Shown piece after piece: positions 1 through 64,000 of a stretch of 64,000 bases of DNA. Location of the stretch: positions 248,001-312,000 of the forward strand of contig JAPEHQ010000002.1 of assembly GCA_027405735.1 (NCBI GenBank). The letters run 5' to 3'. Numbering within the stretch: the first letter of the stretch is position 1; the number at the start of each line of letters is the position of its first letter. The notes under the pieces are model-generated. The model saw only the letters and a program-made list of their open reading frames with translations, was not told the DNA's origin and made no database searches. The stretch is from Mucor racemosus. Its lineage: Eukaryota > Mucoromycota > Mucoromycetes > Mucorales > Mucoraceae. The position numbers were made by a program, and so were the translations under genes.

Positions 1-820
1 ATTGAAAAAACTAGATTTTTGTCAATTTTTTTTTAAAAAATTCAAAATTTGAGATTAGTGTTTGCAGGGGAAAAATTGAAGCAAACGTGAGAATATTTTT
101 CCGCGCACATTTTTGAGGATATCTCCGCCAAAAATTAATATTTTAAAAAGCTCTAAATTGGGTCCAAAAGAGCTTAACGAGCTGGATAACATGAATGCAA
201 AAACAATGTTGCTCAATTTAACCAATATCTTGAAACTTACTATAAAAACGTCAAAAAAACGAAAAATAAAAATAAAAATGCTCTGAATTTTTTTATATTA
301 AACCATGTTATAGAGCTCTTTAAAACATGTAAGTTTTATTATTAAAAAGTGCTAGTATAGCTTAATTATTTCTAGAGATATGAAGCCTCAAAGTTTTCAA
401 TTCATTAGCAGTGAAATACGCGTAAAAAATCTGAAACATTAGCACTGAAAAATTAATACCAACTGTAAAAAGTAGGATATTTCCGGATACTTGTTTTTGA
501 ATTAAAGCTAAACATCTCAGGTACATCGGCATATAATTTATTATTTGTGTTATTTAGTGAAAAAAAAAAGTAGAGCAGGGATGAAAAATGAGACCCAGTT
601 TTCAAGGAAAAAGCAATGAATTTTACGCGTTTTTGAGTCTTTCGTGAGATACAAAATAAATTTAGGGATAGATATCATAATGCGATTAATTTATTTCTAT
701 TTAATAGTGTCTAGGGTAAATCTAAAAAATATTTATTATGAGGTTAGTTATAGAAAGAAGGCATACTCCGATTTTGAAGATTGAAACTATCAATTTTTTT
801 TTTGAAAATTCAAATTTAAT
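1..820 (+). repeat. R1 interspersed repeat, copy a (truncated by window start)
   Basis: This segment aligns by eye with 5125-5840 and with the reverse complement of about 17520-18330. Shared landmarks include the segment around 375-480 (seen again near 5500-5600) and the A-run near 560. It extends past the window start. It carries many substitutions and small indels against the other copies and has no intact reading frame. A solo LTR is inserted at its right end. The family is unclassified. Confidence 0.8.
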
Positions 821-1102
821 ATTAGTGTAATGATCTATAATTTTGGACTAACAACAAAGGTGGATAATATGCTTATAGATATTATTCTTGCTGTTATAAA
901 TTTGTGATCACTGGATTGATGAAGGTTGGTGTTCTTATTTGTAAATTAGATATTTATTAGTGAATAAATATAAGTAAAGGGAGTGTAACAAGACAGATAA
1001 ATCTACAAGGGATCATGTAATGATTTCCTTGTAGTATTTATATAAGGAATGAGGCAAGGTTTTGCATGAATGAAACTGAAATGTTTGACTCATTACAATT
1101 AG
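821..1102. mobile_element. Solo LTR with 5-bp target duplication
   Basis: The element at 826-1097 (272 bp) starts TGTAATGA and ends TCATTACA, the TG...CA inverted ends typical of LTRs. It is flanked by direct ATTAG copies at 821-825 and 1098-1102, consistent with a 5-bp target-site duplication. A TATA-like motif (TTATATAA) lies near 1040, as expected of an LTR promoter. A diverged copy in the opposite orientation lies at 40427-40697. No gag or pol sequence is present between or beside the copies, so this is best read as a solo LTR left by recombination. A short-TIR MITE is the less likely alternative. Confidence 0.7.
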
Positions 1103-2539
1103 AATTCATTTCAACTTATCGAGTGTAGTTTTTTTTTGTGTACTACAGCAAGTCAAAATAGGTTGTGAAGGACAGAAAGAACAAAATAAATTGTAATTTT
1201 TTAATTGCTTAATTAATAAAGAAAATAATTACATAAATATCATAGAGTGTGATTGTTTAGCTTTTACATAGAAAAAAAATTTAAAATCATTTTTTTATTA
1301 TATATATTGTATTAACAGATATTGTTTTCTTCCTAAGAAGATCGGACGAGATCTGGTATTTTTAGCAATGATGACTGTAACTTTTATAGATTATAAGTTT
1401 TTGTTATTATATAATATATACTGTATACACGTTTTATCTACTCCTAAATTTTTGTACATATACGTAGCGCTATTCTGTATCTATTGACTATATGCTCACT
1501 AGAAACTTCAGTTATATCTTCTAGTGAAATAAAATCAGCTTTGAATTATTATTGTAACTAGCATAATTGCATGATATAGGACAAAAATAACAAGGTTTTC
1601 GTTATATTTCGATCAGGAATAAAGCTTTTTTTACAAACTAAATTGCTGCTGCTGATACTCAGCAAATAGCAGTATTATATACCAAAGAAAACCAATATGG
1701 TCAAATTACTCAATATTGCACAAATCGAGAAAAACAAAATAACAGATAAGTAGTAGAAGGACGGCAATTAAAAAAACAAACATAGAGGGGACGATTGTCC
1801 TAGTTGCTAGACTTATGCGCTTTACAGCTAGTTCAAACGGAGAGGTTGTGGGTTCAAAACTCGTGTAAACAGATTTTCTTCGGAACTTGTGTTTGCCGAG
1901 CTAGAAGCGCAGCTAATCAACCCCTCGCCTTTTTTTTTCGTTTTATCTTTCTACGCACAGCATTCAAAAGACTACCAATTGTTTTCTTCTTTTCTCTACT
2001 CCAGTATTTTTAGTGCTATTTTGGAAATTCATTTTCTTTATGAGTATTTTATTTTACAAGCACAAGAGATTTTACAAAAGTAGACACATTCTGCATGCAA
2101 TAATGTAATAATGTAAATTGTAATGTAGGTCTACTACTGTTTGTATATTTTGATTTTGGTTTTCATCCAGTAAGTAACATATAGTATATTACTAATTGTA
2201 ACATAAAGGCATACATAATGAAATATCTTTAGTAATTTTTCAGAAAGACTTGAAAAGGGCTCAGCAAATAACATTGTTAATCATATTTGGATTTCTATCA
2301 GTTCCTGCTTTAGTTATCATCAGTTAAAAATTGGCTTGTCACCAACTTTAACTTAACCTTAAAAAAGGACTTCAGAATGATTATTACTGTATGAACAATA
2401 CTACTATTTACGGCATATCACTCTTCACTCAAGAAACACTTTATATGTAAAAGCTTAAGAATAATGCCCAAAAAAAGTATGTAGCTTCCGTCAATTTATT
2501 ATTTATCACCATGCATGTTGTATTCCACCAAATACCATA
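1103..2539. other. AT-rich intergenic DNA, no gene seen
   Basis: There is no convincing coding sequence. The one motif of note is at 1801-1860: an A-box-like stretch (1801-1810) followed by a perfect-looking B box, GGTTCAAAAC, at 1851-1860. This resembles the internal Pol III promoter of a tRNA or tRNA-derived SINE, but no acceptor stem can be paired. Confidence 0.5.
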
Positions 2540-3442
2540 ACGTGCCACCAGCTTTAAATCTGTGTAAACTTTAATTTTGTTTCAATTTTTATTTATTTTG
2601 GAACTCCGTCATTTCAATATATATATTTTTTTTGGAGGCATCTCATGGCAGATAATGTAGCTCATTTGTTATTTGAGAGATTGAGAAGTATAATAAGTTT
2701 AAACAAACATTTTATTTTTATAACAAATCTTTAGGAATTCTAAATTTTCTGTGAGATAAATATTTTTTTTGACAAATTTCTTAACTTCTTGGACAACTTC
2801 TCTACATTTGCTATAAGCTTCGATGTAGTCCATCGACCTTCTGAAATAATGTCTGATTTGAGTCAGGTTACCAGAGGTATCCAGAAAAGAATGGATGTTT
2901 TTCTCCAGAGACTTGAATGTATAGTCACATCGCAAACGAGCTTCCCTCTTGGCAGCACCACAGTACATTTTGATCCAATTGCATTCGCAATGGTACTTTG
3001 GGTATCAGTAAAATGATTTTATAATAAAAATAACTATTAAAGTCATAATAATTGTTCACAAAGGTTTAAATAATGATTGTTATGACTCTGATTTATTATA
3101 TCTTTATTTTTCGGAAAGTTGATAGCGAAAATGCTGATTTCACGCATTGCTTACGTAAGCTGGGTTTAAGGTAAGGAGGTTATGTGTCACAGAGTATCCT
3201 TGTTTCAAAAGTTACCCTCACCTAAGAGCACACAGCTTAAATTTTGAAATACCGCCTATTTTCAAGGGCTATCAACAGAATGATTTTATAGTAAAATTAA
3301 GTATTCGAGCCATAACAATTGTTTACAAAGGTTTAAATAATGATTGTTATGGATTTTTTTTATTGTATCGTTAGTTTTGGGTGAGTTGATAGCTCTTAAA
3401 AAAAGTTAAAATTTGTGCAGGTTTAAATCTGGTGGCACGTTA
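2538..3442. mobile_element. Degenerate Tc1/mariner-like DNA transposon with terminal inverted repeats
   Basis: Inverted ends of about 40 bp lie at 2540-2578 (beginning ACGTGCCACCAG) and at about 3402-3440 (ending CTGGTGGCACGT). They are flanked by TA on both sides (2538-2539 and 3441-3442), as expected for TA-targeting Tc1/mariner-type elements. The interior encodes a broken transposase C-terminus on the minus strand. Two imperfect direct copies of a roughly 115-bp subterminal segment occur at 3013-3130 and 3281-3395. The element is too short and too damaged to be autonomous. Confidence 0.65.
2699..3007 (-). pseudogene. Transposase C-terminal fragment
   Basis: The minus-strand frame running from about 3007 down to 2699 reads YHCECNWIKMYCGAAKRE, then CDYTFKSL, then a YIEAY motif. 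It resembles the conserved C-terminal block of a DDE transposase family common in fungi, in which the HCE-N motif carries the last catalytic acidic residue. A stop codon directly precedes the block, so the catalytic N-terminal part is missing. It sits inside the TIR-bounded element at 2538-3442. The family assignment is from recalled motifs and needs a profile search. Confidence 0.5.
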
Positions 3443-4680
3443 TGTTATCACCTTCTACAGTATCAATCCATCTTAATTACAATCTATTGACTACGACATG
3501 TATTGAACCGCAAAGTCCTGATATCGGATATTATGTTCTAAATGTAGATAATAATGAAAGATAAGTACGTGAGAATTGGTCAATTTTTATTAAATATAAA
3601 AAAGAGATGGGGAAATCAAATGAAGGGTGAATGTCTACTGCTATTTATATTTGATTTAAGGATTGCTTACACACCTGTCTAGAACAGTGTCTCATACTAA
3701 AATTTAATGTCAATCCTTACTTGTGCTAATGTAATTATATTCAGATATAGATGATCAGTCTAAAGTCTTTAGTTGCTCTTGGCAACACTAATTATTAATA
3801 TTCTTTATTTTCTATCTTTCATTGTAAGTCTAGATTACCAGAACTTAGGTTATGTGATTATCAGGGTAATCATTTACAGTGTTTATATGACACATATGCT
3901 AGATATGTTAAGGTATAGTTTATTGTCATATTTAAACTACGATTTAAGGTACATTTATATATGCAAATACAACATATTATAAATTATGGAACTCCTAGTG
4001 TACTAAGTTTATCCAGCAGAAATTAACAAGAACGTTTGGACTTCAATTATGACACCGAATTATTTCATCCCAGCAGTTAATTAATCGAATAGCTATCAAA
4101 TCAATATCCAAGCATATTTAGCGCAACATTGAAACAATGCAACTCATAAGCTCTGCAAGCACGGTTAAATCATGATGATTGATCCATTTCCATCCATAGA
4201 TTACTATCAAAAAGATCTAATGGTTCAATAATGCCTTAAATTACATCTCAGGATCTCAATGTCAAATCAACAATATAAAAGGCCATACTTTTGTATCTAA
4301 ATAAAAAATACCTTGTTTTTATTATACGGTTGAATAATTGGTTCATGTCTCATTCTCCTATAGTTGTATTATTTTTTAAGTATTATTTTTTAAGTATTAT
4401 TTATCAAACATGAAAATATACGACACAGCACGTGGTTGTTTTATTGTTGGTCAGAAATATCATGTTTTGCGGATGATTTCCTCAATTCACAGTGATCTCT
4501 CCTCAGAGTAGAAATATAAATTTTTATGCAGGATATATGCAAATCTACCATCATGTATAATTGGAGATTAATTGGATCAATATTCACAAGGATGGGGTTT
4601 TTTTTTCTTTTTTTTGCAGTTGTAAATATTAGTTTACTATTTTGGTAAAACTTAAAACTCATTATCCAGGGCTTAATTTC
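3443..4680. other. AT-rich intergenic DNA, nothing recognised
   Basis: There is no supported gene. Short hydrophobic frames (for example near 3773-3982) have no ATG start and look like chance readings of AT-rich DNA. Confidence 0.5.
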
Positions 4681-5840
4681 TGTATTCACAATATAGATCT
4701 AATTGATTGCTACTCTGTATTTTTTGTTTCAGCCAAAAATATTGATTTTTCATCGAGATAATCAAAATAATAGTCGATATCACAGCTTACAGCTTATCAT
4801 AACTGGGTTCCAAAATTTATTTTTAAAAAATGGACGAAAAATGATGAAAAAAACAAAATCGCTTAATTGATCATGAACTGCAAAGTAAGTCGACCTAGTA
4901 TATTAAATAGCTTTTGTACAGTTTTAGATTCTGCATCCACCTAAATAAAATTCAGACAAAAATTTCACATTAAATTTTGCGTAAAATGCAATTGAAATTT
5001 TGGAGGTTTTTTGAAGATACACATCGCTTTTTATAAGCATATTTAAAATATAACTAACTACAATAATGCGGAAAAGCATTATCTATCGATCAAGCTATTG
5101 CACAATCTTCTAGCTGCATTTTTCGTAGAGAAACCAAGATGTTTGTCAAAAAAATTTTCAGATTCAGAATTTGGGATGAGGGTATATAAGGGAAAAATGG
5201 AAGCTAGAAATGGAGGTACCTTTTTGTACACATTTTTTAGGATATCTCCACCAAAAATTAATATTTTGAAAAGCTATAAATTGGGTCCAAAAGAGCTTAA
5301 CAAGCTTAATGACATGAATGCAAAAAAAATGTTGCTCAATTTAACCAATATCTTGAAACCTACTATAGAAATGTCAAAAAAAATGAAAAAAAAATAAAGG
5401 TACTCAGAATTTTTTTAAATTAAAACATGTTATAGAGCACTTCAAAACAAGTAAGTTTTATTATTAAAACGTGTTAGTATAGCTTAATTTTTTCTAGAGA
5501 TATGAAGCCTCAAAGTTTTCAATTCATTAGCAGTGAAATACGCGTAAAAAATCTGAAACCTTAGCACTGAAAAATTAATACCAACTGTAAAAAGTAGGAT
5601 ATTTCCGGAAACGCGTTTTGGAATTAAAATTGAACACCTCAGGTATAACAGCATATAATTTTATTGTGTTGTTATTTAGTGAAAAAAAATGTTACATAGG
5701 GATAAAAAGTTGAATCCAGTTTTTAAGGAAAAGGCAGTGAATTTTACGCATTTTTAAGTCTTTTGTGCGATATAAAATAAATTTAAGAACAGATAACGTA
5801 CTGCGACCAATTTATATCTCTATGTAGCAATATCCAAGGT
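4680..5840 (+). repeat. R1 interspersed repeat, copy b (most complete + copy)
   Basis: This matches the reverse complements of about 17650-18785 and 26775-27900 over its whole length. The left boundary is near TGTATTCACAATATAG, because sequence to its left is unrelated to the flank of the other copies. A 99-codon open frame (5098-5397, no ATG) is also readable in the two minus-strand copies, but it carries many amino-acid changes and a frame change near its end. It is therefore probably not a conserved protein. No transposase or obvious terminal inverted repeats were found. Confidence 0.85.
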
Positions 5841-6449
5841 ATATACTGTAGTGCCAAAGTAGTTGAGACGATATGTGAGACTATTTTTCTAAAAATATGT
5901 ATATAAAATATAACCTTGGTGGACCTCTAAAGGCATTATACTCTACATATATATACTTGATGGGGGGGGGGAGGTTTCGAATGTTTACAATTCATTGTAC
6001 GTTATATAATAATCTACTCCGAATCTGGATAAGTATTTGACAAGTGTATCTACTTTTTGGGAATATATAAATATGCTTTGCTAATCTGATACATTTTGAT
6101 GATAGCACATAGGTTAATTTTTGTTTATTATACATATTTTGTCATATTTTGGTGATATACATACATAATGTACGTATACAAGCACAATCAGACATCTGAT
6201 AAATACATACATTTGTAGTGATGTGTATTTCTATATATAATGAATGAAATAGATAGGATATAGGATAAAAGATAATAGTAAGCATATTTTATGTAAAATA
6301 TTCTACATAGATATTTTTTATAGAAAGGGGGAAAAGTCAAGGTGTATAAGAAAGAGATAAAGTTGAACTGAGGTAATATATACTGAATACAAGAGACGAG
6401 AAACAAATAGGTATACACAATAGTGAAAAAGAAAGAAAGAAAAAGGTTA
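5841..6449. other. Intergenic DNA downstream of the Dma1-like gene
   Basis: No gene is seen. It contains a run of nine or more G near 5962-5971 and purine-rich sequence just downstream of the minus-strand stop at 6450. Confidence 0.5.
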
Positions 6450-8435
6450 TTAACTTCTAGACCCTCCTTCAATAGGACTTTGAGATGCTTCTTCCAATAT
6501 ACCATTCAATGGATTATAATGAGTTGATTGACGAGATAATATGGGCTGCAAAGCTGTTGATCTGGGACTAGATGGCGGAGAAGAAGACGAAGAAATTGAA
6601 CAAGGCACATCAAAAAAAGTTTCTGATCTCTCTATGATATCCTCATCACTGCTATTACTTCCATTGCTTTGGGTACGCTGTTTGCTTTTGTGTCTTTTTT
6701 CATTCGAAAAAGCCATTTTTATCTTTTCGACTAAATTATTAGATTGTCGATTAGTGCTGTTTACCGCAGTTGTAGTGCCTGAGTTGGGTCTTTGCTGAGA
6801 TTGTTGATGTTGATGTTGATGCTGCTGTTGTTGTTGTATCACATTATTATCATCTTCGAAAATGATAGTAGCCCGATGATCTCTTGCATTAAAATCTCGT
6901 GATACTAATGAAAGTTGTTATTAGCAGCTGATATACTAAAAAATAATAATCATATAGGTTATTCTTACCTTGGTTTTCTAAAATAGGTACATTGGATGAT
7001 GATGTTGGAGAGGAAATGATGCCTGATAAACTTGTAGTACAGGCGACTAAGGTTGTTGATAAAGGTGGTTCAGGAGCAGGGGGAATATTTGCACATGAAA
7101 TAACGTCGGTTGGTTGTACAGATGATGAAGAAGAAACAAGTCTTTCATCACCCACAATATCATTATCTTGCTCATCTTCATCAGATGTTTCAATAATTTC
7201 GGTGGCGGCAGCTGCTGCAGTTGAATTAATGTTAGAAGCAGCTATAGCAGATGTTGATGATTTTCGAAGACCAAACTTTTCGATTACTTCATCAGCTTCA
7301 ATAGCAACACTTGCATCTAAATCTGAATAAGTACGGCAGATAGGACATTGAAAACCGGGGTAACTGTCAAAAAGAGGTCTGATACATTTAAAATGATATG
7401 AATGGGAGCATGGAGCAACGAACAAGGCTTGAAACGGAGCCAAAGCATATAGACAAATACAGCATTCTTCTACTTCTACGTTTTGTTCGTGACACAAAGA
7501 AGATGACAAAGGTGATGTTGTCAGCTGTTGTTGTTGTTGTTGTTGTTGTGGTTGATCTGTTTGAGAAGGTAAACTGGTCAAATTACGAAGATTATTAAAT
7601 GCTGACATGCTATAGGATACTGGTCTTTGTTGATCAGGACGATTTACTTCAAATCTCATTTTTACAGATCTGTAAATTTCTTCATATCCGCCTTGATAAT
7701 CAACACCTAATTGTACTAAATCACCATCACGAATTTCAACAGGTCTACTTTCAGTATTTGCCGGACTAAGACGAACATGATTTACAAAGGTACCAGATGA
7801 TGATTTTGTATCTTTTAACTGAACCTATGTAACAAAGCGTGTGTGTGTAAATAAAGTATTTTTTTTTTTTGGCTCACATGCACAATTTTTTGCACTACAT
7901 AATCTGTCCCCCTTGTACAATATCCCTTATTTTTTTTTTTTTTTTTTTTTTGTTCCCCTCTCCAAATAAAGAAGAAGAGAATAATAACAAGACATCATAT
8001 TTCCCACTAACAAAAAAAACAAATAAATTGATACGCTACCTTTCCTTCATTATTTAGCCAAATTTCACAGTGAGATCTTGAAACTACTTTACTCTTGAAT
8101 GAAATGTGATTTTGAATAGAGGATCGGTCTGTAAACCTTCCGATTTTTATAATGCGACCCATTTCTAAATCACGCTCAATGATACTAAATACAAGACTTC
8201 GACTTGGATTTTCAATACTAGGCACAATGCGAATATGTGTTGTTTGATTATCTTGCGCTATAATTGAAGAATCACTTGTTGGTCTTGTAGTTGCTGGAGT
8301 GTTCATTGTTGTGGTGGTTGCTGATCTAGAAGATCTTCTATTGAATAATGTTGAGCTACCGAGCGATCTTCTAAATGATGTATTGTTTGTTTCTTGATTT
8401 GTTGTATTATTATTCTCGGTATATTGAGATGCCAT
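6450..8435 (-). CDS. DMA1: FHA-RING E3 ubiquitin ligase, Dma1/CHFR type
   Basis: Model of three exons: 8435-8040, 7824-6969 and 6904-6450, giving 568 aa; introns are 215 and 64 bp. The FHA domain spans about residues 66-185, with IKIGR (96-100), VSRSHCEI (118-125) and SSGTFVN after the first splice. A RING-H2 domain follows at about 253-300: CCIC, the core CSHSYHFKC, and [12 protein letters not shown] at its end. This FHA-then-RING order and the CSHSYH core match fungal Dma proteins, which ubiquitinate septin-ring or mitotic-exit regulators. The C-terminus is Ser/Gln-rich with an acidic patch. ATG 8435 is preferred over 8459 because a TTTGTTTAG acceptor-like sequence directly precedes it, suggesting a 5'UTR intron; the upstream ATG would add only eight residues. 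Domain identity is near certain; the start is less so. Confidence 0.9.
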
Positions 8436-11400
8436 TGCTAAACAAATGAAATCAGCCATGAATTTATATGAAAAAGATAGTGAAAAAAAAAAAAAAAAAA
8501 AGAAAAAGAAAGAAAAACCTTAAGAAGAGGAGTCTTAATCAAACAAAATGTATTCAGTTTGTTGTATTTATATACATTATGTGTGTATATATACAAAGAA
8601 CGTCATGCAAAAAAAGCACACAATTGTTGTTTGTGTGTGGACATTACTTTATTTGTCAAGTTGGTTTATCCAATGAGTTAGCTGATGTTTTTATTTTACT
8701 TTTTAAGTTACATTATCCGGGTCGTTTCATTATCATGACACTACTGCTGATGCCGCTTTCTTTTACTGTGCGCTGTATTTTTAGGATTTTTCAAGGGATG
8801 GAGAAATGATATGAGATCTCATGCGCACAAGAATTATTTTTTGAGATAGTTCCTGAATTTTTTCTTGTTAATCATATTCAGTTTCATTTAATAGATCCTT
8901 GTTATATATGATCTTTTTGATAATATGCCCACAATTTTTATGTGTTACATGAGTTTCCCGTAATCGTAAAATGCCCTGGAAATAAAGAATGCGGAATATA
9001 CCAAATTTCAGTTTTACAATTTGTGGGCACAACTGTCTTGCACCAACCAATGCATAGGTCATTCTCAGGAAGCGTACAAAATTAGACAATTGACATACAT
9101 TTACACATACATATACATACTGCAACGTAAATTCAAGTGACGTATTTTAACACCTTTATATATCATTATAACCTGTATTCTGATTTGCCCAAGGAGAAGA
9201 TTATGTAATAAACTGCCCTTGCAATACGGAATGTCGTCAGGTCAACCAATTACGCATATTTGAATACTGAACGAATAGGACCAAGGGTATTAATAAATAT
9301 GCTTTACCATAACTCAAAATTTACAATACATACGTGATATTTTTTTTTTTAAAAAAAAACATGTACCCTTTTCAAAGACATTAATGTGATGAATGTAGCT
9401 ATTATATAGCTGAATATGCCGTTATTTGAATTTATCAACGCATTATTTATAAGCATCCCAGATAATCGACTTACACAAGCTTTGCAATCGAATTAAAGAT
9501 TCAGAGCAAAATAATAACGATGTTTTTTTGCTCAGCAGTACTACGCTTGAACGCATGCTTATGACTAAAAAATATAAACAGGCAACCAATAAAGAGATAT
9601 TGAGGCATGCTCAATATATTAAGCTATACATTCGATATGATTCTACTTGATTATCGCTTGTTAACATGTTGAAATTGAACATTTCTAAAAGATCGGTGCT
9701 TGAATAATGGATGCTGATAATGATAATACAGTATTTCCACTTGAAATTCAGACACTTCAGGAAAATATTTAGACGATTTCCAATTGAATTTTGAACGATT
9801 GTAGTTATATATTGAGACAGAGTAAAAATGAAGTCTAGACAAAGCGAGAATGCAAATTCATAAAAATTGTGAGTAATTTTTGAATGAATAAAGTATTGTT
9901 TCTAGATGCTAGTTGTTTATTATGATAAATATTTAAATTGAGCGTATGTCCAAAATAATAAAACTGAAAAAGTACAATGTCCCAAAGAGAACCTTTACTC
10001 ATTAAAAGGTACAATATTACTCAAGCATTCTGTATTGCTATTCAAGGACTACAAGGCTTCTCTCTCCCTGTATGTCTATCTGTCTCTATCTGTCTTTTCT
10101 CGAGTATTGTTTTTAAAGCTTTCGTGGTTACTGCGCTTCAAGGTTTGCTATTATGATGGTGTATCTACTGCTTCTGCGTGATCATAAGGTTTTTTCTCCT
10201 CTGCTACCTTTTGGAGAAGGTTTTTTTAAGCCTGTGGTCTTTCCTTTTGGCTCAATACTGATGTTTTTTTCAAGACTGGTGTTATTTACTCAAAATCTAA
10301 AGGTCTTTCCCCTCAAGGGCTGGTGCATTTGAAAGGTATTCTGAGGACTTGTTCTAAACTAAGCACGATTTAATTTGCATGCTTTAAGGAGCTTGTCTGG
10401 AATGATCTATGAATCTGTAAGTGATTTCTTGCAATAACATATTTATTTATCACTGATATATTTTTTTCATTAGAGTTAACAAATGAAGGTGTGTTGCGGT
10501 GGTAAAATTGTTGAGTTGTTTTTGATTAGATTTATATAATTGAGCGACTGAAAGTTTTTATTAAAATTAAGCTAAGATTTGACCTGTTCAATGTTACATT
10601 GCAACTGCAAAATTGAATTATTATTATATATTTTAGAACAGATAAAGAAAAGAAAATTACGAATGTGAAATTTGGCTATTTATATTAAACTTATTTGTTA
10701 TTGTTATGCTATTTTTTGTTATCTTGTTTTCATTTCATCACAAACCTCAAATACAGACTTTACACTTGAAATTTAGACGTTTTTATTATTTTTTTGAACG
10801 AAACAGAAATACTGTAATGAAGATATCCTCATAAATACTCTTTGCGTTTAAAACCAAGTTATTATTCATTCAAATCAAGGTATATACACGAATCAATTAT
10901 GATACAGATCAATATTTTTATTGAAAATTATGTTATATTTCTTTAGGAGAATCACAAATGCCATTATTAGTAACTATCCTTGTTCCTGCAAATTACAATT
11001 TAAACATTTCTTAGTTTCATATATGAAAATTAAATATGTGTAAAGGAGATACTTTTATTGATTCAACTAAATATAAGTTTATTGGCTGAAGTCTAGATAT
11101 CCAAAAATACATGTTATATATAGAGTATATTACTAGGAGTAAAAGGAGGAGGACGAGAAAGAGGAGGAGGATCATGAAGAAGATCAAAAGTCTAAAAATA
11201 AGATATTTGAATTCAACTACCAACTACTACTCCCACATAATGACCTATAACAATCCAGCATACGGTTATATACATAAAATATGTCTGTTTTTAAGTCAAC
11301 CACATACAAGTAATAAAATTACTATTTTTAATTTGAAATATAAACGTTTTTTTAATATGCCAATTGAAGATCTGTCCAAAGAGACCCTTTTTCTGATCTA

Positions 11401-11776
11401 TTTTCTGTATATACATACATATAATCACTTTACAACCACGTTTATCGAATTGATAAAGATACTGAATACAAACTCGGTTACATGATGGCTTTCCAATGTA
11501 TATTAAAGCACTTTCATTTACGTTACTATCATAATTTCTTACTTCATGTGATGATTTTTAATTATAATCATGTAATTTAACTGCTGCATCATCATCGCAA
11601 AACACTGCCATCTCTCTGTATTTATGACCAAAGCTAAATTGCAACGGAAAAGACTATTGAATTTAGACAAGTTCAAAGATCATAAAAATTATATAAATAC
11701 AGCAGTTATAATTTGGTTTCTGATTTTATTATCATCAACAAATCTTCACTATCTAATTAGTAACAACATCTTTCCA
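8436..11776. other. Intergenic region, no gene seen
   Basis: A long AT-rich stretch, with low-complexity A/G sequence just upstream of the Dma1-like gene (8480-8520). From about 10030 to 10400 composition shifts to CT-rich and TTT/CTT-rich sequence that reads like broken coding DNA in several frames. No family was recognised. No exon model could be supported. Confidence 0.4.
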
Positions 11777-12581
11777 ATGAAATTATTTATTGTTTCCGTT
11801 CTTTTCTTGGCCACCACCTTCTTTTCTTGCATATCTGCATCTCCTGTTGTCTCTAAAAATGTCATTGATCATTTTGAAATGCCTGTTCTTGATACTCATA
11901 CTTTAACAGAAAGATCGGAAAGATATCCTGTAAAGACGAACGATGCTCTTGTTGCCAAGATCATGGCCAATCTCAAAACTAATCTTTATGCCAACGTTTT
12001 TGCCTCTATTTCTGCTAATGTAAGAACTTTATGCTGACATCTCATTGTAATGTTTGTGTACTAATACATTTTCATAGTTTTGCGAGAGGGCTGCTGCTTC
12101 CCTCAAGATTCATGCCAATATTCTCGGTGGATTAATCAAAGTTGAAGATATTCATGTCAAAGCCATCGAATCTGCTGCTGTAAAAAACTTCAAAGCTGAA
12201 TTTGACGTTACATTGAATGCAAAGATCCAAGCAAACATTTACGACAAACTCGAGGTTAGCCTTCGCAAGAGCTGTGGCGTTAATCGCTTGCTTGATGAAA
12301 TTAAGCTTTTGGAAATTGTTGCTAATTTGGAGAGCAAGGCCAAGGCATTGATAAATGTCGAACTTCCTAAAATTGGTGTAGAATTAGGTGTTAAGATCAA
12401 AGAAGAACTTGAAATTGCAATCAAGGGTGTTGAGGTAAATATTCCCTTGATCCTCCAAATTGCTGTTGATGTTGGGGTTAATGAAAGAGCTACCCTTGAG
12501 AGTTGTATTGATACTGCTCTTAAAGTCTGCGCTAAAGTAGATGCCAAGGCATCTGCCAAAGCTATTTTAGAAGCTTTGTAA
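11777..12581 (+). CDS. Small secreted protein, family unknown
   Basis: Two exons, 11777-12019 and 12078-12581, joined in phase 0 across a 58-bp GT-AG intron (GTAAGA ... TTTTCATAG); 248 aa. The first about 20 residues (MKLFIVSVLFLATTFFSC) form a classic signal peptide with cleavage likely near the SASP that follows. The mature protein is rich in Ala, Val, Leu, Lys and Glu and predicted largely helical. Four Cys lie after the first splice: FCERA, SCGVN, SCIDT and VCAKV. Repeated patterns of the type VKIKEELEIAIKGVEV suggest amphipathic helices. I do not recognise a family. ATG 11777 is chosen because it starts the signal peptide; the frame is open further upstream. Confidence 0.8.
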
Positions 12582-13107
12582 ATGATATTCTAAAGTATGC
12601 TTAGTAACATGCAGACAATATCCTAGATTTATTACAGCTATGCAACATTTTCAAACTCCGCTATTTGCACTAATGTGATATAATTTAATAAACCATAATT
12701 TTTTCTTAAATATGTTTGGGTGTATATGCAAATAAACAAATAAATTAAATGAGGATCAGTGTTTATTAATTGAGTAATATGCTTTGATCTAATCTGGCTG
12801 CGCTAAAACAAAAAACACCAGCTTATGGCAACTTGATAAGCTATTTTAATGGAGGTTAATAGCTAAAATAGCAGAGTAAAATAAGGGAAACCCTTTTTTA
12901 AACAAAACGAGGTATTATGGTTGTGTAAAAATAGCTATCCTTTATATTTGTGTGTATGATAAACGTTTACTAATACGTTTAGTACAAGCATCATGTGGCT
13001 TTCTTCAGCTTGTAATGATATAAGGTTTTAATATACTCTATTACATTTGTGAAACTTGAAAACTAATAAAATGGACACATGTAATTTCTGTAAAACACTC
13101 TGTAAAC
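12582..13107. other. Intergenic DNA between the secreted-protein and GRDP-like genes
   Basis: 3' flank of the secreted-protein gene, with AATAAA-like sequence near 12687, and the AT-rich promoter region of the next gene. A short frame starting at ATG 13071 (MDTCNFCKTLCK) is out of frame with the downstream gene and soon stops. Confidence 0.5.
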
Positions 13108-15792
13108 ATGCATTTCTTTCCTGGAAAACATTCTAAAAAGTTCTCCTCTATTATAGAGCTTAATACTCAACGCCCTTTGTTGGGCAATACACTACCCTTA
13201 CCACATATCCAAGATACGGCTGGATATTACCGCAAATTAACTCAATATGGATGCTATTTTTACCTTTCTTTGCTGGCAAGATTTGTAGCTATAACAAAAG
13301 ATATGACTGAGGGAGAGATGAAACTGTATCTAGTGCGTGCTGAATACCGATACATTAAATTTATAGGTTCAATGAAATACAATTATAATACTCCTGCGAT
13401 TGGTAAATAGTAGCAGTTGAATTCATACATTGTGATTAAAATACTAAACTATCGAAAAGATGTTGCTGTATTCATGCAAGCACATAAAACTCATCCTCTC
13501 CAATTTGAAGATGATTGTAAACGAGACTCTTCAGGTTACATGAAAACCCGTACACGTATAGATTTGGAGAAAATAGTAAGAGGCGAAATAATATATAAAT
13601 AAAGCAGGGAGGTTTAGTTGATCAGTAACATGTCTTTTACAGCACGAAGAATCTAAAAGTACGCATGATGCTTCTTGGGCACACAATATGAGATACCAAG
13701 AGCCTTATTGTCTTTCTAAGGAGAATTTAATGGAATCTAGTCAGATAAGCTCTGCGGAAATTACTTGTATAGTTTGCCTTATCAACATAGAAGTCAAATG
13801 GTAATTCATATATTGTATCAAAGTGCCACAATTTAATTTGAAATTTATTATTGCATTTACAGGCAAGACTTTACCGAATGGAGAACTGATCACACAGTGG
13901 CGCTGCAGTGTCATCGTTGTAATGCTATTTTTACAATGACTCATGTGGGAAAAGCTAATTTATTGATTGATTTAAGAAACTCGATGGAACACAGATACCC
14001 CGAAGATATTAGCACAATAATTGGAAAACAACATGTGAAAGTTATTAAATATATTAGATCTATAGACGATATTCAGGCTTTACCTTTTAATTCAGGCTTA
14101 GATGCTTTGAAAGAATACTTGTACAACAACCAAAGAGAGGCAGGATTGGATGATGATGGTTCTATTGAAGGTAATTGATTTAAATATTGTTATATTAATT
14201 TACTAACAGATATGCGTAGAATTCATTGAAGTTGCTAAAAAGACATACTTTTGTACACCATACATTCAAAGCTCCATTGATTTACTTACAACGGTTACCG
14301 AGCAGTACGAATTCATGTACAAAATGACTCAAACACAGAAATGGAGGGCTCTAGACTATAACAAAATGATTCTTCATTACGGACATTACCTGGAATTAAG
14401 CCATGTTACATCTGAAAACTCCAACATAGTGCTTATTCCAGATTATAAAGCAGGTAACTTTGTAAAAAAGCTTAGTTTTTATTAGAGTGTTCATTGCTCT
14501 CTGTAGATATTGCCAGACATGTTCACTTGGCCGAGGCAGGATTTGAACAGCACCTCACATCATCTTTGCTGAGAAATGTATTAGATCATAATAGCATAAT
14601 TCCTCAAGGTCAAGAGCGAAAATATGCTGATATCACTAAAGGCGAATGGAACCTGTTAAGAGCACAACGCATGCAAAATAAGGTTACCTATTCTCTCAGT
14701 AAAACATTCGAAAATCTTATCAAAGGAAAAAAAATTGCAGATCCATCAATGTGTACGTCAGATACATTTATTATCACTGATTCAGGTATCGTATTTTGCA
14801 AGCCAAATAATTGAGCCAAATGAATACGTACATGACAATGTCTATATAGTACAAGGATACGATAAATATGATGTCAATGAAGCAAGCTATTACAAGAAAG
14901 GTAATGCATCTTTGACAAGGTTGTATACAACGTACGAAATTAACATTTACAATAGATGGCTTCAAGGATTTTGATAATTTAAAATTTATAATGAATTATA
15001 TAACACAAAGAACAGTGCATTTGAAATGTGCAGGTAAGTTATAAGCATCTCAATTTTACCATATTTGAATCTTTAGCTTATATACGTAATTTTGAAGCAT
15101 TTGAATGGTCGGCATCAAATTGTAATAAAGGTGAGATGTCATATATTGTTAGCTTATTGAGGATATAATACCTAACATTATTATTCAACAGTATTGCAAA
15201 CAAGTAAGTTTCCGCTCATCTAAATAATAATATAAGCCTTGATCTAATCATGAATTCCAAAGGCGGTGAAGTACCAAAACTAAAAAAGGGAAAGACTCTC
15301 AAACTCTCATACTACCCTTTCACAGCAGAAGATTCAAAATTCAATTGGCGTGATGCAAATAAAGCATGGAGTAAAGCTTTTAAAGATGTAAAAAACTACA
15401 CAAAAATCAAAGAGAGGTTGTTTGAAAATAAGAATACCATCGGCTCAATGTTAGTAAACTTCGAAATCACTTTTAACGCTGAAATTGCATCCAAGAAGCG
15501 AGAAATGGAAGCACGTTATGCAAAATTAGAAGAAGAGCGCAGAAGAATACGAATTTTACAGAATCGATGCAATGGTGGTGGAGGTTCCAATGGCAGGAAT
15601 GGCTCTGGTGGAGGTTCCAGTGGCAGGAGTGTATCTGGTGGAGGATACGGTGGAGAATATTATTACAGTGGAGGATATGATGGAGGATATAGTGGAGGAT
15701 GCAGTAGTAGCGGTGGAGATGGAGGGAGCGGGGGTGGAGATGGAGGAGGTGGGGGTGGGTGTGGGGGTGGAGGTGGAGGTGGAGGAGACTGA
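13108..15792 (+). CDS. Glycine-rich domain-containing protein-like (DUF1399/GRDP family)
   Basis: Eleven-exon model: 13108-13402, 13460-13575, 13643-13800, 13863-14170, 14220-14453, 14507-14785, 14850-14900, 14956-15033, 15077-15130, 15192-15203, 15263-15792; 704 aa. Support for DUF1399: PAIDVAVFMQAHKTHP...FEDDC mirrors the family's P-x-DVA-xxW-H-x-H-xxxP-xxY-x-DC signature. It is followed by two CxxC pairs (CIVC and CHRC) and a region ending DHNSIIPQ. The C-terminus is a Gly tail of more than 60 residues typical of GRDPs. Plant GRDPs are linked to stress and development; fungal function is unknown. Oddities: Trp and one His of the WHxH motif are replaced, exon 10 is only 12 nt, and intron 4 must use a distal acceptor to avoid a stop. 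If intron 10 is retained the protein would stop at 15222-15224. No upstream exon could be joined in frame. Confidence 0.65.
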
Positions 15793-17515
15793 GGTGGAGC
15801 TGGAGGATGGTATAGTCTCCAAAGAAAAACCAAACAATGAAAGCCAAACATTCTACGCTATTGGAACCGTCAGATCTTATCACCTAATTTTATCTACTCA
15901 AACAAATAACTATCCTACGCTATATTATATGTTTTATTTATTTGTAAACTTTTAAAATAAATATGCATGCATTAAAGAAAGTTTGTATTGTTTTTGTTTC
16001 CAAAATTGTTATACCGTTTCAAATAAAAGCATTTAAAAACTAAAAAATTGATGATTCAATCATTTTACCTTTTCTATTATGATTCAAATCATCAAATAAA
16101 CAAATGATCTTCCCAGCATAAATATGATAAAGAACCTTATCTATCAAGGAGCATGGCTTAGAAAGTTCCTAATTGAGCAATTGACCCTTCCATTTTATAT
16201 GTTTATTGTAGGATAATATAAAGAAGTATAAATGTTGTAATGATTCAAATTAATACAGGTAACGTTTTTCTTGGTGATCAGTAAGATGTGTAGCTAATGC
16301 AATAGAATGATGTAAAACATTATTTAATTGACTATGCAACTGATTTGATAAAATACATAGTATACATAATCATGAAAAGGAAGAACCTGTTAGTTGAAAT
16401 GATAAACTCAATATATTATGCAGTATTATATTTATTTTCAACCGATGCTCCTCCTCAATGTATCATAATTGAGAAGGGCGTTGATTAGATACATCTGAAA
16501 TGCAAGTTCATTTGCGTTCTCTTCTTAAGTTTTAAGCTTTGATTGTTTTTTGAAACTAATAGCTGTTTTGAGCGTTAACAGGTGAGGTGCCTTGCCGTGA
16601 CATGCAAGGTGAGAGATTATTTCCTTGTGATGAAAGATAGAAAAGAGAATAGTATCTACATAAACATGTTTAATATTCAAGTAGTTCACATGACGGAGCG
16701 CATATAGGTTACAAGCAGCAAAATTAGAGATACTCACAGCGAATCGATACTAGTTAGTTTCATTCCAGTAACTTAATTTTCGAGAAGTCGGAATAACACC
16801 ACATTATATTAACAAAAAAAATATTATTTGCTTTTATCTTTGTGTACAACTAAGGATAAAGTAATACCTCAAAGCATCGCTGTGGATGAAAAGATCTCAA
16901 TGGAAACCGAATACATACACCTTCTTTGAAGGCTGATGCTTCTACCAATCATCCTACGGATTTTTAAACTGTTTAATGATTGAGTGCCTGTTTGTTTACC
17001 TAATAATGTTACTATAAATGAAACACTGTGAAGAGATTAAAAATGACTAAAAAAAGAAATCTAAAGAAAAAAATATATACTGTTAGCCATTATTCAATTT
17101 CAAAGTGTTGGGATGAGGGTTTAGCGACAGGAATCGAGTATTTATAACACCACTTCGCGAATGAGATTGAGAACGCAGAGGCAGTAGGCACAAATTATTC
17201 AACGCTTGGCTAGCTGGGTGTTTGAAAATATTTAAAGGGTGTGCACAATTAAAGATAAATGCTAATTTTCAAAATATTTCAAACGCATGTATTTGGATCT
17301 GCAAATTGATTTTGCATGAATACATCGTTTTAGCTCGCAGGACGCCTTCTGAATTAACATTGTTATTTTCTTGGGTAACATTACTTGTAAAAAAAATTGA
17401 ACAGTAGACGTCGAAAACATGAATACTTTATATCATGTATGATTGCATAATAAATGATATCATGCTGGCCCATACATATTAGACAACAAAGATTAACAAT
17501 TCAATCAGAAATATA
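15793..17515. other. Intergenic DNA, no gene seen
   Basis: 3' flank of the GRDP-like gene, with AATAAA-type motifs near 15956 and 16022, then AT-rich sequence with no supported coding potential. Confidence 0.5.
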
Positions 17516-18785
17516 TTTGCAAAAATCGTTATCCTCAAAAGTTGAATTTCACAGTCGCTAATCTCCAAACTCGGAGCGTGCACTTTTTTCTACAACTAAA
17601 CTCATAATAAACATTTTTTAAGATATACCCTAGACGCTACTAAATAGAAATAAATTGATCGCATTATGTTACCTATTCCTAAATTTATTTTATATCTCAC
17701 AAAAGACTCAGAAACGCGTAAAATTCATTGCTTTTTCCTTGAAAACTGGATCTCATTTTTCATCCCTGCTCTACTTTTTTTTCCACTAAATAATGCCAAA
17801 AAAAAATTATATGCTAATGTACCTGAGATGCTCACCTGTAATCGAAAAACAAGTATCCAGAAATATCCTACTTTTTACAGTTGGTATTAATTTTTCAGTG
17901 CTAAGGTTTCAGATTTTTTACGCGTATTTCACTGCTAATGGATTGAAAACTTTGAGGCTTCATATCTCTAGAAACAATTAAGCTATACTAACACTCTCAA
18001 ATAATAAAACTTACTTGTTTTAAAGTGCTCTATAACATATTTTAATATAAAAAAATTCTGAGTACCTTTATTTTTTTTCATTTTTTTTGACATTTCTATA
18101 GTAGGTTTTAAAATATTGGCTAAATTGAGCAACATTTTTTTTTACATTCATGTCATTAAGCTCGTTAAGCTCTCTCGGACCCAATTTAGAGCTTTTCAAA
18201 ATATTAATTTTTGGTGGAGATATCCTAAAAAATGTGTACAAAAAGGTACCTCCGTTTCTAGCTTCCATTTTTCCCTTATATACCCTCATCCCAAATTCTG
18301 AATCTGAAAAATTTTTTGACAAAAATCTTGGTTTCTCTACGAAAAATGCAGCTAGAAGATTGTGCAATAGCTTGATCGATAGATAATGCTTTTCCGCATT
18401 ATCGTAGTTAGTTATATTTTAAATATGCTTATAAAAAGTGATGTGTATCTTCAAAAAACCTCCAAAATTTCAATTGCATTTTACGCAAAATTTAATGTGA
18501 AATGTTTGTCTGAATTTTATTTAGATGGATGCATAATTCAAAACTGTACAAAAGCTATTTAGTATACTAGATCGACTTACTTTGCAGTTCATGATCAATT
18601 AAGCGATTTTGTTTTTTTCATCATTTTTCGTCCATTTTTTAAAAATAAATTTTGGAACCCAGTTATGATAAGCTGTAAGCTATGATATCGACTATTATTT
18701 TGATTATCTCGATGAAAAATCAATATTTTTGGCTGAAACAAAAAATACAGAGTAGCAATCAATTAGATCTATATTGTGAATACAA
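17516..18785 (-). repeat. R1 interspersed repeat, copy c
   Basis: Reverse-complement copy of the unit at 4680-5840, extended at its left end by sequence shared with copy a (for example the segment 17600-17660). From 17672 onward it is nearly identical to copy d at 26783. Open frames of 74 and 99 codons inside the repeat are identical or nearly so in copy d, which reflects recent duplication rather than demonstrated coding function. Confidence 0.85.
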
Positions 18786-19390
18786 AAAGTGAATATATCA
18801 ATTTTGGTGCGTAATTTTTAAATCAATTTTAAGGCCAATGTTGGGCCGGTGAACTTGTGTTCTGGCATTAATTCTTTTATTTCCGGACATATATCAGTGG
18901 TCCATGGAAGGAAGGTACATTTTCTTTGAATGTTTGATGTAATTCGACTCAATATTAGGCAAAAAAATAATTCGAATCACATTTGAAAACCATTTGAAAC
19001 TACCTACAACTTGTTTTTTTACAGCCGCAAAAAAACGAACAACAGTAACCCTTTTTTCCCGCTAATTTCAAACCTAATAACGTCCAACTTTACATGAGAG
19101 TACGGCACATCTTTGGCGTAATGATATTAAAGAGCGGCTTCCGCAACGTACTATGTGTTGAGAAAATCATCGCCAAAATGCACCTATAGCTTACTAAGCG
19201 TTTTTATTGAAAGCAATTAAAAATACGATTTCTATGAATACTAATCCAAGTATGTTTCCACTCTACATAGATCATGGATATATGTATAAGTAGGTACTAA
19301 AAGTATTTTAAATATGTATCAGTGTCCATAGGGCATTGTGCATTCAGTAAGTTTAAACAACAAGCAGGCTCCCCGCTATTTATAATTTAC
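18786..19390. repeat. R3 repeat, copy adjoining R1c
   Basis: Shared with 27898-28495. It is near-identical up to about 19125, then clearly diverged (TATTAAAGAGC versus TATTGAAGAGC, then many changes) up to the GTGCATTC block near 19337. This segment is absent beside the + copy at 4680, so it is a separate unit that travels with R1 in copies c and d only. Confidence 0.75.
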
Positions 19391-19399
19391 ACTTACTGA

Positions 19400-20030
19400 A
19401 GGTCAATAAACACACCAATTCTTGCCGAATATGAATCCAAAGACGAGTTTTCGTTGCAATGATAGATTCATGGTATATCTACGGTGTTTCCATATGATTG
19501 TAAAGTTTCAGCCTCCCCGAGTTGCTGTAAAAATAGAGGAAACAAAAATGCATACTTTTTCAACTATTTTTTATGAATTGTTTATTTCACTAGCTAACAG
19601 CTATTTTGAAGGAGTTTATTTTGGCTCAGCCTTTAAAAAATCTAAAGCAACTGAAAAATTGCTTGGAACTAATGAATATTGACCCAAATGGGCCAAAAAT
19701 TTCAAAATATATACTACAACTGAAATAGTATCCAGAATTAAAATTTTAGCAACCTATTGATTTTCTGGTTAAATTGTAGGGATTAGCGTTGCTGTCGAGC
19801 CAGGTTTTGCCAGCAAAATTTATTAGTACAAGCTCAGCTCGACAGCATCGCTAGTAAAAATCAAACGCCTACTTTTAGCAGACCATTTCAAATTAGAAAT
19901 AGCGTTAAATCAGCCAAAACCAGTATATATTGCAGTGACGACTACCAAAGATAATTTGTAAATGCCTTTTTCATGCATAATCAAAGCTGTAGTGAAATGT
20001 GTTCTATTTTGCAAAAAAAAAAAATGGGTT
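19400..20030 (+). repeat. R2 repeat, copy with inserted palindromic unit
   Basis: Aligns with the reverse complement of 36115-36640. Shared blocks include TTCACTAGCTAACAGC near 19588, the AATATATACTAC segment near 19705, and TTAGAAATAGCGTTAAATC near 19892. An 86-codon frame at 19422-19682 lies within it but is broken in the other copy. Relative to that copy it carries an extra block at about 19781-19855, the palindromic unit. Confidence 0.7.
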
Positions 20031-20110
20031 TGAACAACTGAAAGTCGGGATGTTGTCGAGCCGAGCTTGTACTAATAAATTTGCCTGGCAAAACCTGGCT
20101 CGACAGCAAC
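19785..20110. repeat. Inverted pair of about 62-bp palindromic units
   Basis: The unit at 19785-19852 (core GCTGTCGAGCC ... GCTCGACAGC) and the unit at 20049-20110 are reverse complements with only a few differences, separated by about 197 bp. Each arm is itself bounded by an inverted CTGTCGAGC/GCTCGACAG pair. The whole could fold as a long hairpin, or could be two insertions of a small foldback MITE. Its GC-rich ends contrast with the AT-rich surroundings. Confidence 0.75.
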
Positions 20111-22379
20111 TTTAACTGAAAGCAAATAAATACCAGAAAATCGTAATCGTTGTTGCTTAAATCTGATGCTTTATCCTTTATATGTTTAGCAATTAATGGG
20201 AAAATAAATAATTGACAGCTTTATTTATTGGATACGTTTTGAATTTGCAAAAAATATAAACCTCTGATGAAGTTATTGATACATAAAAGATTTTAGGCTA
20301 GATGACTAGCCTATAACGCACCTCAGCAACACAGAAAATATATATTTATAATACATTCCAAAAGCAATTTTCTATACACGTAATATAAGATAAAAGTGTA
20401 TGGCATATTCATTTACTCGACATTGGATGAAATAAGCACCTTGAAATAAAACAAGTTAACCAATTCTTAAATAAGAATAGAACGTAGTATCTGCTCTATA
20501 GAACATTTGAAAGCCATGTAAAGTGTAAAGGGGTTTATTTAAAGATAAATTTCAGATTTCGCCCAAAGTTGAGGTTGGTTGAATGCGTTTTCAAATCAAT
20601 TTGATAGTAGTTGATGCTTCAAATTTTCTATATAGGTTGGTCCTAATTATATTTAGCCCTATCATAAAAAGTTACACGATCACTGGTTTTGCTATACTGA
20701 ATGTTCAAATGTTTGATACTTAGGTTTAGGTTTAGATTCGGCGCTATATACAGTAGTAGTTGGTGTGAGCAAATAGTAATTAATGTCTTGAGAAACCTCG
20801 TTTATATGTTTATATAATAGGATATTCTGATGTAACCATGTTTAGAAACCTCAGTACGTTTTTAGTTTTCATTTATATACGTTCCTTTATGTATGATCCT
20901 TCTTGCTGTAGCTTGTAATTTTGATGTAGTATAACAGAGGCCATCAAATGTGCCTTTCTCAAACCGTACAAAACCAAAATTAACTATTCATACAAACATT
21001 GTACACTAGATTGAAGCGTACAATATATCCAAATTGCTTGCTGAATAATAATCTGGAGTATTTTAAGTCTATATTTATTATATCAAAAATAATCGTTCTC
21101 TAATTTTTAAAAACATGTTGCTGTTGAATGTTTCTGCTTACAATAAATCATCGATATATTGTTTTTCCTCGCTTCAGATCTCAAAAAGACTAATTCTGTT
21201 TGCATAGAAGAAGTTTAGATAATTTATTTGAAAGCATGTTCAATGATAAAAAAAGTAGAAGCTTCTTGGAGCACTTCTTTCAGCATCTCAAATATATGCT
21301 GATAGTTTTATTTTGCAGTTGTGTTATGGAAATGTGTCCTATGCTAATTTGAATTCCAGATGCCACATAAATGAAGCTCGATCTTATTATTTAATTAAGG
21401 ATTGATTTGTTATATTATATGCTAGGTGATAATGCTTAACATTACAAGAGCAATAATTTACAATGTACGTGAAAACAACAAGTTTTACTCGTTAACATTA
21501 TGTTTGGAGTAATACAATGGCACCTAAAGTCATGATATATTTAAGTTATTTATCTATGAGAGTGTTTTCAGGTTGAACTACTTTAAGTCTAAATAAATAG
21601 AAAAATAAACGAATTATAGAAATGCATGAAAACCCAAATTAGAAGTTATTTTCTAGGAACCGTTCCAAGTTGAAGAAAACCGAGTGTTCCAGGATGTTTG
21701 TGTATGGATAAATACAATAAAAAATACCTCATATAAATCCCTCTTACATTCAACTTTCCGCGTATTTTGTGTATATATATATATATGTGTGTGTGTTAAT
21801 GCCTGGGGTCTTTATAGTAAATAAGAACTATCTAACATGGTTGTTAAAACAAAAGAAAAGTTTAATTTGGCAATGTTTGATGGTATACAGAGTAAACCAC
21901 ATCATTGCTTAAATCCAAGCACACGTGAGAGCCATTCTGAGCATATGGTACATTTTAACCAGTAATGTATACTCTGTTTCTGATCTAGTGTTTATTGCGT
22001 ACTTTGCATTAGATGAACACAACTAACCAAAATGAATCCAAATATTTTTTTAGTGTATCATTTTTGCATTTAGACATGCATACAGAAGATAGGTAATTCA
22101 TAGAACATCTAATTTTATAATTTGTATCATACACACATACATACAAACATTTTATATATTGGAGGTTTTTGTTGATTTCTCATGTCGTGCACATGTAAAC
22201 ATAAACAAAAACGGAGCAACTACCAAAAAAGAAAAATGGATAAAAATCACACTAAAAGTTTTTTTTTTTTTGTACCTGATGATATTTGACATTGCAAATA
22301 ACGTTAAATCCAGTTCATATAAATACGCCATGGTTTTATTAAAAAACTTTTCTTTTTAATTTCCCATAGAGAAGCAAAA
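20111..22379. other. AT-rich intergenic DNA, no gene seen
   Basis: No supported coding sequence or repeat match. There is a short TA/TG dinucleotide tract near 21770-21800 and promoter-like sequence upstream of the hypothetical gene at 22380. Confidence 0.5.
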
Positions 22380-22922
22380 ATGGACCCCTTATTTTCTTAT
22401 ACAAATGTACATACAAACTCTTTGCAATTACTATCTTCATTTATATTCAAAAAATCGTCCTCTGTGGCGTCAATAACTAATCGAAATACAATCAAATCAT
22501 CAAGCATTACTATGGCAACCATTACACCAGCACAAACTACAACACAACTACTTGTATCTAACACCCGACCATGTATATTACCACAACAACAACAACCATC
22601 ACTAAATTTATCTCAATTACTGCAAAATAACTGTTGCATGATTGGGCCTCTTCAGCCAAATATTCCACATGCAATTGAAAAAAAGGATCCACCAGCCGCA
22701 CAACAACCTAAAAGGCCAGCATGGACAGAATCGCATGCTTACCTGAGAGGTTCACGAACTAATGGAGAAACTCTAAGAATTCTTTCAACGGAATTAAACA
22801 TGATCCGTGCTTCTAAAATCACAAGGTCGCTTAGACCAAGGCGTTCTTATTTATCCAAAAGACAAGATGATTTTGTTTGGGGTCGTACTAGCTCTTTACG
22901 GATCAACAGCACAATATTATAA
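22380..22922 (+). CDS. Hypothetical protein, 180 aa
   Basis: Single-exon frame with an ATG in a good context (GCAAAAATGG) and no internal splice signals needed. The N-terminal half is Ser/Thr/Gln-rich and probably disordered (including a QQQQP run). The last 70 residues are more structured: ESHAYLRGSRTNGETLRIL, then basic ITRSLRPRRSYLSKR and DDFVWGRTSSLR. The contrast between a disordered front and a compact basic tail, together with codon use like the neighbouring genes, suggests a real gene. I do not recognise the family. ATG 22512 (MATITPAQ) is an alternative start. It lies just upstream of MsrB on the same strand. Confidence 0.6.
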   Translation: MDPLFSYTNVHTNSLQLLSSFIFKKSSSVASITNRNTIKSSSITMATITPAQTTTQLLVSNTRPCILPQQQQPSLNLSQLLQNNCCMIGPLQPNIPHAIEKKDPPAAQQPKRPAWTESHAYLRGSRTNGETLRILSTELNMIRASKITRSLRPRRSYLSKRQDDFVWGRTSSLRINSTIL

Positions 22923-23118
22923 AAACAAAACAAAAATAAAATGTTTCATTTATTGTACTTTTTTCGCCATTTATCGTTATTGGCTATTGATGCTTTTGAA
23001 ATTGAGGCCTATGACACAATCTGTCCGTCAAGCGAATGAATTATTAAGCTTGTGTAGTACGAGAAATTAGCAAACCATTTCATCTCTTTTCTTTTTCTTT
23101 TTCCTTTTTCTTTGGTTT

Positions 23119-23779
23119 ATGCTTTTACGTTTTGCAAAAAGATTACCAGCAAAAGGATATTTACTGTTAAATACTCGGCGACCTATTATTAAACCCTTGA
23201 TTGTTACAAAACTTATGTCTACTAAAACTGATTCTGAATGGCAAGTCGTTTTGACTCCAGAGCAATTTCGTGTGCTTCGTCAAAAAGGTAAAACTTGTGT
23301 CTTCTTCTTAACATGACAATGGATTACTCATTGTTTGAAATATGTATCATAGGAACGGAAGCGCCCGGAACAGGCGAATATAATAAATTCAACAAAAAGG
23401 GTAATATACTATAACTAGATGTTTGAATTCTCTGCTGATCTTATCTATCATTACATAGGCGTTTATCATTGTGCTGGTTGTGATGCACCTCTTTATGTTT
23501 CGGATACAAAATTTGACAGCAATTGCGGATGGCCCGCTTGTGAGTATAATTTTATAATAAGATAATTTATATATAGTACTAATTGATATCTTAGTTTTTG
23601 ACAGTATTCCAGGTGCACTTGTTCGCCATGAAGATAATACTCATGGTATGCAAAGAATCGAAATTTGTTGCGCTAAATGTGGTGGACATCTCGGACATGT
23701 ATTTAAAGGAGAACATTTCCCTACACCTACTGATGAAAGACATTGCGTTAACAGTATTAGCCTTAAGTTTAAAGAATAA
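23119..23779 (+). CDS. msrB: Peptide-methionine (R)-S-oxide reductase, MsrB
   Basis: Four exons, 23119-23287, 23353-23400, 23459-23539 and 23595-23779; 160 aa with all junctions in frame. Family landmarks in order: [11 protein letters not shown], zinc-binding CAGC, the GWPAF segment spanning the last splice, [13 protein letters not shown], a second zinc pair CAKC with GGHLGHVF, and [11 protein letters not shown], in which Cys150 is the expected catalytic Cys. MsrB reduces methionine-R-sulfoxide in oxidised proteins using thioredoxin. The first about 33 residues are basic and hydroxylated with no acidic residue ([10 protein letters not shown]), consistent with a mitochondrial presequence. A second ATG at residue 33 (MSTKTDSEW) could give a cytosolic form. 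Confidence 0.95.
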
Positions 23780-24211
23780 ATATTCTGCTTGCATCAGTTG
23801 ATAAAGATCAGGTTTTCTGACATTTTTGCTATTTCCGTAATCAATATCATTGGTGATTTCTCGTTTGTTGTTTGTATTGTATGCATAGAAATAAAAAGTA
23901 TGATCTTATACTTACCTTGTGAGTTTCATATTCAAGAAATCGAGAAGAAGAAAAACGTCATTTGTGATGACCTTTTTATTTGTATATCAAAATGGAAGAA
24001 AAGAAAAAACTTATCTATTATGGATGCACAGATGTTTATATTTCATGCGAGATCATTTCAAAATGCAATTTCCCAAATCAAGCAATCCTTCATTAGAGAT
24101 CCGCATCTTTTGACTCATCTATGGGGACTGTCCATATCTTATCTATCTACATCGCCATAAAAAGAAACTAGGGCAACATCTTTTCTTCCTCTCCCCCTCA
24201 CCTATATCACT
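23780..24211. other. Intergenic DNA between MsrB and SPX-SerB
   Basis: Probable MsrB 3' end and SPX-SerB promoter. The CT-rich tract just before the ATG (24181-24200) is typical of fungal promoters. A 123-codon frame at 23789-24160 lacks an ATG and any recognisable feature. Confidence 0.5.
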
Positions 24212-26184
24212 ATGAAGTTTGGAAACTATCTTGAGGAGAGAAAATCTCAATTACCAACAGAATACTCAGAAAATTGTATTGACTACAATAGCTTGAAATC
24301 CTTTTTAAAATCAGATGTTTATTCACATTCGATTAAACTCGAAAATACAGAAAAGCAGCAGCCATTTGCACAATTGGTTTCCGAGAGACTTGGTCAATTA
24401 CAAAAGTGTGAAGTTGTATTCATCGAAAAATTAGATGCTCAAGTTGAAAGAGCTACTCAATTCTTTGAAAAAGAAACAAAATCACTTACATCTTCAACAA
24501 CTGATTCATCAAATGAAACGGCCTTGGATTTACTCAAAAAGATCATCACATTAGAGCGATTTGTATTCTTAAATTACACTGGTATCACTAAAATCCTCAA
24601 AAAGAATGATCGCCATTCCGGCTTATCATTGTCTGAACCCTATTTGCAACGAGTTGCTGCTTTACCCTTGGTGAGAGGAGAAGCATTGACTCAATTGAAA
24701 CGCAGTGTCATGAGCAAGTTAAATAATCAAACTCCTGAAACAAAGCCATCTCCCATCATGGTTAGAAGTCGCTCATCTCAAATCAACCCTTCTTCGGCTT
24801 TGCCTCCCACATTTGTTGGCCCAAATCAAAAAGTATTGGTATCTTTATCTGGTCCTCATGGCACAGATATTGTAGGAGCTGTGCTTGATTGTCTTGCCCG
24901 TCATCCTTGTGCTATTGATGATTTCATGCTTTCTCGTCTTTATCACAATGTCACATTTGGTGTGTTGATTACATTGCAATCTGATAATGTAGCTGTATTC
25001 CGTGATCTTGCTGAAGCTGCTCAGAAATGGGATGCTACATTAACCTATGATATCCCCGATTCACAAGCAACAGAACCATTGATTCGTGAGCAGAAAGAAA
25101 AGATCAAGAAAGAAAAGCGTACTTCTACTTCTTCAACCGCAAGCACCCCTGTTTATATTCCTCCTTCTTTGGAAGAAGCTCCTTACTCTGAACGTGTCAA
25201 ATATGCTGCCACTATTTTAAATCAAAATGGTCTCAATTCTACTTTCTTGAGTGAGTGGACACAGCTTTTGTTAAAACATCATATTTCTGTAGAGAAAATG
25301 ATTCGTTTGAATAGAGATAATGATAAACTTTCGTGTGCTGATCTTCGTTTGAGTGTTCCTCGTGGTATGGATATGAGTGCATTGCGTACTGAATTGATTG
25401 GTTTGTCTACAAGTTACGGTACTGATATTGCTTTCCAACGTGATGATGTGTTCAGAAAGAATAAGAGATTGGTGGTATTTGATATGGATTCGACATTGAT
25501 TTATCAAGAAGTCATTGATGAAATTGCTAGACATGCTGGTGTGGTAGATCAGGTTTCTGTAAGTAAAATTAGTTGGGATGTAAACATCTGTGTTGATTCA
25601 TGTCTTTATAGGCTATTACTGAAGCCGCTATGAATGGTGAAATTGATTTCAAAGAATCATTACGTCGTCGTGTTGCTCTTTTGAACGGTACAAGTGTTGG
25701 CGTATTAGAAAACGTCAAACAAATCCTTACATTTACAGAGGGTGCCCGTTTCTTGTGCCGCGCTTTGAAAAAACTTGGATTCAAATTGGCAGTTATCAGT
25801 GGTGGTTTCATGCCATTAGCACTTTACGTTAAAGCCGAATTAGGATTAGATTATGCTTTTGCTAATCAGTTGGAGGTCTCATCAGATGGACTTACACTTA
25901 CTGGTAAGACAATTGGCCCTATTGTAGATGGTATTCGTAAAGCAGAATTATTGGATGTCATTGCACAAGCTGAAGGATTATCTTTAAAACAAGTCATTGC
26001 TGTTGGTGATGGTGCAAATGATTTATGGATGTTGAATAAGGCTAGTCTTGGTATTGCATTTAATGCTAAGCCTCGTGTACAAGAGCAAGCAAGAGCTCGA
26101 ATTAATCAAAAGAGTTTGAAATATGTCTTGACATTGCTTGGCTACTCGGAGCAAGATATGGAAGAGTTGGGAGCAAATAATTAG
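24212..26184 (+). CDS. SPX domain fused to phosphoserine phosphatase (SPX-ACT-ACT-HAD)
   Basis: Two exons, 24212-25558 and 25612-26184; 639 aa. Residues 1 to about 155 form an SPX domain: MKFGNYL start, Tyr25 and Lys29 in the helical hairpin, and the Lys cluster KILKKNDR (Lys127, 130, 131) that binds inositol pyrophosphates in this family. Residues about 205-280 and 325-405 resemble paired ACT regions of SerB. Residues 421-630 are a HAD phosphatase: FDMDST (Asp424 nucleophile, Asp426), ISGG (Ser512), Lys559, and GDGAND (Asp582, Asp586). The C-terminal part should hydrolyse phosphoserine to serine and phosphate, the last step of serine synthesis. The SPX part could couple this to phosphate status. 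Both halves lie in one 1,347-bp exon, so the fusion does not depend on a splice guess. Catalytic residues look intact. Confidence 0.92.
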
Positions 26185-26774
26185 ATATAGAATAAAATAG
26201 ATATTTGTCGTTTATAACGTTTTTTTTATCCTAGTTATACTTTTTTTGTCTTGGGAATATTTGTATTTTCCAGGTAAAAAGTTTAGATGGACTTTTGTAT
26301 TTTTTGTTTTCAAAATCTGAATAAGAAGCGTTTCGAATAGCGGGTTTAAAGCATGTCTGAGATGTTAAGGAATCTGTTACAAAAATAAGTCTTATTCTCT
26401 ATACATTTAACGCTCAAAACAAATTCCCTGTCTTTATCCAGATATGATTATTAGAAACGTGTGTATCATATCTTGTTCTACACAAAATTGAAATGTGAAA
26501 TAGCACAAATTCGATTATTTTGCAGCCAGTTTCTACAAGCACAATATAAAAAACTAATGTTATCTGTAATTAGATTTTAATACAATCATTATTCAATAAT
26601 GGTGCTCAAAAATTGGTTCGTTACATCAAATAATGATATTTACTAATTATACAGTATATAAAGAATTTTGAGACCAAAATAAGTCAAATTAAAAGCACAA
26701 TTCACCACATGAGGTTGAAACAATTCTAAAATCGTTCTGATTAGGCATTGCAAAGTAGATATGAATTGGTCTCA
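26185..26774. other. Intergenic DNA downstream of SPX-SerB
   Basis: 3' flank of the phosphatase gene (T-rich near 26220-26250), then AT-rich sequence up to the R1 copy. No gene is seen. Confidence 0.5.
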
Positions 26775-27897
26775 ACATGCTACCTATTCCTAAATTTATT
26801 TTATATCTCACAAAAGACTCAGAAACGCGTAAAATTCATTGCTTTTTCCTTGAAAACTGGATCTCATTTTTCATCCCTGCTCTACTTTTTTTTCCACTAA
26901 ATAATGCCAAAAAAAAATTATATGCTAATGTACCTGAGATGCTCACCTGTAATCGAAAAACAAGTATCCAGAAATATCCTACTTTTTACAGTTGGTATTA
27001 ATTTTTCAGTGCTAAGGTTTCAGATTTTTTACGCGTATTTCACTGCTAATGGATTGAAAACTTTGAGGCTTCATATCTCTAGAAACAATTAAGCTATACT
27101 AACACTCTCAAATAATAAAACTTACTTGTTTTAAAGTGCTCTATAACATATTTTAATATAAAAAAATTCTGAGTACCTTTATTTTTTTTTCATTTTTTTT
27201 GACATTTCTATAGTAGGTTTTAAAATATTGGCTAAATTGAGCAACATTTTTTTTTACATTCATGTCATTAAGCTCGTTAAGCTCTCTCGGACCCAATTTA
27301 GAGCTTTTCAAAATATTAATTTTTGGTGGAGATATCCTAAAAAATGTGTACAAAAAGGTACCTCCGTTTCTAGCTTCCATTTTTCCCTTATATACCCTCA
27401 TCCCAAATTCTGAATCTGAAAAATTTTTTGACAAAAATCTTGGTTTCTCTACGAAAAATGCAGCTAGAAGATTGTGCAATAGCTTGATCGATAGATAATG
27501 CTTTTCCGCATTATCGTAGTTAGTTATATTTTAAATATGCTTATAAAAAGTGATGTGTATCTTCAAAAAACCTCCAAAATTTCAATTGCATTTTACGCAA
27601 AATTTAATGTGAAATGTTTGTCTGAATTTTATTTAGATGGATGCATAATTCAAAACTGTACAAAAGCTATTTAGTATACTAGATCGACTTACTTTGCAGT
27701 TCATGATCAATTAAGCGATTTTGTTTTTTTCATCATTTTTCGTCCATTTTTTAAAAATAAATTTTGGAACCCAGTTATGATAAGCTGTAAGCTATGATAT
27801 CGACTATTATTTTGATTATCTCGATGAAAAATCAATATTTTTGGCTGAAACAAAAAATACAGAGTAGCAATCAATTAGATCTATATTGTGAATACAA
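26775..27897 (-). repeat. R1 interspersed repeat, copy d
   Basis: Nearly identical to copy c from 26783 on (offset about 9.11 kb); the main difference noticed is one extra T in a T-run near 27181. The left edge is abrupt: sequence before 26775 does not match the sequence preceding 17665, so this copy is truncated relative to c. Confidence 0.85.
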
Positions 27898-28495
27898 AAA
27901 GTGAATATATCAATTTTGGTGCGTAATTTTTAAATCAATTTTAAGGCCAATGTTGGGCCGGTGAACTTGTGTTCTGGCATTAATTCTTTTATTTCCGGAC
28001 ATATATCAGTGGTCCATGGAAGGAAGGTACATTTTCTTTGAATGTTTGATGTAATTCGACTCAATATTAGGCAAAAAAATAATTCGAATCACATTTGAAA
28101 ACCATTTGAAACTACCTACAACTTGTTTTTTTACAGCCGCAAAAAAACGAACAACAGTAACCCTTTTTTCCCGCTAATTTCAAACCTAATAACGTCCAAC
28201 TTTACATGAGAGTACGGCACATCTTTGGCGTAATGATATTGAAGAGCGGCTTTCGCAACATACTATGTGTTGAGAAAATCATCGCCAAAATGCACCTATA
28301 GCTTACTGCGCATTTTGTTGAAAACAATTTACATACAATCTCTATGAATACTAATCCAAGCAAGCTGCCACTCTTCATGTAAACTGGTAGTATGAATAAC
28401 GGGTACTACAAGTATCTCGGATATCAGCTTCCATGGGTTATTGTGCATTCGATAAGTTTGAACAACAAGTTAATTACCTGCTATATAAACACACT
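27898..28495. repeat. R3 repeat, second copy
   Basis: Matches 18786-19390: near-identical for about the first 340 bp, then about 75-80% similar by eye. It ends near the GTGCATTCGATAAG block, after which the two loci are unrelated. Confidence 0.75.
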
Positions 28496-28639
28496 CTCAA
28501 TATGAAGCTTGAGCGTATAAATTAAAATTCTATCAAAGATGTATTATTATAAAGGTTGAAAATGAATCCAATTTGAAGATTGAAAAAGCAGTTCATGTAA
28601 AAATTGAAGGTAACGATACTCTTGCTCAATAAAAAATCA

Positions 28640-28970
28640 CATTTCTATGTCGTAAATATAATATCAAGCAAGAGGATCGGAAATCTTATCTAGATCATCA
28701 AGATCTGGCGCATAACATAATTTACAACAGAAAAAGGATCAAGCGTCGATATTTGATACCAGATATTAATAGTATTAGCTGTTATTGTAGAATTTGTGAA
28801 AGAATCATGAAATGTCGTGAATCGTATTCATCTTGTACACTGTCATGAGAAAAAGCCCATTCCAAATCCAGAGGATCTTTTCGATGATAATAATCCCAAT
28901 AGATGTTGTCGTAGTTGTGGTAGAACCTTTGCTATGAGGTCAGCCTTATAAAAACATATAATCAGTATAT
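28640..28970 (+). pseudogene. C2H2 zinc-finger gene relic
   Basis: Reading 28741-28848 gives CRICERIMKCRESYS and then breaks. One frame over, HLVHCHEKKPIPNPEDLF continues into CRSCGRTFAMRSAL, a stop codon, and KHI. Joined in concept these are two Cys2-His2-like fingers separated by a frameshift and interrupted by stops, so this is a decayed gene fragment. No start or intact exon is left. It lies directly after the R1d/R3 repeats. Confidence 0.5.
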
Positions 28971-29832
28971 TTCATATATTACCTCTATGACATTCGTTAA
29001 AACAAGAAGTATGATGAATATAGATATATAGTTGCGGCAATTAAAACACAATCAAGATAAGAAGATAATAAGTTTAATGCAAAGTATAAATAACTAAAAC
29101 TCAATAAAACTGCCCAGAGTATTCAACGGTATAAAACTCGTAATAAAACAATGAAAATAAAGGCAATATTAATTAGATTGCATGTATATTGAAATGAAAA
29201 TGTTTACAGCTGTCAAATCCAATGTAATCAATTTTATGAAACAACAAAGATTTCACTAATAAAACATCGATATTTATTATCTTAAACGATTGTTGCCCAC
29301 ATATTTTATTAAAGTAAATTAAATAGCTTATATTATAATGATACTCATGCATTTCAAATATGTCTCAGTATTTTTACTTTTGTTCATTTCAAACATTGCT
29401 TATATGAATATGATTGAATCAAATTATGCATTTTGTTCCAAATAATGCGTAGGTTAAACCGCCGACTGAACCCATAATTTTGCCTGTATTTGACATAAAT
29501 TGCTTTAAATGAGGTAATTGCAAGATATAATTATATTTTACATCAAGTATGCAAATTTACTTGAAAAAAAGCGATTCATTTTAATTAATACTGGGTTTAA
29601 GTAGCATGGTAAACAAGTAAAGTATACCAAATATTGCTTGAAATGTTTACGCAATCTTTGCATATGCGAATTGACACATGTAATACATTACGCTCAAGCT
29701 ATGATGGTTATATTTGTATCTGCACATATTATATTTGTTGTCCCTTAATGTACGCATGTAATATAAACACACAAGCGGAGAAAAGCACATAAAAAAATAA
29801 AGGGTCTAATAGGATGTTTCAAATAAATTATG
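28971..29832. other. AT-rich intergenic DNA
   Basis: Nothing recognised. It includes the 3' flank of the LIM gene (minus strand). Confidence 0.5.
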
Positions 29833-31044
29833 CTATATATTAAATAAATTAGATTTATAATGCTGTTTACAATAAATGTTTCCATGAGATATATAGTATA
29901 CATTTTGAATATAAGATTGACAAGTCTATTTAAATGATTAGTCCTTAATTTAAATCAATTATAAACCAGTAAATTTACATGACATGTGAAGCATGATGGG
30001 TGAAATCTCCACTTATTTGATATTTCGGCACAATCGCCTTCAATTGGTAAAGAGCATGTATAACAGATAGAATGATTTAGTTTATGATAATCTAATTTAC
30101 AATAAGGTGCATTATCATAAACATAAAATCTGTTATTTGGAAAAGCTGCATCGCACATCTAAAAATATTCATTAATGTAAAATAATAAATTTCGCAAATA
30201 ACTTACTTGGCATTTGAAGCAATATTTATGCCAATTTCCTTTTAATTTACCGTCAATTGAAATTACAGCTTCCTTTTCAACTGCCCTTTGGCACGATTGA
30301 CATTTAGGTAAAAATAATGTGTTGTAATCTGTTTGACAGTAGATCTTTCCCTTTCTTTCTTTTAATCCTGTTGTAATTGGATCAACAGTTTTATGACAAT
30401 GATAGCATCGTAAATGTTCAGGATGAAAATATTGATCTAGAGCCATCGTTGGTCGTACAAATGATGCTATCGGTTTCTCGCTATTATATAATGAAGAAGG
30501 CCTGGTTAATTTGTTTTATTAAGGAGTATAGTGATATATTTATACCATGTGCCACAATGTAAAAGTCGGGTCTTGACCAATTCAAAATGCTTATTGCAAT
30601 AGATTTGTCCTTTAAACACATTTGGTATATCTCGATTTAAAGGTACATGGCAATAAAAGCAACTGAAGCATTTTGTATGATAGTATTTCTCTGCAATAGA
30701 AATAGATGCATTGTTGTGGTGACACCGAGTACATTGGTTGACATGATTTTTCTTCATTTGAAACCTTTTTTTGATTAATTCTGATATGTTTGGCCTGTTT
30801 AAAATCTTTGGGTTGGTTTGACCAAGTAATTCATTGTTATCTTCATAATGTGATACTTGAGAAAAGCGATGCTGTTATATAAGATTTAAGGAGTTTGAAG
30901 GAAAAGGGGCGATTTTTTTTTTTCGAATCTAATCACACTTACAGGCTGAGTAGACGGACAAACATGCGATGGTAGATTTTTCATTCCTATATTCATTTGA
31001 CAAACTGAGCATTTTACAAAAGGTAAAAACTGAGATATCGTCAT
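29833..31044 (-). CDS. Four-LIM-domain protein, paxillin/Pxl1-like
   Basis: Five exons on the minus strand: 31044-30943, 30871-30546, 30480-30207, 30158-29979 and 29925-29833; 324 aa, all junctions in frame. After an N-terminal Cys-rich segment (FVKCSVCQMNIG) and a short linker come four LIM domains. They begin CTRCHH, CGTCEKPI (split by intron 2), CQSCQRAV and CYTCSLPI. Each has the double zinc-finger pattern C-x2-C...H-x2-C, C-x2-C...C-x2-[HD]. The last exon completes LIM4 (CHTCQSYI ... YCKQHY), which strongly supports it. LIM arrays of this type scaffold actin and cytokinesis proteins; S. pombe Pxl1 is the nearest analogue I can name. Start ATG 31044 opens directly into the first Cys module. 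It is divergent from the DYRK kinase gene. Confidence 0.85.
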
Positions 31045-31600
31045 AAGAAAAAGAAGACAGAGAAGAAAAGAAACATGCAATAAAATAGACAATACTACAT
31101 TCGGCCATTGATTTAAAAGGATTCAAGGACCTTATTTACAGTTACACAATTGTAAATATTTTTTTGACAGTGACGAAAATGAAGTAAGGACGAAAGAAAC
31201 TACCACATAAATAAATCTATCTCTTTCTCCTTATTTTCACACAGACCACAGAGAGATCCTTTTTTTTTTTTTTTTTTTTATTTTATCTTAATTTTTTATC
31301 ATAAAAGCTAAAAAAAAATCTTCTCCTATATTTAAGCTTTTTTTTTTTTCAACAATTCAAATCCCCATTCTCTCTCTTTCACATTCTTTTTCTTCTTTAA
31401 GATATACTCTTTTATATATATATATATATATATATTTATAAAGAAATATCTTTGGATACCTTGAAGTGTATATTTTCATATAAAAACACAAATATATAAG
31501 TTACAATATAGCAGTTTTTATATAAAATTCTTTAAAGAACAACAAACGGCCAAAAAAAAAAAAAAAAGAAAGAAAAAAAAAGCAAGTTGCAAGTGGTTTC
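31045..31600. promoter_or_regulatory. Shared promoter region of LIM (-) and DYRK (+) genes
   Basis: 556 bp between divergent start codons. It holds T- and CT-rich tracts (31259-31390), a TA repeat with TATA-like sequence (31412-31436), and a purine-rich A-tract just before the kinase ATG (31552-31582). No specific factor site is assigned. Confidence 0.6.
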
Positions 31601-34600
31601 ATGTCATCATCTACTGTAACTAAACCATATATAACAGAATCTTGGATTCATATGCAACAACATGGTTTATACGACAAATCAACAACAGAGAAAGAAGGAG
31701 TAAATAATGGTAGAGGAGGAGGAGTACCTGGAGGGAAATACGCAAGATCTACCGCCAGTAGTCGATCTCGTGCTCTTAATACAGCAGATAGTGGTATGAG
31801 TCAATCTGGAATCTATGAAGCATTTGCAGAAGCAGATCGATATGATACCAAGAAAACTATGAATACCAAAAAATATATGGATACGCGAAGAAAAAGTACG
31901 ACGCAAGTTGAGATAAATAGAAAATCAAGCTTAGCTCCAACTGCATCTCCAAGACTAAATACAATCAATACAAAAAAATCTAATGAATCGATTGCAACAA
32001 AGAAACCTTCTACTTTAATTCAAGGACGTAGACAAACACTTTCAGGTGCATTATCTTCAGCAAAATCCAATGTAAATAATAATAATGGTGGACTTATCAA
32101 ACTAGCGGACACATTACGTGATACACTTGCAAATGAACGAAGGTTAGCTCAGCAAGAATTAGGTCTATTAAATAATGAAAAAAGAACAACAACAACAGCA
32201 ACAACCCGTGTTCAACAACAACAACAACAACAAAAACAAATACTAAACTCAGAACAAAATGTTGTAGATATGATTACTAGCGCAAAACGTAGATCTAGTA
32301 TGACTAAAGAAAAACTTCGTAGCTTAGAGCAACCTACAAGAAGACGTACCCTTTCAAGTGGTGCTACATTACTAACTCCTCACCAACTACCACAAAGACC
32401 GAAATTAACTCCCCCAGGCACAAGAAATGATACTTCTGCTGCTGCCAGTTATATGAAACCTACATTAGCAGATCAACAGCGTAGACATTCATTAGCAAAC
32501 TCACCATTATCGTCAACATCTGCAAGGAATTCTTCTTCGCCAAGAAGAAGAAAGAGTAATGCTATACAAAAAGGAGCTGAATCTCCCTCTTTTACAACAA
32601 GTGAAGATGATCGTGAATCTTCTTCTCCTACTCATCATAGTAATCCAGTGTCTGCATTAAAAAGAAGATCGATATTAGCTGCAGCTACTGCTAAAGCTCG
32701 TCAACTACACCAAAAACAACAACAACAATGTCCTGATTTAGTAGTAGTTACTGACGAGACTGTTACAGCACCAAATAGCGGAGATGAGAAGCCTACTACT
32801 ACTTCTAAAGCATTGAGAACGAGAAAGAAATCATTAGCATTAGATACAGATGCACTGTCTAATAGAAGAATGTCTAGAACCGAAAGTTTAAAAGAAGGAT
32901 TACCAACTTCTCCATCAATGATGGCAGCAAGAATGTCAAGAAGAAAAAGTGTGATTAAACAAGATTCGCCTATCAATCCTGCACCCCAAAATAAACGATG
33001 GTCTAAAGAGAATGGTAACACAGCAGGAGATGAACAACAACAGACGCAAAAGAAGCCCACTGTTAGAAAACGTGGCAAGGTAAATATTTATAAACAAATG
33101 TTGATAACGATATATGTATATATATATATATATTTACATTGGTAATTTTATATAGACATTACCAGGTAGTCTAGCAAAACCTCCAAACGTAACCTCATTG
33201 CAATTGCCTCCTATGAAAGTTGAACCAATCAAGTTGAATATGCCTAAAGCAAATGCAAAGAGAACACCTAAATCACCATCTATCAAAGCAACTGTCAGTA
33301 CTAATCGAATGACTAGCACCAAAAAACGAATGTCCATGTCATCTGCTAATACAACACCTATACCAATTAGTTCATCATCATCATCATCTGCTGAAGCAAA
33401 TATTGTAACACCACCTAAAAAGTCAATTTCAACAAGAAAGGCAAAAGGACAAAGCCATTTGGGCATTTCTACACCAAGGCGTGCATCATTAAAAGCGCCA
33501 TCGTCTATAACCGTTGTGACACCACCATTAAAATCTTCTCCTGCTTCTGCATCCCCGCGTGTGCGACCAAGATCAACACGTCGTCAGAGTTTAGCCGTAT
33601 TAGATACAAGTAATAAAATTTCACTTCGATCTACAGCAATGCAACAACAACAAGATGAACCTGATTATCCTAGAAAATTAAGTGGATCTGCTTATTCATC
33701 AAATAGTAGAAAAAATTCTTTGGTCGAGGAAACTTCAATTGATAAAGATAAAGGTATATCATTAAACGAGCATATTTAATGATAAATTAGTGTTATTAAA
33801 TGCATAAATAGGGCGCCATCGTGCTATTAGTCTTCGTGAAAAGTTGGAAGCCATGGTCGCTCAGCATGCAATTCATGAAGATGATAGTAAAGCCAGTCGT
33901 CGATCACCTAGTGCTTATGCTACTGGAGAATATAGAGCACGCAAGAGTCAATCTTATGATGTGGATGAAAAATACACTCAATTACTCACAGCTGAAGAAA
34001 GAGCTCGTCCACAACGTATCAAGGATACATTAATGATGTGGGACAAGGAAATGGTAGAAGCATTCAGTCCAGGTGTTCCTAAATCACCTTCAATTGCTAT
34101 CAAGTTTTATGGTCATCATCTTAGTCCATTTGAACAAAATGAAATTCAAGGATATCCTGAAGTTTACTTTGTTGGTCATCATGCAAAAAAGTATCAAGCA
34201 ATGCCTGATAATTCAGCACTGAATTATGGTTATGATGATGAACGTGGTGATTACAAAAGCGTTACAAACGATCATTTAGCCTACCGCTACGAAATATTAG
34301 AAGAATTAGGTAGAGGATCATTCGGTCAAGTAGTCAAATGCTATGATCATAAAACAGCTTCTACTGTTGCCGTCAAATTGATTAGAAACAAAAAGAGATT
34401 CTACGCACAAGCTAAAACTGAAGTTAAGATTCTTAGTGATTTAGTGAAATGGGACCCTGAAGATAGACACCATAATGTTAAAATGACAGACAGCTTTTAT
34501 TTCAGAAGCCATTTGTGTATTGCTTGTGAATGTTTAAGCATGAATTTATACGAATTTATCAAGATCAATAACTTTCAAGGATTCCATATTACACTAATCA

Positions 34601-35465
34601 AAAGATTTACGATTCAATTGCTTAGATCATTATCGTTGTTATCTAGACATGGTGTGATACATTGTGATTTAAAACCAGAGGTAAGTGTAGATACATTTCA
34701 CTACATGCTCAAAAGCTAAGAATTAAATTATAGAATATCTTGTTAAAACATCCTACGAAAAGTACCATTAAAGTCATTGATTTTGGCAGTAGTTGTTTAG
34801 AGCACCAAAGAGTGTACACTTATATTCAAAGCCGATTCTACAGATCACCAGAAATCATATTAGGTTTAGATTATACCATGGCTATTGATATGTGGAGTTT
34901 GGGTTGTATTATTGCCGAATTGTATACAGGTGTACCTATTTTCCCTGGTGAAAATGAACAAGAGCAACTTGCATGTATTATGGAAGTATTGGGTGTTCCT
35001 GACCAAGAGCTAATTCAATTAAGTGAGAGACGTAATCTCTTTTTTGGTATGTTACATCAACATCATTTGTACACATCTGCATATATTCATATGTAACTTA
35101 ACTAACAACTAAATATAGACCGTCGTGGTGAACCTCGTGTTGTATGTAATTCGCGTGGAAAGAAACGTAGGGCAGGAGCAAAGAATCTTAGTCAGGCTCT
35201 TCGATGTAACGATGCACTATTCCTTGACTTTATTCAACAATGTTTAGAATGGGATCCTGCAAAGCGTCTTAATCCAGAAAAGGCATTCCAGCATGAATGG
35301 ATATTACAATCAACTCGACCTACTGCAATTAGAACTTCTGCAGAGGAGCAATCACAACAGCAATCACAAGACAGTGCTGATGGCAATGCTACATCACCAA
35401 AGCCCACTACTTTGATACAAAAGCAAACAACAGATACCACCGCTACTGCCAATAAGTATGCATAA
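31601..35465 (+). CDS. DYRK-family protein kinase, class II (Pom1/DYRK2-like)
   Basis: Five exons: 31601-33079, 33156-33753, 33812-34680, 34734-35046 and 35119-35465; 1,201 aa. The first roughly 700 residues are low-complexity, rich in Ser/Thr/Arg/Gln, with many RRKS/RRxS basic-Ser motifs suggesting phosphoregulation. A DYRK-homology/NAPA-like segment ([20 protein letters not shown], about 790-815) marks class II DYRKs. The kinase domain begins at about residue 850: [21 protein letters not shown] (split by intron 3), DFGSSC, and activation loop [13 protein letters not shown], whose second Tyr is the autophosphorylation site in the family. All catalytic motifs look intact. Such kinases control cell polarity and cell-cycle entry. 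Start ATG 31601 follows a long A-rich leader. Confidence 0.93.
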
Positions 35466-38400
35466 TTAATATCATCTCACTCTTTTATTTTATGTTTTAT
35501 TTTATTTTTTGCTTTCAAGCTAATAATACCTATAACTATACCTGTATTCGTATATACTGTATATCATAATATTTCCGTAGTGCTGTATAGTGTTCCCTTG
35601 TCCTTTTTCTTTTTTATTTTTTTTTTTTATTTTATTTTTTCTTGCTTAAATGTATTGTATATCCCCCCCTTCCTTCCCCCCACAGCTATAGTAATAAAGT
35701 AGCAAAACAAGCAATGATATAGTTGTCCCAAGCTAAGCATATTAGATACTGCAAAGGTACCAATTGATACATGCTCAAAACCAAATTATAATTTTAATTT
35801 GTCATTTGAAAATTCTCGAAAATTAGTGTATCTACCCTTTTCTTTTCTCTCTTAGCAGGCAAGCCAAGATATGAGGAATTATGATTATAATATACATAAC
35901 TACGTATAAAATTATATCTATTATGTATATTTTTTTCTATTGTTTTAAATTATATAACAACTATTGAGCACCTGGTAAACAATTAGTTTAAAAAAAAGTA
36001 TATCATATAAAAGCTTTTGGTGGTAGTAGTTTTTTATGTTTAGTTATTTAAATCAATATATGTTTGATATAAATCCAAAGTCTTTTTTATAAATAAAAAA
36101 ATACATGTAAAAAACATTGCACTACAACTTTGATTATACATAAAGAGTATGTTCACTTATTAATTTTGCTAGTTGTCATTGTCATATATGCTTTTTTTTG
36201 GCTGATTTAGCGTTATTTCTAATTTTAGATGATCTGCCGAGCCACGAAGCCCACTTGGAAAAAGGGCGCGCTTGATTCCTACGATTTGACCAGCAAATCA
36301 ATGGGGGTACTAAATTTGTAGATGTGGATAATATATACTACTGTTACAGCTGTAGTATATATCTTGAAACTTGCACCCATTTGAATCAATATTTATTGAT
36401 TGCAAGCACTTTTTCAGTTGTTTTATATTTTTATACAGAGAAAGAGAGATTTTTTTTATAAACCGTGTGCCAAAAATCCTTCAAAAACAGCTTTTAGCTA
36501 ATGAAATCAAAACGTGTTATTTGTATATTCACTGCGCATTAAGAATAATTTCAAACATTAATTTTGAACCATTATTTGATTTTATAAAAATTTTCGAAAA
36601 ATATCAGAAACAATCCATATACAAATAGCTTAAACAACAAGCATGAGTTTTCATTTCTCCATTTTCATAGCAATTCGGAAAGCATTAGGGCCGAACTATG
36701 CTTCCTATGGGCATAATGATCTGCACAGATGGGCAGAATAAAAACTTTTGTGCAGATCAGACAGCCCAGGTGAACAGAGCAATGAGATCAAGATTTTTTA
36801 GTCAATTTACTAAAGTATATCAATCATAATATAATTAATAACGAAGATAATTTGAACGGCTTAAAGCAGATGTGAGTTACTCTGATTCAACATAATTGCC
36901 TTATTGACGAGATATATCAATTTGAAACTAGGGATTTGAAAGAGTTCTGCTCATGTTCTTCCTTCGGGGACCAAATGGGAACAACGACGACAACAACCTG
37001 TTTGGCAACACTAAAGGTATTTATCCCTTTGTAAATTTCTGTTTGTAATGCACAAAATCGACCGATTTAGGATTATTTTTCTTTTTTCTTCCCCACTCAT
37101 TCCTCAGTTCTTTATTAATGTTTAAAATTACAACAAAAAGACTAATATTTTTTATAAACTGAAATCAAGTAGCAGGTACAAGTACATGTTTTTCCTATTG
37201 TTTATTTGGAAATGAATTATTAACTGTTAATGTCAGGGCACGTTATAATATTTTTCTCGAACAAAAAAAGTATCCAAGACTTGGTTATTTTGTTCCATCA
37301 TCTACACATCTACACTATAATCAATGCTTTTTTGGTCTAAAATCGATATTTACCTGCTGAAAAATTGGTGATTATAAAAGTATGTACAGTATTATTGACT
37401 TGATTTGAATGAATGAATAAACTCATGTTAATCTATTTAGTGACCCACAACCGAGAAGAGGAAAACAAGATGCTGTCTTGTATACCACTACCAACTCTCA
37501 GAGGTACACCATAATCATTACTTGTGAATTAATTTACTAATAATTCAATTTTTATAGGTCAAAAGTAAAGACGCATTCAGTTCAAAACGCTTAAAACAAT
37601 TCAATTATGCTAATTTACATGATTTATCATCTCTTGCTCATTCCATTACTATATTTGGTTTTAATATTTTGTTTATACTACTAATCGACTCGTTCGTCCA
37701 TTAGAGATAACTCACCATCCTTGATTAGCGTACCTATAATAATGGGCCATTATTAGCTCATGATGGTATGCAAAACAATTAAAATGAATCGTATAATTTC
37801 AAATTCATCTGATTCAACTGCTGATGCTAAACTAGCATCAAATCAGTTGTTGTGTTGAATTGCAATGAAGTGAGGCGTTTTATAAAGTAGGATGTTGGCG
37901 TCCAATGCATTTTAGTTAAATTGAACAGATGGAGATACGGTTCATGCAGAAATCTATGAATGTGTGAGAGAGCTTAGATCTATGAACACAAAAAAATTAT
38001 CTAAATTGCGATGTTTCATCGACCTGTACGAAATTTTTTTTGTGGCGATACTTGTGGGCCAAGTGTAACTTAGACATTCAATTGGCGAATGTATCGAATC
38101 AAGACGAAGTTGATTGATTGATATAACGGATAATAAATGCAATGTCGCTTATTGAATGGGTGAATGTGTAAATGTATAAAGCAAAGCTTACTTTTGAATA
38201 AAAGTACTAATTATCCTGATTAACTCAATAGGCTCAAAAAGCATAGTTAAGTGTAATTATTGCTACTAAATTGCATAATTTCATATGCAGAAAACTGTTG
38301 AAGCCTTTTTTTTTTGGCAATGCTACTAATCATCGTTCAATATGACTGAATATTAAAATATTAATGAATTAGTAGAGAAAATACAACTGGTAAAAAACTG

Positions 38401-38680
38401 ATACCCAACAATGTATATTGAGGTCAAAATAGATAAAAGGTGAATTCATTGTGTAGTATGATTCGCAACATTTTGATGAACAGGAATTATTGGATCAAGA
38501 AGTTGTGTTTTCTTCAGGATTTTTAAAAGGGGTCTAAAAACATACTTCATCAAACATACTTAGATCATAGATACTCACATATGCTACAGTATTAATATCA
38601 TCTTGTTTTTTATTTAATTGCTGTATTATTAAAAACCAAGCTTTTCATAGCTTATAACAATGACAATGGGATGTTTCTAA
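35466..38680. other. Gene-poor AT-rich region
   Basis: 3' flank of the DYRK gene (T- and C-rich tracts 35600-35690), the R2 copy described separately, and otherwise no supported gene. A short run at 37441-37505 (frame GRPRRGKQDAV-like) may be an old exon but was not identified. Confidence 0.4.
36115..36640 (-). repeat. R2 repeat, second copy (no palindromic insert)
   Basis: Reverse-complement match to about 19480-20010, ending near the shared ATAATCAAAG block. Where the copy at 19.4 kb carries the palindromic unit, this copy has different, more GC-rich sequence (36235-36290). Its frames are broken. Confidence 0.65.
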
Positions 38681-38689
38681 TTTTAGATT

Positions 38690-38960
38690 GACATTTATAA
38701 TAATAAGGCAGGCTGATGATACGTTTGATTCTTCTACTATAGCTGGAACCAGAAAATTTAATTTATTGAATTTATATACAAATATCGAGGAACCATTTTC
38801 AAGTATTTAGGTTGGTTTTTCTGGTAGAGCATTGAATAAATTGGCTTGGGACAACAAAGAGGATGATAAAAAGGCGGCAATAGGTTCCAGTGATGGCCAA
38901 GTTTATGTTTATTATGGTTTATGATATTGGAGAGTTAAGACTAAAACTTAATGTAAATCT
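38690..38960 (+). pseudogene. Dynein intermediate chain relic (C-terminal WD40 part)
   Basis: One frame reads TIAGTRKFNLLNLYTNIEE, a stop at 38807, then GRALNKLAWDNKEDDKKAAI followed by GSSDGQVYVY. A duplicated few bases shift the frame before YDIGEL. This matches the last WD repeat of cytoplasmic dynein intermediate chains (family pattern ALNRVRW...AVGDSEGQ...YDVGE). With an in-frame stop, a frameshift and no upstream exons, it is a decayed fragment. The family call is from recalled motifs. Confidence 0.5.
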
Positions 38961-40426
38961 TCTCTAACGCAATAATTATAAAGATTAATATTATCATCAA
39001 ATAACCTACCACACAATATCAACAATATGTATAAAGATTTACAGTAATAAGCTTGAACCAAGTGGATACAGCATCGTAAATTCTTGAAAAAGTTCTCCAG
39101 TAGTATAAAATCTCTTATTTTTAAGACTTACAAGGCTTATAGCGGAATATTAATTTAGAAAATTATTTTTGTTCAGATCATCAATTTTGACATTTTTATA
39201 TTTTTTTTTCTGATTTTGCAAATCTACAGTGAATTATACTACCAATTATAAAAACAAAAAATATACACATATGCAGAATTTAGCGCTCTATTTGCTCAAT
39301 AAAAAATATACAATATTTTCATTGCAAAATACTACATGAAAATCCTTTAACCAAAATTCCGTTTTTAGGCCAAAAGTACAAATTTTCACTACTTAACATT
39401 TAATATTAAGCTTTTATAAAATGTATATTAGTCATGGCTACAATTTTCTCTCACAATGTAGTATGTTTAAACGTTGCTTTTGGTATCAAAATTTGATTTT
39501 TCTTTTTTTGGATCAAAATCATGAGTGTTGGTAAGGATGAAATGAGCCCCGAAGAATGTCCGCTACAAAAACTGAATTTTCAGACCGTATATGGTTAAAT
39601 ATAAAAAAAGTTAAAAAAAGAAACGCTTTTTTATTTAAAACTTAGGTATACCATACTATAAGAGAGTTACCCATTCGATTTTACTATACTCAATTACGGC
39701 GTCGCTCTACGGGCTCGCTTTTGCAATTTTTTAATGAATGTATAATATAATATACGGGTTTTCTGTTAAAAAAAAATGTATATTTCTATGATAACAAATA
39801 CTGCTTATTTTGTTTAGTTTATGGCTCATGCGCAGTAATGCTACTTTTACATTATTGACTGAAATGAGCAATTTATCAAGGTTTTAATTTCGCTAGTAAA
39901 TAATGTAAAGCCTCGAAAATCCTTTTCTACGTGTGTTGTTTCGCCCTTTTTATTTTCATATTTCAAGGATATATTCACCGTTTGATAAGGCATATCAGAC
40001 TATCAACCTGATATTCTTTTCTTTTATTTAAATACGCATGCTAACATAAGGGACTAACGTTTATAATATAGGTAGCAGTCTATATTAGAGACTGATATTT
40101 TCATTTAACCGCATTCTAAGATCAAATATCATTATTTACTACTGTATTGCTTGACGTATTTTTGCTTGACGTATTTTTTGAATATTAGATCAAATCTAAG
40201 ACAATAATAATATGTATACCTACTCAATGAAAAGCTAGAACTGGTTACTACAAACCCACAAAATATTTTAGAAAAATGATAAAATTTCAAATGATATAGA
40301 AACACAAAAAAAGTATAATCTGATGTCTTGCCTATTGACCATAGTTTTGATTGTTGCTATGCTTGAAAACAAATCTTTTTACAGCTGACAATCGTAAACT
40401 AAAATAGTAAGTTTAAAGAAGGTTAA

Positions 40427-40697
40427 TGTAATGAATCAAACATTTCAGTTTCATTCATGCAAAAACGTGCCTCATTTCTTATATAAATACTGCAAGGAAA
40501 TCATTACATGTTCCCTTGTAGATTTATCTATCTTGTTACACTCCCTTTACTTTTATTTATTCACTAATAAATATCTAATTTACAAATAAGAACACCAACC
40601 TTCATCAATCCCGTGATCACCAATTTATAATATCAATAATTATATCTACAAGCATAATACCCACCTTTGTTATTAGTCCAAAATTACAGACGTTACA
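40427..40697 (-). mobile_element. Solo LTR, second copy (inverted relative to 826-1097)
   Basis: Reverse complement of the LTR at 826-1097 with scattered changes; ends TGTAATGA ... ACGTTACA. The five flanking bases differ (GTTAA versus CTTTT), so no target duplication is visible. Its right edge abuts a fragment of R1. Confidence 0.7.
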
Positions 40698-40785
40698 CTT
40701 TTGTAAGATATAAAATAGATTTAGGAAAAGGTGATATAATGCGACCAACTCATATCTATTTAGCAGTGACTGTAGTAAAATATGG
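40698..40785 (+). repeat. R1 fragment next to solo LTR
   Basis: The sequence from TTTTGTAAGATATAAAATAG to about 40785 matches the right end of R1 (5758-5840). The rest of R1 is missing, as if the LTR insertion or a later recombination removed it. Confidence 0.6.
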
Positions 40786-43539
40786 GTGTAAAAAGCGATA
40801 AAGAATACTGTTAAAATCCTTCTTTATTAAAATATGAATAATGTGCAATAAAATGGTTATTCTACGTCTCTATTTATATTATTTGGTGATTATTTACTAT
40901 CTTGTAATTGCATTGCAATTGTCAACGATTCCATTAATTTTGAGTATAAATGTTGGGCTGTTTGGTTATTGATTTGATGGATCAAGAACGGTGTTTTAAA
41001 TATAGTTTGTCAATCATGCTTTCAGAACAGCCCTTACTTGTTCTACTTGATAAGCATGTACTTTTTGTATCTTTTATTTAGGATATCCCACATTACTTCA
41101 GTATTTTAGCATCTCTTATTTGAGCATTATATCCTTGCTATCTTTATGCAATTGTCTATTTACTATATAGTCTTATCTTTGATAGCATGGTTTCAAATGA
41201 GATGACATTTAATTTAGGTATTTTATGATGGGAATCTAGCTTAGTTCACTTCAGTGACTAAGATATGATATTATTAGAAGATGTTCCTAAAAGGAACAAG
41301 TTTAATGTCAAATACTATTCTTGTACTTGTAATGCACCATCCATTGTATGTTATCTACATATAATTTATAGTTTTGGTATAATGTATCAAATTTATGATT
41401 ATTTTGTATTATTTAAAGTATGCCCTGGAAATTTTCAGTATGAAGATACCTAGTTATAGCTCAGTGATGCCTGTAAAAAACAACACATTAGGCATTGTGT
41501 TTTTTGTTTTGTAAATAGAGTTACTGTATAAAAGTGAGAAGAAACAAAAATAGAAAAGTGATGCAATCTTACTCTCTCAACTCCCGTAAGCCATTCTGGA
41601 GTAATCATATGTATTGTTTATAATTAATTTTTATCAAATCTATACAACGCCATTCTGTATACCGAATCTCAAAATTAATGTAAAATATTACAACTAATTT
41701 GATGAAAGTGCAGTGCTGTATGCGCATATAGATACATAAAAATACACTTTAACTGCCCAAAAATAAAATCAAGCACAAGGAAACAATCATATTCAAACAA
41801 AAAGAACAAGGTATTCTAGGAAAATAAGATTTGTATGGAAAAGAATGAATTTTCATTTGGCTGATGAGCAAATTTTGATGAATTTTCAGCTTCAATTTTC
41901 AACCCATATTTCAATACATATTAAAGAAATAGTAAGACAAAAAACTGTAAACTATGTAAATTGTGCTGTTAAAGCATATTGCTGTTGTTTTTTATGCTTG
42001 TTCGACGAAATTAGGCAGAAACAATTTTTTCTAGTTTGCAAATATAAATTTTCCGCCAGACCGCCCTTACTTTATAACCGAAGCATTTGAAATGTACGTC
42101 TTCTTTCGAAATTTAACCTACTTTTCATTAAAGTCTAGTATTCTAGCAATAGTGCAAACCCATTAGAACTGCAACAAACATTTGATTTTCAGGAGAAACG
42201 TACAACGAAACGTCCCTGTTTCACGAAATTCGTACCTGAATCAGCTACTTTAAACGACGCATTTTGCGAGAAATAAACATTTGCCAATTCTTTGAATAAC
42301 ACCAAATGAATCCCCTCGATTAATATATTCAATTTGTAGCTCTTTTACGTACTTTTCAAATTTTTGATTTTGGCCACATTTCCATGAGTACTACCTCATG
42401 AAAAACATCGATTTTAAGAGAATTTAATTTTTGACCCTGAAAATGAGATAATTGACAAAGATAGTTAATAATAAAAAATAACCACAAAAGTCTGCTTTAT
42501 TATCTCCAATTTTTTAATTTTGTGTTGCATATAAATTTTTTTGACTTTTAAGGGAAAAACCATATTTTACATTTTGCAGAATAGAGCAAAATTTTATAAG
42601 AAAAATTTTGTTGAATTTAAAATTTATAGATAGAGCACACAATTTAATACTTATTTCAATTAATTTACTAACCATTATTAATTTGTAAACTGTCGAGAAA
42701 AATGGAAATTAGGTAAACTTGATCAAATTTGTTTCAAAAATGAACCTCGGATGGTCAACGAATTAAAGGCCCGTCCAGCTGTACATTTGAATGTTTAATT
42801 ACTGATAATGAGCCCAAAAAGCATGATTTTAATGGGTTTTAAGGTATGAATCAGTAACAGACAAGTGTGGCTTTGATCCATGACAAGAATTTCTTATGAT
42901 AAGCATATATAGAAATTAAACGTTGCACCAAAAAGGCCTCAAGCCCAAAAAACCATGGACTGCCATATCTCGCTTTGGTTCGGTTTACTATCATTTGAGA
43001 CTAGCAGCACAAAAGAAAAAAAGTGCTCAGGTTCACGAGAACCTGCTTCATCTTGTGATAGCAAAAAAAAAAAAAGTAACCAGCTCTTGACGTTTTACTG
43101 TATGGTAACATAACATGACAGATGCATTAGATTGTTAACCAACCATCGAATGCGCATTATTGCCAAGTTTAAAAAAAGTAGGTAGTTATTTCTTTGTGAA
43201 TTTACAATTTGTACTACTATTTTTTTAAGGTGAGCGATAATAACATTGACGAAAATAAGGATTCTTCCAACATGAATGCATATTGATATTACTGAAATTA
43301 TAACCGACAGGTGTTATTTTAAGCTACAAAAAAGCTTTATAAAAAAGAATAATGGCACCATCTTTTTAAAGCAGAGAACGTGGAGGGTTTTACTGTAATG
43401 CTAATAGCAATTTCAAACAAAAAAGGATGGTTACATATGATGACTAGCTCAATAAAATTGTGTGTAATCCTTAACAATTTTGTAACTTTTGTAACCTTTT
43501 TGTCCCCGTAAAATCATCATCCACACACCTTTTTTTTTC

Positions 43540-43574
<35 letters not shown>

Positions 43575-43620
43575 ACAGAAACAATGAAACTTGGTCTTCT
43601 TGTCAACACATTTACGAAAA

Positions 43621-44179
43621 ATGTTGGGTTTTGGTATACAAAATAAAACTATAATAGAAGAAGAAGACGTTGATGATGATCATATCATGAATGGTTTGAC
43701 GGATACTATTAATGATAATATAAATTATAATAAAGAAATCACAAGGCTTTTGAAGCATAATAATGCTCAAGAAGAAGAACAACAAGATGAACCACTGGAT
43801 AATGATCATCATTATTTATCAAGTGTTGTTGATCTCACAAACATCAACAACAACAGCTGCTTTTATAAAGAAGAAAGCGGAGTATATGCTTCTGTTGATG
43901 CTGATAGCAATGTTGTTGATGCTTATTTTGATGCTAATTATGCTTCTCTGGATGATACTATTGCAGCATTTCAAAAGCAACAACAACAACAACAACAACA
44001 ACAATCTGACATCAATAGTCTATTACCTTGTTCCTCTTCTTTCTTAAAAATGTATCATCATCCTCAACATCATCGTCGTTTACCTTCAACTTCAACTTGT
44101 TCATCTTATACATCTCGTATGATGCTTCTGGATGAGGATATGATGTCTTCTACTATGGCTGCAGCTATGAATAATGCAG

Positions 44180-44210
<31 letters not shown>

Positions 44211-46116
44211 AACAACCAATACTTATCACGATACAGGTGATAGCATACTAATGAAACAAGCACTAAAACAAGCGCAACAAAGAAAAAGAAGAGAAAGCAT
44301 AGGCGAAGTTGTTACAACTAGAAAGAGACCAGCATCAACATCTGTTATTCCTAGATTAACAAAATCGTCTATTTTACAAACCAACAATAACAGCAACAAC
44401 AGCAGCAGAAAAAGATCTCTTTCTAATATACATAATAATAACAGAAGAAGGTATTATTCTTTACAACAACCTCCAAGTCAATATGAACGAAACAAATTAG
44501 CTTCTTTAGAACAACCACCTCTACCATCAACATCTCCTTCTCACAACACTGGTAATGGAGTTCATTGGGACCCTCATATAGATGCTTTTGAAATTCTCAG
44601 AGCCAAAATTACGGGGATCACGCGATCTATGCAAGAGTTTCATGTTCAGGAACTTTTTCATGATGAGATTATGGGACAAAAAAAGCGACAACAAGGCATT
44701 TTGACCATGCCATCAAAGACTACATCTTCTCCCATTATTACTACAGATAACCGAAATAGAAAACCACAAAAGGGAAGAAGATTTAGTTTGGCAAATTTAT
44801 ATGAAAACAATTCACTTTATTTAGGTCATCGTCGTATTCGATCACAAAGTTTTGTTCCAAATGAAAAATACAGTGATGATGAAAACAAACAATATGATGA
44901 TGATGATGATGATGATGAAACATTAACAAGATCGTTTAATCAATATCGAATGCATCAAAACCAAGAACAAGATCAACAAGAAGAATCCGATGATGAATCT
45001 GATGAAAGATTATTGAAAAGTCCAAACCTAACAGCATTATTTACAACAACCAACAATTTAATCAATTCTCGTATTGATGAATTATCTGAAACAGCAAGTA
45101 TAAAATCCAATACACCTCAACTTGAATGGCAAAAACAATTTCTCAGCCTTGTCACCAGTTGTATACAACAATCTGAAGCACTTGAATCATTATCTACTGA
45201 TGTACTTAATGCAGAACATCGTGTACGAGAATTAATGTTGGTAAGTGATACAATTCATGAACAATTTCATTCAAGAGAAAAACAATACGAAGAGCGTATT
45301 CGAGAATGTCAACAAGTAGCCCACCAACAATTAGTCATGATTGATTCTCTGGAAGAGTTGACAGCTGACATTAACATGAAGATGGAATCTCGTAGACGAG
45401 AAATAAACAGACAAGAAGTCTTAAATGCACTGGATGCCAATAACACTTTTTTACAAGATGAAGAGCTATTACTACTACAACAACAACAACAACAACAGCA
45501 ACAAAATGAAAGATGGAATTTTCAAAAATCTGTATCAGATTTGTTAAATATGGATGATAAACATGATGTGATTCAAAAAATGAGATGGGAAATTGGCATG
45601 TTTGTTGGTGGTGGTGTGGGTACAGGACATGTTATTCATTCATATCAAGATAAACTAAATGGAATAGATATGATGATAGCAGGTACTGGTACAACAACGA
45701 CGCCATATCGAGATTATCAATACAGTGATTTAGAGCAAGAAGAAGAGGAACAAACAACTACATTTTCAATTTCTCCATCAATTCATCATATTCGATTATA
45801 TCAACATCAATATATTTTACATCTAAATAGTAGAGATAGACAAACAAGGTTTTCTTTATTACCAAAATGTTTATGGATACCAGACCATGAAACAAACCAA
45901 TGCCAATTTCAGCAAACCAAACGCCATTTACGTTGTAGTACAAGATTTTCATTTTTTCAAAGAAAACATCATTGTAGGAGATGTGGTTATATCGTTTGTC
46001 AGAGACACAGTGCAAATAGATTGCCTTTATTTAATACTTCAAAAATATACAGCACTACAGGCCAATGGAGTAGAGTATGTGATGATTGCTTTTACGATTT
46101 GATTATGCATAAATAG
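43621..46116 (+). CDS. FYVE zinc-finger protein with long disordered N-terminus
   Basis: Single exon, 831 aa from ATG 43621 (MLGFGIQNK); an open frame continues slightly upstream without ATG. The front two-thirds is Asp/Asn/Gln/Thr-rich with poly-Gln, poly-Thr and poly-Asp runs. A helical region (WQKQFLSLVTSCIQQSEALE onward, roughly 500-600) is a likely coiled coil. Residues 750-831 form a FYVE domain: WIPD, QRKHHCRRCG, and RVCDDC, the three hallmarks of PI3P-binding FYVE fingers that recruit proteins to endosomes. Departures: the first Cys pair is widely spaced (C-x10-C rather than C-x2-C) and one Cys of the third pair is His (VCQRH), a variant known in some fungal FYVE proteins. The exact orthologue was not identified. 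Confidence 0.82.
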
Positions 46117-46262
46117 AAAAAGAAAAAAAAATCAATAAATCCCTTTCATTCTTGAATTTATTTCATGCTTCAGTGTGATTAAATAAATATAGATGTATAT
46201 ATATGTAGTGTATGTTTGTGTATTTGTGTTTGTTTATGTATATATATATATATTTATGTATG

Positions 46263-46296
<34 letters not shown>

Positions 46297-46571
46297 TGTA
46301 TATATGTGTGCGTATATATGTGTGTGTGCGGTTGTATATATATATATATATATATATAGATGTGTTTATAGGCTTATAAAAATAGGTTAATCATATGTGT
46401 AATGGTGTATAATGTAATTCATAATGTCTGATGTATATTCTGTAAATGAGGAAGGAAAGGGGGTCTTTATATATATATTTAATATTATTAAAAAAAAGGG
46501 GGGGGGGTATATTATTAATTCTAATGCATAGTGTATGCTTGTAATGGGGTGTAGCTGTATATTGTTTCTTT
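46117..46571. repeat. TATG/TA/TG microsatellite between convergent genes
   Basis: 46190-46360 is a compound microsatellite (TGTATG and TATGTATG runs, TA runs), followed by a G-run near 46498-46507. It separates the 3' ends of the FYVE (+) and TEA (-) genes. Translations of it (Tyr/Val/Met/Cys repeats) are artefacts. Confidence 0.8.
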
Positions 46572-48395
46572 TTACAGATCATGATCAAGAAAATCTAAAT
46601 CATCAACATCTTCTTTTTTTAATGATTGCTGTGATGGTTCACCAATGCTGGATACTTCAATTACACCATTACCTCTTTCGAATTCATATAACATAACAAG
46701 TAAAGGATCAATTTTAGATCCTACATCTTCAAACGACTTTTTTAACATGTTAAATCACTGTCTAAATAAACAAGCAAAAGTAATAAACATACCTGAACTA
46801 TGCACAAATTATTTATGGCAATATCTACTTCATCCCATGATTGCAAAGATCTGATACCCTTCATAAAAGCATCAAAAAACTGGTTTACAAATACAAAGCT
46901 ATACATGTATTTTCCTTCATTAACCCAAAGAGCTTGTTGTACTTCTTTAGATTCTAATACAACATTTCCAAACGAATAAATGGTTGTTGTACATTCAATA
47001 GTACGACGAGTCTTTGTCTCAAAAAACGATGTATTATTGAATACAAAGTCTGTAATAGAGAGATTTAAATCAAGTTTAGTTTTAGCCAGCAATGTATTAA
47101 AAGAAGCCAATGTGTAAATCAATGGACATTTCTCTGGAGAGATTGTATCTTTGGAAACAAAAGCAATATTGTTGGAATTACAATGAGGTAATTGAGATAA
47201 ATTGTGCGATAATGGTCGACAAGACGGATCATAAGGCATTACATACTCTAAATACAAGCACAAGTAATTTGGCCATAATGGATATTCTTCTTGTTCATTG
47301 TGCATTGATTTTCTTTTCAAGCAAGTGCTGTTGGGGTTAGTGTTGGTGATGGTATTTGGTTTATCTTTAAGCATATCTAAACTATTGATTAATAATTCTT
47401 GTTCTGCTGCTGTAATGGCTAATTGTTGATCTTCTTCTAGTAAAGGTGTAGTAAGGATGTCTGTATTGTTAGCTGTTGTAGAACCGAAAAATGGATCTGT
47501 CATTAAACCCAAATCAAGGGGATTCATGCTGCTTGTAGCAGGAAACAAAGATTGCTGCATTGGATCATACACATCTTTGAATTGAAGCATAGATAAAACT
47601 TGTTGTTGCTGTTGTTGATCATTATACATAATGTCAAATACATAGTCTGTTGGTGAAGGAGATGAGTTAATAGAGGAATCATCAGAAGATAATGAATCAA
47701 TAGATCGATATGTCTTCATTCTGACACCCATTGGTCTTTGTTGATGGCGATGATGATTTGACATATGCATAGGGTGATGATGATGAGATGGGCGAACTTT
47801 AGGCTTTGCTGATGCAGTGGTATTGTCATCATTATCAACAGAATCAGTCAATAAGCGCATAACTACATGAATACATTTACATTAATCAATGTCATTTATA
47901 ATTTAATTTATGTTTTCTTACAATGTGAATCTCCTTTACGAGTATTTTTCAATACTTGAATATGGGATGATACTTGCTTTCTTGTACGGATTTTACAAGT
48001 TTTACGATAAATAAAATCTGAAATTAATTCATTGCGACCACAAGGTTTTCCATTAACAAGAATTTTTCTTCTACCCAACTTGGGGATTGATTCCAGTGCT
48101 TTAAAGGAGAGAAAAAAAAAGTTAATAAAAAAGTGCATAAACTATACAAAAAACAAAGCACACCTTCAATAAATGCTGATTCAACATCTAGTGGCCATAC
48201 TTGCTCTTCTTTATCTTTGTTATTGTTGTTATTGTTTGACAAATCTGACATGTCATTGACATTTAATCCGATCATTAAATCACTGTTTGTGCTCATCATC
48301 GAATCTTTTCTTGGTTGCTGATGGTGAAAATGTCTTGATCTTTTGTCTTTATGATTGTTATTAAAGAATAAATCTTGAGGACAGGAGGCTAGCAT
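46572..48395 (-). CDS. TEA/ATTS-domain transcription factor (AbaA/Tec1/TEAD family)
   Basis: Four exons: 48395-48164, 48098-47922, 47862-46793 and 46736-46572; 547 aa. The TEA domain (about residues 66-135) is split by intron 1: [12 protein letters not shown], then [20 protein letters not shown] and [16 protein letters not shown], nearly the family consensus for the three-helix DNA-binding fold. A His-rich and Ser-rich linker follows. The second half carries a region like the fungal TEA C-terminal domain. The acidic tail ([15 protein letters not shown]) could activate transcription. In fungi these factors control conidiation, filamentation and hyphal development. Exon 4 requires the distal acceptor (AAAAAAG); the nearer TTTAG gives a stop after three codons. 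Start is the first ATG, after an AAT repeat. Confidence 0.9.
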
Positions 48396-49338
48396 AATGA
48401 TTTAATAATAATAATAATAATAATAAAAAATAAAAATAAAAAGGTAAATTGACTGATTAAAAGAAATGAAGAAAAACAAGAGAAAAAGAAATGAAAAATA
48501 CAAATGAAATGAAGCTTCTTTTTATATTATAACATGAACGAACACTATAGAATGAAACGCACCTTTTTTTTTTAATGTATTATTATTTACATTAGTTTTT
48601 TTTTAATTAAAATCATAATCATAACAACCCATATTATTATTATTTATTTATTAAACGATAGTTTCTCTTATTTGTATTTTATACATGTAGTATACATGTA
48701 TATATGAGTTGTAGATATAACATACATTCAATTAGGTAAAAGAAAAGGCAGCAGAAAAAAAAAAACAATATTACACAAAATGGCATAATACACACGTCCC
48801 TTTTCCTAAATCAAAATGATATGATAATTGTTTCTATATTGTTTGTATGTGGAATGAAATCCATATGTATAAATGCGGTTATAATATGGCTCGATCATAC
48901 ATTTGGACGGACAAGCGACCCTTTTTCTAAATTAAGCATTATTAAACCCTTTTTTATATAAAGAGCTTTTTTAATTTACAAGCTAAATAATATATTCTAG
49001 TAACAATCCAGGGCGAAAAATTAGATAAATTTGTACCTTGTAAAACTATAGATTGACTCAATTCAATATATATATATATATAATTTATAAATTCATCAAC
49101 TGGATCAAAAAGATAAAAATAAAAAAAATGGCGGGTAGATGTATAAATGTGTGCTACACATTTTATTACGTTACATGTTATGCATGAAATGTCTTGGATC
49201 ATATAAGTATATATATTTGTTTACATTTATTCTTGTCGCTTTGTCTTTTTTTTTTTTTTTTTTTTTTACTCTTTCTCCCTCTCTTAGATGATATGCTGTC
49301 AATTATATGATATTTTATATAATAATAGTAATAATAAC

Positions 49339-49369
<31 letters not shown>

Positions 49370-49506
49370 TTTCGTATATATTCAATCATTAAAGATTGAG
49401 GTGGGGAAAAAAGAAAGAAAAAAAAAAAAAAGGGTATACATCTAAATCCAAAATCAATGGAAATATTCCAAAAAGGACAAATGATTTGTTTGTGTATATT
49501 TTGAAA
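48396..49506. other. Intergenic region between TEA and CLASP genes
   Basis: TEA promoter side and CLASP 3' flank. It contains (AAT)n at about 48402-48427 and 49321-49366, a poly-T run at 49247-49267 and other low-complexity tracts. No gene is seen. Confidence 0.55.
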
Positions 49507-52500
49507 TCAAAATTGACCGTTGTTGATGTTGTTGATGTTGTCTCTCCGAAGACTAGATTTCTTCTTTTGTGATTTTGCAACATAATACTTTAGTAGATTA
49601 AGTTGGTCTTCTCTAAAATCAACCAAAAATAGATAAATATCATCCCCAATGACTTCATGAAAAGCAACGATTGCATCAACGCAGGATTTTCTTATATTAA
49701 TAAGAGGATGATTGATAGCCTTATTGAATAGAGGATGAGAATATGTAATTATATAATTTTATCTATGGAAAATGTACCTTGAAAATAGCATTGACACCTC
49801 CTCGTTTAGTTAACCATTCATCAATATAAAATGTTTCATTCATTTCTTTAACCCATTTCCCGAGATACGTAAATGCAGAACCAACAGGATGATATCTAAC
49901 ATCGGTCAATTCTTCATTACAAGGCAATATTAATAAACGATAAATAATAAATGCCATTAACATTTCGAAAGCCGTGGGAGGGTTCAATGTACCTAAAACT
50001 GCATCTAATGCATCTTCTGCAGCAACGCAAATCTAAAACCCACAGCGATAAGTAAATACAAACAAGAACAACAACAACAACAATAATAATAATAATAATA
50101 AACTTACGGTAGGATTATCACTGCATCGAATATCCAATAATGTTTCCATTAATTGAGACTCTAAACTTTTACCTCGTTCATCTAATTTTCTTTCATAGTA
50201 ACGAAATAATCCAGTCTGAGTTACTGCCAATTGACGAATGCATTCCAAAGCAACCGTATTATTATCAAGATGAGGTAAAATAGCTTGAACAGTTTCAACA
50301 AAATTGCCAGCATCTCCTTGCGCTCCAGCCCAAGTCTCACTGCCACTTTCTTCTATACCTCCTTGATCCCATCTTCTTCGAATAGGCACTTCTTTAAATA
50401 ATCGAGTTAACTTACGAAATGTATCTGAACTTGTCGTTTTTGTTGTTGAATTTAATTTATCTATTAATGTGTATAATAAGACTGTCTTGTCTTTTAGATT
50501 TCTTCCATTTGAATTAGTTGTGGTGTTGATGGCAGCAGTAGTAGTAGTAGTAGTAGTAGAAGTAGAAGTAGATTGAGAAGATGTAACAATATTGCTTCGA
50601 ACATTGGATTTGAATACTGGATTTGGAAAATTAACTTTTTCAGGGGCAAAGAAAGGTACATGAATAGGTAATGGATATTTCTCTAAATTGGGTTCAGAAG
50701 GTAATAATTGTGCTGCTGCTGGTGGTGGCGGCGGTGGTAACGTTGGCAATGATTTTTCAGTATTTGTTACTGGATTAGGTACATCAACAGGGGGTAGAGA
50801 AGGAGATGATGATACAATTTGCTTCGTTGTTGTTGATGTTGATGTACTAGAGACCGTGCGAATATCTAATATGGATGCTGCTGCAGCAGCAGAAATAGTA
50901 GGAGCACTATCATCGTTATCATACTAAAATAAACCTGTTAGTTGAAATAGTTTAGATGCAGCAGTTTTTTGTCATACCAAAACATCTACATTTTGGTGGG
51001 TTTGTTTGGTATTATAATAATCAGGAATGGGTATTTGATCTTCTTCTTTTTTATCAAAATGTGTAGTATTGATAGATCTTGATGTGGTTACTGGTGGTAA
51101 TGGTAACAAAGGTACGTCATGATCTAGAATATCATTTCTTTCTTGAATTGTTAATTTATCTACAAGAGGAGCATCGATAATAGGCTGAGATGTATTGTTA
51201 GAATAAGATGTGTGGATTGGAACATGAGCAGAAGAGGGAGGAGGAGAAGGAGGGTCTTGGAATAATACTTCATCAACAGCTACAGGTGGTTCGCTTAATT
51301 GCATTGGAATAGGAATTGTTTCTGTAAAATCAATTACTGGTTCTTCATGTTGTATAATATCATCAACCGCCATGATTGATTCATCTTGCTCTACTGGCTG
51401 TTCTACTTGTTCTGACTCTACTTGTTCTGACTCTACTTGTTCTGACTCTACTTGTTCTGACTCTACTTGTTCTGGTTCAATCTCTTTTGGTTCTAGTTGC
51501 TGCTCAATCGGCTCACTAATATGTTGTTGTGGAATGACAGAAAGTGGGGCTTCTACTCTAATATGGATCCCCAACACTCTACAAATCTTATTGACAGAAT
51601 ATTCATCATATGTAGTTGTCACCATTTCAAACAATCTTTGATTCAATAATCGCATATGCTTAATAAACGTCACTAGAGGAGCATGCCACATTGTACCTGA
51701 AGTGGATGTAGTAATCAATGGCAATAAGATTGCTAAACATTGACGAATATTATCATCCGAATCAAACCACTCGGATGTTACTGAAGTATTATTACTGTGA
51801 TTATTATTATTCACAATATCGAGATATTCTGCAGGTACACCCTCATAAGGTCTTGATGTAACATCTACATCTTCATTCAAACCTATCAATGGTGTTACAA
51901 GTTCATCCATCCACTCCAAAAACTGTTTAGTAAGTTTTCTTCGATTTGCAGGTAATCGTGTGATATCTTTTTTGTTTGTTATTGCTCTATCAATGGCAGT
52001 ATTATTGTTACTGCCAGCAAAACCACCATACTGTATTAAACTATTGAATAATGTATCCACTAATGCAGGATGCTGTGCTTGAAGGAATAGTTTTGCTCTT
52101 ACTAGACCCATTTGAGCCAACTGTTGTTTCGCTTGATCATTTTCTGATTTGCCATCAGCATTAGCTTCTAATATAAGTTTTGGTATATATTCTTCAAATG
52201 TTAATAATCGAAACATGATGCAAGTAACTGAATCCCAACTAAACAACGGCTCTGGGTAATGATCTTCCCATAATTTCATAACGAGTAGCTTGAGTTGTTC
52301 TCCATCTACAGGTGGACTGTTTGGTACATCGAGGTGAATTTCTGTTTGAGAAAAAGCAGGGAATGGGGCCAGTTTCTTTGCAAGTAGTACAATGCCCTCG
52401 GATCGTTGAAACAAATCATCACTTGTGATCAAATTCATGAAATTAGTTGTAGGTTTTCGTTTGATTAAACTGACAGCTGACTTTTTTCGATTAAGAGCGG

Positions 52501-53758
52501 GTACACGCGTTTTGTGTGTTGGTTGATGCGCTTGTTGTTGTGGTGGATCTTGTTGCATTTGAGAAGAAATAGAATATGGTGGTGGTGTTGATCTTAAATG
52601 TGGTGGTGATACTGCTCGATTGTTGGATGGAGACATGGATCTTTTCAAAGACCCATTAGAAGCACTCGAATTAGAGGGTGATATATCATGATTGAGATGT
52701 CTACCTAATGAACTAGACGCTCTTGGTGATATAGTTGGACTATGGGTAGATCTACTATTGTTTTTAGGTATTGTTTTTGATTTTTCCAATTGTTTTTGTG
52801 CTGCTGCAGGTAATTGTCTTAGGATACTGGATCATATAGAGAATGTGTAAGTAGATTGTATAACACTATATATATATATAATCTTTTACCCTTCGCCTCT
52901 ATCTCTCCAATACTCCCAAAATATCCAAAATGCTTCTCTACATGCTTCTTTTACAGCCGGAATTGGATCATTTAAACCTTTTACAATGATATTTTCAAAA
53001 TGATCTGTGCTATGGCTACGATCTATTGTTTGTCGAGTACGATCATGGTGAGCATGTGTTTGTAGTAATGTCTTGATATAAGTAATAGCGTACAATCTAA
53101 CTTGGCTATTTTTCTCATTCATGGATAGATTCAACATGTTCATAACCTTGGGATAGAATTGGGTGTGTTTTAAAAACGATTTTGTAGTTTCTAGAGAAGC
53201 ATTGGCGATCATTTTTTTAGTTAAACTTGAACATCGCATCATACACAATAATATTTGATCTGTTGTATAGGTATCTAAATGTTTGCCAATGTAAATACCA
53301 ATATCTGTAACTAATGATAGAGCTTTTACTGCAAGTTGAGTACGAAGACTTTCGACCTAAATTTTCTTTTGTTTAAATATACATTTTTCATGAAAAAAAA
53401 AAAAAAAAAAAAATGAAAAGCTATTAAAAAACAACTCACGGCTTTCACTATGCCATCTACCACTTGTTTCATACATGGCATCAATACTTCCAGGTACGGT
53501 GGTTCTGTTGCGTTTCCTCGAAGAATACCTCTCAAACGTGTTACTGATTGATCTCTTGCTTCCCAATTAAATTCTGTTTCTTTGTCATGATATGCTTTCA
53601 ACATTTGATTGAATTCTCCTTCCAGATCTTTTGCGCTCCATATCTTTTATATAACAGTTGTTTAATAAGAAGAAACTTTGGTACCTGAAAAAAGATTTTT
53701 TATCTAGTTTTACCTGTACAGGATCTATATCACTTGATCCATCTTTATGAATTGTCAT
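49507..53758 (-). CDS. CLASP/Stu1-family microtubule-associated protein
   Basis: Seven exons: 53758-53714, 53643-53440, 53356-52890, 52826-50978, 50923-50108, 50032-49778 and 49719-49507; 1,282 aa, all junctions in frame. Residues about 16-240 match the CLASP N-terminal TOG array: IWSAKDLEGEFNQML, WEARDQSVTRLRGI, and GLNDPIPAVKEACREAFW. A Ser/Pro/Arg-rich basic linker with SPR/SPS motifs (microtubule-lattice binding type) follows, then helical-repeat sequence and a C-terminal CLASP-like domain (exons 5-7, such as YYERKLDERGKSLESQLM). CLASPs promote microtubule rescue and spindle stability. A 15-bp tandem repeat encodes repeated SEQVE in the linker. It shares a 309-bp promoter with VTI1. The last exons are supported by family-like sequence across each splice. 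Confidence 0.88.
51404..51475 (-). repeat. 15-bp in-frame tandem repeat in CLASP
   Basis: Four to five near-perfect copies of a 15-bp unit (plus strand TTCTGACTCTACTTG) encode repeated Glu-Ser-Glu-Gln-Val. The copies are almost identical at the DNA level, including third positions, so the array is young and likely polymorphic in length. It lies in a disordered acidic linker where length change would be tolerated. Confidence 0.9.
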
Positions 53759-54067
53759 TTTAATATACTATAAATAAAGAGAAATAAAGGAATAAAAAGG
53801 AAAAGGAAAAAACAGAGTTCTTTTTATAAACTAGACATTAAATATAAACATACATACACACATACACATAACAACAATCTCCCCCAAACCAAAACACAAG
53901 CAAAAAAACATCCTGCTTCCCTACACACGTGATTAAACGGAGATTATACACAATGAGCGATAAATACTCTCTCAAACAAGGTAAAAATGTGGGCAATGCC
54001 AAGGTGAAATCTTAGCAACTCTTTTCTTTTTTTCCTTTTTATTTTATACATATATTACTATTCAAAA
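53759..54067. promoter_or_regulatory. Shared promoter of CLASP (-) and VTI1 (+)
   Basis: 309 bp between divergent ATGs. It contains a CACGTG E-box at 53936-53941, the classic site for bHLH factors such as Cbf1/Pho4-type proteins, and CT-rich sequence before the VTI1 start. Function of the E-box is inferred only. Confidence 0.55.
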
Positions 54068-54496
54068 ATGGCATCATCTGCTGGAGGTTCAGAGCTTTTT
54101 TCTAGCTATGAACAGGATTTTACATCCATCACAGATTCTATCAAACAAAAAATAGAACAACAAATTCCAAACCAAAAAGGAGGTAATTTTTTCTTTTTCT
54201 TTTTTTCTTAAAAAAAGATAATGAAATGTTGTATTGATTAAGTTTCATTATAAACAGAGGAAAGAAAAGCTATTATTCGTGCAGTTGAAAGAGAAATTGA
54301 CGAAGCTGATGAAATTGTAAGTTATTAAATCATCATGCTTTTATATTACTATATCTAATTTTCAGTAAAAAAGCTTGGCCAAATGGAAATGGAAATTTTG
54401 AATATTCCTACTCCTTCACGTACTCGATTACAAGCCAAATTGAGGCTTTACAAGTCCGAGGCAGAAAAGCTCAAAAGAGATTTGGTATGTTGAACG

Positions 54497-54528
<32 letters not shown>

Positions 54529-55141
54529 ATATAAAATGTAAAACAATATCTAACAACCACAGTAGAGAAGAACAACAGCAATTGTACCTAAAAATTCGGA
54601 TCGAGATGAATTACTCGGTGGATTTGGTTCTGGTAGTGGCGGAGATAATGATGATGGAAATGATTTTGATGCTTCTACTATGGATCAACGTCAACGTTTA
54701 TTAAGTGGAACTGAAAGATTAGGTCAATCTAGCCGTCGTTTAGAAGATAGTCATCGTTTAGCTTTAGAAACTGAAGGCATTGGAATCAATATTCTGAGTA
54801 CATTGAAAGGTCAACGTGAGACTATGGTTCGAGCCCGAGATACTGTAAGTTTTTCTTTTTTTTTTTTTTTTTTTTTTGCATAATTTCTGCAAATATATTG
54901 TTTATTTAATGAATTTTTTTTATATAGCTCGTAGAAGCTGATTCTCATATCGATAAAGCATCAAAGACACTTAAAGGCATGGCACGTCGGTACGTATTTT
55001 CTGTTATGCAAATCAACACGATGCACAAAGAAACTAACATTTTAAAACAATAGTATGGCTACAAACAAACTTATTACTGCTGCTATTATTTTAATTTTAA
55101 TTGTTTTAATCGTGTTGGTTATTTGGAGTAAACTATTCTAA
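54068..55141 (+). CDS. VTI1: Qb-SNARE Vti1
   Basis: Six exons: 54068-54182, 54258-54316, 54374-54484, 54566-54844, 54928-54989 and 55054-55141; 237 aa. The N-terminal helical domain begins LFSSYEQDFTSITDSIKQKI, with ADEILGQMEMEI in its third helix. The SNARE motif runs from DSHRLALETEGIGINIL through LKGQRETMVRARDTL (Gln at the zero layer) to TLKGMARRM. A single C-terminal anchor (LITAAIILILIVLIVLVIW) follows, ending SKLF. Vti1 acts in Golgi-to-endosome, vacuolar and endosomal fusion. Introns 2 and 3 each have a nearer CAG acceptor that would give an immediate stop, so the next AG must be used. Its stop lies 47 bp from the convergent RAD51 stop. Confidence 0.93.
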
Positions 55142-55188
55142 TTTCTTTTTATATGTAAATAGTTTCTTTTGAATAAAGATAATTCTTG

Positions 55189-55926
55189 TTAATCATCCTG
55201 AGCATCTTTTATACCTTCTTCAGCAATAGCAAATGTACATTCATTTTCTGGTAAAGAAGGTGAATCATAAACTTTACAAATACGATTTTCTCCTCTTCCT
55301 TTTCTGAATTGCAATCGAGTACAGCATGTATGTGCCATAATATTTCCACCTGTAGGTTTTTTGGCATCTGATGAAAATATTGAAGTTGATCCATCTACAC
55401 TGGCTAACATTTGGTTGGTGACAATCACTGCAACTCCAAATTCGTCTGCAATGCGTTGTAAACTTCTTAAAAATCGAGCTAAATGCATTTGACGTGCTGA
55501 AAGTTCTCCACGACCCATATAATCTGTACGATAAAGTGCAATTATACTGTCGACAATGACCAAAGCAAATCTGTTGTGTGCATGTTTCAGATATTATATC
55601 TTCTGCTTAAATATAAAATATACCTTGTTTCAGACATCATGGCAGCTGCTTGAACCAAAAGAGCTGTTTGATGATCAGTATTGTAAGCACGAGCATAAGC
55701 AATATTCTCTAAACAAGCTTCTGCATCTAAACCGAATCTATTTTTATGCAAAATGTTTAGTAATTTTTCATGTTTAAAAATCTCTGTTTTTTTTATCATA
55801 AATTTACCTGGAGGCAATAGATAGTATTCTATTTGTCCTGAATGTTCCTTCTGTATCAATATAAAGACATTTGCCTTCCGCGCCACCTTGTTGTAATGTA
55901 AGCTATGATTTTTACAAGCAATTATT

Positions 55927-55963
<37 letters not shown>

Positions 55964-56782
55964 GAAAAAACAAAAAAACAAAAACAATATCAAAAAAGTC
56001 CACAAACTGAGCAATTTTGTTGTTGAATGATTGTTTTAGAATATTTTGATAAGGTTATAGAAAGATGAAGTATTGGATATTATTTTGCAATATATAAAAT
56101 ATATGATGGTATTTTTCGTTTTGTAAAAATCTGTTGAAAAATGCCAAAAATATATGAAAGCAAAGCTAGTAGTAGATACCTGACAGGAGACTGCAAGTGT
56201 ATGACAAAGTTGAGTCTTACCACATCGAAACTCTCCAAACAATTCAGTGATAGATCCAGTTTCTATGCCACCACCTAACAACGCATCAAGATCATTAGAT
56301 CCTGTGGTGATATAGATGAGTTCGTTTCTTCTTTCTTGAACATCAAGTGCAGTAGTAAAACCAAGGTCAATGAGGCCGCTTACTATTTTTTTAGGTAAGT
56401 TTTTTTGTTTGTATAAATGCAAATGTATATAGAAATACCTTCTTTCATTATCTTGTCTACTTTAGGTTCTGATAATCCTTTGATGGCTAATAATGACTTT
56501 CTTGGAGAATAAGCAATAGCATCAACTGTATAGAAACCAGCACCTTGAAGTTTCTTAATATCTGCTTCTTGGATGCCATAGTCCTTTTTTTTTTTTTTAA
56601 TGAGAATATTTACTATACACATTTGTTTGATTTAAACATACTTTTAATGTAGTAACTAAAACTGCAGAGAAACCTTCATCGTCTCGCTCCTGTTGCTCTT
56701 TTTCGAATCCATCTTGTTTGTCATCAGCAAGAACGATTCGTTCTGGAGGAGATGATTGTTTAGTTGTACGGGTATTAGTCAT
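55189..56782 (-). CDS. RAD51: Rad51 recombinase
   Basis: Six exons: 56782-56642, 56583-56439, 56382-56180, 55902-55808, 55737-55624 and 55570-55189; 359 aa. An acidic N-terminal tail leads to an HhH domain ([20 protein letters not shown]). The RecA core has Walker A GEFRCGKT (145-152), [19 protein letters not shown] sequence, Walker B LVIVD (236-240), and GGNIMAH. The C-terminus [20 protein letters not shown] favours Rad51 over Dmc1 (KGKGE...YDAP), although Walker A Cys149 is the Dmc1-like residue. Rad51 coats single-stranded DNA and drives homologous strand exchange. Intron 3 is unusually long (277 bp) and contains a run of more than 30 T on the coding strand. Exon 1 ATG 56782 lies 131 bp downstream of the zinc-cluster gene's stop. 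Confidence 0.93.
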
Positions 56783-56913
56783 ATTTTTGATGAATGGTAG
56801 AATAAAAATAAAAATAATAAAAAAAGATTTTATTTCAAATAAATAGATTTTAAATATAAAATATGTATGTGTATATGTATAAAATAAAAAATTCAAGCAG
56901 TAAACAGATTTAA

Positions 56914-57831
56914 TCAAGGTGATCCCATATTTTTTGATGAATTGGGTGGAGGAGTTATTGGGTAAATGGGATAATGAACTGTTGTATAATCCATTGCAGT
57001 TGTAACAAAAGTACATTTTGACAGTTGATCTATTAGTAAGGTTAGAACAAGTAAATATATAAAGTACAGGAAATGATAATTTACCCATTAAGCTAGGAAT
57101 AGGCGACGATTGTTTCCATTCTTTTTGTAAAGATGAAGATGATGTATTGTTCCATTGATGTTGTTGATCATTTGTAGAATTAGAAGCAGCAAGAGGAGAT
57201 GTTGGAGTAGAAATTGATGGTTGCATATAAGAAGAAGAAGATGTAGATGATGATGAAGGGGATAAAGATAAATTTAACATAGAAGAAGCAACTACATTTG
57301 TTGCTTTGTCATTTGGAATTGAATGTTGTGATGAACTTTTGTTCAAAATACGAGGTGAAAGTGGTGGAGAAGGTGATGATACAGAAGTATGGTTTGGATC
57401 AAAAGATTTGCTACTACCATTACTATTGGGTGGAGAAGCGTAGGGCATGTTATCTAAATCGAACACAAAAATTGAGTTACACATGCACAAATAATATTTA
57501 TAATAACAAGACTTACTGTTACGATGAAATTCGTTGTGTTCTTTTTTTAATGATGATGAGGAAACACCATGTATAGAATGTCGTTGTTGACGAACATGTG
57601 TATTTGGTCTTTGGTGTTGTAAATGAGGAGATGACATTTTTCTAAAGCCTGATGCAGCATGCTTCAATTCTTTGATTTCTTTTGTTAATGGTGATTGAGA
57701 TAAAGGGCTGGGTGTAAATGCTGTCATAAGTTTCTCGATTCTTCTTAGACGATCTTCAATACGATCAATAGCTTCATTATCTCCTACAATAGCAGTTGAT
57801 GTGCTGGTGGTGCTAGTAGCACTTGCTAAAG

Positions 57832-57862
<31 letters not shown>

Positions 57863-58282
57863 TGCTAATGAAGAAGATGTGATTGGTAGATTAGATGGAG
57901 ATGAAAGTGAAGAAGCTACAACAGATCTTTTTCTACGTTCTGAATTGTTAATACACTCAATGCCATTACTAGCACAAAAACTACAAGGACTATTGCCATC
58001 ACATTTAGTTTTGCGTCTTCTACATGTTTCACAAGCAGAGCCCGAACTTAATCGACGTGCAGTATTTGTTGTAAATACACTCCTTGGATGATCTGACACA
58101 ACGCTATAAACGCAATCATGAAATTCGTCTATGCAATGTGAGCAAGGTCTACCTCCATTACAGATGCGTTTTCTACGTTTACATGGTTCACAACCTCGGA
58201 GTGTTGAACAGCGTTCCACAAGTTGGTTTCGGGTAGGGCTAGGATTGGATAATTTGCGATTGGTTGGTGAACTTGGAGGCAT
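56914..58282 (-). CDS. Transcription factor with two tandem Zn(II)2Cys6 clusters
   Basis: Three exons: 58282-57517, 57453-57085 and 57029-56914; 416 aa. Residues 31-57 (CEPCKRRKRICNGGRPCSHC) fit C-x2-C-x6-C-x5-C-x2-C-x6-C exactly, and residues 84-110 (CETCRRRKTKCDGNSPCSFC) fit it again. Each has the basic loop that contacts CGG-type half-sites in Gal4-class factors. A short heptad-like segment (IDRIEDRLRRIEKLM) follows a poly-Ser run and could dimerise. The rest is Ser/Pro/Asn-rich and there is no fungal-specific middle-homology domain. The last exon is short (DQLSKCTFVT start) and supported mainly by splice signals and frame. Two clusters in one chain are uncommon. Targets cannot be inferred. 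Confidence 0.85.
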
Positions 58283-60675
58283 AGTTGATCTATATTGTAT
58301 GAGATTGATTGGATGGAAACTTTTGGTGTATAATAATAAAAGAGATCTCTTTTTTTTTCTTGCAGCTCTTTTTTTTTTTTTTTTTTTTTTGTTTTGGTTA
58401 CTTGAAAAATGTGTTTGTTTTTGTGCTGTGTTTCTCGAGTATTTTCCTTTTTGTGTATTTATAAATATATATATATATATATATATATTATAAACTTGAA
58501 GATGTATGAGTGTGTATATATAAATATATATATATAGTCAAATAAATAATATAGAACGAAAAATCAAAAAATGAGAAAAAAATGAAAAGAGAAAAGAAGA
58601 AAAAGGAAACGGAAATTAAGAAGGGATAAAAGCCTAAAAATGATAGTGTAAACTTATCGGTGCTCCCTCCGTCGTGTTCCTTTTTGTTTAGAGTGGCGAT
58701 TGACCCAAATTTGATGATTTTATATGTGGGAAAATAAAAGGGGCTCTTTATCCAGGGCGAAACATTTGATTCAGACATGGGTAACTATCAGTCGGATTGG
58801 ACGGATACAAGTATTGAGCACAGAACCGAACCAATCCCATGGCAGTAAAATCCCAAATAAACTATTATTCGGTACATGTTCGGGCAAATTTTATATTACT
58901 TGTTTATGAGGATCAGCCGTGTATTTTATATATTCTTGTGAAATATAAGGTTTTATTTTGTACATCCATCGCAAAGATTAGTATACAAAAGCTGAAATAG
59001 TTGTAGTACATTTATTTAAATGCTTTACAATTTTATTTAAAGAGAGAAAGTGAGAGAGAAAGAAAGAGAGAGAGAGAGATCATCAATGAATAAACTATAT
59101 TCTCTCCCTATTATATACTCTTTTTCTCTACCTTCACTACACCCCCAAGTTCACATACCCGTGATTTTCTTTTGTAACTGTCTGTGCGTCCTGGAGCAAT
59201 TGCTGCTTCTTTTTTTCCCATCAAAAAAATGACGCTATTGCAATCAATTTACTGTCCAGCAATAGGTGCAATGTTTTTTAGTTTCTGCGGACTTGGAGTA
59301 GTTGCCATGTTGCAATGTATGGGCTTTTTACTTTGAAGATGCTGCGTTAATTTACTTTCATTTAGACTAAATTATTCATAAAAGCCTATAAATGTATGTT
59401 ATCACGGATAGGCATTGTCTCTTGATCAATATACCTCATTCAACTAGATATCATATATAAACCATTACACAAACTTCAAGTTCAGATATCAAATCCAACA
59501 TTTAATAACAACTTTTTGTTTGTGAATCCAAGTTTATCGTATCTGAGCTAATCAATTTGAAACATTACACAGTTCATGATGCATTAAGTGGGGGTAGACT
59601 ACTGGTATACTTTATTGCGTTGCATAACATTGCAGAAAATGACGGAGTCGCAACGTATCTGAAAAAAGTTAGCTTCCATATGCATTTTACAAAAACAGAA
59701 CGGTGCTCCAAATTTTGCCAGTTTTGTTTACGGGAATTACAACTTTCATAAATCATTGCTACTTTAATAAACAAGCTAGAGACGTTACATGAACATGTTA
59801 TATTGTCCTTCTTTGTGGCTTTTTACTAGTAGCTTTTGTATGTTTGTGGCATGCTTAGATGATGCACACTCCGATTTTAAAAATCGCTCTATCCTCTAAA
59901 AAAAAAAGGCAGCAAAATGTCGTCCGATATCGTTTGTCAGTTTAGGAACTTGCAAAACCTTCGCACAACGTATACAAATGTGGTTCTAAAAGATATTTTG
60001 AATTTAATGTATCGTTTGATACGATTTTTGGTCCATTTTGAAGCTACTTGATGGAGGTATGCATCCTTTATTATTATTATTATTATTCCATGCTTTTAAT
60101 ACGGCGTTATATATCAAGTTTGAAGACATGGCAATAACACAGGGTTTGTTTCTCATGTGATAGTTGAAGCTATGAAAACAAGAAAAGGTATGAATCATTA
60201 TACTCTTGTAAATCAACTTGTAATGTCACTTATTAATACATCATTATGGCAGCTGCAACAATACTAGTATTGGTTTTTTGTAATGCAATACCCTATTTAG
60301 CTTTTCGTATAGCTTCTTTATTTAATATTTGGCTCCGTTTTGTTACAAACAACTACGCTACAGAATTTAATCTTTTTTTAAAACTGTAGTACAAAATACT
60401 TGTATGTTCTGATTTTACTGTAATATTAGTCAGAAAAAAAATTCTTTTTGTGAATTTGACATGCTGTAAAATAGTGTCCGTGTATTAGATATTGAAAAGT
60501 ATTTATGGAATCGTTTGAAAAAATTCTGGAGATTCGAAATTTTTATTGTTTTCTACGTAATTCTAAGCGCAGGAATTTTATTTTCAAGTACTTTTTTTTT
60601 TTTTTTTTTTTTTTTTTCTGTCAATTCAAAATTGGACTTTAACCATGAGTTGCATCGTTAACCGACTAACTGCGC
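58283..60675. other. Intergenic region, no gene supported
   Basis: Promoter side of the zinc-cluster gene with long T-runs (58370-58390) and TA tracts (58465-58487, 58518-58535), an AG-rich microsatellite (59040-59080), a (TTA)n at 60068-60087 and a T-run of about 27 at 60592-60619. A hydrophobic 35-codon frame at 59229-59336 is noted under rejected items. Confidence 0.5.
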
Positions 60676-62295
60676 CTATATCATCATAGCATTCTCAGTT
60701 TCACAGGGTAAGTGGTATACAATAAATTCGATTTCTTTTCGGAGAGAATCGCAGAAAGTATTCAGAGGCAAATCATTATTATTATAACCAAATGGATTAT
60801 CTACAAAAACAAGTGTCATTACTTTTTTTTTTGTTACGTTTATTTATATCCACATTAAATGTACCTATTTGAGCGCCAATCGCATCAATTCCGAACAAAA
60901 TAAAAGAAGCCAAGATGATAGTAGGTATAATCCACCATCTGAGTTGTTCCACCAACGTAACTGGAATAGCCAAAATATACAAAGCCAAAGATTGTTTTCT
61001 ATGAGGATAAAAGTAAATAACCAACAGGCTGTAGTTGCTCTAATATACTTACAAATGGACCACATAAACAGCTGGGATAGGTGTATTAACAATACGTTCC
61101 ATACCTGACAAAGAGTCATTCAGGTTGTTTAAATGAGTGATAATCACATTTGAAAAAGCACCATCGATTTTCCCGGCAGTTTTAGCTTGTGCCATGTACA
61201 AACTCATTCGGAAAATGATCTCTAAAGGAAGTGACATGTCCGAGTTACCTTCATCTGGTAAATCTTCGTCACTTTTAAACTTGGGCTGTCTCTTTTTCTT
61301 TGTAGATTTACTAATATTGATATTGTTTGTCTTGGTGATGGTACTACCAGCACCATCTAATGTCGATGCAGCAGAGGAAGAAGGACCTGCAGAAGGACAT
61401 TTCTGATTTCCCAAATCATGAATATCGTCACCACCTTTACTTGCATCCAACAAATGCTGGGTACTACCTTCAGGTACATTAGATACAACAACTGCATCGT
61501 CGTCCGAACTATCGTCTTGAATAATAAACAATTGGTCATCGGCAGCTGCAGGAATCCAATTTGGAGGTAATAAATAATCTAAATCATAATAATCGATACC
61601 GTACTCTCTTCTCAAATAATGTTTGGTAGACACGGCGAATGCAAGTAACAGTTTCATGCATCGCATTTTCTCTAAATGATCATTTTGTGTGCGTTCTGGG
61701 ATACTGCACCAGATCAAACGTGCGAGGTTTCTTGTATTACTAGCTAAATCTTGCCACAATTGTCTACCTTCATAGTAACGTGCATACGACGTGTTGGCTC
61801 GAAATGCTAATAATAGACCAAGAACAACTGATAACACGGGAACTTTTTCGTTGTTGGTTTTTTTTTTTGTTAATCACGGTTGTTCTACCCTGCTTGATTC
61901 ATTTATTTACACATTACCTATAGAATTGCTAAGTGCTATATGTGTCCAGCCCCACGTTATGTACATGACAGCAACAAAATATGCATAAACGGCAGTCAAA
62001 GCAATCAATGGGAAAATGGATGGTAAAACCTACGAAAAAACTTGATGAATAAGAGCTTTTGTCATTACATTATAACACTTTACTGATCCTCTCAATCTAC
62101 CAAATAGCTAATGGTTAGCGTGTGATCTGAGAGGTATGTACACACAATATTTATATATATACATATATAAATATAATATACTTACCGAAGATGGTCAGGG
62201 TATTTTTTCAAGTTTCGGATCCAACGCTTGGTATAATAAAGCGGCTTTGAATCATTATTCAATGCTTGGCCTTTACTTTGTGACGAAGATGTCAT
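60676..62295 (-). CDS. Bestrophin-like (UPF0187/RFP-TM) anion channel
   Basis: Exon model: 62295-62186, 62029-61918, 61842-61053, 60998-60865 and 60800-60676; about 423 aa. Family landmarks: RWIRNLKKYPDHLR, LPSIFPLIALTAVY (first membrane segment), VPVLSVVLGLLLAFRANTSY then ARYYEGRQLWQDL, a Ser/Asp-rich insert of roughly 100 residues, YILAIPVTLVEQLRWWIIPT (later membrane segment), FILFGIDAIGAQI and DNPFGYNNNDLPL, the bestrophin ENPFG-type signature. Bestrophins are pentameric chloride/bicarbonate channels; fungal members are poorly characterised. Exons 2-5 join in frame. The exon 1-exon 2 junction with the obvious GTAAGT and CGTAG sites is out of frame by one; a 7-nt microexon would restore it. 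So either splicing is unusual here or the gene is damaged. Confidence 0.8.
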
Positions 62296-63589
62296 GACAA
62301 AATTAAAGAAAGTTTTTGATAGATTAAGTTAACGGAAAGAGCTTTTTTATATTTTAATTGTATAAGCCTTCGATGCAAGTAAAAAAAAGAAATATTAAAT
62401 CGCCAATTTTCCTACCTTAGTTCATTAATTTTTCACTTGTTACACATGACATTATGTTGATATAAATCTTATTCTTTACATAGCAAACAATTAGCAGAGA
62501 TTATTAATAGACTCAATGTCTCAAGCCAAGTTCAAGCAGTTCAAATGTTGATTTCTTTAATTATTATATATAAATATATATATATTTCATTGTTGAATCA
62601 GGATTATTTAGTAAAATTACACCTTTCTTCCATGTTAAACGCAATTCCGTTTTCTATACTCAGATCAGCCTCAGTTTTGTTGGTTACTGGTAGCAAACAG
62701 GACTTTTTGGAGCTTTTAAAATCATTTAAACTACAGGCGCTTCATTTAAATAGCTAATATAGATAATTCAGTTACTGTTTACGTTATATTATGCGTAAAA
62801 AGAGCATCGAATTCACTATCATCGGCTCTATTTTAAACGAGGGGTGGATCAAGGCAGTGTAACATTGAAGGCGCTTTAAATTTGAGCAATGTTCAAATGG
62901 CTAAACCTCCCTATTCTTATCTCTAGATCAATAAATGACCTGCCATTATACTTGACATGGCTCAAGAATTTTGTAGAGCTATATGATATGAATATATAAC
63001 ATATAGTATTACATGAATTTAGGAGAGAATTTAAGTGTACATTTTGTATTTACTATAGGTATTATGAACTTTATAAGGTCAGTAATTAAAATCTTCAATT
63101 ATATAACCAGATATTAAGGACTATCATAATGCAAAAGCTAAATAAGCTGCCATAATATATGTAAACCTTACGATGTTTAGATTATGTGTATACAATTCAG
63201 TACTGCATGTATAATCAATTTTTAAATCTATGCGTGGTTAAACATCCGATTAATTCCTGGATCTTTTGAATCCAGGAACGTATATAATAAAAACATATCA
63301 TATTGCTGAAAATATATTAATGACAATTAAAATTACGTAAATTGGTCTCAAATTCGATTGATCATTTATTAAATATTTATGTATATATAAAAATTATTAA
63401 TATGTGGGTAAAACAGATAACCAGATGACTTTGATTATGCTTTAGAAGGCATTTGATAATCCACAAATTAGCGTTTTAGCGACTTTTTCAACACATGCAT
63501 ATGCTTTATCAAGTAATATGGACTCCAAACACTTGTTTAAGTGATACTTTTTTTGTATCCATAAGATACATCCACTCAAAATAAACTTT
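62296..63589. other. AT-rich intergenic DNA
   Basis: Promoter side of the bestrophin-like gene, then nothing recognised up to the R1 copy. Confidence 0.5.
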
Positions 63590-64000
63590 TTATTTTTTGT
63601 TTCGCAACAAAATATTGATTTTTCGTCGAGATAATCAAGGTAATAGTCGATATCACAGCTTACAGCGTATAATAACTGGGTTCCAAAATTTATTTTAAAA
63701 AATGGACGAAAAATGATGAAAAAAACCAAAATCGTTTAATTGATCATAAACTGCAAAGTAAGTCAACCTAGTATACTAAATAGCTTTTGTACAGTTTTAA
63801 ATTCTGCATCCATCTCAATAAAATTCAGACAAACATTTCACATTAAATGTTGCGTAAAATGCAATTGAAATTTTGGAGGTTTTTTGAAGATACACATCAC
63901 TTTTTATAAGCATATTTAAAATATAACTAATTGAGATAATGCACAACAACATTATCTATCGATCAAGCTATTGTACAATCTTTTAGCTGCATTTTTCGTA
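63590..64000 (+). repeat. R1 interspersed repeat, copy f (truncated by window end)
   Basis: Matches 4718-5129 with scattered substitutions (the blocks ATTGATTTTTC, CTGGGTTCCAAAATTTATTTT and TTGGAGGTTTTTTGAAGATAC) and runs off the window end. Confidence 0.85.

Follow-up and report, generated by a model that had tools for sequence, protein, structure and literature searches.

Introduction

Mycobacterial SerB and SerB2 place a phosphoserine phosphatase domain behind an ACT region (ACT-ACT-PSP; solved as 3p96 and 5is2), and SerB2 activity is reported to depend on both the ACT domains and the oligomeric state (PMC10564941). In MtSerB2, two ACT-domain glycines, G18 and G108, are described as needed for binding serine, the enzyme's inhibitor, with G18 placed at the turn following strand 1 (PMC4270767). 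D17 and I126 are the proposed contacts in M. avium SerB, whereas a later SerB2 study implicated E33, R103 and T136 instead (PMC10564941). The protein described here, which we call SPX-SerB, has the same phosphatase domain behind its ACT region, with the catalytic residues kept. The mycobacterial enzymes differ in lacking an SPX domain and in their ACT1 loop, where the DQPG linked to serine binding stands in place of the HGTD of SPX-SerB.

Three other groups of proteins invite comparison. Vtc4 and Vtc2-3 likewise have an N-terminal SPX domain with the same pocket residues and act in phosphate metabolism, but their catalytic domain is unrelated and its product is polyphosphate, not serine and phosphate. 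In Gde1-type proteins an SPX domain is attached to a phospho-ester-splitting enzyme, as in SPX-SerB, although Gde1 is a glycerophosphodiester phosphodiesterase and not a HAD phosphatase; we take 5ijp, named only as a "putative uncharacterized protein", to be the SPX domain of a fungal Gde1. The SPX-less SerB proteins of fungi (Aspergillus, Tuber, Lichtheimia, Gigaspora), of which yeast Ser2 is one, share the phosphatase domain and the pathway step with SPX-SerB but have no SPX domain. The roles ascribed to SPX proteins are the movement of phosphate across membranes, its conversion to polyphosphate or metabolites, and phosphate-dependent control of transcription (PMC10511240).

No published description of an SPX-SerB fusion was found in the titles and abstract openings of the open-licence papers listed by literature searches, and one may have been reported elsewhere. 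The word "phosphoserine" is absent from a survey of nutrient signalling in mycorrhizal fungi (PMC8401276) and from PMC11528361, PMC12653687 and PMC13412362, and PMC7381174 uses it only for another enzyme's substrate. Database entries already display both domains through automatic Pfam annotation. The remark in the original prediction, that the pairing is not among the known SPX architectures, agrees with the lack of a description in the papers listed, while the databases co-annotate the domains automatically.

Results

An SPX domain and a phosphoserine phosphatase are encoded in one gene

We analysed a 64,000-nucleotide stretch of Mucor racemosus DNA (the window), a piece of contig C2 in a genome of 53.2 Mb and 54 contigs. 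The SPX-SerB gene occupies 24212-26184 on the forward strand, as are the exons, intron and domains given below, and encodes a product of 639 aa in two exons. Exon 1 (24212..25558), in whose single open frame 24212 is the earliest ATG, encodes residues 1-449, comprising the SPX domain, a linker, ACT1, a second ACT-like region and the start of the phosphatase. A 53-base intron (25559..25611) follows, with donor GTAAGT and acceptor TATAG; its removal preserves the frame, and the joined exons give a full-length match to the serB model TIGR00338. Exon 2 (25612..26184), also matched by TIGR00338, supplies the remaining phosphatase domain with ISGG, R558-K559, GDGAND and the stop codon. The coordinates and exon structure first proposed, with one continuous exon running over SPX, the ACT-like regions and the HAD start, are correct, and the residues singled out at the time (Y25, K29, K127, K130, K131, FDMDST, ISGG and GDGAND) are all present in the translated protein. 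The nearest public protein, labelled Mucor circinelloides, shares 97% identity from end to end and has the same fusion.

A Pfam scan finds SPX, ACT and HAD domains above their cut-offs in this one protein. The SPX domain (24212..24676, residues 1-155), which had been named from its letters alone, is recognised by PF03105 at 33.3 bits over the full protein, rising to 39.6 bits for residues 1-203 by themselves (cut-off 27.8). Solved structures concur, with 11 distinct sequences matching residues 1-180; these include 7d3y (SPX domain-containing protein 2, E 1.2e-9), Vtc4 (E 2e-5), Vtc3, 7e40 (SPX domain-containing protein 1) and solute carrier family 53 member 1. We take 7d3y and 7e40 to be rice proteins and the solute carrier to be XPR1. 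Behind a poorly conserved linker (24677..24820, residues 156-203; mean conservation 0.51, with 90% or more reached at 4 of its 48 positions) lies ACT1 (24821..25051, residues 204-280), matched by ACT_6 at 32.3 bits against a cut-off of 23.

The paired ACT-like regions of the original prediction hold in part. ACT1 is a Pfam domain, whereas the second region (approximately 25169..25441, residues 320-410) has no Pfam match in the 639-aa protein and is only partly covered by the alignment of the solved SerB chain 3p96 to residues 376-634 (E 3e-60). The start of the phosphatase domain (25454..25558) contains FDMDST, in which D424 is encoded at 25481-25483. The domain scores 76.9 bits with the haloacid-dehalogenase hydrolase model of Pfam (cut-off 26.4) and, from residue 405, 262 bits with the equivalog-level NCBIfam model TIGR00338 (cut-off 144). 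We rejected a gene-model error or a chance match on the basis of the profile scores, the single exon and the conserved relatives. We conclude that an SPX sensor domain is fused to a SerB phosphoserine phosphatase in one protein.

The fusion is found in several early-branching fungal groups

A search for relatives gave 1967 matches. Of the best 120, 110 have PF03105 in their annotation. In 98 of these it is combined with PF00702, and the remaining 12 are fragments of 450-484 aa limited to SPX and ACT, close to the length of the long first exon. Pfam calls no SPX in the other 10 of the best 120, and 6 of those are also unmatched by an SPX profile built from the family. The whole fusion is carried by Mucorales, Umbelopsis, Endogone, Jimgerdemannia, and Mortierella and its kin; by Rhizophagus, Ambispora, Diversispora, Geosiphon and Basidiobolus; and by Spizellomyces and other chytrids, Piromyces, Thamnocephalis, Syncephalis, Martensiomyces and Coemansia. 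These bearers belong to Mucoromycota, chytrids, gut fungi and Zoopagomycota. The architecture is therefore present in Mucoromycota and beyond, and the original prediction, which spoke of a single lineage, was too narrow. The contigs behind ten relatives of 614-650 aa and one of 571 aa measure at most 1878-2303 bases, sizes that suggest assembled transcripts, which would then be single mRNAs spanning the fusion.

The putative ligand pocket is invariant

The ligand pocket of SPX domains is described as sitting between helices 1, 2 and 4, and in Vtc2, K127 belongs to a lysine surface cluster with Y22 and N121 nearby (PMC10167327). Y25, K29 and the K127/K130/K131 cluster of SPX-SerB align with Vtc4 and 7d3y, and K33 does so less clearly. 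We treat all six as putative pocket residues. We examined their conservation in 98 relatives of at least 570 aa, drawn from the best 120 of the 1967 matches. Counting relatives with a letter at the position, Y25, K29 and K33 are unvarying (94/94 each), as are K127 and K130 (97/97) and K131 (98/98). The remaining 24 Lys, Arg, Tyr and His residues in positions 1-155 are conserved to anything between 8% and 99%, and a rank test separates the six from them at p = 1e-4, uncorrected for kinship.

No loss of a pocket-equivalent residue was seen in the 98 full-length relatives, which bears out the claim that the sensor residues are intact. Taken as a whole, the SPX domain shows weaker conservation than the phosphatase, with 31 of its 155 positions reaching 90% or more against 148 of 211 in the phosphatase, a point that counts against regulation of the enzyme through SPX. 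As to which SPX family the domain came from, the profile of the SPX-SerB family matches each of eight SPX loci taken from the genome weakly, with best scores of 25 to 39 bits. We predict that the SPX domain of SPX-SerB senses inositol pyrophosphates.

The catalytic set is complete and the ACT1 loop is altered

The DxDxT, Ser, Lys and GDGxND catalytic set is present in SPX-SerB and in every one of the 98 relatives, with D424, D426, S512, K559, D582 and D586 each at 98/98 and FDMDST likewise unvarying. By motif, these residues are equivalent to D185, D187, S273, K318, D341 and D345 of MtSerB2, the ones mutated in the mycobacterial enzyme (PMC4270767). The phosphatase domain is expected to be a phosphoserine hydrolase.

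The ACT1 loop, by comparison with bacterial SerB, has changed. HGTD (24857-24868, residues 216-219) replaces bacterial DxPG without a gap in SPX-SerB and in 98/98 relatives; in the same ungapped alignment, Desulfuromonas, Geoalkalibacter and Galdieria have DxPG and Agarophyton has DVPR. From its described position and the residue numbering, we take G18 of MtSerB2 to be the glycine of DQPG and D17 to lie in the same loop. The ACT1 glycine essential for the ligand is then not kept in SPX-SerB. Because HGTD stands where bacterial SerB has DxPG, a canonical ACT1 serine site is doubtful in this family, and serine may bind elsewhere.

Across all 343 proteins found, 116 match the SPX profile, and all 116 have HGTD. 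Another 45 match the ACT1 profile but not the SPX profile; 30 of them have HGTD, 11 have DxPG and 4 have neither motif. These profiles are derived from the SPX-SerB family itself. HGTD is also invariant throughout the fungal family, including the fungal relatives annotated without SPX.

A single serB was found beside serA, serC and IPK- and PPIP5K-family kinase genes

Searching the genome with TIGR00338 places only the SPX-SerB gene, with both its exons, above the cut-off, and no second SerB over the cut-off was found. Outside this gene, the two best hits (33 and 31.7 bits) have the sequence of P-type ATPases; a further ten score lower, at 24.5-28.3 bits. SerC has one place in the genome and SerA two strong places, one of them above cut-off. 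The equivalog match, together with the position of this gene as the only serB found beside serA and serC, leads us to expect that SPX-SerB makes serine.

Kinase families that make inositol pyrophosphates are present, with IPK-family kinases in four places and PPIP5K-type kinases in two. SPX matches number 28 when counted per exon and including SPX-SerB itself. Together, the SPX, IPK-family and PPIP5K-type places form an elaborate phosphate-signalling set.

The surroundings of the gene were also inspected. No CACGTG lies upstream of SPX-SerB nearer than 21922. A Gcn4-like TGACTCA occurs at 24111-24117, about 95 bases ahead of the start codon, but carries no weight because the window holds 8 such sites against 7.56 expected by chance. 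Just upstream on the same strand, an open frame at 23561-23779 resembles the final part of a methionine sulfoxide reductase of the MsrB type. A defence-library scan of the nearest relative gave no match.

SerB without SPX suggests possible losses

PF03105 is found in 0 of the 120 matches listed for an ascomycete SerB query (Geopyxis, query included), and the family SPX, ACT1 and ACT2 profiles match none of the 110 new proteins among these listed relatives. This absence covers the relatives listed for the ascomycete query, with Basidiomycota, Saccharomycotina and most outgroups lying outside the matches listed. A length-limited search yielded 113 new proteins, of which 2 match the family SPX profile. 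Amoeboaphelidium has two proteins (315 and 373 aa) without SPX. Lichtheimia, Circinella, Fennellomyces, Gigaspora and Dentiscutata have proteins annotated without SPX, whose N-termini start just ahead of ACT1. Since SPX is absent from the listed relatives of the ascomycete query and, by annotation, from Lichtheimia, Gigaspora and others, SerB can evidently persist without it, which weighs against regulation through SPX.

We built a quick tree of the phosphatase part from 78 proteins, the query and 77 picked by hand from the 343. SPX is present in 36 and absent in 42, although several of the latter are short or partial (for example Racocetra, Anaeromyces and Gonapodya) and their lack of SPX may reflect truncated models. 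The label changes at least 7 times on this tree, against a mean of 26 after shuffling, and 3 of these changes are forced by well-supported branches. Lichtheimia, Circinella and Fennellomyces are nested in an SPX-bearing group with support of 99, and Gigaspora, Dentiscutata and Racocetra in another nesting with support of 97. Ascomycete SerB forms a separate long branch, and the deep forks lack resolution.

The nested SPX-less proteins suit a loss of the domain, with missed exons as the alternative. Two SPX-less entries, from Rhizopus stolonifer and R. microsporus, probably have misplaced starts: the first Met of the former corresponds to an internal Met of the query, and the latter has query-like residues before that Met. 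An origin of the fusion near the base of Fungi, followed by later losses, is reasonable but unproven.

Discussion

The sequences establish the fusion, its spread among relatives and the intact pocket-equivalent and catalytic residues; the role of the SPX domain is a proposal. We consider it more likely than not that inositol pyrophosphates regulate SerB through SPX and so control the final step of the phosphorylated pathway of serine synthesis, at which inorganic phosphate is set free. Under ample phosphate, the SPX domain would be occupied by these ligands, with 1,5-InsP8 the most likely one. In the simplest mechanism, the occupied domain would alter how the ACT and phosphatase domains are arranged, and thereby activity. 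We infer that phosphate status gates serine synthesis in these fungi. The invariant pocket agrees with this reading, as do the finding of no second SerB above cut-off and the IPK- and PPIP5K-family kinases of the genome. Against direct gating, SPX domains can also work through partner proteins and not on the enzyme to which they are attached.

The direction of such control is finely balanced. Inhibition by the bound ligand, relieved when phosphate is short, is slightly more likely; we lean this way because serine synthesis gives phosphate back to the cell. In yeast, all three inositol pyrophosphates measured drop upon phosphate withdrawal, 1,5-IP8 by 75% within 30 min (PMC10511240). In work on yeast metabolism, serine synthesis is counted as a source of phosphate and predicted to rise under phosphate limitation (PMC7864628), so that a ligand-bound SPX domain would be expected to restrain the enzyme. 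The opposite sign, in which the ligand activates as it does in VTC, is by that analogy nearly as plausible.

The alternative that survives best is that SPX is a docking or localisation module, which would position the enzyme through SPX-SPX contacts or through vacuolar or PHO-pathway partners and leave catalysis unaltered. The mechanism proposed for VTC, in which the ligand on SPX breaks SPX-SPX contacts, is of this kind (PMC10167327), and the linker between SPX and ACT1 is long and variable, as docking would allow. However, SPX adjoins regulatory ACT domains, and the mycobacterial members of the family are described as allosterically controlled (PMC4270767, PMC10564941). We therefore regard docking as unlikely, though it is the main competitor of direct gating.

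To our knowledge, no partner protein of SPX-SerB has been described. It is less probable still that SPX-SerB is a sensor first, signalling the phosphate or serine state elsewhere, with a phosphatase that is secondary or acts on another phospho-compound. HAD phosphatases do vary in substrate, and the pocket and the catalytic residues are both invariant in the 98 relatives, as a signalling role would have it; the equivalog match far above cut-off and the standing of the gene as the only serB found in a genome having serA and serC argue against it. That SPX is a passenger, a degenerate remnant or a product of gene-model error we think very improbable: its scores are modest, and it escapes Pfam in 10 of the best 120 relatives and the family profile as well in 6 of them, but SPX and ACT share one stop-free exon, SPX and phosphatase occur together in 98 of those 120, the pocket is invariant, and ten full-length relatives come from contigs of about transcript size.

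A bolder reading takes the exchange of DxPG for HGTD together with the addition of SPX. Early fungi could have remade a serine-sensing SerB as a valve that senses phosphate, with inositol pyrophosphates directly setting the flux through the final, phosphate-yielding step of serine and one-carbon supply; this is a tentative scenario, which we hold less firmly than the gating itself.

SPX-SerB is a real and widely shared architecture, and its predicted function, a phosphate-gated serine step, is likely. A conserved SPX domain on the sole SerB found would mean that phosphate signalling directly reaches amino-acid and one-carbon metabolism and, if the gating is true, that inositol pyrophosphates directly and allosterically control amino-acid synthesis. 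The idea that phosphate-releasing biosynthetic steps are tuned to phosphate supply becomes testable with one purified enzyme. The bearers of the fusion include mycorrhizal Rhizophagus, whose symbiosis centres on phosphate handling.
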